Below are positions 1 through 39,367 of a stretch of 39,367 bases of DNA, one piece after another. This stretch comes from Sulfurimonas sp. (GTDB taxonomy: Bacteria > Campylobacterota > Campylobacteria > Campylobacterales > Sulfurimonadaceae). The stretch's first letter is position 1, and each line of letters starts with the position of its first letter. The notes below the pieces were generated by a model. It was not told the DNA's origin, ran no database searches, and saw only the letters and a list, made by a program, of their open reading frames with translations. A program made the position numbers and the translations under genes. The stretch is taken from assembly GCF_018698455.1 (NCBI RefSeq), contig NZ_JABIOQ010000055.1:1-39367 (forward strand), written 5' to 3'.

Positions 1-43
1 CCTTTCTTAAATTTTTCTTTCTTGACGGTTTTTAGACCAAAGC

Positions 44-119
44 GTCCGATTCATTTCCGTTATCACTGTCCGAATGAAACTGTCATGGGTGTCCGAACTG
101 AAGTGTCATAGGTGTCCGA
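44..119. repeat. GTCCGA tandem repeat array, probable insertion-sequence end
   Basis: The hexamer GTCCGA occurs four times, starting at 44, 68, 91 and 114, so the spacing is 24, 23 and 23 bases. The two middle units match at about 18 of 23 positions and both carry a TGTCAT block. The two outer units share GTCCGATT followed by a CCGTT. Multiple short direct repeats at an element terminus are typical of IS21-like and some other transposons, which bind transposase at several sites. That assignment is from memory of the family. No transposase lies inside the window, so the element body would be to the left. Confidence 0.55.
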
Positions 120-724
120 TTTGCTCCGTTTTTTGCAATTATGATATTAAAAAATTAGCAAACTTTATTACTTATTTTATTGAAAGTGACATGAAATATT
201 TAGGTATCACTAAATTAATGAAACTATGCTTCTTTGCTGATAAATATCATTTAGAAGCTTATGGCACGCCAATATTAAACAATAATTATACAAAAATGCC
301 AAAAGGCCCAGTTCCTATGTATGTGTACTCTTTAATTAAAAATAGTAAGAATACAGATAGTGATGATTTAGAAAGTGAAGTAAGAGAATTTAATACACAT
401 ATAAATGTAAAAGAAAGACAATCTGATGATCATTCTAGATTTGAAAATCATAACTCTTTTGACAGAAAGTTTTTCTCAAAATCTCAAATGATTATACTTG
501 ATAGACTTGCTTTAGAATTTAAAGATATTGACAAAGAAGCAATATCTAACTTATCTCATGATACTTCAGCTTGGAAATCTGTAAACCTTCATGATAATAT
601 ACCTTTCTCTTCTATGATTGATAATAATCCAGAACTAAGTAAGCATGTTAGAGAAAATGAAATAAAAAAAATCCAGTTTAATAGCAATGTTCAAAGAGTA
701 CTTGAGCAAGTAAAAACTAAATAG
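74..724 (+). CDS. Panacea-domain (DUF4065, SocA-like) protein, probable antitoxin, 5' end disturbed
   Basis: From about residue 24 the protein matches the Panacea/DUF4065 pattern: a first helix, then KYLGITKLMKLCFFADKYHL at about 40-59, a GTPI segment and the KGPVP motif. Panacea domains act as the antitoxin half of many toxin-antitoxin pairs and are also the SocA proteolytic-adaptor fold. The first 20 or so residues are cysteine-rich, look foreign and are encoded by the GTCCGA repeat array. The native start was therefore probably lost to an element insertion and replaced by an ATG in the element end. The next ATG, at 191, would remove the first helix of the domain. The gene ends 10 bases before the next coding region, as expected for an antitoxin-toxin pair. 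The family call is good; the start and activity are uncertain. Confidence 0.65.
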   Translation: MKLSWVSELKCHRCPICSVFCNYDIKKLANFITYFIESDMKYLGITKLMKLCFFADKYHLEAYGTPILNNNYTKMPKGPVPMYVYSLIKNSKNTDSDDLESEVREFNTHINVKERQSDDHSRFENHNSFDRKFFSKSQMIILDRLALEFKDIDKEAISNLSHDTSAWKSVNLHDNIPFSSMIDNNPELSKHVRENEIKKIQFNSNVQRVLEQVKTK

Positions 725-734
725 TCTTCTTATC

Positions 735-1184
735 TTGTCGCTACAACGTTTAACAGAAAATGTCTTATTTATAAAAAGATTTTCTGTGTTTTATTGGGTA
801 AATTATGAGTTCCACGATGGTAGTGAAGAACGAAATAAATATATAATCACCCTTAACTGTTCAGTTAATGAGTTTCCGCTTACAATTATTCTTCCTACAT
901 CCAAAGATGATGGAGCTTTCTATTCAAATCAGAAGAATCTAATAGATTGTGTAGTTATTAAGACCGGGGAATCAGAGTTTTTTACATATAAAGATAATAA
1001 TACAATAGTTGATTTAAGAAATATAAACACAGAAGACCAAAGTATTATAGAAGCAGTACATGATGAGGGAGAACTTCAGTTTCAAGGGATTCTAGAGCAA
1101 GAGTTGCAAGATAGAATAACAAAAGCAATTAAAGATTCACTAACTATTGAAGAGTATTTAATAGACAAGTATCTTTGTCGATAA
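735..1184 (+). CDS. hypothetical protein, candidate toxin partner of the Panacea gene
   Basis: I do not recognise this 149-residue protein. It starts 10 bases after the Panacea gene, apparently at a TTG (735), because no in-frame ATG exists near the N-terminus and no clear ribosome binding site is visible. Short beta-rich stretches (YIITLNCSV, LTIILPTS, CVVIKTGESEFF) followed by an acidic helical C-terminus give a loose resemblance to PemK/MazF-like small toxins, but no diagnostic motif is seen. Panacea antitoxins are known to pair with many unrelated toxins, so position makes this the natural partner. That is inference from context only. It has no signal peptide or membrane segment. Confidence 0.5.
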   Translation: MSLQRLTENVLFIKRFSVFYWVNYEFHDGSEERNKYIITLNCSVNEFPLTIILPTSKDDGAFYSNQKNLIDCVVIKTGESEFFTYKDNNTIVDLRNINTEDQSIIEAVHDEGELQFQGILEQELQDRITKAIKDSLTIEEYLIDKYLCR

Positions 1185-1261
1185 AAGGTGTTTTAGAAAA
1201 TTATTAATGCATTTTTCTAAACATTATTCATAGTTTTGGTTCTTTTTTTAATGATAATTTA

Positions 1262-1356
1262 AAAAAAAACGCCAGCAAAGATTTTGCTATGCCCTCTGGG
1301 TACATCCCCCAAGGGGACTTCCTCGCTAGCACTCACCGCGAACTCCAGCATCGACA
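1262..1356. repeat. hairpin-rich intergenic repeat, diverged relative of the repeats at 14.4-16.5 kb
   Basis: This stretch between two toxin-antitoxin pairs is clearly more GC-rich than its surroundings. It contains AGCAAA-GAT-TTTGCT (about 1275-1289), GCCCTCT at 1291-1297, CCCC-AA-GGGG at 1307-1316, CTCACC at 1332-1337 and CATCGACA at 1349-1356. The order CTCACC, AACT, CATCGACA is also present in the reverse complement of the repeat at 16454-16540, and the GCCCTCT-GG-ATCC-AGG order matches that repeat on the plus strand. I infer a diverged member of the same family. Read on the minus strand, the first hairpin is followed by GGCG and a run of nine T, so it could also act as a weak terminator. 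Confidence 0.45.
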
Positions 1357-1437
1357 AAACCAGCTCAAATGCAGTATAGTTGTCCAACACTATGGATATT
1401 TCATTAACTACACTTAAACATTTTTATGATAAAATAC

Positions 1438-1453
1438 TGTATTACAAAATACA
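1438..1453. promoter_or_regulatory. inverted repeat, candidate operator of the RHH/MazF pair
   Basis: TGTATT-ACAA-AATACA is a perfect 6-base inverted repeat. It lies just downstream of a -10-like TATGAT (1425-1430) and ends 11 bases before the antitoxin start. Ribbon-helix-helix antitoxins normally autorepress by binding such palindromes over their own promoter, so an operator role is a reasonable inference. Confidence 0.45.
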
Positions 1454-1464
1454 AAGGATTTGTT

Positions 1465-1692
1465 ATGGTAGCAACTGTTAGACTAGATGAGAATCTTACA
1501 ACAACATTAAATAAAGTCTCAAAAATACTCCATAAAAAGAAAAGTGATGTTATACGAGAAGCTATAAAATACTATGCATTAAATGTAGAAAAAGGTGCCA
1601 AATCAAGAATGCTAACTGCTATTGGAAAAACAAAAGAAATAGATAAAAAAGATTTTAAAGATTTTGAAGGTACTTTCGATGATGGTATCTAA
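1465..1692 (+). CDS. ribbon-helix-helix (CopG-type) antitoxin
   Basis: This is a small DNA-binding antitoxin of 75 residues. The N-terminus reads as a ribbon-helix-helix fold: a beta strand (VATVRLDE), a first helix, then KKKSDVIREAIKYYA as the second helix. The charged C-terminal tail (ending EGTFDDGI) is the usual toxin-binding region. The ATG at 1465 is preferred over an upstream start at 1426 because AAAGGA lies 7-12 bases upstream and the ribbon strand begins right after it. The gene overlaps the downstream MazF/PemK-like toxin by 14 bases, the typical arrangement of a translationally coupled pair. The protein probably represses its own operon through the inverted repeat just upstream. 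Confidence 0.85.
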   Translation: MVATVRLDENLTTTLNKVSKILHKKKSDVIREAIKYYALNVEKGAKSRMLTAIGKTKEIDKKDFKDFEGTFDDGI

Positions 1693-2020
1693 AGGGGATA
1701 TTTGGTTAGTAAACCTTAACCCCATTAAGAAAAACAATGAAATGGGAAAAGTTCGACCAGTAGTTGTATTTCAAAATGATGTGTTAAATCATAGTGACTA
1801 TCCAACTACCATGATTATACCACTTAGCACATCACTAGTAGATGATACACAACCTATACGATATAGAATAAATAAAAGAGATAAACTAAGTGAAAATTCA
1901 GATATTGTAATAACTCAAATAAGAGCTATTGATAATGGTAGATTTATAGAAAAATTGGGTACTTTAACTATGGATGAGATTCAAGTAGTAAAAGAATTGT
2001 TTGCAGAAATAACACAATAA
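1679..2020 (+). CDS. MazF/PemK-family endoribonuclease toxin
   Basis: The protein (about 113 residues) has the PemK/MazF signature throughout: SKGDIWLVNLNP at the N-terminus, GKVRPVVVFQND, the TTMIIPLST strand and VITQIRAIDNGRF near the end. Members are small SH3-like barrel toxins that cleave mRNA at short sequences and are neutralised by the preceding antitoxin. The frame is open from a TTG at 1664, but the adjacent ATGs at 1679 and 1682 fit better: GAAGG at 1666-1670 is spaced 8 bases from 1679, and family members begin at the KGDIW segment. Length and motifs are complete, so the toxin is probably functional. The gene is followed by about 127 bases leading into the polysaccharide operon. 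Confidence 0.88.
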   Translation: MMVSKGDIWLVNLNPIKKNNEMGKVRPVVVFQNDVLNHSDYPTTMIIPLSTSLVDDTQPIRYRINKRDKLSENSDIVITQIRAIDNGRFIEKLGTLTMDEIQVVKELFAEITQ

Positions 2021-2112
2021 AAAACATCAGTAAAGATTCAAACCCTGTGTTTGAGGATAGTTTATAAATCAGTGTTAATAGTGGTTTTATAGGTATTTAA
2101 TAATCTATAGAG

Positions 2113-2118
2113 TATAAT
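2113..2118 (+). promoter_or_regulatory. candidate -10 box of the polysaccharide export operon
   Basis: TATAAT lies 30 bases upstream of the export-protein start, with AAGG at 2137-2140 acting as ribosome binding site 7 bases before the ATG at 2148. No good -35 hexamer is seen, which is normal for Campylobacterota. The next nine genes run head to tail with almost no gaps, so a promoter is needed here. Confidence 0.4.
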
Positions 2119-2147
2119 CAATAAAATTATGCTAACAAGGTCTCTTA

Positions 2148-4892
2148 ATGCTACAACGTTTACTCTTCCTTTCTCTCATTTCATACTCTTTACTCCATGC
2201 TGTTCCTAGTTTTTCCCAAATGAAAGAGGCTGTTAAAGCAAATCCAGAACTTTTAAACACTCCTCAAGCCAAGGCTATGATGAAAGAGAAAGGTGTAACA
2301 AAAGAGGATGTAAGAAAACAACTTGTTAATGATGAAATGAGTAGTAAAGTGACTGATGTTAAGGACATAGAGAACAATATAGATATAGTTGAGACTAATG
2401 AGACTAATAAGACTAATAAGACTAATAAGACTAATAAACTTGGAAAAAGACTCAACCCTTTTACATACAAAACAAATGAAGAACTTCGAGTTTCTTTAAA
2501 TTCCAAGCATCAGCTTCTAACACACAAAAAGCTTACTCGCTACTCAGATAGATTTTATGCGAATAAAAACATTATAGATAGTGCATCTTTACCAACTCCA
2601 GATGATTATACTATCTCAACTGGTGACATTTTAGAACTGCATATCTATGGGGACAGAAGTGAGATGCATGAGCTTGAAGTGAAAAATGATGGAAGTGTTG
2701 AGTTAGAGTTTATAGGCCCAGTAAGAGTAGGTGGACTTAGCTATCTAGAACTACAAAAACATCTTGAGAAAAGACTTAAAAGTCACTATAAATCAAGCTC
2801 TTTTAAAATCATACTGAGTAAATACAGCAGTATTCAAGTTACTCTTATAGGTGATGTGAAGTACCCTGGCATATATAACCTTTCATCTTTTTCAACAGCA
2901 AAAGATCTCCTTGTAGAATCAAAGGGAGTAAGAGAAAATGCATCAATTAGAGATATAGTCATAAAAAGAAATGGAAAAAGTGTTGCAAGTTTGGATTTTT
3001 ACGACTTACTCTTTGAGGGAAAAGATCTTTCTGGTGTTTTACTAAAGCATGGCGACATAGTAATCATTAAAAAAGCTAAAAAACTTGTTGGGATAGATGG
3101 CTATGTAAACAGTGCCTCTGTGTTTGAGCTTAAAGAAAATGAAACACTGACTAAACTTATAGAGTATGCAGGTGGAATGAAGGCTGACGCTTCAAAGAGA
3201 CATATAAAGATAGATAGATATAGTGAAAATTCTATTTTTGAAACATTTAACATATCGTATAGAAAAGCTAAAAACTTTAAGATGAAAGATGGAGATAGAG
3301 TTTACATTTATAAACTTGACGATAGTGCGGATCGCAATGTAAACATATATGGAAATATCATTCGACCAGGTAGTTATAGAATCGATGACAATGCAACGCT
3401 AAACAAACTCCTAAAAAGTCATTTGTCCACAGGGTTGAAAAAATTCTTTTTACCCGAGACATACTTCGCATATGGAATTCTTAAACGCTACTCGGATACA
3501 CTGAGTTATGAAACAATATCATTTAATCTTGAAAAAGTTTTGGCAGGGAAGCAAACACTTACATTACATCCAAAAGACGAAATATTTATATTTAGTAAAA
3601 ACGACATAGGGTCTAGTGAATACATTACAACTAAAGGGGATATTCTTACCAATGACGGAAAGATGAGATACTTTAGTGGCATGACTATACGAGATGCCAT
3701 TTTTGCTGCTGGCACAGATGGTGTGATGGATGAGAGAGTGAGAGTTACTACTATAAATACTCCAGATCATATGCCAAAAACAAGCTTTTACTCTTTTGAA
3801 GAAGATGCTAATGTAAAACTAAGTCCATATGACGAGGTGGAGGTTTATGACTACTACGAAACACATCTACTTCAGCCTGTAAGTATTAAGGGCGAAGTTG
3901 TAAACCCCATAACTGTTTTTTATGAAACAGGCATGACTCTTGCAAATCTTCTTGACTCATCGGGAGGTATAACTCCTATGGCATTTTTAAATAAAGTCGA
4001 GATAGTAAGATACTACATAGATGAAAAGAACAATAGAGATAAAAAAGTTATATATGTAAGTTTAAAAGACATTAATCCACAAGAGTATGTTGTAGAAGCT
4101 TATGATGAAGTGACTATTTATAAGATTCCAAACTGGAGTGATAAAAGAGTGGTGACACTTAAGGGTGAAGTTAAGTTTCCAGGGGACTATACTATAGGGA
4201 ACTCTGAAAAGTTGAGTAGTCTCATAAAAAGAGCAGGGGGCTACACTAATGAAGCTTTTGTAGAGGGTGCAGTTTTTACCAGAGATAGCATTCGGGTCAA
4301 ACAGATTGAGCAGTATAATGCATCTTTAGCTAAGATAAAAAGAGAGTTAGCTCTTTATAATGCAATGCCAGCCAACTCAAAGAAGATGGCTAGTTCAGGA
4401 GCAGACACAAGTACTCTTAACGATGTTATTTTAGAAGCAAAAAAGTACCAACCAGTTGGAAGAATAAGTATGAAACTCCAAAAAGATTTAGAAGTGTTTT
4501 CAGAGAGTGAGTATGACCTGATACTAAAAGATAAAGACACACTTTTTATACCAGGTCATATGGATACAGTAACTGTTTTTGGAGAGGTGTTTAACCCGAC
4601 ATCATTTGTATACTCATCAAATATGGATTTGGAGGATTACATTACACTGGCAAGTGGAGTCTCTCGTGCTGCTGATAGCTCAAACATATATGTGATTCAT
4701 GCAGATGGAACGAGTGAACCTGCAGATAGTGGTTGGTTTAGCTCTAGTGTTGAAATAGCTCAAGGCGACACTATAGTAGTGCCAGTTTACATTAAAGAGA
4801 CTAACTCACTTGACTTATGGGACAGTGTATCTAGAATCTTGGCTAGCTTCGCGATAACAGCTGCGACTCTCAATACTCTAGGTATTATGTAA
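2148..4892 (+). CDS. Wza-like polysaccharide export protein with multiple SLBB domains
   Basis: This 914-residue protein starts with a signal peptide (hydrophobic residues about 3-19) and a low-complexity linker. A Poly_export domain (about 150-225, beginning DDYTISTGDILELHIYGD) follows. I then count about seven SLBB-type units, each with a G-[DENY]-V-x-x-P-like strand and a later GG, for example IGDVKYPG, YGNIIRPG, KGEVVNP, KGEVKFPG and FGEVFNP. The C-terminus ends in a hydrophobic helix (ILASFAITAATLNTLGIM), as in outer-membrane polysaccharide translocons. It is much longer than enterobacterial Wza (about 380 residues) and resembles the large multi-SLBB exporters seen in many environmental bacteria. 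It overlaps the Wzz-like gene by one base (TAATG), consistent with the two forming an export and chain-length unit. Confidence 0.88.
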   Translation: MLQRLLFLSLISYSLLHAVPSFSQMKEAVKANPELLNTPQAKAMMKEKGVTKEDVRKQLVNDEMSSKVTDVKDIENNIDIVETNETNKTNKTNKTNKLGKRLNPFTYKTNEELRVSLNSKHQLLTHKKLTRYSDRFYANKNIIDSASLPTPDDYTISTGDILELHIYGDRSEMHELEVKNDGSVELEFIGPVRVGGLSYLELQKHLEKRLKSHYKSSSFKIILSKYSSIQVTLIGDVKYPGIYNLSSFSTAKDLLVESKGVRENASIRDIVIKRNGKSVASLDFYDLLFEGKDLSGVLLKHGDIVIIKKAKKLVGIDGYVNSASVFELKENETLTKLIEYAGGMKADASKRHIKIDRYSENSIFETFNISYRKAKNFKMKDGDRVYIYKLDDSADRNVNIYGNIIRPGSYRIDDNATLNKLLKSHLSTGLKKFFLPETYFAYGILKRYSDTLSYETISFNLEKVLAGKQTLTLHPKDEIFIFSKNDIGSSEYITTKGDILTNDGKMRYFSGMTIRDAIFAAGTDGVMDERVRVTTINTPDHMPKTSFYSFEEDANVKLSPYDEVEVYDYYETHLLQPVSIKGEVVNPITVFYETGMTLANLLDSSGGITPMAFLNKVEIVRYYIDEKNNRDKKVIYVSLKDINPQEYVVEAYDEVTIYKIPNWSDKRVVTLKGEVKFPGDYTIGNSEKLSSLIKRAGGYTNEAFVEGAVFTRDSIRVKQIEQYNASLAKIKRELALYNAMPANSKKMASSGADTSTLNDVILEAKKYQPVGRISMKLQKDLEVFSESEYDLILKDKDTLFIPGHMDTVTVFGEVFNPTSFVYSSNMDLEDYITLASGVSRAADSSNIYVIHADGTSEPADSGWFSSSVEIAQGDTIVVPVYIKETNSLDLWDSVSRILASFAITAATLNTLGIM
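2393..2437 (+). repeat. five-copy 9-base tandem repeat encoding Thr-Asn-Lys units
   Basis: Five tandem copies of GACTAATRA lie in frame within the export-protein gene and encode residues 83-97. Because the unit is 9 bases, gain or loss of copies keeps the frame. The protein reads E-T-N-E-T-N-K-T and then repeated N-K-T, giving overlapping N-X-T sequons, two of which have Glu at the -2 position (N84 and N87). It sits between the signal peptide and the export domain, in a region expected to be periplasmic. Confidence 0.8.
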
Positions 4893-5821
4893 TGAGTGAA
4901 AATACTGGGAATACATATATAGAAGAAGATGAGATAGACCTACGAGAGTTGTGGCAAACAATTTTAAAAGGTAAGAAAATCATAGCTATGATTACACTAG
5001 TTGTGGTTACTATGACTTTGGTATATGCTTTAAAGCTTCCAAATGTTTATAAGTCAGAAGCTATTCTTATACCGTCTTCAGAAGACTCTGGGCCTTCTCT
5101 TGGAGGACTTGGTGGACTTGCTGCTATGGCAGGGGTAAGCATAGGTGGCGGTGGATCAATGACACCTGATGTAGCCTTTAACTCACTGCTAAATAATTAT
5201 GAGTTTATGAAAAAGTTTGTTATAAATAATAAGATAGTTGAATATTATAATGGTAGTGAGGTAGATGAAAACTATGTTTTTGCTTTGGGTTTTAGAGGTG
5301 TCTATAATCTGTTTAAGTCAGAAGTGGATGAAGAAAAAAAAGACGATATAGATGCAGAAATTTATATGATTATTAAGAAAATAAGAAGTAACTTTTCAGT
5401 TTCAAGTGATAAAAAAACAGCTCTTATAACAGTTTCGTATAGCGATAGTGATAGAAGTTACCCACCGCAAATAATAAACGCATTTTTAAAAGATGCCAGT
5501 TCATACTTAGTAGAAAATAATTTAAGAATTATTAACAGTAAGTTGGGATATTTTGAGAGGGAGTTAGTAAGTGTAGATGGATTTGAGTTGAGAAAAAGTA
5601 TATCTTCAATCATCTCAAAAATATTAGAAGAGAAAATAATGATGCAATCAAAGGTTTACTACCAGTGTGATATTCTTACTTCACCTTCTAGTTCATATGT
5701 TAAAGATAAAACAAAGCCTAAACGAGCTCTTATTTTAGTGGTTTCATTTGTAACAAGTATCATCCTCGGTGTATTCTTAGTGTTCTTTTTAGAGTTTATA
5801 AAAAAAGAAGAAGATAATTAA
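4892..5821 (+). CDS. Wzz-family chain-length determinant protein
   Basis: The protein has 309 residues with a membrane helix near each end (about 33-53 and 280-302) and a large periplasmic part between them, the Wzz/PCP layout. The N-terminal cytoplasmic segment EDEIDLRELWQTILKGKK is a classic Wzz start. Residues about 70-94 form a Gly-rich loop, and a Pro-containing segment (KDKTKPKRALIL) precedes the second helix, as is conserved in the family. There is no C-terminal tyrosine-kinase domain, so this is a PCP-1/2a-like protein. It probably sets polymer length or opens the export channel together with the upstream multi-SLBB protein, whose stop codon it overlaps by one base. Confidence 0.88.
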   Translation: MSENTGNTYIEEDEIDLRELWQTILKGKKIIAMITLVVVTMTLVYALKLPNVYKSEAILIPSSEDSGPSLGGLGGLAAMAGVSIGGGGSMTPDVAFNSLLNNYEFMKKFVINNKIVEYYNGSEVDENYVFALGFRGVYNLFKSEVDEEKKDDIDAEIYMIIKKIRSNFSVSSDKKTALITVSYSDSDRSYPPQIINAFLKDASSYLVENNLRIINSKLGYFERELVSVDGFELRKSISSIISKILEEKIMMQSKVYYQCDILTSPSSSYVKDKTKPKRALILVVSFVTSIILGVFLVFFLEFIKKEEDN

Positions 5822-5823
5822 TC

Positions 5824-6873
5824 GTGACACTGATTTTAAAATTACTCGTAATTATATTATTCTCATATATTTTTGTGAAACTTATAATTAAGTATGCACA
5901 TAAACTAAATTTATATGATGTTCCAAACGAACGTAGTCATCACTGTAAGATTACTCCAAGTGGTGCAGGTATAGGCTTTATCTCTGCATTTTTTGTAGGA
6001 ATATTTCTGTTTGAATTTGAGCTTTTAAGTGAAGTTTGGTATGTGTTTACAGCAATACTTTTGGTGTTTTGTGTTGGCATTTATGATGATAGACATGATG
6101 TATCTGCAAAGTTAAAGTTTATGGCTATATTTTTGGCAGTATTTATTATGTGGTTTGGAGGAGTTAGTATAGATACACTTGGTGTTTGGTATGAATATGA
6201 CCTCACACTTGTGTCTTGGATAGCACTTCCTTTTAGTATGCTAGCAATTGCAGGTTTTACCAATGCTTTAAATCTCATTGATGGGATAGATGGATTGTCT
6301 AGTTCTATCTCCATTATAATCTTACTTTTCTTTGCATTCATAGGTTTTGAATATCATAGTGATCTATTAGTGATAATTTCTACTTTTACTATTGCGGCTA
6401 TTATAGGTTTTTTATTTTTAAACTGGTATCCTGCAAAGATATTTATGGGAGATAGTGGGAGTTTAAGTATAGGTTTTATTATCAGTGTATTAGCTGTTAT
6501 AAGCTTAAAGTATATTCATCCTATACCTATACTCTATTTGGCAGCTATACCAATTCTTGATACATTAGTAGTAATGGTGAGACGCATTAGAAGAAAAAAG
6601 TCGCCTTTTAAACCTGATAAAACGCATATTCACCATATAATGGTAAAATTCTTCGATATGAATGTTAAAAAAACGGTTGTATTCTTAGTGATTTTACAGA
6701 TAGTGTTTAGCTCTATAGGCTACATGATATTAGACTCCATAAATAAAAATGGCGGAAGTAATGTTCCTCTATTCGCACTTTTTGGTTTTATGATGATGTT
6801 TGTGCTTTTCTATATGATATTTACAGGCATACAAAGAAGACAAATAAAAATTGATAACAAAGTAGTTAAATGA
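5824..6873 (+). CDS. WecA/MraY-family undecaprenyl-phosphate sugar phosphotransferase
   Basis: This 349-residue integral membrane protein should transfer a sugar-1-phosphate from a nucleotide sugar to undecaprenyl phosphate and so start glycan assembly on the inner membrane. Family motifs are clear: NERSHH followed by PSGAGIGF near the N-terminus, YDDRHDVSAKLKF (the DD motif), NALNLIDGIDGLS, FMGDSGSL, and the HIHH motif in a cytoplasmic loop (about residue 261-267). About ten hydrophobic helices are visible. The start is a GTG at 5824, two bases after the Wzz gene; no better ATG exists before the first helix. Its 3' end overlaps mqnE by 4 bases. The sugar substrate cannot be told from sequence; GlcNAc-type or bacillosamine-type sugars are both possible. 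Confidence 0.87.
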   Translation: MTLILKLLVIILFSYIFVKLIIKYAHKLNLYDVPNERSHHCKITPSGAGIGFISAFFVGIFLFEFELLSEVWYVFTAILLVFCVGIYDDRHDVSAKLKFMAIFLAVFIMWFGGVSIDTLGVWYEYDLTLVSWIALPFSMLAIAGFTNALNLIDGIDGLSSSISIIILLFFAFIGFEYHSDLLVIISTFTIAAIIGFLFLNWYPAKIFMGDSGSLSIGFIISVLAVISLKYIHPIPILYLAAIPILDTLVVMVRRIRRKKSPFKPDKTHIHHIMVKFFDMNVKKTVVFLVILQIVFSSIGYMILDSINKNGGSNVPLFALFGFMMMFVLFYMIFTGIQRRQIKIDNKVVK

Positions 6874-7904
6874 AAAGAATAAATTTTGAAGAAGCACTTA
6901 AACTGTATGAGATGGATTTTTTTGAGCTAGGTGAACGTGCTGATAGTAAACGCATAGAGATGCATGGTAAAAAGACATACTTTAACATAAACCGTCACAT
7001 AAATCCGACAAATGTTTGTGCAGATGTTTGTCTTTTTTGTGCTTACTCTGCAACTCGTAAAAATCCAGACCAGTATACTATGAGTCATGAAGATATCATG
7101 AAAACAGTTGAAGAGATAGACCAACGTGGTGCTAAAGAAGTACACATAGTATCTGCTCATAACCCAAATGTTACACTTGAATGGTACTTGGGAATCTTTA
7201 AAAAGATAAAAGAGGGGTATCCTCATCTTCACATAAAGGCATTAACTGCTGCTGAAGTTGACTTTCTATCTCGCCATCATGGACTTACTTATGATGAAGT
7301 ACTTGACCTTATGCTTGAAAATGGTGTGGACTCTATGCCCGGTGGTGGTGCAGAAATTTTTGATGAAAAAGTACGAGATAAAATCTGTAAGGGAAAAGTG
7401 ACATCAGACCAATGGTTTGAAATACATAAAAAATGGCATGAACGCGGTAAAAAATCAAATGTAACGATGCTTTTTGGACATGTAGAATCTCGAGAAAACC
7501 GTATAGACCATATGATGAGAATTCGTGATTTACAAGATATAACTGGTGGGTTTAACTGCTTTATACCTTTGGTATATCAAACTGAAAATAATTACTTAAA
7601 CATTGAGGCACCTATAACAGCCAATGAGATACTCAAAACAATGGCAGTATCGCGTTTAGTACTAGATAATGTGCCAAACTTAAAAGCATACTGGGTGACT
7701 TCGACTGTTAACTTAGCTCTTGTTGCTCAAGAGTTTGGAGCCAATGACCTTGATGGTACCATAGAAAAAGAGTCTATAAACTCTGCAGCAGGGGCAAAAA
7801 GTGCAAATGGTGTGGTTTTAGAAGACTTCATAGCTTTAATAAAAAATAGTGGTTTTAACCCAGTTGAACGAGATAGTCTTTATAATGAAATAAAAGCTTG
7901 GTAA
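6870..7904 (+). CDS. mqnE: aminofutalosine synthase (radical SAM), menaquinone biosynthesis
   Basis: This 344-residue enzyme is a radical SAM protein with the cluster cysteines C50, C54 and C57 in a CxxxCxxC arrangement. It is preceded by HINPTNV and followed by the conserved AYSATRKNP. The MPGGGAEIFDEKVRDKIC and GFNCFIPLVYQ segments are characteristic of MqnE rather than MqnC. It would join dehydropurinylated chorismate and SAM to give aminofutalosine in the futalosine route to menaquinone, which Campylobacterota use. It overlaps the upstream sugar phosphotransferase by 4 bases and is co-directional with the glycan genes, although no metabolic link is known. The position is probably historical, or provides co-expression only. 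Confidence 0.92.
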   Translation: MKRINFEEALKLYEMDFFELGERADSKRIEMHGKKTYFNINRHINPTNVCADVCLFCAYSATRKNPDQYTMSHEDIMKTVEEIDQRGAKEVHIVSAHNPNVTLEWYLGIFKKIKEGYPHLHIKALTAAEVDFLSRHHGLTYDEVLDLMLENGVDSMPGGGAEIFDEKVRDKICKGKVTSDQWFEIHKKWHERGKKSNVTMLFGHVESRENRIDHMMRIRDLQDITGGFNCFIPLVYQTENNYLNIEAPITANEILKTMAVSRLVLDNVPNLKAYWVTSTVNLALVAQEFGANDLDGTIEKESINSAAGAKSANGVVLEDFIALIKNSGFNPVERDSLYNEIKAW

Positions 7905-7913
7905 AAAGCTCAA

Positions 7914-8723
7914 GTGATCATTACGGTTATCATCCCCAGCTATAACCGTTATGAGCTTTTAAAACGAGCTTTAGACTCTGTTTATACTCAAACCTTTCTA
8001 CCCAAAGAAGTCATCGTTATAGATGATGGCTCAACGGACAATACTTACCAAATTAAAAATGATTTTCCTAGTGTAAAGTACATATATCAAAAAAATAGTG
8101 GTGTCTCGTCAGCTAGAAATACTGGGATTAAAAATGCCAGTTTTGAATGGATTTCTTTTTTAGACTCAGATGATGAATGGATAGAAGACAAGCTGGAAAA
8201 ACAAGTAAATTTTCATCAGCAAAGTAAAGATGTTTTAATGAGTTATACAGACGAGATTTGGATTAGAGATGGAGTTTTAGTGAAAATACCAAAAAAATTT
8301 AGAAAAATTGGATCAGATGTATTTTTAGAAAATCTCTCTTTTTGTAATATAGCTCCATCATCTGTACTTATACATAAAACTATACTCGATGATGTTGGCT
8401 TATTTGATGAAGAGTTGGAAGTGTGTGAAGACTATGATTTATGGTTGAGAATAGCACAAAGTTATAAGATAGGTTTAGTACATGAAAAACTGATAAAAAA
8501 ACATGCAGGCCATGAAGAGCAACTTAGTTTTAAACATTGGGGTATAGATAGATTTAGAGTACAAGCATTAGAAAAACTTTTATTAGCTACTTCAACGACT
8601 AACAAAGAGCTAATAAAAGTAGAACTTATAAAAAAATATACCTTATTAAAAAAAGGTGCAGTTAAATATGATAAAATAGCAGATATTAATTTATATACAA
8701 GGCTACTACTTGCTCACACTTAA
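7914..8723 (+). CDS. GT2-family glycosyltransferase
   Basis: This 269-residue protein has a GT-A fold. The N-terminus (ITVIIPSYNRYELLKRALDSV) and IDDGSTDNT are hallmarks of family 2, and FLDSDDEW around residue 83 carries the DxD metal-binding motif. CEDYDLWLRI near residue 173 is the catalytic ED region. No membrane helix is present, so it likely works on the cytoplasmic face, adding a sugar to the lipid-linked glycan begun by the WecA-like enzyme. The start is a GTG at 7914, nine bases after mqnE. The end overlaps the pglB start by 14 bases. Donor and acceptor cannot be predicted. Confidence 0.87.
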   Translation: MIITVIIPSYNRYELLKRALDSVYTQTFLPKEVIVIDDGSTDNTYQIKNDFPSVKYIYQKNSGVSSARNTGIKNASFEWISFLDSDDEWIEDKLEKQVNFHQQSKDVLMSYTDEIWIRDGVLVKIPKKFRKIGSDVFLENLSFCNIAPSSVLIHKTILDDVGLFDEELEVCEDYDLWLRIAQSYKIGLVHEKLIKKHAGHEEQLSFKHWGIDRFRVQALEKLLLATSTTNKELIKVELIKKYTLLKKGAVKYDKIADINLYTRLLLAHT

Positions 8724-10839
8724 CAAAGATACAAAAAAAACACTTCTTTATATATCTATTGCTTTTACATTTTCAGTTCTTATGCGTTTGATCTGGGTTT
8801 ATCAGTTTTCCGGGGTAGAGGCCTTTAAGTTTAATAATCAATTTATGATAAATACTAATGATGGGTATTATTATGCTGAAGGTGCGAGAGATTTATTGAG
8901 TGGTATTTCACAAGATAATGATTTGTCTCCCATTACATCAGCTGGTTCACTGTTAACGGCATTTTTTGCAAAAATTCTACCGTTTTCCTTTGAGAGTGTT
9001 ATCTTTTATTTACCAGTGTTTTTAAGCTCTTTAGTTGTCATCCCTATTATCCTCATCGCAAAAGGCTTGAAAAATTTAGAGATGGGATTTATTGCTGCAC
9101 TGCTTGCCAGCATTACTTGGAGTTACTACAACAGAACGATGGCAGGCTACTACGATACAGATATGTTAAATATAGTTCTTCCTATGTTTTTACTCTGGTC
9201 TATCATATGGGCGATAAATACAAATGAAAATAAGTATCTCATCATCACAGCGATAGATATTCTTATATACAGATGGTGGTATCCTCAAAGTTACTCTTTA
9301 GAATTTTCATTTTTCGGGCTAATACTTTTATATGCTCTTATTTTCGATAGAAAAAATATGTTTAATTATAAACTTTTAGCAATTATGATGCTTGCGATGA
9401 TGAATATTGATGGTTTTATCCGCTTGCCATTAGTTCTTGGAGCTTTTTATATATTTACACAAGAAAAGTTTGATAAATATATTTATTATATTTTAGGTGC
9501 TTCAGTTCTTGGCTTTTTTGTATCTGGTGGTTTTGATCCTATTTGGAGCAAGCTAGAATTATATGTATTTAAAGATGCAATCTCAGTTGGAAAAGAAGGT
9601 CTTAACTTACACTTTTTTACAGTAATGCAAACTATTAGAGAAGCGGGTCAAATTCCTTTTGAAACTTTCGCAAATCGTATTAGTGGACATGCGGCAACCT
9701 TTATAATTTCCATAGTTGGATATGCTTATCTTGTCTATAGACATAAGATAATGATATTTGCATTACCAATGGTTGGACTTGGATTTTTAGCTAGTGTTGG
9801 AGGGCTGCGTTTTACTATTTATGCGGTTCCTATCTTAGCATTTGGAATTGCCTTTTTAATTACTGAGATTTCTTTGAAAATGCCTACAAATAAAATGAAA
9901 GTTTTATCGATGGTGGCATTTACTTTAGCAATTTTATATCCTAACTATAAACATATAGATGCATATAAAGTTCCAACAGTATTCACAAATGATGAAGTAA
10001 AAGTTTTAGATGTATTAAAGACAAAAGTAGATAGAGAGGACTATGTAGTTTCTTGGTGGGACTATGGCTATCCTATAAGATACTACGCAGATATGAAAAC
10101 TTTAGGTGATGGCGGAAAACATAGTGGTAGTGTTAATTTTCCACTAAGTTATATGTTAACTAGTTCACAGGTTGAAGCTGCGAAAATGGCAAGGTTAGAT
10201 GTAGAGTACACAGAACAGAAGTTTAAGTACCTTAAAGAGAATAAAGAAGAGATAGAAGATAAAAACATTACTATATTCTCAAATATAGAAGATATGACAA
10301 AAGATTATGGTTTTAATGACACAAATGATTTTTTATTCTCACTTCAAACTGAAATGACATTACCGAAAAAAACAAGAGACATTTACTTCTATCTGCCGTT
10401 TAGAATGTTAAATATTTTACCAACAGTAACTCTGTTTTCAAATATGGACTTGATGACTGGTACAAAAGGCAAACAACCTTTTTTCTTTGTAAGTAAAAAC
10501 TTTAAAGATAGTGGATCCAAAATAGATCTAGGACGTAGTATTTATATAGATAAAGCTACATCTAGCATCGTTATAGGTCAACAAAAAATACCTATGAAAA
10601 GATTTGTGAAAACTACATACAATGCTCAAAAGAAGTTAGATGTAAATGTACAACTCATAAACCCTACATCAGATATAAGTGTAATATATATGGCAAACTA
10701 TAATACCTTTTTAGTACTTGATGAAAAAATGTATAACTCTTTATATATTCAACTAATGGTTTTAGAAAATTACAATAAAAACCTATTTGAAGCAGTTACT
10801 TTAGATCCAAATGTAAAAGTCTATAAGTTAAAAATTTAA
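8710..10839 (+). CDS. pglB: PglB-type oligosaccharyltransferase (STT3 family)
   Basis: This 709-residue protein is close in length to Campylobacter jejuni PglB (713). Many N-terminal membrane helices precede a periplasmic C-terminal domain holding the signature WWDYG at 449-453. An Asp at 51 in NTNDGYYYAE is in the position of the metal- and catalysis-related Asp of the first external loop. The enzyme would move a finished glycan from undecaprenyl pyrophosphate to Asn in a sequon of periplasmic proteins. The start appears to be TTG at 8710, overlapping the glycosyltransferase gene; the next in-frame ATG lies inside the first helix. Its place beside a WecA-like initiator and a GT2 enzyme suggests a short N-glycan pathway sharing an operon with polymer export genes. 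Confidence 0.93.
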   Translation: MLTLNKDTKKTLLYISIAFTFSVLMRLIWVYQFSGVEAFKFNNQFMINTNDGYYYAEGARDLLSGISQDNDLSPITSAGSLLTAFFAKILPFSFESVIFYLPVFLSSLVVIPIILIAKGLKNLEMGFIAALLASITWSYYNRTMAGYYDTDMLNIVLPMFLLWSIIWAINTNENKYLIITAIDILIYRWWYPQSYSLEFSFFGLILLYALIFDRKNMFNYKLLAIMMLAMMNIDGFIRLPLVLGAFYIFTQEKFDKYIYYILGASVLGFFVSGGFDPIWSKLELYVFKDAISVGKEGLNLHFFTVMQTIREAGQIPFETFANRISGHAATFIISIVGYAYLVYRHKIMIFALPMVGLGFLASVGGLRFTIYAVPILAFGIAFLITEISLKMPTNKMKVLSMVAFTLAILYPNYKHIDAYKVPTVFTNDEVKVLDVLKTKVDREDYVVSWWDYGYPIRYYADMKTLGDGGKHSGSVNFPLSYMLTSSQVEAAKMARLDVEYTEQKFKYLKENKEEIEDKNITIFSNIEDMTKDYGFNDTNDFLFSLQTEMTLPKKTRDIYFYLPFRMLNILPTVTLFSNMDLMTGTKGKQPFFFVSKNFKDSGSKIDLGRSIYIDKATSSIVIGQQKIPMKRFVKTTYNAQKKLDVNVQLINPTSDISVIYMANYNTFLVLDEKMYNSLYIQLMVLENYNKNLFEAVTLDPNVKVYKLKI

Positions 10840-10840
10840 G

Positions 10841-11632
10841 ATGAAACTACTTCTTTTCCTCTTTTTAAGTAGCTCTCTTTATGCAGTTAAACCTGAACTC
10901 TTACTTTTAAATAAGTATTCAGAAGATGTAAATGTCTCTAGTTGGTATATGAGTGAAAAACTTGATGGTGTTAGAGCTTACTGGGATGGCAAGCGACTTA
11001 TTTCAAGAAATGGAAAGGTGTTTTCAGTACCACCTTGTTTTATTAAGGACTTTCCAAGCAGTGAACTTGATGGTGAACTTTGGAGTAAAAGAGGAAACTT
11101 TTCAAATATATCTTCAATTGTTCGAAAAAGACAAGCTAATGAATCTTGGAAAGAATTAACGTACAATATTTTTGAAGTTCCAAATGCAGAGGGGAACTTG
11201 TTAGAAAGATTAAGTACTGTAAAACTTAGTAAATATATAAAAGTCATTAAACAAATAAAAATAGAAGATAAAAAGCACTTGAATGAATTTCTTAAAAATG
11301 TAGAAGAAAAAGGCGGGGAGGGTGTAGTTGTCCGAGATGGTAGCCTCACTTATTATACAGGTAGAAATAACAATGCACTCAAGGTTAAAAGTTATGTTGA
11401 TGATGAATGTGAGGTTACCGGTTATACAACTGGAAAAGGAAAATACAAAGGCATGACTGGAGCATTACTCTGTAAAATGCAAAATCAAAATATTATCAAG
11501 ATTGGTAGTGGACTATCTGATCAAGAGAGAATCAATCCGCCTAAAATTAGTGCTATAATTACATTTAAATATTATGGATTAACTTCAAAAAGGAATCCGA
11601 GATTTCCTATATTTTTAAGAGAAAGGAAATAA
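10841..11632 (+). CDS. exported minimal ATP-dependent DNA ligase (Lig E type)
   Basis: This 263-residue protein begins with a signal peptide (MKLLLFLFLSSSLYA). The nucleotidyltransferase motifs of ATP-dependent DNA ligases follow: motif I K40-L-D-G with K40 as the adenylated lysine, ELDGELW (motif III), GGEGVVVRDG (motif IV) and LKVKSY (motif V), then a small OB domain. It has no extra DNA-binding domain, as in the Lig E group of Neisseria, Haemophilus and Campylobacter. The group is thought to act outside the cytoplasm, perhaps on extracellular or incoming DNA, but this role is not settled. The ATG lies one base after pglB, so it is transcribed with the glycan genes without an obvious functional link. 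Confidence 0.88.
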   Translation: MKLLLFLFLSSSLYAVKPELLLLNKYSEDVNVSSWYMSEKLDGVRAYWDGKRLISRNGKVFSVPPCFIKDFPSSELDGELWSKRGNFSNISSIVRKRQANESWKELTYNIFEVPNAEGNLLERLSTVKLSKYIKVIKQIKIEDKKHLNEFLKNVEEKGGEGVVVRDGSLTYYTGRNNNALKVKSYVDDECEVTGYTTGKGKYKGMTGALLCKMQNQNIIKIGSGLSDQERINPPKISAIITFKYYGLTSKRNPRFPIFLRERK

Positions 11633-11638
11633 AACGGC

Positions 11639-12850
11639 ATGAACTATAGTGATAATTTTAATCCTACGATATTAAACAATAATTTATTTAAAGAAATTGT
11701 AAAAGAAAAAAAGACTATAGGTTACTATAACCTAGTAAATCAAGATACTGCAGAGTTTAAAAAGTATGCTTCAACAGTAAAGCAAAAAAATATTGTTGTT
11801 ATGGGAATAGGAGGAAGTACTCTTGGAACCTATGCAATATATAAGTTTTTAAAACATTCAAAAGAATTGAGTAAAAAACTTTATTTTTTGGAAACAACTG
11901 ATCCTATTGATATTCAATCAAAAATAGAAGATATCGATCTTAGCGATACACTATTTATAGTTATTTCAAAGTCTGGTACAACTGTAGAAACTATTTCTAT
12001 TTTTAAATATATAAACTCATTGGTAAAAATTGATAAAAATAATACACTTATAATTACAGAGTTCGATTCTAAGTTGAATGCTTATGCAAAAGCAAATGAT
12101 ATGCAAACATTTGAAATTCCAAAAGATATTGGTGGGCGATTTTCAGTATTTTCGGCTGTTGGTTTAGTCCCTTTAGCAATAGTAGGGATAGACATTGATG
12201 AGATAATAGCAGGAATAAAAAAAGTTTATGACTCATTTTTTGCCAAGACGGATGTATATAGAAATATCATAAAAAAAGCAAGATTTTTTGTAGAGTATAA
12301 AAATAAGTTCAACATTAATGTCGTTTTTTCATATTCATCGCGTTTAGAAGGATTTAACAAGTGGTACATACAGCTTTGGGGAGAGAGTCTAGGTAAGATA
12401 GACATAAACTCTACTAACCAAGGACTCACCCCAATAGGTATAATAGGGCCAATAGACCAACACTCTTTTTTACAGTTAATAGTCCAAGGTAAACGCGATA
12501 AAACAGTGAGTGTTATAAAAGTTGATGATTTTGACAATGACCTGAAAATACCAGCTGTAGAACTTGAAGGACTAGAGGAGTTGAACTACTTAGATGGAAT
12601 AGAATTCTCTTCACTAATCAATAAGCAAGCAGATGCTACAATAGAATCAATCAATAGTCTCGGTGATATACCTTGTGATGTTATAACTATAGAGGGTGTA
12701 AATGAGCAAGCGATAGCGAGTTTGATGTATGAGTATGAACTTTTAACATCGGTGTGTGCAAAGTTTATGTACATAAATGCTTACGATCAACCTGGTGTTG
12801 AGAGTGGAAAGATAATTTTAAAGAAAAATTTAAAAAACTTAACCATATAA
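11639..12850 (+). CDS. pgi: glucose-6-phosphate isomerase
   Basis: This 403-residue protein is the short form of Pgi found in Campylobacterota. Motifs are in order: VVMGIGGSTLGTY (about 53-65) and ISKSGTTVET (about 109-118) for phosphate binding, DIGGRFSVFSAVG, GESLGKIDINSTNQG, GPIDQHSFLQL, and the C-terminal AYDQPGVESGK with the conserved lysine. It interconverts glucose-6-phosphate and fructose-6-phosphate, feeding amino-sugar nucleotide synthesis as well as glycolysis. It is the last gene of the operon that starts at 2148. Its final 110 bases have a diverged second copy at 16714-16827, just before the legionaminic acid genes, which marks an insertion or exchange at this point. Confidence 0.93.
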   Translation: MNYSDNFNPTILNNNLFKEIVKEKKTIGYYNLVNQDTAEFKKYASTVKQKNIVVMGIGGSTLGTYAIYKFLKHSKELSKKLYFLETTDPIDIQSKIEDIDLSDTLFIVISKSGTTVETISIFKYINSLVKIDKNNTLIITEFDSKLNAYAKANDMQTFEIPKDIGGRFSVFSAVGLVPLAIVGIDIDEIIAGIKKVYDSFFAKTDVYRNIIKKARFFVEYKNKFNINVVFSYSSRLEGFNKWYIQLWGESLGKIDINSTNQGLTPIGIIGPIDQHSFLQLIVQGKRDKTVSVIKVDDFDNDLKIPAVELEGLEELNYLDGIEFSSLINKQADATIESINSLGDIPCDVITIEGVNEQAIASLMYEYELLTSVCAKFMYINAYDQPGVESGKIILKKNLKNLTI

Positions 12851-12897
12851 AAGCCAATTTATCCACAATATTTATATAGATTATTTGTATCTTATAG

Positions 12898-12903
12898 TAT
12901 AAT
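12898..12903 (+). promoter_or_regulatory. candidate -10 box upstream of the ATPase gene
   Basis: TATAAT lies 30 bases before the ATPase start in an AT-rich spacer that follows pgi. The 83-base gap is unusually wide for this locus, so a separate promoter for the accessory gene is likely. No convincing -35 is seen. Confidence 0.35.
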
Positions 12904-12933
12904 ACTCGAATAATATACTAAAAAGGCTAGAAA

Positions 12934-14421
12934 ATGATAGGAAGAAGAAAAGAATTAGCAATTTTAAATAATATTTGTGAAGAAAAAGAAAGTAAGTTAG
13001 TTGTAGTTCATGGCAGAAGAAGAATAGGAAAAACATACTTAATAGATTATATGTTTAAAGAGCATAGAGCAGATTGTCTATTTTTTAAATTTACAGGCAG
13101 TGCAGAACAAGATAGTAGTATCCAAAGAGATTATTTTATCGAAGCTATCTATGAATGGTTTAAGATAGAACCAAAAACTCCAATTTTAAAATGGCACCAA
13201 GTTTTTATGTTTTTAAAAAGAGCAATAGATGAAGAGATAACAAAACGACATCATAAAGGTAAAGTAATTGTTTTTATTGATGAGGTTGCATGGATTGATA
13301 AACATAATAAAGCAGGCTTCCTAAGTGCCTTTGGGCATTTCTATAATACTTATATTGAAAGTAATAATAATCTAGTAGTAATACTTTGTGGATCTAATGC
13401 ATCTTGGATTAAAAATAAAATACTTAAAGATACAGTTGGTCCTCTTTATCATAGAGTGGATGTAGAGATACCAATGCTACCGTTTGACCTTAAAGAAACA
13501 AAAGAATACCTCATCAATGAAAAAAGATTTGACATTGATAATAAAAGTGTAGTCGATATTTACATGGTATTGGGCGGAATTGCAAAATATCTAAGCTATC
13601 TTGACTCAAAACTTTCAATATCTCAAAACATCAATAACTTATTCTTTAATCTTAACTCCCCACTATATGATGAATATGATGCAATTTTTAAATCATTATT
13701 TTACGATAAAGCAACAGCTCATAAAAATATAATAGATCTACTTAGCAACAAACAATCTGGTTACACAATGTTGGAGTTAGATGTGCATATAGAAGATAGT
13801 AAAATTCATGCAATAAGAAATCATATAGATGAATTAATAGATACAGGTTTTGTAAAGCCTGTAAATAGATTTAATAATAAAACTAAAGATACCAAATATA
13901 TAATAATTGATTCTTTTAGTTTGTTTTACAATAAGTGGGTAAAGCCATTAAGTAAGAATGATATAGCTTCAATGGTTAATTATTTTGACACAAAATCTCA
14001 ATCTCATGACTATATAATATGGCAAGGTTACGCATTTGAAACTGTATGTATTGCTAATATGCATCTATACTTAAATCAACGAGGACTAAGTGCAGCATTA
14101 AAAAGTGTAGGTTATTGGAACTATATACCTAATAAAGATATTATTAAAGATAAGGGTGCTCAAATAGACATCTTAATTGAATATACAAATAATACATATG
14201 ATATTGTTGAGTGCAAATATTATAATGATGAATTTACTATTGATAAATCATATACAGCTAATCTATTAAATAAAAAAGGTAAATTAATAGAACATGGTAT
14301 AGTAAATAAAAAATATGATTTAAAAATGATTATGCTTACTACATATGGGACTAAGATAAATCAATATTACAATCAAGTAAATATTTCTCAAAATGTAGTG
14401 ATTGATGATTTGATGAAATAA
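12934..14421 (+). CDS. DUF234-type ATPase with PD-(D/E)XK-like C-terminal domain
   Basis: This 495-residue protein has a P-loop with HGRRRIGKT at about 26-34 and a Walker B strand VIVFIDEVAWID at about 108-119. A sensor-like strand VVILCGSNASWI and a winged-helix-like middle part follow. The C-terminus resembles a PD-(D/E)XK nuclease fold, with D412 followed by E426-C-K428 (VECKYY). This matches the archaeal-type ATPase/DUF234 family that is widespread in bacteria and archaea. Its biological role is unknown; mobile-element and defence links have been suggested. It stands alone with its own likely promoter, directly behind pgi, and is the first gene of the accessory island. A hairpin-forming repeat follows 20 bases after its stop. 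The family call is firm; the function is not. Confidence 0.82.
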   Translation: MIGRRKELAILNNICEEKESKLVVVHGRRRIGKTYLIDYMFKEHRADCLFFKFTGSAEQDSSIQRDYFIEAIYEWFKIEPKTPILKWHQVFMFLKRAIDEEITKRHHKGKVIVFIDEVAWIDKHNKAGFLSAFGHFYNTYIESNNNLVVILCGSNASWIKNKILKDTVGPLYHRVDVEIPMLPFDLKETKEYLINEKRFDIDNKSVVDIYMVLGGIAKYLSYLDSKLSISQNINNLFFNLNSPLYDEYDAIFKSLFYDKATAHKNIIDLLSNKQSGYTMLELDVHIEDSKIHAIRNHIDELIDTGFVKPVNRFNNKTKDTKYIIIDSFSLFYNKWVKPLSKNDIASMVNYFDTKSQSHDYIIWQGYAFETVCIANMHLYLNQRGLSAALKSVGYWNYIPNKDIIKDKGAQIDILIEYTNNTYDIVECKYYNDEFTIDKSYTANLLNKKGKLIEHGIVNKKYDLKMIMLTTYGTKINQYYNQVNISQNVVIDDLMK

Positions 14422-14440
14422 AGGATTAATTGCTACTAAA

Positions 14441-14493
14441 AGCCCCTCTCGGATGTGATCCTTTAGGTTCACCAAAGTGATGTCGAGGAAGCC
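14441..14493 (+). repeat. dispersed island repeat, copy A (partial)
   Basis: The core at 14448-14473 (beginning CTCGGATGTGATCC) is shared almost exactly with copies B and C. Copy A lacks the left hairpin arm. It carries the GTGATGTCGA-GAAG module downstream (about 14477-14492), whereas copy C has that module upstream. It follows the ATPase gene and precedes the convergent ParE-like module. Confidence 0.8.
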
Positions 14494-14554
14494 AAATAGA
14501 TAGCGAAAATCTAAACTACAGGAATCTGTACTTTGTTGATTTTATTAATTCTAC

Positions 14555-14882
14555 TTATAAATTATTATTTTTAAGTACTTCTTTTATTTCCCTATCAGAA
14601 ATATTTTCTTTCTCTGTTTTTGTGTAAATAAGAAGTAATCTAATAATATTTTTATTATCGATTATAATATGTGACAATTCTAAAACCTCCACTTTTTCCA
14701 GTTGGAACAGATGAATTTGCAAGTCTTATCTTAAAACACTTATTCCCCAGTTCTGTACCAAATTTTGGATTTATAAGCAGCTTCTGATTGAGTGACTCTA
14801 AATCATTAGTAATATGCTTATAAGATTTTACAAGCTTTTTGACTTGCTTTATAAATTCAGGTGTTGGTACTATTTTTAACAT
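14555..14882 (-). pseudogene. ParE/RelE-family toxin gene, frameshifted
   Basis: The first frame runs from the ATG at 14882 and encodes 75 residues that look like a RelE/ParE toxin (MLKIVPTPEFIKQVKKL, then KCFKIRLANSS and GKSGGFRIVTYY). It stops at 14655. A neighbouring frame continues the family pattern with IIDNKNIIRLLLIYTK and then KENISDREIKEVL, ending at the stop at 14555-14557. A two-base deletion or one-base insertion in the TAT-rich stretch near 14661-14668 explains the break. The full protein would be about 110 residues, normal for the family. It overlaps the antitoxin gene by 26 bases. The toxin is probably inactive unless the shift is a sequencing error. Confidence 0.75.
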
Positions 14883-15087
14883 CAGTTATTAAATCATCCA
14901 AACTTATTTCATCTAATTCTTGTGCATTTTGAAGTTTTGCTTGCTCAATAGATTTTTCAAAGCTACGAAGAAGAATCATTTTATTATAACTTTCCGTTAC
15001 AAAATCAAAAAACTTATCTGTATTGCTATTAAATCCATCTAAAAATATTGTTTCTATTTCTGGATTTTGAATTTTAAGTGTTAACAT
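14857..15087 (-). CDS. antitoxin of the ParE/RelE-type pair
   Basis: This 76-residue protein is encoded directly upstream of, and overlapping, the frameshifted ParE/RelE-like toxin on the minus strand. It has a short N-terminal beta-like segment (LTLKIQNPEIETIFL), a helical middle and an acidic C-terminus (ELDEISLDDLITDV), the layout of small antitoxins that precede ParE-like toxins. A good ribosome binding site (AAAAGGAA) lies a few bases before the ATG. I cannot assign it to a named DNA-binding family. It probably remains intact although its toxin is broken, leaving a solitary antitoxin. Confidence 0.65.
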   Translation of the reverse strand: MLTLKIQNPEIETIFLDGFNSNTDKFFDFVTESYNKMILLRSFEKSIEQAKLQNAQELDEISLDDLITDVKNSTNT

Positions 15088-15125
15088 TATCGTTCCTTTT
15101 TTAATTATTCTATCATAAATTAATT

Positions 15126-15138
15126 GAATTTATAATTC
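15126..15138. promoter_or_regulatory. inverted repeat upstream of the ParE-type antitoxin
   Basis: GAATT-TAT-AATTC is a perfect 5-base inverted repeat 38 bases upstream of the minus-strand antitoxin start, near a minus-strand TATGAT (+ strand ATCATA around 15112-15117). Autoregulatory operators are expected here, but in AT-rich DNA a short palindrome can be chance. The rest of the 15088-15445 gap holds copy B of the island repeat and the leader of the next gene. Confidence 0.3.
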
Positions 15139-15286
15139 ACTATAATATACCTTGTTCTGCCCGTCTAATCAAGTATTATTTTTCCAAGCCTTATGCCTAA
15201 TAGTATTTATAAATTATACACAACTAGCATTAAACTAATACTAGTTATAAAATTTACATGGACTTAAATACATATTCTAGCACGAC

Positions 15287-15343
15287 TGAAGCCACACATC
15301 CAGAAGATGCCCTCGGATGTGATCCTTTAGGTTCACCCAAATT
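15287..15343 (+). repeat. dispersed island repeat, copy B
   Basis: It matches copy C over its whole length with a few small differences, starting CTGAAGCCACACATCC and ending TTCACCCAAAT. It folds through CACATCC (15296-15302) and GGATGTG (15316-15322). It separates the minus-strand ParE-type module from the plus-strand AbiEii-type module. The rest of this 358-base gap is AT-rich and holds only regulatory sequence. Confidence 0.85.
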
Positions 15344-15445
15344 ATCATCCAAATCATTTCTACTCCACTTGGGATTTTTTATACTAAAGCCATAAGAACA
15401 TTTAACCAATATTAAGATACAATTAATGAAGAAAGAGAGGCATTT

Positions 15446-15754
15446 ATGATTGATTATACAAGAATACAAAAAGATTGTTTTTGGGATCTATATATTTCTA
15501 AAAAAGATATTGATACTATTTTAGAGAGAGACGATATGAGAAAAAAAAAGATGTTATTTGAAAAAATCCTCTTAAATAGTACAAAATTGTTTACAGATTT
15601 GAAAATTTTTGATAGTGAACAATTGGCTTGGCTCTTAGAAGATTATAATACACCTAAATTTAACCAAGAGTATGCTTTTAGAAGAAAAAATATGGCAGAA
15701 GTTTATTTTTTCAATAAGCCGCTATTGATTGATGATTTGAAATGGGTAGCATAG
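15446..15754 (+). CDS. hypothetical small partner of the AbiEii-type toxin
   Basis: I do not recognise this 102-residue protein by family. It is mainly helical and charged, with no membrane segment, and has GAGG five bases before the ATG at 15446. It overlaps the AbiEii-type nucleotidyltransferase by 13 bases, so the two are translationally coupled and are most simply an antitoxin-toxin pair. It is much shorter than a canonical AbiEi antitoxin (about 200 residues with a winged helix) and lacks an obvious helix-turn-helix. If it is the antitoxin, it is an unusual one. The role is inferred from context. Confidence 0.6.
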   Translation: MIDYTRIQKDCFWDLYISKKDIDTILERDDMRKKKMLFEKILLNSTKLFTDLKIFDSEQLAWLLEDYNTPKFNQEYAFRRKNMAEVYFFNKPLLIDDLKWVA

Positions 15755-16380
15755 ACTACAAAGAACTTTACAGCCTTCAAGATAAAGTTTTAGCGGTAAT
15801 TTTTCAAGAACAAAGCGAATTTTATCTCACGGGAGGGACTTGTCTAAGTCGTTTTTATATTGAAAAAAGATATTCAGATGATTTAGATTTTTTTACAAAT
15901 CAATCCCCACGATATAGTTTTGAAATCAAAAAAATAAAAAAAGCCCTAGAAGAAAACTTTCAACTAACTACAGAAGTTCAATCAAAAGATTTTACGAGAT
16001 TTAAAGTAGACGGTTTACTTCAGCTTGACTTTGTGAATGATATATCGTTTCGTTATAAAGATGTTGTGGTTGATGAAAACAACTATCTATTGGATAACAT
16101 AGAAAACATACTAAGTAATAAAATAACAGCAGTCATAGGTAGAGATAATCCAAAAGATATATTTGATATCTATTTAATTTATAAGTTTTATAGTTTTGAA
16201 TGGAAAGAAATATTGGATGCCGCACATGAAAAAGCTGGTTTTTCTAATGAAGAACTTATCATCAGACTTAAAAGTTTTCCAAAGGAATTACTACACGAGA
16301 TTAAAATTATAGATAGAAATTTTTTAAATGACTTTGATATAGAGTTTCCAAAAATAATTTACGAGATAGAGAAAATATAA
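15742..16380 (+). CDS. AbiEii/AbiGii-family nucleotidyltransferase toxin
   Basis: This 212-residue protein carries the nucleotidyltransferase signature of the AbiEii/MenT family: LTGGTCLSRFY around 29-39 and SDDLDFF at 45-51, whose aspartates bind metal. A further Asp occurs in LLQLDFVND near residue 93-99, and KDIFDIYLIYKF near 136 matches the conserved DxxD-Y region. Members transfer nucleotides to tRNA or other targets and halt growth, and some abort phage infection. The catalytic residues are all present, so the protein is probably active. It overlaps its small upstream partner and is followed by copy C of the island repeat. Confidence 0.85.
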   Translation: MGSIDYKELYSLQDKVLAVIFQEQSEFYLTGGTCLSRFYIEKRYSDDLDFFTNQSPRYSFEIKKIKKALEENFQLTTEVQSKDFTRFKVDGLLQLDFVNDISFRYKDVVVDENNYLLDNIENILSNKITAVIGRDNPKDIFDIYLIYKFYSFEWKEILDAAHEKAGFSNEELIIRLKSFPKELLHEIKIIDRNFLNDFDIEFPKIIYEIEKI

Positions 16381-16453
16381 AATATCCAAGAGTATTTTCG
16401 GATATGCTGCTTCTAGGAATGCTAACCCATGGCGTTCTCTACTCTGCATTGCA

Positions 16454-16540
16454 TCAAGTGATGTCGATGAAGTTACTAGGTGAGGCTGAAGCCACACATC
16501 CGAAGCCCTCTCGGATGTGATCCTTTAGGTTCACCCAAAT
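16454..16540 (+). repeat. dispersed island repeat, copy C, with 25-base imperfect hairpin
   Basis: This is the most complete copy. Positions 16479-16503 and 16511-16535 form an imperfect inverted repeat of 25 bases, 19 of which pair, around a 7-base loop (AGCCCTC). The inner 9 bases (CACATCCGA / TCGGATGTG) pair perfectly. Upstream lies the GTGATGTCGATGAAG module also found beside copy A. The copy lies in the 455-base gap 16381-16835, which otherwise holds AT-rich sequence, a weak CCCT/AGGG stem near 16541-16554 and the pgi remnant. Confidence 0.85.
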
Positions 16541-16713
16541 CCCTTAGAATAGGGCTTTAAGTTTTCTACTAAAAATGCTCATTTTCAGTACACCAAAAGC
16601 ATATACCAGATATACTTTCAAAAATTGAACCATAAAAAAGCCAAAGAGATAATGAAAGTTTAATACTTGTACAACTTCAGCCATACTAACAATAAAGAAT
16701 AGACAAACTTAGT

Positions 16714-16827
16714 ATTGAGTATGAACTTCTTCCATCCGTATGCACAAAGTTTATGTGTATAAATGCTTACGATTAGCCTGGTCTTGAGAGTGGGAAGGTT
16801 ATTTTGAAAAAGAAGTTGAAGGATTAA
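16714..16827 (+). pseudogene. pgi: remnant of the 3' end of a second pgi
   Basis: Translated in frame, this stretch reads as the last 37 residues of Pgi: EYELLPSVC, KFMCINAYD, then a TAG at 16774-16776, then PGLESGK. 28 of 37 positions equal the intact gene, and the DNA matches about 86 of 110 bases. The conserved QPGVESGK glutamine codon has become the stop. Most other changes are silent or conservative, so this is a diverged homologue and not a recent copy. It ends 8 bases before the legB-like start, suggesting that pgi was once directly followed by the legionaminic acid genes. Confidence 0.9.
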
Positions 16828-16835
16828 GGTAGGAT

Positions 16836-18026
16836 ATGAGTTCAATATTAAAACTAATCGGTCGAGAAAAGGAACTTTTTTCATCAGATATTTATGCTAA
16901 TGAAAAAGAGTTGACATCCATTGTTTCAGCATCTTCTTTTTTAGTAATAGGCGGAGCTGGATCGATAGGTCAAGCAGTTACTAAAGAGATATTTAAACGC
17001 AATCCTAAAAAGCTTCACATTGTAGATATATCTGAAAATAATATGGTTGAACTCGTTCGAGATATAAGAAGTTCATTTGGTTATATTGATGGGGAGTTTA
17101 AAACATTTGCATTGGACATTGGTTCACTTGAATATGACGCTTTTATAAAAGCAGATGGCAAATTTGATTATATTTTAAATTTATCTGCTTTAAAACACGT
17201 ACGAAGTGAAAAAGATCCATTTACACTTATGCGAATGATTGAAACTAATGTTTTTAATACAGATAAAACAATTGGACAGTCTATTACCAATGGAACTAAA
17301 AAATACTTCTGTGTGTCAACAGATAAAGCTGCTAATCCTGTAAATATGATGGGTGCTAGCAAACGAATAATGGAAATGTTTGTTATGCGGAAGTCCCAAG
17401 GGATGAAAGTTTCTATGGCTCGTTTTGCGAATGTAGCATTTAGTGATGGGTCTCTTCTTCATGGGTTTAACCAACGAATTCAAAAAAATCAACCTATTGT
17501 CGCTCCAAATGATATAAAGCGATACTTTGTGACTCCTCAAGAATCAGGCGAACTTTGTCTTATGTCTTGTATATTTGGGGAGAACAGAGATATATTTTTT
17601 CCTAAACTTAGTGAGAACCTACATCTTATATCATTTGCAGACATAGCAGTAAAATATCTTGAAGATTTAGGTTATGAACCATTCTTATGCGAGAGTGAAG
17701 ATGAAGCGAGAGAATTGGCTAAAACTTTACCATCAGAAGGAAAGTGGCCTTGTTTGTTCACTTCTAGCGATACGACTGGAGAAAAAGATTTTGAAGAGTT
17801 TTTTACGGATGTGGAAACTTTAGACATGGATAGGTTTGAAAATCTTGGAGTTATTAAAAATAAAGCTCTGTTTGATGAAGAAAAACTAAATAATTTTGAA
17901 AAAACTATAAAAAACTATAAAAATAATCTAGCATGGACAAAAGAGAACATTGTAAAAGAATTTTTTACTATGATTCCAGATTTTGGTCATAAAGAGACAG
18001 GTAAATATCTTGATGGGAAAATGTAG
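16836..18026 (+). CDS. legB: nucleotide-sugar 4,6-dehydratase, LegB role, PglF/WbpM-like
   Basis: This 396-residue soluble protein is of the CapD/Polysacc_synt_2 type: GGAGSIG at 39-45 binds NAD, and STDKAANPVNMMGASKR at 161-177 is the active-site region. The usual catalytic Tyr of YxxxK is Met172 (M-GAS-K176), as in PglF and WbpM, which use an S-M-K triad. It would dehydrate a nucleotide-linked GlcNAc to the 4-keto-6-deoxy sugar, the first dedicated step to legionaminic acid. C. jejuni LegB is a shorter SDR of another branch, so the LegB label rests on the operon position before legC. GDP-GlcNAc as substrate is inferred from PtmE downstream. A clear TAAGGTAGGA precedes the ATG. Confidence 0.8.
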   Translation: MSSILKLIGREKELFSSDIYANEKELTSIVSASSFLVIGGAGSIGQAVTKEIFKRNPKKLHIVDISENNMVELVRDIRSSFGYIDGEFKTFALDIGSLEYDAFIKADGKFDYILNLSALKHVRSEKDPFTLMRMIETNVFNTDKTIGQSITNGTKKYFCVSTDKAANPVNMMGASKRIMEMFVMRKSQGMKVSMARFANVAFSDGSLLHGFNQRIQKNQPIVAPNDIKRYFVTPQESGELCLMSCIFGENRDIFFPKLSENLHLISFADIAVKYLEDLGYEPFLCESEDEARELAKTLPSEGKWPCLFTSSDTTGEKDFEEFFTDVETLDMDRFENLGVIKNKALFDEEKLNNFEKTIKNYKNNLAWTKENIVKEFFTMIPDFGHKETGKYLDGKM

Positions 18027-18028
18027 TC

Positions 18029-19171
18029 ATGTATAAAAATGTAGTTGATTTTATACAAGAACTTTATAACACTAAAGAGTTTTTACCTCTACATGAACCA
18101 AGGTTTATTGGTAATGAAAAAAAATATGTAAATGAAGCCATAGATTCTACTTTCGTTTCAAGTGTTGGAAAGTATGTAACACAACTAGAAGCGATGATAG
18201 CTGAGTTTTCAGGCTGTAAGTATGCTATTGCCACATCAAACGGTACATCGGCTCTACACATAGGGCTTAAGTTAGTTGGAGTCGATAAGTCTTGTGAGGT
18301 TATTACTCAGCCTTTGACTTTCATTGCTACTGCAAACGCCATAAGTTACTGTAATGCAAAGCCTGTATTTATAGATGTTGATAAAGAAACCTTAGGCTTA
18401 TCTCCTTCAAAACTAAAAGAGTTTTTAGAAGAGTTCACCGTTATGAATGAAGTGAACGAATGCATTAATAAAATCACAAAAAAAACTATTAAAGCTTGTG
18501 TTCCCATGCACACCTTTGGTCATCCATGTAAGATAGATGAGATAGTCAGTATTTGTGATGAATACAACATCAGTGTTGTTGAAGACGCAGCTGAATCACT
18601 TGGTTCATACTATAAAGGCAAACATACTGGTAGTTTTGGTAAAGTTGGTGTTTTCTCTTTTAATGGAAATAAAATCATTACAACTGGTGGTGGTGGTATG
18701 ATAGTGACTGATGATAAAGAGTTAGCTTCGCGAGCAAAGCACATTACAACCACTGCAAAAGTTCCAGACCCTTATGAATATGTTCATGATGAGATAGGCT
18801 ATAACTATAGACTTACAAACTTAAGTGCGGCGCTTGGCGTAGCTCAAATGGAACAACTTCCTTTATTTATAGAAAAACAAAGAGAGTTAGCAAAAGAGTA
18901 TGAAGCTTTTTTTAAAGATTTGGATATGCAGTTCATAACTGAACCTGAAAATTCTAATTCAAACTATTGGCTAAACGCAGTGATACTAAAAGACAGAAAA
19001 ACACGAGATAGCTTTTTAAAATACACTAATGACAACGGCATCATGACTCGATGTATCTGGAGACTTATGAATAAGTTAGAAATGTTTAAAGATTGTCAAT
19101 GTGGGGATTTATCAAATTCAGAGTGGTTTGAAGATAGGGTTGTAAATATTTCGAGTTCGGTGATAGTATAA
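18029..19171 (+). CDS. legC: DegT/DnrJ-family aminotransferase, LegC
   Basis: This 380-residue PLP-dependent aminotransferase has the family pattern: NGTSALHIGL near 70, the EDAAESLGS aspartate motif, and SFNGNKIITTGGGG with K215 as the Schiff-base lysine. It would aminate the 4-keto sugar made by the preceding dehydratase to a 4-amino-4,6-dideoxy sugar. Length is close to Campylobacter LegC (about 384). It starts two bases after legB and overlaps legH by one base. PseC-like and PglE-like enzymes share these motifs; the neighbours decide the Leg assignment. Confidence 0.87.
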   Translation: MYKNVVDFIQELYNTKEFLPLHEPRFIGNEKKYVNEAIDSTFVSSVGKYVTQLEAMIAEFSGCKYAIATSNGTSALHIGLKLVGVDKSCEVITQPLTFIATANAISYCNAKPVFIDVDKETLGLSPSKLKEFLEEFTVMNEVNECINKITKKTIKACVPMHTFGHPCKIDEIVSICDEYNISVVEDAAESLGSYYKGKHTGSFGKVGVFSFNGNKIITTGGGGMIVTDDKELASRAKHITTTAKVPDPYEYVHDEIGYNYRLTNLSAALGVAQMEQLPLFIEKQRELAKEYEAFFKDLDMQFITEPENSNSNYWLNAVILKDRKTRDSFLKYTNDNGIMTRCIWRLMNKLEMFKDCQCGDLSNSEWFEDRVVNISSSVIV

Positions 19172-19746
19172 TGAAAGAAGAAATATTACTTATAGGTGGT
19201 GGCGGTCACTGTAAATCTGTAATAGATGTTATAGAACAAGAGGATAAATATATTATCGCTGGTATTATTGATAAAATAGAGCTACTTGGAAGTGATGTGT
19301 TAGGTTATAAAGTCATAGGGTGTGATGATGATTTAGTAAAGCTAAGAGATAAATACTCAAATGCGATAGTAACGGTAGGCCATATTAAGTCAAATAGTTT
19401 AAGAGTCAAACTATTTAATTTATTAAAAGGTTTAAATTTTAATTTGCCAAAAATCATTTCACCGTTGGCCTATGTTTCCAATCATTCAAAAATTGATGAA
19501 GGCACAATAGTGATGCATCATGCACTTGTTAACGCTTCTTCACAAATAGGTGAAAACTGTATAATAAATACTAAAGCTTTAATTGAACACGATTGCGTGG
19601 TGGAGAATAATTGTCACGTTTCCACAGGGGCTATTGTCAATGGTGGCGTTGTTGTCAAAGAAAACACATTTTTTGGAAGTAACGCCACTTCAAAAGAGTA
19701 TATAGAAGTGAATGACTTTATAAAAGCGGGGAGCGTTGTAAAATGA
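19171..19746 (+). CDS. legH: NeuD/PglD-like sugar N-acetyltransferase, LegH
   Basis: This 191-residue protein has an N-terminal Rossmann-like segment (ILLIGGGGHCKSVIDVI) and a left-handed beta-helix C-terminus with hexapeptide repeats, ending FIKAGSVVK. This is the PglD/NeuD architecture. The catalytic His lies in IEHDCVV (about residue 132). It would N-acetylate the 4-amino group made by LegC, using acetyl-CoA. It sits between legC and legI with a TAATG overlap upstream and a 4-base overlap downstream, exactly the LegH place in the pathway. Confidence 0.85.
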   Translation: MKEEILLIGGGGHCKSVIDVIEQEDKYIIAGIIDKIELLGSDVLGYKVIGCDDDLVKLRDKYSNAIVTVGHIKSNSLRVKLFNLLKGLNFNLPKIISPLAYVSNHSKIDEGTIVMHHALVNASSQIGENCIINTKALIEHDCVVENNCHVSTGAIVNGGVVVKENTFFGSNATSKEYIEVNDFIKAGSVVK

Positions 19747-20744
19747 AACAAGTATTTATAATCGCAGAAGCGGGGGTTAATCATAACGGTTCCATAGAAT
19801 TTGCTAAAAAACTCATAGATGTCGCAGTTGATGCTGGTGTAAATGCCGTGAAGTTTCAAACATTTAGAGCTAAAAATCTAGTTTCAAAAAATGCAAAAAA
19901 AGCCCAATATCAAAAAGAAAATATAGGAGATGGTGATGATAGTCAGTTTAATATGCTTAAAAAACTTGAACTTAATATAGATACTCATCATGAACTTATA
20001 TCTTATTGTAATAGTAAAAATATAATGTTTCTCTCAACTCCATTTGATCATGACAGCATAGAACTTCTAAATGACTTAGGTTTAGAAATCTTTAAAATTC
20101 CAAGTGGAGAAATTACAAATCTTCCATATTTAAGACATATTGGTAAACTTGGAAAAAAAGTGATACTCTCGACGGGTATGGCGGATATTGGCGAGATAGA
20201 AGATGCAATGGATGTTTTGACGGAAGCTGGAACATCGAAGGCAAATATAACCGTGCTTCATGCAAACACTATGTACCCAACGCCGATAGAAGACGTAAAT
20301 CTAAAAGCAATGTTGACAATAGGTAGCACTTTTGACGTGGCGTTTGGATACAGTGACCATACTTTAGGAATTGAAGTTGATATAGCAGCTGTTGCGATGG
20401 GGGCATCATGTATAGAGAAACATTTTACACTTGATAAAACTATGGAAGGTCCAGATCATAAAGCTTCATTAGAACCTGATGAACTTAAAGAGATGGTAAA
20501 AACGATTCGAAATATTGAACTAGCTCTTGGTAGTAGTATTAAAAAACCTTCAAAGAGTGAAACTCCAAATATGCATATAGTTAGAAAATCAATTGTAGCA
20601 AAAAGAGCTATTGGTAAAGGTGAAATATTAAGCGAAGACAATCTTGCCATTAAAAGACCGGGGAATGGTATCAATCCTATGCGATGGGATGAAATTATTG
20701 GTACTCTCGCGAGTAAAGATTACATTGAAGATGAATTGATATGA
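19743..20744 (+). CDS. legI: legionaminic acid synthase (NeuB family)
   Basis: This 333-residue protein combines a NeuB TIM barrel and a C-terminal SAF antifreeze-like domain (from about 280, IVAKRAIGKGEILSEDN). Motifs include EAGVNHNGS near the start, KFQTF, STPFDHDS, KIPSGE, and GYSDHT with EKHFT for metal and substrate binding. It condenses phosphoenolpyruvate with 2,4-diacetamido-2,4,6-trideoxymannose to give N,N'-diacetyllegionaminic acid. NeuB, PseI and LegI are hard to tell apart by motif. Length (LegI is about 334) and the LegG, PtmE and LegF neighbours support LegI. Confidence 0.88.
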   Translation: MKQVFIIAEAGVNHNGSIEFAKKLIDVAVDAGVNAVKFQTFRAKNLVSKNAKKAQYQKENIGDGDDSQFNMLKKLELNIDTHHELISYCNSKNIMFLSTPFDHDSIELLNDLGLEIFKIPSGEITNLPYLRHIGKLGKKVILSTGMADIGEIEDAMDVLTEAGTSKANITVLHANTMYPTPIEDVNLKAMLTIGSTFDVAFGYSDHTLGIEVDIAAVAMGASCIEKHFTLDKTMEGPDHKASLEPDELKEMVKTIRNIELALGSSIKKPSKSETPNMHIVRKSIVAKRAIGKGEILSEDNLAIKRPGNGINPMRWDEIIGTLASKDYIEDELI

Positions 20745-21913
20745 ATAAAAGAAAAGTCTGCGTCGTAACAGGGACAAGAGCAGAATATGGTTTGCTTTAT
20801 TGGTTGATGAAGGAGATAGAAGCAGATGATGAGTTAGAACTTCAAATCATCGCTACTGGAATGCACTTAAGCCCTGAATTTGGATTGACTTACAAAGAGA
20901 TAGAAAAAGACTTTAGAATAGATAAAAAGATAGAAATGCTTCTTTCTTCTGACACATCTGTTGGTATTTCCAAGTCGATGGGACTTGCTCAAATTTCTTT
21001 TGCTGAAGCATATGAAGAATTACAACCTGATATATTAGTGGTTCTTGGCGATAGATATGAAATATTTTCCGCGGTAAGTTCAGCAATGATAGCTAGAATT
21101 CCAATTGCTCATCTTCACGGCGGTGAGACTACCGAGGGCGCGTTTGATGAATCAATTCGTCATTCTATTACTAAAATGAGTCATCTTCATTTTACAGCTA
21201 CAGACGAGTATAAAAATAGAGTTATTCAGCTGGGTGAGCATCCAAATAGTGTTTATAATGTTGGTGGACTTGGAATTGATAATATTAAAAAATTAAAGCT
21301 TCTTTCACGAGAAGAGTTTGAAAAATCAATAGATTTTAAGTTAAATAAAAAAAATACCATTGTGACTTTTCATCCTGTAACTCTTGAAAATTCAACGGTT
21401 TCAGTGCAGTTTCAAAATTTGTTAGACGCTATTGATGAACTTGAAGATACAAATATAATTTTTACAAAAGCCAATAGTGATACCGATGGAAGAGTTGTTA
21501 ATGGAATGATAGACGACTACGTTAGAGTAAATGGCGACAAATCTATCGCGTTTACTTCTTTGGGTCAATTAAGATACTTAAGCGCTCTGCAATATGTAGA
21601 CGTTATGGTTGGCAATAGTTCAAGTGGACTTATCGAAGCACCATCTTTTAAGATAGGAACTCTAAATATTGGCGATAGGCAAAAGGGACGAATAATGGCT
21701 GATAGCGTTATAAACACAAAGCCAGATAAACAATCAATTAGAAATGCTTTTGAAAAAATGTATTCACAGGAATTTATTAAAACTTTGCAAGAAGTGGACA
21801 ATCCTTATGGGAATGGTGGAGCGAGTAAAAAAATAAAAAACATTATAAAAAATGCTAAATTGGAAAACATACTCAAAAAGACTTTTTATAATATAAAGGT
21901 AGAAAATGACTGA
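20741..21913 (+). CDS. legG: hydrolysing nucleotide-sugar 2-epimerase, LegG (NeuC family)
   Basis: This 390-residue protein of the UDP-GlcNAc 2-epimerase fold opens with RKVCVVTGTRAEYGLLYWLM, the NeuC-type signature. LVVLGDRYE, HLHGGETTEGAFDESIRHSI, TFHPVTLENST and MVGNSSSGLIEA line the active site. It would hydrolyse the nucleotide from the 4-acetamido sugar and invert C2, giving the 6-deoxymannose-type substrate for LegI. In the pathway it acts before LegI although it is encoded after it. It overlaps legI by 4 bases and ptmE by 8. Confidence 0.88.
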   Translation: MNKRKVCVVTGTRAEYGLLYWLMKEIEADDELELQIIATGMHLSPEFGLTYKEIEKDFRIDKKIEMLLSSDTSVGISKSMGLAQISFAEAYEELQPDILVVLGDRYEIFSAVSSAMIARIPIAHLHGGETTEGAFDESIRHSITKMSHLHFTATDEYKNRVIQLGEHPNSVYNVGGLGIDNIKKLKLLSREEFEKSIDFKLNKKNTIVTFHPVTLENSTVSVQFQNLLDAIDELEDTNIIFTKANSDTDGRVVNGMIDDYVRVNGDKSIAFTSLGQLRYLSALQYVDVMVGNSSSGLIEAPSFKIGTLNIGDRQKGRIMADSVINTKPDKQSIRNAFEKMYSQEFIKTLQEVDNPYGNGGASKKIKNIIKNAKLENILKKTFYNIKVEND

Positions 21914-22952
21914 TTATAAAAAAGTGATATTAATTCCAAAATCAACGATAATAGAAGCTTTACAAGTCATTGATAAAGGTGCTATTCAAATAGCACTTGT
22001 TATAGATGAAAATGAAAAACTATTGGGTACTTTGACTGATGGAGACATTAGAAGAGGCTTATTAAACGATTTGTCTTTAAGTGACAGTATCGAAAGCATT
22101 ATCTTTAAAAATCCAACAGTATGCAATATAGCAGACACTAAAGAAAAAATTTTAGAGATAGCTGTTAGTAAAAAAATCTATCAAATACCTGTGGTAGATA
22201 ACGATGGAAAGTTAGTTGGTATAGAAGAAGTTGATGAGCTTTTAAGACAAAAGTCTAAGAGTAATAAAGTTGTATTGATGGTTGGTGGATTAGGAACTAG
22301 ACTAAGACCGTTAACAGATCATACTCCTAAACCAATGTTAAAAGTTGGTAACAAACCAATTTTAGAAACGATAATACAAAATTTTAAAAAGTATGGATTT
22401 ACAAACATCATACTCTGTGTAAGTTATAAATCAGAGATAATAGAAGAATATTTTAAAGATGGTTCAGAATTTGGAGTAAATATAGAGTATATTCATGAAA
22501 ATAAAAGAATGGGGACAGCTGGAGCATTAAGTCTAATAAGAGACAAACTTCATGAGTCTTTTTTTGTTATGAATGGTGATTTACTTACAAATATAAATTT
22601 TGATAGAATGATGGAATACCATATATCTAATGTATCGGTGGCAACTATGGGAGTAAGAGAATATGATTTTCAAGTGCCTTACGGCGTTGTAAATGTTCAT
22701 GACAAGGATATCTTAAGTATAGAAGAAAAACCTCTTCATAAGTTTTTTGTGAGTGGTGGTGTTTATGTCTTAAATGAAAAAGTTTTAGATTATATTCCTG
22801 ATGATGAGTTTTACGATATGCCAACGCTGTTTGAAAAAGTGATTCAAGAGAAATTAAAGAGCATCTCTTTTCCTATTCGTGAGTATTGGTTAGATATTGG
22901 AAGAATGGAAGAGTATGAAAAAGCAAATAATGAATATCATGAGATTTTTTAA
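21906..22952 (+). CDS. ptmE: CBS-domain nucleotidyltransferase, PtmE-like GDP-sugar synthesis
   Basis: This 348-residue protein has two CBS motifs in the first ~118 residues (GTLTDGDIRRGLL and IPVVDNDGKLVGIEEVDEL). A sugar-phosphate nucleotidyltransferase domain follows, with LMVGGLGTRLRPLTDHTPKP at about 123-142 and FVMNGDLLTN. This is the architecture of PtmE, which in Campylobacter jejuni makes GDP-glucosamine for legionaminic acid. The CBS pair may sense an adenine nucleotide, as in other CBS proteins. Its presence argues that the pathway uses GDP-linked intermediates. The start overlaps legG by 8 bases. Confidence 0.87.
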   Translation: MTDYKKVILIPKSTIIEALQVIDKGAIQIALVIDENEKLLGTLTDGDIRRGLLNDLSLSDSIESIIFKNPTVCNIADTKEKILEIAVSKKIYQIPVVDNDGKLVGIEEVDELLRQKSKSNKVVLMVGGLGTRLRPLTDHTPKPMLKVGNKPILETIIQNFKKYGFTNIILCVSYKSEIIEEYFKDGSEFGVNIEYIHENKRMGTAGALSLIRDKLHESFFVMNGDLLTNINFDRMMEYHISNVSVATMGVREYDFQVPYGVVNVHDKDILSIEEKPLHKFFVSGGVYVLNEKVLDYIPDDEFYDMPTLFEKVIQEKLKSISFPIREYWLDIGRMEEYEKANNEYHEIF

Positions 22953-23861
22953 TTGAAGATTTTAATAATTGGCTATGGCTCTATTGGAAAAAGACATGAA
23001 GAAGTTCTTTTAGAGTTAGAAAATATTGAACAGATAGATATTGTTACTAATCAATATCTTTCAAATAAGAGGACATTTAAAAATTTAGAAGATATTCAAA
23101 ATTTAAATGATTATGATTATTTTATAATTGCGTCAGAAACTAACAAGCATTACACTCAACTAAAATATTTAGAATCTATGCTTACAGATAAAATCATATT
23201 TTGCGAAAAACCACTTTTTGAGTCTCAAAAAATTTTAAAGATTACAAAAAATCAAGTTTATGTTGGTTATGTTCTGCGGTTTCATCCACTTCTTCAAACA
23301 CTTAAAAAACTTTTAAAAGATGATAATATCTTAAATATAAACGTTAATTGTGGGCAGTATCTTCCAACATGGAGAGCCCAGAGTGATTATAGAGATTCTT
23401 ATAGCGCAAAAAAAGAAGAGGGTGGTGGAGTACTACTAGATTTGAGCCATGAAATAGATTATACTCAATGGTTATGTGGAAAGATTAATGAGATAAAAAG
23501 TTATCAAGTGAAAGTTTCTGACTTAGAAATAAGTTCAGATGACTTAAGCACTTTTATAGCCAAAACAGATAGAGGCATCATAGTGAATTTATCAATTGAC
23601 TATATTAGCAAAATAACATATAGAAAAATTATGTTAAATACTTTCAACACTACATATGAACTAGATTTTATAAACAATAAGCTTGTACAAAAAGATAAGT
23701 TTGGTGTTGAAGAAGTTTTCAGTAGTAGTAATCTAGAGAGAAACAGTATGTTTGAAAATATGCATAAATCAATTTTAGGTACAAAAGAAAGTGTCTGTTC
23801 TTATTCTGAAGCATTGGAAGTTATGGATACTATCTCAAAAGTTCAGGAGCAAAATAGATGA
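22953..23861 (+). CDS. ptmF: Gfo/Idh/MocA-family oxidoreductase, PtmF-like
   Basis: This 302-residue protein has the NAD-binding start ILIIGYGSIGKRHEEVL, the FCEKPLF motif of the Gfo/Idh/MocA family near residue 87-93, and a C-terminal dehydrogenase domain (EEGGGVLLDLSHEIDYTQWL). In Campylobacter the homologue PtmF lies in the legionaminic acid gene set, where it is proposed to help supply glucosamine phosphate; its exact step is not firmly shown. The start is TTG at 22953, immediately after the ptmE stop; no ATG is available near the nucleotide-binding strand. It overlaps legF by 4 bases. Confidence 0.78.
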   Translation: MKILIIGYGSIGKRHEEVLLELENIEQIDIVTNQYLSNKRTFKNLEDIQNLNDYDYFIIASETNKHYTQLKYLESMLTDKIIFCEKPLFESQKILKITKNQVYVGYVLRFHPLLQTLKKLLKDDNILNINVNCGQYLPTWRAQSDYRDSYSAKKEEGGGVLLDLSHEIDYTQWLCGKINEIKSYQVKVSDLEISSDDLSTFIAKTDRGIIVNLSIDYISKITYRKIMLNTFNTTYELDFINNKLVQKDKFGVEEVFSSSNLERNSMFENMHKSILGTKESVCSYSEALEVMDTISKVQEQNR

Positions 23862-24559
23862 GTAAAGTATTATGTACAATTTGTGCTAGAGGCGGAAGTA
23901 AAGGCGTTAAAAATAAAAATGTTAAAGAGATTAATGGCAAACCACTTATTGCTTACACAATTGAGCAAGCAAAAGCATCTCAGCTATTTGATCATATTGT
24001 GATTAGTACAGATTCTGATGATATTGCAAATATTGCTAAAGAATACGGAGCGGAAGTCTTTTTTAAACGTAGCACTGAAATGGCAAGCGACACAGCCGGT
24101 AAACTTGATGTAATTAAAGATACTTTTGTGCGAAGTGAAGAGCATTATAAAAAACAGTATGATTATTTAATAGACTTAGACGCTACGGCTCCTCTTAGAG
24201 TTGTTGAAGATATAACAAAATCTTTTGAACAGTTTCTAGCTAATGACAATGACAATTTAATAACCGCTATGCCAGGAAGAAGAAGTCCTTACTTTAACTT
24301 AGTTGAAGTGAATGAAGAGGGTAGAGTTTATCTTTCAAAAGAGTTTGACAATAGCATTGTTAGACGTCAAGATGCTCCAAAAAGTTACGATATGAACGCT
24401 TCTATTTATATATGGAAAAGGGATGCTATCTTAAATATAAAATCTCTTTTTATGGAAAAAACGGGACTCTACGTAATGCCTGAAGAGAGGTCTATAGACA
24501 TAGACACTCCTTTGGACTATGAGTTTGTTGAGTTTTTAATGAGGAAAAATAATGCTTAA
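23858..24559 (+). CDS. legF: CMP-legionaminic acid synthetase (PtmB/LegF)
   Basis: This 233-residue protein belongs to the CMP-NeuAc synthetase family. It begins CTICARGGSKGVKNKNVKEI, the CTP-binding signature. LIDLDATAPLR near residue 108 and the C-terminal IDIDTPLDYEFVE motif follow. It activates legionaminic acid with CTP to CMP-legionaminic acid, the donor for glycosyltransferases. It is encoded between two oxidoreductases, with overlaps of 4 and 8 bases. Pse- and Neu-specific enzymes look alike, so specificity comes from the surrounding Leg genes. Confidence 0.87.
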   Translation: MSKVLCTICARGGSKGVKNKNVKEINGKPLIAYTIEQAKASQLFDHIVISTDSDDIANIAKEYGAEVFFKRSTEMASDTAGKLDVIKDTFVRSEEHYKKQYDYLIDLDATAPLRVVEDITKSFEQFLANDNDNLITAMPGRRSPYFNLVEVNEEGRVYLSKEFDNSIVRRQDAPKSYDMNASIYIWKRDAILNIKSLFMEKTGLYVMPEERSIDIDTPLDYEFVEFLMRKNNA

Positions 24560-25322
24560 AGATAAAGTTGTAGTAATTACTGGTGGAGCAGGACTTATTG
24601 GCAAAGAGTTTGTCAAAGCAGTCGTTGAGCAAGATGGCATAGCTATAATCGCAGATATAAATGAAAAAATAGGTAATCAAGTAAAAAATGCTTTATCTGA
24701 AGAACTCAATACAACTAGTATAGATTTTGTAAAACTAGATATAACTTCTAAAGAGTCTTTGCAAAGATGTGTTAATTATTTGGATGAAAGATATAAAAGA
24801 ATAGACGCTTTAGTAAATAATGCTTACCCTAGAAATAAAAATTATGCCAGACATTTTTTTGACGTGGAATATGATGATTTTGTAGAAAACTTAGGCTTGA
24901 ATCTTGGAGGTTATTTCACAACATCTCAGCAGTTTGCAAAGTATTTTCAAACACAAGGTTATGGTAACATTATAAATATTTCTTCAATATATGGAGTGAT
25001 TGCACCTAAATTTGAAGTATATGAAAATACTCCTATGACTATGCCTGTGGAGTATGCAGCTATCAAGTCTGGATTAATTCATTTAACGAAGTATATGGCG
25101 AAATATTTTAAAAATATGAATATAAAAGTAAATACTTTAAGTCCTGGCGGTATCTTTGACTCTCAACCCGAAGCTTTTTTACAAAAGTATAAGGAAGAGT
25201 GTCTAAACAAAGGGATGTTGGATAAGAGTGATTTAAAAGGAACTTTGATTTACTTGCTAAGTGACATGAGCAAGTATGTAAATGGGCAAAATATTATTGT
25301 GGATGATGGGTTCTGCCTGTGA
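24552..25322 (+). CDS. ptmA: short-chain dehydrogenase, PtmA-like
   Basis: This 256-residue classical SDR has VVITGGAGLIGKEF at the N-terminus, NNAYPRN, the Ser in NISSIYG and the Y-x-x-x-K of EYAAIKSG, and ends VNGQNIIVDDGFCL. In Campylobacter PtmA pairs with PtmF in the legionaminic acid and flagellin modification locus and is thought to act early in amino-sugar supply. The reaction is not certain. The extra insert near VYENTPMTMPVEYAA is typical of this subgroup. It overlaps legF by 8 bases and the next gene by 4. Confidence 0.8.
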   Translation: MLKDKVVVITGGAGLIGKEFVKAVVEQDGIAIIADINEKIGNQVKNALSEELNTTSIDFVKLDITSKESLQRCVNYLDERYKRIDALVNNAYPRNKNYARHFFDVEYDDFVENLGLNLGGYFTTSQQFAKYFQTQGYGNIINISSIYGVIAPKFEVYENTPMTMPVEYAAIKSGLIHLTKYMAKYFKNMNIKVNTLSPGGIFDSQPEAFLQKYKEECLNKGMLDKSDLKGTLIYLLSDMSKYVNGQNIIVDDGFCL

Positions 25323-25867
25323 TAAGTGAGATGCTGAAAAAAAGAGTCTTTGATATAAATTCTGATAGATTAGGTCCAGACTGTCCATTTACCCATTGGA
25401 AACTATATTTTAAATCACAGATGCAAAAAATATCGCAAAGTAAATTCAAATCATTTTCTACTAGCTCGGAGTTTAGAGCAGGAGCTTATGCAATAACATG
25501 TTCAAAAATTTCCATAGGTGCAAATGTAATTATTAGACCTAATACAATGCTTTTTGCAGATCCAAGAGAGGGTGATGATGGGCAAATTATTATAGAAAAC
25601 GATGTAATGATAGGTTCGGGTGTTCATATCTATGTATCGAATCATCGTTATGATATGGAAGATAAGAACATCATGGAGCAGGGACACTACATGGCACAAA
25701 GCGTTCATTTAGAAGAGGGTTGTTGGATTGGTGCCAATAGTATTATTTTGCCAGGAATAACAATTGGTGAAAATGCAGTAGTCGGTGCAGGGAGTATAGT
25801 TACTAAGAATGTGCCTTCAAGAGTTGTATTTGCTGGAAATCCTGCTAAGTTAATAAAAAAACTATAA
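25319..25867 (+). CDS. left-handed beta-helix O-acyltransferase
   Basis: This 182-residue protein of the LbH/maltose-acetyltransferase-like group has repeated hexapeptides (IGANVIIRPN, GSGVHIYVSNH, IGANSIILPGITIGENAVVGAGSIVTKNVP) and the usual end VFAGNPAKLI. The His in YVSNHRYD (about residue 106) fits the catalytic position. It probably acetylates a sugar of the glycan or a nucleotide-sugar precursor. The start is GTG at 25319, overlapping ptmA by 4 bases. The operon has three such enzymes, so each may modify a different residue. The acyl group and target are unknown. Confidence 0.82.
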   Translation: MISEMLKKRVFDINSDRLGPDCPFTHWKLYFKSQMQKISQSKFKSFSTSSEFRAGAYAITCSKISIGANVIIRPNTMLFADPREGDDGQIIIENDVMIGSGVHIYVSNHRYDMEDKNIMEQGHYMAQSVHLEEGCWIGANSIILPGITIGENAVVGAGSIVTKNVPSRVVFAGNPAKLIKKL

Positions 25868-25876
25868 AGTATTTTG

Positions 25877-27373
25877 ATGGAAGATAGTCTAAAAAAAAGA
25901 TACATTGTAAAATTGCTAGCAAGTTTTATTGCTGGTATTTTTAATATAATTCTTATTGCCATTGTTCCTAAAGCTTTGGGACCTATTGCATTTGGACAGT
26001 TTAGCTATTTGCAACAGTCCTTTTCTCAAGTTATTGCATTTTTTGATGCAGGAACTTCCACTGCTTTTTTTACAAAACTATCCGCTAAGCATGAAAGAAA
26101 AGAGCTTATCTCATTTTATTTTTTATTTTCGGTTTTGCTTCTTCTTCTATTGTATTCATTTATATATCTAGGTATTTTTTTTGGCTATAGTGACAACTTG
26201 CTGCCTAATATACCGATTGATTATATTTATTTTGGACTGTGGTTTGGTTTTCTGACATGGTTAACCCAAATATATGTAAAAATATCGGATGCTTACGCGC
26301 TTACTGTTTCAGTTGAAGTTATTAAAATACTGCATAAAGCGTTTAGTTTACTTTTACTGATTTGTTTTATTCATTATCTTACATTTGATTTATCAAGTTA
26401 TTTTTATTTTCATTATCTCTCGTTAGTCTCTTTTATTTTGATTATCACAGTTTTATTTGTTAAAAAAGAGATCTTCACAAGTAATATGGTGACGTTTAAG
26501 TTAGCCTATAAACAATTAACGAGTGAGTTTATTAAATTTTCTTCACCACTACTCGTTTTCAATACCGTTGCCATCCTTATTGCTCTGTTTGATATCTGGT
26601 TATTGCAAAAGGTTAGTGGTTCGATGGAAACAGGTTTTTATGGATTGGCTTACTCAATAGCGGCAATGTGCTTTTTGTTTACTGGATCCATGACTCCTTT
26701 AATAACGAGAGAATTTTCTAAAGCTTATGAAAAAAAAGAGATAGAAAAGATAAAAAAACTTTTTAAACGCTATGTTCCAATGCTATATGCAATTGCAGCC
26801 TACTTTGGAGTTTTTATATCTTTTGAAAGTGAAAATTTAATAGGAATTTTTACAGATGAAAAGTTTCAAGATGCTTATTTCGTTTTAGTCGTGATGGCTT
26901 TTTATCCGGTTCATCAAACTTATGGACAACTGAATGGTTCACTTTTTTTTGCTATGGAAAAGACGGCTTTATATAGAAATATAGGATTAATTTCGGCCTT
27001 AATAGGCTTAATGTTTACTTTTATTTTTATATATATGATGGAGTTAGGGGCTGTTGGTTTTGCATGGAAAATGGTACTAATTCAAATCATTTCTGTAAAT
27101 ATTCAGCTCTATTTTAATGCTAAATTATTAAATTTAAATATTTTACCCTTTTTAACTCATCAAATACTTTCAGTTATGTTTTTTTGTGCAATGGCCTTTG
27201 TGAGTACGCAAATGATTTTTATAGGAGAGAACGGTATTATGATTTTTTTAGCAAAAGGAATCTTCTATACTTTTCTAGTATTAGTTGGTACAATGCTTGT
27301 TCCCTATATATTTTCAACGAATAGAGATGAAATTTTTGGTTTACTAAACAATTTAAAGGCGAAAGTAAAATGA
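25877..27373 (+). CDS. wzx: Wzx-type polysaccharide flippase
   Basis: This integral membrane protein of about 498 residues has roughly 12-14 hydrophobic helices and the N-terminal pattern of the MOP/RfbX flippases (SFIAGIFNIILIAIVPKALGPIAFGQFSYLQ). Such proteins carry undecaprenyl-pyrophosphate-linked repeat units across the inner membrane. ATG 25877 is chosen; a TTG at 25874 in the same frame is possible. Its presence shows the glycan is made by a Wzx-dependent route, yet no Wzy polymerase is recognised in the window. It overlaps the next gene by 4 bases. Confidence 0.87.
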   Translation: MEDSLKKRYIVKLLASFIAGIFNIILIAIVPKALGPIAFGQFSYLQQSFSQVIAFFDAGTSTAFFTKLSAKHERKELISFYFLFSVLLLLLLYSFIYLGIFFGYSDNLLPNIPIDYIYFGLWFGFLTWLTQIYVKISDAYALTVSVEVIKILHKAFSLLLLICFIHYLTFDLSSYFYFHYLSLVSFILIITVLFVKKEIFTSNMVTFKLAYKQLTSEFIKFSSPLLVFNTVAILIALFDIWLLQKVSGSMETGFYGLAYSIAAMCFLFTGSMTPLITREFSKAYEKKEIEKIKKLFKRYVPMLYAIAAYFGVFISFESENLIGIFTDEKFQDAYFVLVVMAFYPVHQTYGQLNGSLFFAMEKTALYRNIGLISALIGLMFTFIFIYMMELGAVGFAWKMVLIQIISVNIQLYFNAKLLNLNILPFLTHQILSVMFFCAMAFVSTQMIFIGENGIMIFLAKGIFYTFLVLVGTMLVPYIFSTNRDEIFGLLNNLKAKVK

Positions 27374-29211
27374 TTGACGGTTTTGTTGCAGGTTTAGATA
27401 CAAAGTATAGAAACATATTTATAATTGACTCTATGTCCTATTGGAAAGAAGATAATGATTACAATTCAAAAACTGATCTTGTATTAACATATGACTTAGA
27501 GCTTCATAAAGCTATAAGTATTTTAGGTGGAAATGTATTTTATATTGACCACATAGTAGATTCAAATAGAATGCAGAAGAATAATTTTTTAATTTACAAG
27601 TTTTTTAAAAATTGGCATTTTGATAGGACAGGCAATGATATTTTTGTTTATAAAGATGTCCCATTTGGACTTGCATTAAGGTTAGAGTATTGGAATGATT
27701 TTACGACATACATTAGACTTTATTTATCCCTGTCTTGTTTAAAAAAAATTGAAATGGATAAACTATACCTTTCAACTACCGACAAAGTAATCCTTGAAAT
27801 ACTGAATGGGCTTAAAATTCCTTTTGTAGAACAAATTATTGATGAAAAGAGTAGTATTGGATTTTATTTTCCTATTCAAAAGTGGATGGATGAGAGAATT
27901 CGGCCTAGTGGTTTACGAGCATTTTTATATAAAACAAGAGAAATTGTAAGTTATTATTATGGATTAATAAGATCATTTTTAGATAACTTATTTACAAATA
28001 ACAATATTCAAACGGTTTTTATTCAAGAGTATCATCCAACGAAAAAGATATTAGCACATTTAAGGGAAGATAATAATATAAGAGTATTGTTAACAAATTT
28101 TTCAAGAGGTTCTAAACTAAGAGAAAATCTCTCGGAACGACTTGTTCCCATTGGAGGTAGAGTTGAAAAGTATGATAAAGTGGCAGACTCACTGATACAC
28201 GAAATGAGCCTAAGGAAAAATGAGAAACTTATACTAGATGATGGTAGTGATATTTCAATTCAAATATATAATATTATTGAAAATCGAATCGCTGTCGCAT
28301 TGCCAAACATATTAAGAACGTTAGATAGTTCTATTTTATATTTTAATAAGAATAAGGTAGATTTGGAAATTTTAATAGCAAATATTGGTCATGCCGCTAC
28401 TCTATTTGATTGTGTTTGTAAGGTTAGAAATATACCAAGTTATTTAATTATAAATGGATTTTTAGGAAGTTCTTATTCTGATGATAGTAGATATGCCAAC
28501 TATATAAACAGTTACTCGACAAGCATTAAAGAGAACTATTTTAGAGGTAATAAAAATATTGTTACTCTTGGTGATTCTAGAATGGATGCCTATCGTTCAT
28601 CAGATAAGCCTTTAGAAGTAAATAGAATAAAACCTACCGTTACAATTGGCGCATCAGGGTTTAACTCTACAAATTTAAGTTCTTACGTAGCGGTAGAGTT
28701 TGATTTTATGTATGATATTGTATCTGCTCTAAATAATGTAATCATTCAGGGTACGGAAATAGATATAATTATTAAAGTACGTCCTAATGGTTATAAAAGT
28801 CAGTATCAAAAATTTATCAGTAAATACTTTGGTGAGTTAAATATAAAGATTATTGATAATTTACCGATGAGAGATGTACTAGAAAGGACAGATTTTTATA
28901 TATCTATATATTCTCAAACATTATTTGAGGCATCTTGTTTAGGTATTCCAGTTGTTTATTATAAAAAAGATACTGAAATAATGGATCCTCCTTTTAATAA
29001 TAATTCGGAATTGGTTACGGCAACAGATAAGGAAGACATGATTCAAGCTTTTTATGATTTTAAAAATAATCATAAAAGGTATGAGCCTTTCTTAAACCGT
29101 AAGATTATGGAAAAGTATATTGGGCCACTGGATGGTAAAAATTTAGAAAGAAATCTGAAATTTGTATATGAATTGTTAGATAAACCTAAACAAGAGAAAA
29201 ATAATGATTAG
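27370..29211 (+). CDS. large putative GT-B-fold transferase, candidate legionaminyltransferase
   Basis: I cannot place this 613-residue protein in a named family. The C-terminal half reads like a GT-B donor domain: a strand with GASGFNSTN, an [11 protein letters not shown] loop, and [19 protein letters not shown] around 515-535. This last segment resembles the Ser-rich nucleotide-binding loop of Kdo, sialic acid and glycerol-phosphate transferases. A central block ([21 protein letters not shown]) looks like a Rossmann-type acceptor domain. No membrane helix or signal peptide is seen. It follows wzx and precedes two acyltransferases. The operon makes CMP-legionaminic acid but has no other obvious transferase for it, so I infer this gene as the best candidate. 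That link is a hypothesis. Confidence 0.5.
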
Positions 29212-29854
29212 ATGGATGAAAAATAGTATAAAGTTTTTTTTGCAAAAAAGAAAGTTTCCAGATAGTAAGATATATTTCAATGCTTCTGTAGATAATAAAA
29301 GCAAACTCGGTAAACATAGCGTTATATTTTCAAATGTAACATTAGTAAACTCCACTATTGATGATTATAGTTATGTGCAAAAAAATACGGAGATAGTAAA
29401 TGCACAGATAGGAAAGTTTTGCTCAATAGCTAGTAATGTAGCTGTGGGGTTGGCAAATCATCCAATGAATTTGATTAGTACAAGTCCTATTTTTTATGAC
29501 AACACTCAGCCTTTACCTTTTTTCTTTACAACTATTCCTTACAAAGGTGAGCTGTCCCCTCAAACAACAATCGGTTCTGATGTATGGATTGGACAAGGAG
29601 CTATGATAAAAGCTGGTATAACACTTGGTGTTGGCGCTGTGATTGGTGCTGGAGCTGTAGTAACAAAAAATGTTGAACCGTATAGCGTAGTCGCTGGCGT
29701 TCCAGCAAGACACATTAAGTATAGATTTGATGAAAAACTGAGAGAATTATTATTAAAATCGAAGTGGTGGGAGCTAGATGAAAAAATTGTAGGATTGTCT
29801 TTACTTTTTAATCAAGCTGATGAGTTTTTAGAAAAATTAGGACGGAATGGATGA
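29204..29854 (+). CDS. CatB/Vat-like left-handed beta-helix acyltransferase
   Basis: This 216-residue hexapeptide acyltransferase has a Vat/CatB-type insertion: [20 protein letters not shown] holds the probable catalytic His (about residue 85). [34 protein letters not shown] forms the helix coils, and [14 protein letters not shown] ends the fold. The C-terminal part [11 protein letters not shown] is typical of this group. In glycan loci these enzymes O-acetylate sugars; antibiotic resistance is unlikely here. It overlaps its neighbours by 8 and 4 bases. Donor and acceptor are unknown. Confidence 0.83.
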
Positions 29855-30438
29855 TTAAATTTAGTTCGTATAACAGAATAAAAAGATATATTAAACGCCA
29901 TGCTTTTGCCTTTTTGTTTGGAAATGGTTTTAAAAAATTTGGTAAAAAAGTCTCAATGATAAATCCTGATATTATTGAAGGAGAGCAGTATATATGTTTA
30001 TCTGACAATGTTTCTTTTGGTGCACAAGCTTGGTTGTTGGCTTTAAAACAAGATAATCAAGAACCAAAATTAGTAATAGAAGAAGGGGTTACTGTTGGAA
30101 GATTTTCGCATATTGTTGCTATCAAAGAGGTTGTGATAGAAAAAAATGTTTTGATAGCAGATAAGGTGTATATTTCTGATAATTTACATTCTTATGAGGA
30201 TATAAATACTCCAATAATAAATCAAAAAATTCTTTTTAAATCTAATGTCATAATTGGAGAAAATAGCTGGATTGGCGAAAATGTCTCTATCATTGGTGCA
30301 AAAATTGGTAAGCACTCCGTAATTGGCTCAAACTCTGTCGTAAATAGCGATATACCTGATTATTCCATCGCAGTTGGATCACCTGCTAGAGTTATTAAGA
30401 AGTATGATTTCAAAGATAAAATATGGAAAAAAGTATAA
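29851..30438 (+). CDS. left-handed beta-helix acyltransferase
   Basis: This 195-residue protein has hexapeptide repeats through the middle and end ([53 protein letters not shown]) and the closing [15 protein letters not shown] His in SDNLHSYED (about residue 113) is a likely catalytic residue. It resembles the colanic acid/WcaF-type acetyltransferases. It is the third such enzyme in the operon, suggesting a heavily acetylated glycan. Its stop overlaps the next start as TAATG, which supports the later ATG for that gene. Confidence 0.82.
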
Positions 30439-31409
30439 TGAATTTAAATAATAAAAAAATACTTTTCATAGCCCCAAAATTTTATTATTACCATAGTGAT
30501 ATTGTGAAGTCTTTAGAGTTTCAAGGTTCTTATGTTACTTTTTATCCAGAAATGATACAGAGCGTTCTTTATAGAATTTCAAACAAGTTTAGCGCAATGT
30601 TAGAAAACTATTTGAGAAATAGATATTTAAAATCTATTTTAGACGATACAAAAGAAAATATGTATGAGATAGTTTTTGTCATCCGTGGTGGGTATCTATC
30701 TCCTTTATGGCTAGAAGCACTACGTTTGAAGTTGCCAAACGCAGAGTTTGTGATGTACCAGTGGGATTCAACACGACAAAACAACTACTTAGCTCTTATA
30801 AAATATTTTGATAGTGTGAAAACCTTTGATATGATAGATGCAAAAAAATATAACCTAGATTATTTACCACTGTTTTATACTCGACAGTATAGAGAACTAC
30901 AGAAAGAAAAAAAAGTACAGAAATATGACTTAGTTTTTTTTGGAGCATATCATAGTGATAGATTAAAAATCATTAAATACATAGATAAGCTTTTCAAAAA
31001 AAATAATTTAGTTTTCAAGTACCATTTATTTGTAACCAGGTTGGCACTGTTCCGACTACTTTTGACAAGAGTTATCTCTCTTAATGATTTACCCTATTTC
31101 AAAACCTACTCAGTATCTAGCGATGAGATAATAGAAACATATAAAGAGTCAAGTGCAGTCTTGGATATAGAATTATCTATTCAAAATGGATTAACTATGA
31201 GAACTTTTGAAACTCTTGGCGCGCATTTGAAGTTAGTAACGACTAATGAAAATATAACAAAAGAAAGTTTTTACGACCCTAATACAATTATGTATATTGA
31301 TAGAAATAACATAAATTTAGAGTTAGATTTTTTTAAAAAGACTCGAGATATAGACAATAAATTTGATGAGTTTCATATTGACTCGTGGATTAAAAATATA
31401 TTAGTGTAA
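30438..31409 (+). CDS. putative glycosyltransferase, CgeB-like
   Basis: This protein of about 323 residues resembles the CgeB/Eps11J-like glycosyltransferases of the GT-B fold. It has an N-terminal strand KKILFIAPKFYYY, then YEIVFVIRGGYL, FVMYQWDS, the KYDLVFFGAYHSDR strand starting the second domain, and AVLDIELSIQNGLTMRTFETLGA, which matches the donor-binding region where an E anchors the nucleotide sugar. The ATG at 30438 is preferred over one at 30423 because it overlaps the previous stop as TAATG, as at several junctions here. It is the last gene of the operon before a 52-base gap. Sugar specificity is unknown. Confidence 0.7.
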   Translation: MNLNNKKILFIAPKFYYYHSDIVKSLEFQGSYVTFYPEMIQSVLYRISNKFSAMLENYLRNRYLKSILDDTKENMYEIVFVIRGGYLSPLWLEALRLKLPNAEFVMYQWDSTRQNNYLALIKYFDSVKTFDMIDAKKYNLDYLPLFYTRQYRELQKEKKVQKYDLVFFGAYHSDRLKIIKYIDKLFKKNNLVFKYHLFVTRLALFRLLLTRVISLNDLPYFKTYSVSSDEIIETYKESSAVLDIELSIQNGLTMRTFETLGAHLKLVTTNENITKESFYDPNTIMYIDRNNINLELDFFKKTRDIDNKFDEFHIDSWIKNILV

Positions 31410-31416
31410 CATCAGC

Positions 31417-31433
31417 TATTTTATTGTAAAATA
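31417..31433. promoter_or_regulatory. inverted repeat in the gap before rmlA
   Basis: TATTTTA-TTG-TAAAATA is a perfect 7-base inverted repeat in the only non-coding break (52 bases) between the legionaminic acid operon and the dTDP-sugar genes. It has no GC and no clean T-run, so an intrinsic terminator is doubtful. It could be an operator or part of a promoter, with TAATAT/TATTAC sequences just after it. Confidence 0.3.
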
Positions 31434-31461
31434 ATATTACTTTAGTGCATTGGAGAGTTGG

Positions 31462-32358
31462 ATGAAAGGTATTATACTAGCAGGTGGAAGTGGAACAAGA
31501 CTTTACCCTATTACTCAGGGTGTCTCTAAACAACTGATTCCCATCTACGATAAGCCTATGATTTATTATCCACTTTCTGTTTTGATGCTTGCAGGCATTA
31601 AAGAAGTTCTTATAATCTCAACTCCTCATGATTTACCGAGATTTGAAGATCTTTTGGGAAGCGGTGAGAAAATTGGAATGAAGTTTTCTTATGTTGCACA
31701 AGCATCGCCTGACGGACTAGCTCAAGCTTTTGTCTTAGGAGAAGAGTTTATAGGTGATGACGATGTGTGTCTTGTACTGGGAGACAACATTTTTTATGGA
31801 CATGGGTTAACCTCTCTTTTATCAAAGTCGGTTCGAAATGTTCAAGATGAAAACAAAGCAACTGTATTTGGTTACTATGTTAAGGATCCCAAGCGCTATG
31901 GCGTTGCCGAATTTGATACTGAAGGTAATGTTACAAGCATAGAAGAAAAACCAGAAAATCCTAAATCAAATTATGCTGTTATAGGTCTTTATTTTTATCC
32001 AAATGACGTCATACAAAAAGCTAAAAATGTAAAACTTTCTCATCGTGGCGAATATGAGATAACAACTCTAAATCAAGATTACTTACATGAACAAAGATTA
32101 AAGGTTGAACTTATGGGACGAGGGTATGCTTGGTTAGATACTGGAACTCATGAGTCTCTCATAGAAGCAAGTCAGTTTATTCAAACCATAGAGAATAGAC
32201 AAGCTCTCAAAATAGCATGTTTGGAAGAGATAGCATATGAGATGGGTTACATTACGAAAGAGAAACTTATAGAACTAGCTGAACCACTCAAGAAAAATCA
32301 ATATGGACAGTACTTATTAGATAGAGCAAAACAAGGGAAAATATATGGAATTTATTAG
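31462..32358 (+). CDS. rmlA: glucose-1-phosphate thymidylyltransferase
   Basis: This protein of about 298 residues has the RmlA signature [16 protein letters not shown] at the start, then [45 protein letters not shown] and [10 protein letters not shown]. It joins dTTP and glucose-1-phosphate to make dTDP-glucose, the entry to dTDP-6-deoxy sugars. The ATG at 31462 is preferred over an in-frame TTG at 31450 because TGGAGAG lies just upstream and the protein then starts directly at the nucleotide-binding strand. It overlaps rmlC by 14 bases. Confidence 0.94.
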
Positions 32359-32920
32359 AACGGATATTCCTGATATTATAATCTGTAAACCTACACGACA
32401 TGGAGATGATAGAGGTTACTTTATAGAGACTTTTAGAGAAGATAAGCTTGAGGATTTTTTAGGATACAAAATAAACTTTACTCAAGATAATGAATCTAAA
32501 TCTTCTCGTGGTGTTTTAAGGGGTTTGCACTATCAACTCCATCCCTCTGCACAAACCAAATTAGTAAGAGTTATAAAAGGTAGAGTTTTAGACGTAGCGG
32601 TAGATATTCGAAAAGACTCACCAACATTTGCTCAGCATGTAGCGGTAGAATTAAATGATGAAAACCAATTTCAACTTTTAGTACCCCGTGGATTTGCTCA
32701 CGGTTTTGTGGTACTTGAAGATGATACTGTTTTCGCGTATAAGGTTGATAATTATTATTCACCGAAGAATGATAGGGGTATTGCTTTTGATGATGAAAGT
32801 TTATCCATAGACTGGACGATACCAGATGGTGAACTTAATCTTTCTGTAAAAGATAGAGCACAACCTACTTTAAATGAAGCTATTGATATTTTTGAGTACG
32901 GAGTGAATTATTATGCTTAA
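32345..32920 (+). CDS. rmlC: dTDP-4-dehydrorhamnose 3,5-epimerase
   Basis: This 191-residue cupin is a standard Rml[14 protein letters not shown], the [19 protein letters not shown] stretch with catalytic H62, [29 protein letters not shown] and the Tyr in DNYYSP. It epimerises C3 and C5 of dTDP-4-keto-6-deoxyglucose. Length and motifs are complete. It overlaps both neighbours, so it is clearly part of the rml unit. The order here is A, C, SDR, B, not the common B, D, A, C. Confidence 0.94.
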
Positions 32921-33668
32921 TGTTTTAGTAACTGGTGCAGGTGGTTTTATAGGTAAGAATTTCATTAGTAAGCTTCAGTTAAACCCACAAATTAATATTT
33001 TAGAGTATAAACGCAGTAATGATAAAACAGATTTAAAAGGGTTAGTTTTAAAAAGTGATTTTATATATCACCTAGCTGGAGAAGTCAGACCAACAAGTAG
33101 CGATACAGAGTTTAAAAGTTCAAATGTCACACTAACTAAAGAAATTCTTGAAATACTTAAGAAGGGTAATAAAAAAACTGTCATTCTATATGTTTCAAGT
33201 ATTCATGCCAAATTACTTAAAAATGAGTATGGAAGAACAAAAAGAGAATCGGAAATATTGATTGAAGAATATTCGAGAGAGAATGACATAAATTGTTTTA
33301 TATATAGACTTCCCCATGTTTTTGGTGAAGAGTGCAAAGCAAATTACAACTCGGTTGTATCAACATGGATTTACAATAGTATAAAAGGTTTAGATATAAA
33401 TGTTTTTGATCGAGGCATTGAGATGCACTATGTGTATGTTCAAGATATTGTGAATGAATTTATAGAAAAATTAAGTAGTAAAAATAATTGTGAATTATAT
33501 ATCGAGCCCGATAATATATATGAAACAACTTTAGGCGATGTTGTAGACTATATTAAAGAGTTTAAAGAAAATATAAATAATACAAAATATTTAGTGAAAA
33601 AGAATATATTTAAAGAAAAATTATTTATCACATATAAAGATTACTGGAGAAAATTAAAACAGATATGA
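32913..33668 (+). CDS. CapF-like SDR reductase without the cupin domain, in the RmlD position
   Basis: This 251-residue extended SDR begins [16 protein letters not shown] and has YGRTKRESE as the Y-x-x-x-K site. The closest pattern I know is the SDR half of CapF/WbjC-type reductases: FIYHLAGEVRP, VSSIHA, then RLPHVFGEECKANYNSVVST and VYVQDIV. CapF is about 370 residues because of a C-terminal cupin domain that is absent here. No RmlD is present in the window, so this protein probably reduces the dTDP-4-keto sugar made by RmlB and RmlC. The product would be dTDP-L-rhamnose or its C4 epimer dTDP-6-deoxy-L-talose. Which one is not visible from sequence. Confidence 0.72.
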   Translation: MLNVLVTGAGGFIGKNFISKLQLNPQINILEYKRSNDKTDLKGLVLKSDFIYHLAGEVRPTSSDTEFKSSNVTLTKEILEILKKGNKKTVILYVSSIHAKLLKNEYGRTKRESEILIEEYSRENDINCFIYRLPHVFGEECKANYNSVVSTWIYNSIKGLDINVFDRGIEMHYVYVQDIVNEFIEKLSSKNNCELYIEPDNIYETTLGDVVDYIKEFKENINNTKYLVKKNIFKEKLFITYKDYWRKLKQI

Positions 33669-34699
33669 AGAACATACTACTAACAGGAACTGCAGGCTTC
33701 ATAGGTTCAAATTTTGCACCATACTTCTTAGAAAAGTATCCAGAGTACAATCTTATTAATCTAGACCTATTAACATATGCAGGAAACTTAGAAAACATAA
33801 AAGAGTGTGAATCCAATCCAAGATACAAATTCATAAAAGGTGACATTTGTAACCGTGAACTCGTAGAGTTTATATTTAACGAGTACGACATTCAAGGTGT
33901 GATTCACTTTGCAGCAGAGTCTCATGTAGATAACTCTATTAAGAATCCTAGTGTATTTATTGAAACAAACATAAATGGTACTTTTACTCTTTTAGATGTT
34001 GCTCAGAAGTACTGGATGGATAAGCCATTTACTTATAAAGAGAACTATATCGGTTGTAGATTTCATCATATCTCAACAGATGAAGTATACGGAACTCTTA
34101 ATGAGACTGATCTCTTCACAGAAGAAACACCATACACTCCAAACTCTCCATACTCAGCATCTAAAGCAAGTAGCGATATGATAGTTAGAAGTTACCAAGA
34201 GACTTATGGAATGAACACAGTCATAACAAACTGTTCAAACAACTATGGCCCTAAACAACATGATGAGAAACTTATCCCTACTATCATAAGAAAAGCATTA
34301 GCAGGAGAATCTATTCCTATCTATGGAGATGGTAAGAACATTAGAGATTGGTTATATGTACTTGATCACTGTAAAGGTATAGACTTAGTTTACCATACAG
34401 GTAAAGAGGCTAACGTATATAACATCGGTGGAAGAAACGAAAGAACAAATCTTCAAATAGTAGATGCTATATGTACCATACTTGATGAAAAAGTTCCAAA
34501 AGAAACTTCATACAAAGACCTTATAACTTTCGTAGAAGATAGAGCAGGGCATGATAGACGTTATGCAATAGATGCTACAAAGTTAGAAACAGAACTTGGC
34601 TGGAAAGCGAAGGAGAACTTTGACTCTGGGATTATTAAGACTATTGAATGGTACTTAGAAAAAAATGAGATTAAAATCAACAAGAAAGGTAGGCTGTAA
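33665..34699 (+). CDS. rmlB: dTDP-glucose 4,6-dehydratase
   Basis: This 344-residue SDR has LTGTAGFIGSNFAPYF for NAD, HFAAESHVDNSI, the active-site ISTDEVYGTL, and SPYSASKASSD holding Y-x-x-x-K. YGPKQHDEKLIPTII and GKNIRDWLYVLDHC are RmlB-type. It makes dTDP-4-keto-6-deoxyglucose from the RmlA product. An insert near YWMDKPFTYKENYIGCRFHH is also seen in other RmlB proteins. It overlaps the CapF-like gene by 4 bases and is followed two bases later by rfbF. Confidence 0.94.
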   Translation: MKNILLTGTAGFIGSNFAPYFLEKYPEYNLINLDLLTYAGNLENIKECESNPRYKFIKGDICNRELVEFIFNEYDIQGVIHFAAESHVDNSIKNPSVFIETNINGTFTLLDVAQKYWMDKPFTYKENYIGCRFHHISTDEVYGTLNETDLFTEETPYTPNSPYSASKASSDMIVRSYQETYGMNTVITNCSNNYGPKQHDEKLIPTIIRKALAGESIPIYGDGKNIRDWLYVLDHCKGIDLVYHTGKEANVYNIGGRNERTNLQIVDAICTILDEKVPKETSYKDLITFVEDRAGHDRRYAIDATKLETELGWKAKENFDSGIIKTIEWYLEKNEIKINKKGRL

Positions 34700-34701
34700 A
34701 T

Positions 34702-35481
34702 ATGAAGGTATTATTACTAGCAGGCGGATTTGGAACAAGACTTAGTGAAGAGACAGATATACGACCTAAGCCAATGGTTGAGATAGGTGGCAAACCAATT
34801 TTATGGCATATCATGAAAACATATTCACAATATGGATTCAATGATTTTGTTGTGTTACTTGGCTACAAGGGTTACTACATCAAAGAGTTCTTTGCTAACT
34901 ATTTTTTACATCAAAGTGATGTGACTATTGACATGTCAAATGGTAAGATGGAAATTCTGAACAATTCTAGTGAACCATGGAAAGTTACACTTTTGGATAC
35001 CGGATTAAATACTATGACGGGTGGAAGAATTAAAAAAGCTCAAAAGTTTATTGGTGACGAGCCTTTTATGTTGACTTACGGGGATGGTGTTTCAGACATT
35101 AACATAGAAGAATTAGTTAGGTTTCATAAATCTCATGGAAAAGCCATGACTATGACATCTGCTCAACCAGATGGTAGATTTGGCGCCTTAAATATTGAGG
35201 CCAATAATCAAGTGACGCATTTTTTAGAAAAACCAAAAGGTGATGGCGGCTGGATAAATGCAGGCTTTTTTGTTTGCGAGCCTAAAGTGTTTGATTATAT
35301 TTCTGATGATGATTGCATAGTATTCGAGCAGAGCCCTTTGCAAAAATTAGCTACAGATGGAGAAATATTTACATTTAAACATGAGGGATTTTGGAAGCCA
35401 ATGGATAGCTTAAAAGATAAAAATGATTTAAATGAACTTTGGAATAAAAACAAAGCTCCATGGAAGGTTTGGAATCAATAA
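34702..35481 (+). CDS. rfbF: glucose-1-phosphate cytidylyltransferase
   Basis: This 259-residue protein has LLAGGFGTRLSEETDIRPKP at the N-terminus, the wording specific to RfbF/DdhA. KPILWHIMKTYS, LGYKGYYIKEFF, LTYGDGVSDIN and the C-terminal EGFWKPMDSLKDKN follow. It uses CTP and glucose-1-phosphate to give CDP-glucose. This opens a second activated-sugar branch, parallel to the dTDP one. Its stop overlaps the rfbG start as TAATG. Confidence 0.94.
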   Translation: MKVLLLAGGFGTRLSEETDIRPKPMVEIGGKPILWHIMKTYSQYGFNDFVVLLGYKGYYIKEFFANYFLHQSDVTIDMSNGKMEILNNSSEPWKVTLLDTGLNTMTGGRIKKAQKFIGDEPFMLTYGDGVSDINIEELVRFHKSHGKAMTMTSAQPDGRFGALNIEANNQVTHFLEKPKGDGGWINAGFFVCEPKVFDYISDDDCIVFEQSPLQKLATDGEIFTFKHEGFWKPMDSLKDKNDLNELWNKNKAPWKVWNQ

Positions 35482-36581
35482 TGTTTAATAATATTTATAG
35501 AGACAAAAAAGTTTTAGTTACAGGGCATACAGGTTTCAAAGGAACATGGCTTACTACATGGTTGTTAAAGTTGGGAGCAGAAGTGGTGGGAATTTCTAAG
35601 GATATCCCTACCAATCCATCTATGTTTGAAGAGTTGATGTTAGAAAATAAAATTAAACACTATCAAGAAGACATACGAGATTTATCTAAAATGATTGAAA
35701 TTATTTCAAGTGAAGAACCTGAATTTTTATTTCATTTAGCAGCACAGCCAATAGTGTCGACTTCATATAACGATCCTATTGAAACTATATCTTCTAATGT
35801 AATGGGAACTGCAAATATACTCGAGGCTCTTAAGACGTCAAATCATAAATGTAGTGCGATAATTATTACAAGTGATAAAGCTTATGACAATGTTGAGCAG
35901 GTTTGGGGTTACAAAGAAGATGACAAGATGGGTGGAAAAGATATTTATAGTGGTTCAAAGGGTGCGGCTGAACTAATAATAAAATCTTACTATCATTCAT
36001 TTTTAAAAAATAAAGATTCAAATATTAAATTAGCCATAGGGCGTGCTGGTAATGTTATTGGTGGTGGTGATTGGGCTCAAGATAGAATTGTTGTTGATTG
36101 TATGGAAGCTTGGAGTGAAAAGAAGAGTGTAGAGATAAGAAGTCCAGATGCTACAAGACCTTGGCAACATGTGCTTGAGCCATTAAGCGGTTATTTGAAT
36201 TTAGGACAAGAGTTGTATGTGAAAGATAGTTTGCATGGGGAAGCTTTCAATTTTGGTCCTCGTGCGGAACAAAATCATACAGTAAAACAACTGCTTGAAG
36301 ATTTAAGTGCTTATTGGCACTTTACAAATGTTAACGAGGCCTTTAGCATAACGGATAACATACCATTTCATGAAGCGGGATTGTTAAAACTAAACTGTGA
36401 CAAAGCTCTGTTTTTTATGAAATGGCAGGCAAATTTAGAATATAAAGACACTATTAGGTTTACTAGTGAGTGGTATTATGATTTTTACAACTCTGATAAA
36501 AATATTTTCGATAAAACATTAGAGCAAATTAGTGAATATGAAAATATGGCTAAATCTAAAGAGTTGGTATGGACGGAGTAA
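35481..36581 (+). CDS. rfbG: CDP-glucose 4,6-dehydratase
   Basis: This protein of about 366 residues has KVLVTGHTGFKGTWLTTWL, the RfbG-type NAD site with FKG in place of FIG. HLAAQPIVSTSY, ITSDKAYDNVEQVWGYKEDD and IYSGSKGAAEL (Y-x-x-x-K) follow, then GRAGNVIGGGDWAQDRIVVD. It converts CDP-glucose to CDP-4-keto-6-deoxyglucose. The ATG at 35481 is chosen because it overlaps the rfbF stop by one base; an earlier in-frame ATG at 35460 only adds seven residues from the rfbF end. It overlaps the next gene by 13 bases. Confidence 0.94.
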   Translation: MFNNIYRDKKVLVTGHTGFKGTWLTTWLLKLGAEVVGISKDIPTNPSMFEELMLENKIKHYQEDIRDLSKMIEIISSEEPEFLFHLAAQPIVSTSYNDPIETISSNVMGTANILEALKTSNHKCSAIIITSDKAYDNVEQVWGYKEDDKMGGKDIYSGSKGAAELIIKSYYHSFLKNKDSNIKLAIGRAGNVIGGGDWAQDRIVVDCMEAWSEKKSVEIRSPDATRPWQHVLEPLSGYLNLGQELYVKDSLHGEAFNFGPRAEQNHTVKQLLEDLSAYWHFTNVNEAFSITDNIPFHEAGLLKLNCDKALFFMKWQANLEYKDTIRFTSEWYYDFYNSDKNIFDKTLEQISEYENMAKSKELVWTE

Positions 36582-36976
36582 CTTTAACCCCTCTTAAGCA
36601 GATCTACAATCCAAAGGGTGATATATTTCATGCAATGAAAAAGAGTGATGATGGCTTTGATGGATTTGGAGAAGCTTATTTTTCAACAATACATAAAAAT
36701 GATATTAAGGGTTGGAAGCAACATACTCGGATGACATTAAACTTGGTTATTCCAGTGGGTGAAATAGAATTTGTAGTGTATGATGATAAAGTACAAGAGT
36801 TCTTTAGTGTAAAAATATCCCAAAATAATTATCAAAGACTTACTGTAAAAGCAGGTTTATGGGTTGCGTTTAGAGGAGTGAATGAAAATAGTATATTATT
36901 AAATTTAGCCTCTATCGAGCATGACCCAAGTGAGGCTATAAGTTTAGATATTGGCGAGATTAAATATGAGTGGTAA
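36569..36976 (+). CDS. RmlC-like cupin, probable CDP-4-keto-6-deoxysugar epimerase
   Basis: This 135-residue small cupin belongs to the dTDP-4-dehydrorhamnose 3,5-epimerase-like family. It shows IKGWKQHTRMTLNLVIPVGEI followed by FVVYDD, ITVKAG-type turn LTVKAGLWVAFRG, and a DPSEAISLD end. One His of the HxH pair is Lys (W-K-Q-H), a variant also found in relatives. Coming after rfbF and rfbG and before an SDR reductase, it likely epimerises C3 or C5 of CDP-4-keto-6-deoxyglucose. This would lead toward sugars such as 6-deoxygulose or 6-deoxyaltrose. That is inferred from order, not from the sequence alone. Confidence 0.72.
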   Translation: MDGVTLTPLKQIYNPKGDIFHAMKKSDDGFDGFGEAYFSTIHKNDIKGWKQHTRMTLNLVIPVGEIEFVVYDDKVQEFFSVKISQNNYQRLTVKAGLWVAFRGVNENSILLNLASIEHDPSEAISLDIGEIKYEW

Positions 36977-37871
36977 AAAGCTTCTCATAACGGGTGGAAC
37001 TGGATATGTTGGTTCTGCTTTAGTAAATAAACTGATTACACAAGAAAATATTGAAATAGCATTAGTGGTAAGAGATGTACATAAGGCGAAAGAGCTGTTT
37101 AAAGACTTGGTTACATATATACTCTATGATGATTTAGTGGAGTTTAAATCTAATATTGAAGAATTCTCACCAGAAATCGTCGTTCATTTAGCGGCATACT
37201 CGACTAGTTCCGATGAACCAAAAGACGTGACAAAATTAATAGAATCAAATATAATATTTACATCTAATTTACTTATCGCATTAGAAAATTGCAAAGTGAA
37301 ATTATTTGTTAATACGGGTTCGTTTTCCGAGCACCATCACATTAATAATGAATTTAGTCCAACTTATTTTTACTCCGCAACAAAAACTTCGGCAAGATAT
37401 ATGATTGAGTATTATTCAAAAAAAAATGCTTTCAAATTTGTTAATGCTATTTTATTTACAGTATATGGCAAGAAAAATGGTTCTAAAAAAATTATTGATT
37501 ACGCAATGGACTCTTTGGGTTCAGTTACTCCTATTTGTATGAGTGATGGGAAACAGATATTAGATTTTATTCATATAGACGACATTGTAGAATTTTGCCG
37601 TAACCTTATAGAGAATTTTGAAAATTTAACAATTTCTAAAATTGATTATGATGTTGGAACTGGAGATTGTATTTCCATAAGAGAACTAGTCAAATATATA
37701 GAAAATATTACAAACAAAAAAGCGAATATATCCTGGGGTGTAAATCAAAGTAGAAAAGTCGATACTATAAAAGCTTGTGCAGATGTATCTAGTTCTCAAG
37801 AAGAGTTGAAATACTCTGCAAAAGTCTCAATAGTTGATGGTTTGGTAAGATATATAGAAGAGAGAGATTAG
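36966..37871 (+). CDS. NAD-dependent SDR, probable CDP-4-keto-6-deoxyhexose reductase
   Basis: This extended SDR of about 301 residues has KKLLITGGTGYVGSALVNKL for NAD, HLAAYSTSSDEP, the FVNTGSFSEHH strand, and FYSATKTSARY as the Y-x-x-x-K site. ILDFIHIDDIVEFC and YDVGTGDCISIRELV are typical of sugar epimerases and reductases such as RfbJ-type enzymes. It is placed to reduce the keto sugar from RfbG and the cupin epimerase. ATG 36966 is preferred over an upstream TTG at 36951: GGCGAG lies upstream and the protein starts at the Rossmann strand. It overlaps the cupin gene by 11 bases. Confidence 0.75.
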   Translation: MSGKKLLITGGTGYVGSALVNKLITQENIEIALVVRDVHKAKELFKDLVTYILYDDLVEFKSNIEEFSPEIVVHLAAYSTSSDEPKDVTKLIESNIIFTSNLLIALENCKVKLFVNTGSFSEHHHINNEFSPTYFYSATKTSARYMIEYYSKKNAFKFVNAILFTVYGKKNGSKKIIDYAMDSLGSVTPICMSDGKQILDFIHIDDIVEFCRNLIENFENLTISKIDYDVGTGDCISIRELVKYIENITNKKANISWGVNQSRKVDTIKACADVSSSQEELKYSAKVSIVDGLVRYIEERD

Positions 37872-37872
37872 T

Positions 37873-38673
37873 ATGCAAGAACCATTAATTAGCATAATAA
37901 TCCCAATATATAATGCCGAACTCTATTTGGAGGAGACAATTGACTCTGTTTTAAATCAGACCTATCAAATTTTTGAACTCTTACTAATAAATCACAACTC
38001 TACGGACAACTCTTCTTCAATTATAAATAATTTTGTAAAAAAAGACAAAAGAGTAAAGGCTGTTCATTTAGATATCAATATGGGTGGTCCAGCTCATCCT
38101 AGAAATGTAGGTTTAGATATTTCTCAAGGTGAATATGTAGCTTTTTTAGACTCCGATGACGTTTGGTTAGAAAAAAAACTGGAAAAGCAGTTAGAGGTTT
38201 TTCGAAACAGTGATTGTGATATTGTTCATACACTAGCAAATATCATAGACAAAAATTCTGATATTACAGGTAAGTTCCAAAATCAAAGAGTTTTTAATAA
38301 GCTTAAATACTTGCTAAGCAATAAGAGTGTTATTTACTACACAAATAATATAAATATTAACTCGGTTCTTATGAAAACTGACAAACAAATTAGATTTAAT
38401 GAAGATAAAAATTTAGTGGCGATGGAAGATTGGAAGCTATGGATGGAGTCTATATATAATGGTAAAAAAGTGATTTTATTAGAAGAAATATTACTAAACT
38501 ATAGGGTTCACACTGCTTCGATATCAAATAGAAATAGTGATATAGGGTACAGAAAGACTCTTTATCTGTTGTCTTTACTACTTTTACAAAGAGAGATACC
38601 TTTGCGACACTATTTTTTTAGCACATTATTTAATCTAATTAAAATTATAATTAAAAACTTGAAGAGAGCTTAG
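37873..38673 (+). CDS. GT2-family glycosyltransferase
   Basis: This 266-residue GT-A enzyme starts ISIIIPIYNAELYLEETIDSV, with NHNSTDNSS in the place of the usual DDGSTD and FLDSDDVWLEKK holding the DxD motif at about residue 91-95. VAMEDWKLWME carries the catalytic ED. The first metal/nucleotide Asp pair being NH instead of DD is a mild departure from the family. A C-terminal basic, hydrophobic stretch may contact the membrane. It probably adds one of the deoxysugars made by the genes before it. It begins one base after the SDR gene. Confidence 0.85.
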   Translation: MQEPLISIIIPIYNAELYLEETIDSVLNQTYQIFELLLINHNSTDNSSSIINNFVKKDKRVKAVHLDINMGGPAHPRNVGLDISQGEYVAFLDSDDVWLEKKLEKQLEVFRNSDCDIVHTLANIIDKNSDITGKFQNQRVFNKLKYLLSNKSVIYYTNNININSVLMKTDKQIRFNEDKNLVAMEDWKLWMESIYNGKKVILLEEILLNYRVHTASISNRNSDIGYRKTLYLLSLLLLQREIPLRHYFFSTLFNLIKIIIKNLKRA

Positions 38674-38676
38674 CAT

Positions 38677-39367
38677 ATGATTACAACGCTTATTATTGGG
38701 AAAGAGAGTAATTTATCGAAACAATTAGACTCTAAAATAACTAAGACCATTCTGATATCTGCAAGAGCTATACAAGAAGATTGTGAGCTGTTGTCAAAAT
38801 ACAAAAATCAAAAGATAAATATAATATTTAACAACTTTCAATCTTCAACGCAGCTGAATAACTTAAATAATAGTAGTGAGTACATTTCAAATGCTATTGT
38901 AACTACCTCATTAGTGCTAGATTACTTTAAAGAGAGTGATATTAATAAAATTATCTACACAAGTAGTAGCTCAGTATATGGGAACAATATACTCTGCAGT
39001 GAAGAGGATGAAGTGAAACCTCTCAACTTACATTCATCTCTCAAAGCAGCAAATGAAAAACTTATAGAAAAGTTTTGTACACAAAAAGAGATTGATTTTA
39101 CGATAACAAGAATTTTCAACATGTATGGTGCTGATGACAAGTTTTCAGTAATAAGTAAAATTTTAAGTGCTGTTAAAAATAGTGAAGAGATTACAATTGT
39201 TAACGGTGGAAATGCAATTAGAGATTTTATTCATATTGATGATGTTGTAGAGATATACACTCAGCTTTTAGATAGAAAAGTAAAAGTGCTAAATGTTGGA
39301 ACGGGTAATGGCGTTTCCATCAAATCTCTTTTAGACTTTTTGTACTATAGAGGGGTAGATTTAAAAG
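38677..39367 (+). CDS. NAD-dependent epimerase/dehydratase-like protein, cut by the window end
   Basis: An open frame starts at ATG 38677, three bases after the GT2 gene, and runs off the window after 230 codons. IYTSSSSVYGNNI, TRIFNMYGADD, IRDFIHIDDVVEIY and LNVGTGNGVSIKSLL identify an extended SDR of the sugar epimerase/dehydratase type. Two features are odd. The N-terminal strand TTLIIGKESNLSKQL lacks a normal GxxGxxG. The place of the catalytic Y-x-x-x-K reads H-S-S-L-K (LHSSLKAANEKL), with His for Tyr. It may be a reductase with altered chemistry or a non-catalytic relative. The C-terminus is not seen. Confidence 0.75.
   Translation, partial: MITTLIIGKESNLSKQLDSKITKTILISARAIQEDCELLSKYKNQKINIIFNNFQSSTQLNNLNNSSEYISNAIVTTSLVLDYFKESDINKIIYTSSSSVYGNNILCSEEDEVKPLNLHSSLKAANEKLIEKFCTQKEIDFTITRIFNMYGADDKFSVISKILSAVKNSEEITIVNGGNAIRDFIHIDDVVEIYTQLLDRKVKVLNVGTGNGVSIKSLLDFLYYRGVDLK

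Follow-up and report, generated by a model that had tools for sequence, protein, structure and literature searches.

Tandem sequons in the tether of a Wza-like exporter of Sulfurimonas point to a probable acceptor region for PglB

The gene for a polysaccharide exporter of Sulfurimonas sp. contains a short tandem DNA repeat encoding overlapping N-x-T sites, and the gene for the oligosaccharyltransferase PglB lies in the same run of genes. The question raised by this locus is whether the repeat belongs to a segment of the exporter that is glycosylated by PglB, or is a by-product of a hydrophilic composition or of slippage-prone DNA. The window analysed here is the whole stretch of 39,367 nucleotides, and the features on which the argument rests are as follows.

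2148–4892, + strand: Wza-like polysaccharide exporter, 914 aa, Poly_export/SLBB/GfcC_C (domain profiles, PDB sequence and fold matches)
2328–2453, + strand: linker (tether), residues 61–102, predicted disordered (AlphaFold2 pLDDT <50, alignment)
2391–2435, + strand: five tandem 9-base units, GAG/AAG ACT AAT (sequence, Tandem Repeats Finder, frame)
2397–2405, + strand: sequon N84-E-T with Glu82 at −2, predicted PglB site (sequence, frame)
2406–2414, + strand: sequon N87-K-T with Glu85 at −2, predicted PglB site (sequence, frame)
2415–2423, + strand: sequon N90-K-T with Lys88 at −2, probably a poor PglB site (sequence, frame)
2424–2432, + strand: sequon N93-K-T with Lys91 at −2, probably a poor PglB site (sequence, frame)
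4892–5821, + strand: Wzz-type chain-length determinant (profile match; usual exporter neighbour in relatives)
5824–6873, + strand: sugar-phosphate transferase, PF00953 (profile match)
8710–10839, + strand: PglB oligosaccharyltransferase with R323, E311 and WWDYGY at 449 (profile match, PDB alignment)

Read in frame, codons 82–96 of the open reading frame at 2148–4892 are GAG ACT AAT twice followed by AAG ACT AAT three times, confirming the sequence-only reading, which described five 9-base repeats encoding overlapping N-x-T sites, with Glu at −2 of N84 and N87. Tandem Repeats Finder places the array at 2392–2437 (period 9, 5.1 copies, 97% matches), and its score of 85 is the highest of 26 rows for the 39-kb window, the runner-up scoring 76. 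Encoded by the array are four abutting N-x-T sequons (N84, N87, N90 and N93), with Asn at every third residue; N96-K-L is not a sequon. The acid of D/E-x-N-x-S/T is present at N84 and N87 and absent at N90 and N93: AAG replaces GAG in three of the five units, so that the later sites lack the −2 acid, and the Lys found there is probably poor for PglB. In a pure (N-E-S/T)n array, the x of one sequon doubles as the −2 acid of the next, and a single codon gives the acid. Elsewhere in the window, a 23-base tandem repeat of 2.3 copies at 67–119 overlaps the start of the first listed open reading frame.

The exporter contains Poly_export (PF02563, 55.8 bits with a cut-off of 28), SLBB (123.9 bits) and SLBB_2 (126.5 bits, cut-off 27) domains, and its N-terminus resembles a signal peptide, as judged by eye. 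Its best match in the PDB, both by sequence and by fold, is Wza, with an E-value of 6.6e-18 for the fold match and low TM-scores (0.16 by query and 0.37 by target, over 298 columns). An N-terminal lipobox Cys is the mark of the Wza lipoprotein proper; none is present in exporter residues 1–24, and the protein is therefore classed as Wza-like, not as Wza. In common with the Wza/OPX exporters are the Poly_export and SLBB domains and the Wzz neighbour, whereas its length of 914 residues, several SLBB repeats, N-terminal helices and tether, along with the missing Cys, set it apart from Wza, which is shorter and lipidated. Inserted between short N-terminal helices (residues 22–60) and the export domain is the tether itself, residues 61–102, with pLDDT <50 in an AlphaFold2 model built on 31 sequences (mean pLDDT 74.3, pTM 0.39). 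Conserved columns of the exporter alignment flank the tether, and nearly none fall within it. The tether is thus predicted to be a flexible, exposed acceptor segment.

The window PglB is the sole STT3 match in its genome, and aligns almost end to end with PDB entries 5ogl, 6gxc and 3rce, which we take to be C. lari PglB (best match 536.6 bits). R323 aligns to R331 of C. lari PglB, the Arg of the −2 pocket, and E311 aligns to the catalytic Glu of the solved PglB, presumably E319 of the C. lari enzyme. Both residues are kept in 56 of 56 PglB loci of relatives (at least three of which repeat one gene), with an exact WWDYGY motif in 53 of them, and core matches to PglB are present in 108 of the 135 genus genomes. 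Judged by its sequence, the window enzyme looks intact. No match to a PglC-type initiator (PF02397) is present in the window's own 98.1%-complete genome, which has three PF00953 matches; one of these is the window gene at 5824–6873, presumably a transferase of the WecA/WbpL kind. This transferase of the operon, or another of the three, might start the glycan. PglK was not recognised when two of the three ABC_membrane matches were compared with the PDB (best 60 matches). In PMC4894442, where the enzyme panel includes an S. denitrificans enzyme, R331 is considered to contact the −2 acid and is also retained by relaxed PglBs, so that the Arg by itself is no proof of a strict −2 requirement.

Tethers corresponding to query residues 60–101 were taken from 34 orthologues, 26 of them from the window's genus (25 genomes, its own included) and eight from other genera of the family. 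The 25 genomes were drawn from 38 genus genomes with an exporter match, and give 26 tethers since G091 is counted twice; omitted were G128, in which the gene is broken, and G014, G016, G019, G024, G031, G044, G045, G072, G073, G075, G087 and G122, as distant homologues or fragments. Eight of 11 family genomes from other genera were used, with G148 and G185 omitted and G158 added later as L134. The alignment-based scan comprises 48 loci, among which L143 and L149–L152 are outside the comparison, L140 has no linker, and L144 and L145 duplicate G197 and G150, respectively. Paired exporter paralogues lie close together in G091 and G158 (L062, L092), and no sequon is present in the tether of the second G091 copy. 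In G128 (L098, about 2303–3542), stop codons interrupt the exporter gene; four acidic sequons can be counted by eye in its readable tether, which includes the run NDTNETNST.

Together the 34 tethers contain 52 N-x-S/T sequons, 34 of them acidic (D/E at −2), where tether-wise shuffles give 6.7 ± 2.5 and the mirror motif 4; leaving out the window's tether changes the counts to 32 observed and 6.5 in shuffles. At least one acidic sequon is present in 16 of the 34 (shuffles 6.1 ± 2.2, mirror 3). The 26 genus tethers, in which the number of acidic sequons varies from 0 to 4 between species, account for 48 sequons, and D/E occupies −2 in 33 of these (background 0.23), about five times the number in shuffles (6.2 ± 2.4; mirror 4). 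The eight tethers of other genera show no enrichment, with one acidic sequon in total against 0.6 after shuffling, and downstream of the tether there is no excess of acidic sequons (25, with 22 for the mirror motif and 19.7 in shuffles). Conservation in relatives, to which the sequence-only reading had pointed as a check, is thus seen as a specific enrichment of acidic sequons at the genus tether.

Ancestry and composition are held alike when the same tethers are searched for other positions of an acid and of Ser/Thr relative to Asn. Among 90 such offset pairs, the PglB placement (−2,+2) has the highest total in the genus tethers (33, with 20 for the next and a median of 7), and in the 17 exporters below 65% identity it totals 22, followed by 12, with a median of 4.5. 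Its lead shrinks to 15 against 14 when tethers are counted instead of sites, and disappears in the non-redundant set, with 9 each. Smaller acid peaks at −5 (17) and +4 (19) in the genus tethers are expected from tandem sequons. That the sequons stem from chance or composition is rejected on the strength of the shuffles, the mirror motif and the 90 offset pairs, with the lead in tether counts being small. Acidic sequons at the tether of relatives being far above chance, the tether is probably a natural target of PglB. Genus-wide, codon arrays for N[D/E][S/T] in two copies occur at 67 places and those for the permuted N[S/T][D/E] at 46 (in 52 and 35 of 135 genomes), counts that carry little weight because 13 of 30 and 16 of 30 of the loci read have no open frame of more than 60 residues.

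Sequon-encoding tandem repeats are present at the tether in four genomes, the window's included, and their units differ. The tether of G101 has (AAT GAG AGT)x4; outside the genus, a 27-base unit in 3.1 copies encodes DQNAS, EQNAS and EQNAS (L124), and a 9-base unit in 2.7 copies encodes ETNETNET (L137). A single AAT GAG ACT, the window's unit, is found in the tether of G091. Across 31 exporter genes, Tandem Repeats Finder (score of at least 40) detects six arrays in tethers and nine in the far longer remainder; four of the six encode sequon arrays, and those of G060 and G201 do not. When the tether is excluded from the tree, the window and G101 exporters belong to separate subclades of a clade in which all eight tips have at least one acidic sequon, and over the 34 tips the presence of acidic sequons switches eight times by parsimony. 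These eight changes, and the arrays in different subclades, indicate that the sites come and go between species, with repeat expansion as one route. The tunable glycan number suggested earlier for the exporter is supported only in part: tandem duplication of a short unit in some lineages makes repeat and site number differ between species, but three of the five window units encode Lys at −2, and extra copies of these would add sites lacking the −2 acid.

The proposed placement of pglB in the exporter operon is borne out in the window, where pglB lies inside a co-directional run at 2148–12850 whose open reading frames overlap or are at most 9 bases apart, with no terminator-like site in 1900–13200. 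The run consists of the exporter, wzz, the PF00953 transferase, an mqnE-like gene, a GT2 gene, pglB, a ligase and pgi. In relatives, wzz follows the exporter wherever the fetched DNA continues, except at the broken G128 gene, and no pglB is present in the fetched exporter regions (3.9 to 23 kb). Some of the mqnE-like, GT2, ligase and pgi genes lie near pglB in the six regions read around it in relatives, none of which contains an exporter. With pglB elsewhere in relatives, the joined operon looks local, and sharing it provides no independent support for a substrate–enzyme pair; as evidence for such a pair, operon linkage is rejected, exporter and pglB being apart in the relatives' regions read. 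The gene at 6870–7904, beside those for GT2 and PglB, encodes a radical SAM protein with a CofH/MqnC C-terminal region, and counterparts with 81–91% identity are found in four of the six pglB regions. Located between pglB and pgi, at 10841–11632, is an ATP-dependent DNA ligase (PF14743, PF01068) with a signal-peptide-like N-terminus, a relative of which is near pglB in three of the six.

Genus tethers have on average 1.37 acidic sequons in genomes with pglB (n = 19) and 0.2 in those without (n = 5; P = 0.049, kinship ignored); setting the incomplete G080 and G118 as lacking pglB gives P = 0.34, kinship again ignored, and seven of the 19 tethers from pglB-bearing genomes have no acidic sequon. 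Pooled over genera, with G080 and G118 omitted, the means are 1.09 (n = 34) and 0.125 (n = 8; permutation P 0.027, Fisher 0.059, kinship ignored), two of the three added pglB-lacking tethers being short and from distant homologues. Sulfuricurvum and other family genera have PglB in their genomes, yet hardly any tether sequons. The dependence of tether sequons on the presence of pglB suggested by these counts is weak.

The exporter array is likely to be part of a PglB acceptor region, with the tether carrying N-glycans. As a candidate N-glycosylated target, which it was first proposed to be from its own sequons and operon, the exporter gains from the genus enrichment, the predicted disorder and the intact-looking PglB, and loses the pairing within an operon, pglB being absent from the exporter regions of relatives. 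The tether could instead be merely a disordered, hydrophilic spacer rich in N, T, E and K, with a slippage-prone repeat and with sequons that are unused by-products of composition. Such a spacer would fit the mostly sequon-free linkers of other genera, the Lys at −2 in three of the five window units, and the linker repeats of G060 and G201 that encode no sequon array, but shuffles that keep composition yield 6.2 acidic sequons where 33 are observed, the mirror motif 4, and the PglB placement is first among 90 by total; we regard it as unlikely. It is highly improbable that another system modifies the linker by O-glycosylation, with the N-x-S/T pattern being secondary: Ser and Thr make up 23% of genus linker residues, but the preference seen around Asn, for an acid at −2 and for Ser/Thr at +2, is that required by N-glycosylation of the PglB type.

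A further alternative concerns the repeat itself, which might be of the contingency type, its copy number shifting within species and thereby tuning the glycan number of the exporter. The DNA repeats of the window and G101 are near perfect and in frame, their arrays lie in different subclades of the tree, and the G091 tether holds one AAT GAG ACT unit, all of which is compatible with such a repeat; against it, one genome per species was compared, three of the five window units lack the −2 acid, and five copies of 9 bases are short for a fast contingency locus, making this role rather improbable. We are equally doubtful of a wider scheme, in which in-frame minisatellites at the exporter tether would be repeatedly born, expanded and eroded in Campylobacterota, every unit giving a sequon as well as the −2 acid of its successor, with slippage altering N-glycan number while the frame stays intact, possibly within populations.

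As a PglB acceptor region, the tether would receive its N-glycans in the periplasm, after secretion of the exporter. In the window exporter, glycosylation is likely at N84, N87 or both and unlikely at N90 and N93; it is doubtful that two glycans would fit at a distance of three residues. Tether sequons would be kept or regained over evolution, in some lineages through in-frame tandem duplication of 9 or 27 bases. The arrangement resembles the Campylobacter PglB system (CmeA, CmeC) in its enzyme family, its D/E-x-N-x-S/T rule and a target in an envelope-spanning export machine; it differs in that the target is the polysaccharide exporter of a Sulfurimonas-like bacterium, with sites in a predicted disordered tether that are known from sequence, and in that some genomes build the sites by a short tandem DNA repeat. 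By analogy with CmeA, the glycans could protect or stiffen the tether, or guide exporter assembly: N-glycans on C. jejuni CmeA raise thermostability and aid assembly of the envelope-spanning pump (PMC7683400). Site number in homologous glycoproteins varies between species, CmeA having two sequons in C. jejuni and one in C. hepaticus (PMC9816155).

A search of titles and abstract openings in one literature collection found neither N-glycosylation of such a polysaccharide exporter nor repeat-encoded PglB sequon arrays. Engineered multi-sequon tags in bacterial glycoengineering likewise string PglB sequons along a flexible peptide, whereas the window array is natural, has a three-residue spacing and lies within an exporter. 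The roles of bacterial N-glycans on proteins are poorly defined, and much of the work concerns pathogenic Campylobacter. Here, from comparative sequence alone, an exporter tether of sulfur bacteria emerges as likely to be a PglB target under selection, and the natural series of 0 to 4 acidic sequons could serve to relate glycan number to exporter assembly or stability. A further suggestion is that tandem sequons can arise naturally from short DNA repeats.

Acidic sequons were also counted in other proteins. In the relatives' regions, with proteins classed by a crude hydrophobicity (signal-peptide) rule and homologous regions counted more than once, there are 11 in 20 secreted-like proteins (shuffle 4.0 ± 2.0, mirror 7), 24 in 73 polytopic proteins (shuffle 11.6 ± 3.7, mirror 11) and 48 in 83 unclassed proteins (shuffle 24.2 ± 4.8, mirror 18), with a smaller excess in 176 cytoplasmic-like proteins (56; shuffle 47.4 ± 6.9, mirror 46). 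The window's own genome was sampled by the window and 20 further stretches, 15% of the genome in all; in this sample, the 24 secreted-like proteins show no clear excess (9 acidic, shuffle 6.4 ± 2.2, mirror 5), and the cytoplasmic-like proteins have 53 (shuffle 49.9, mirror 62). Five of the nine in the secreted-like proteins sit in one lipoprotein. This 183-residue predicted lipoprotein (L238:13735–14283, on contig 7 of G000) has five N-x-S/T sequons, three near the N-terminus and two at the C-terminus, all five with an acid at −2, and judged on these it is likely to be another PglB target. At about residue 147, two similar proteins of the further genus members G034 and G061 (L189, L200) contain NDSNESNETNQT and SNESNESNQS, another candidate sequon array.
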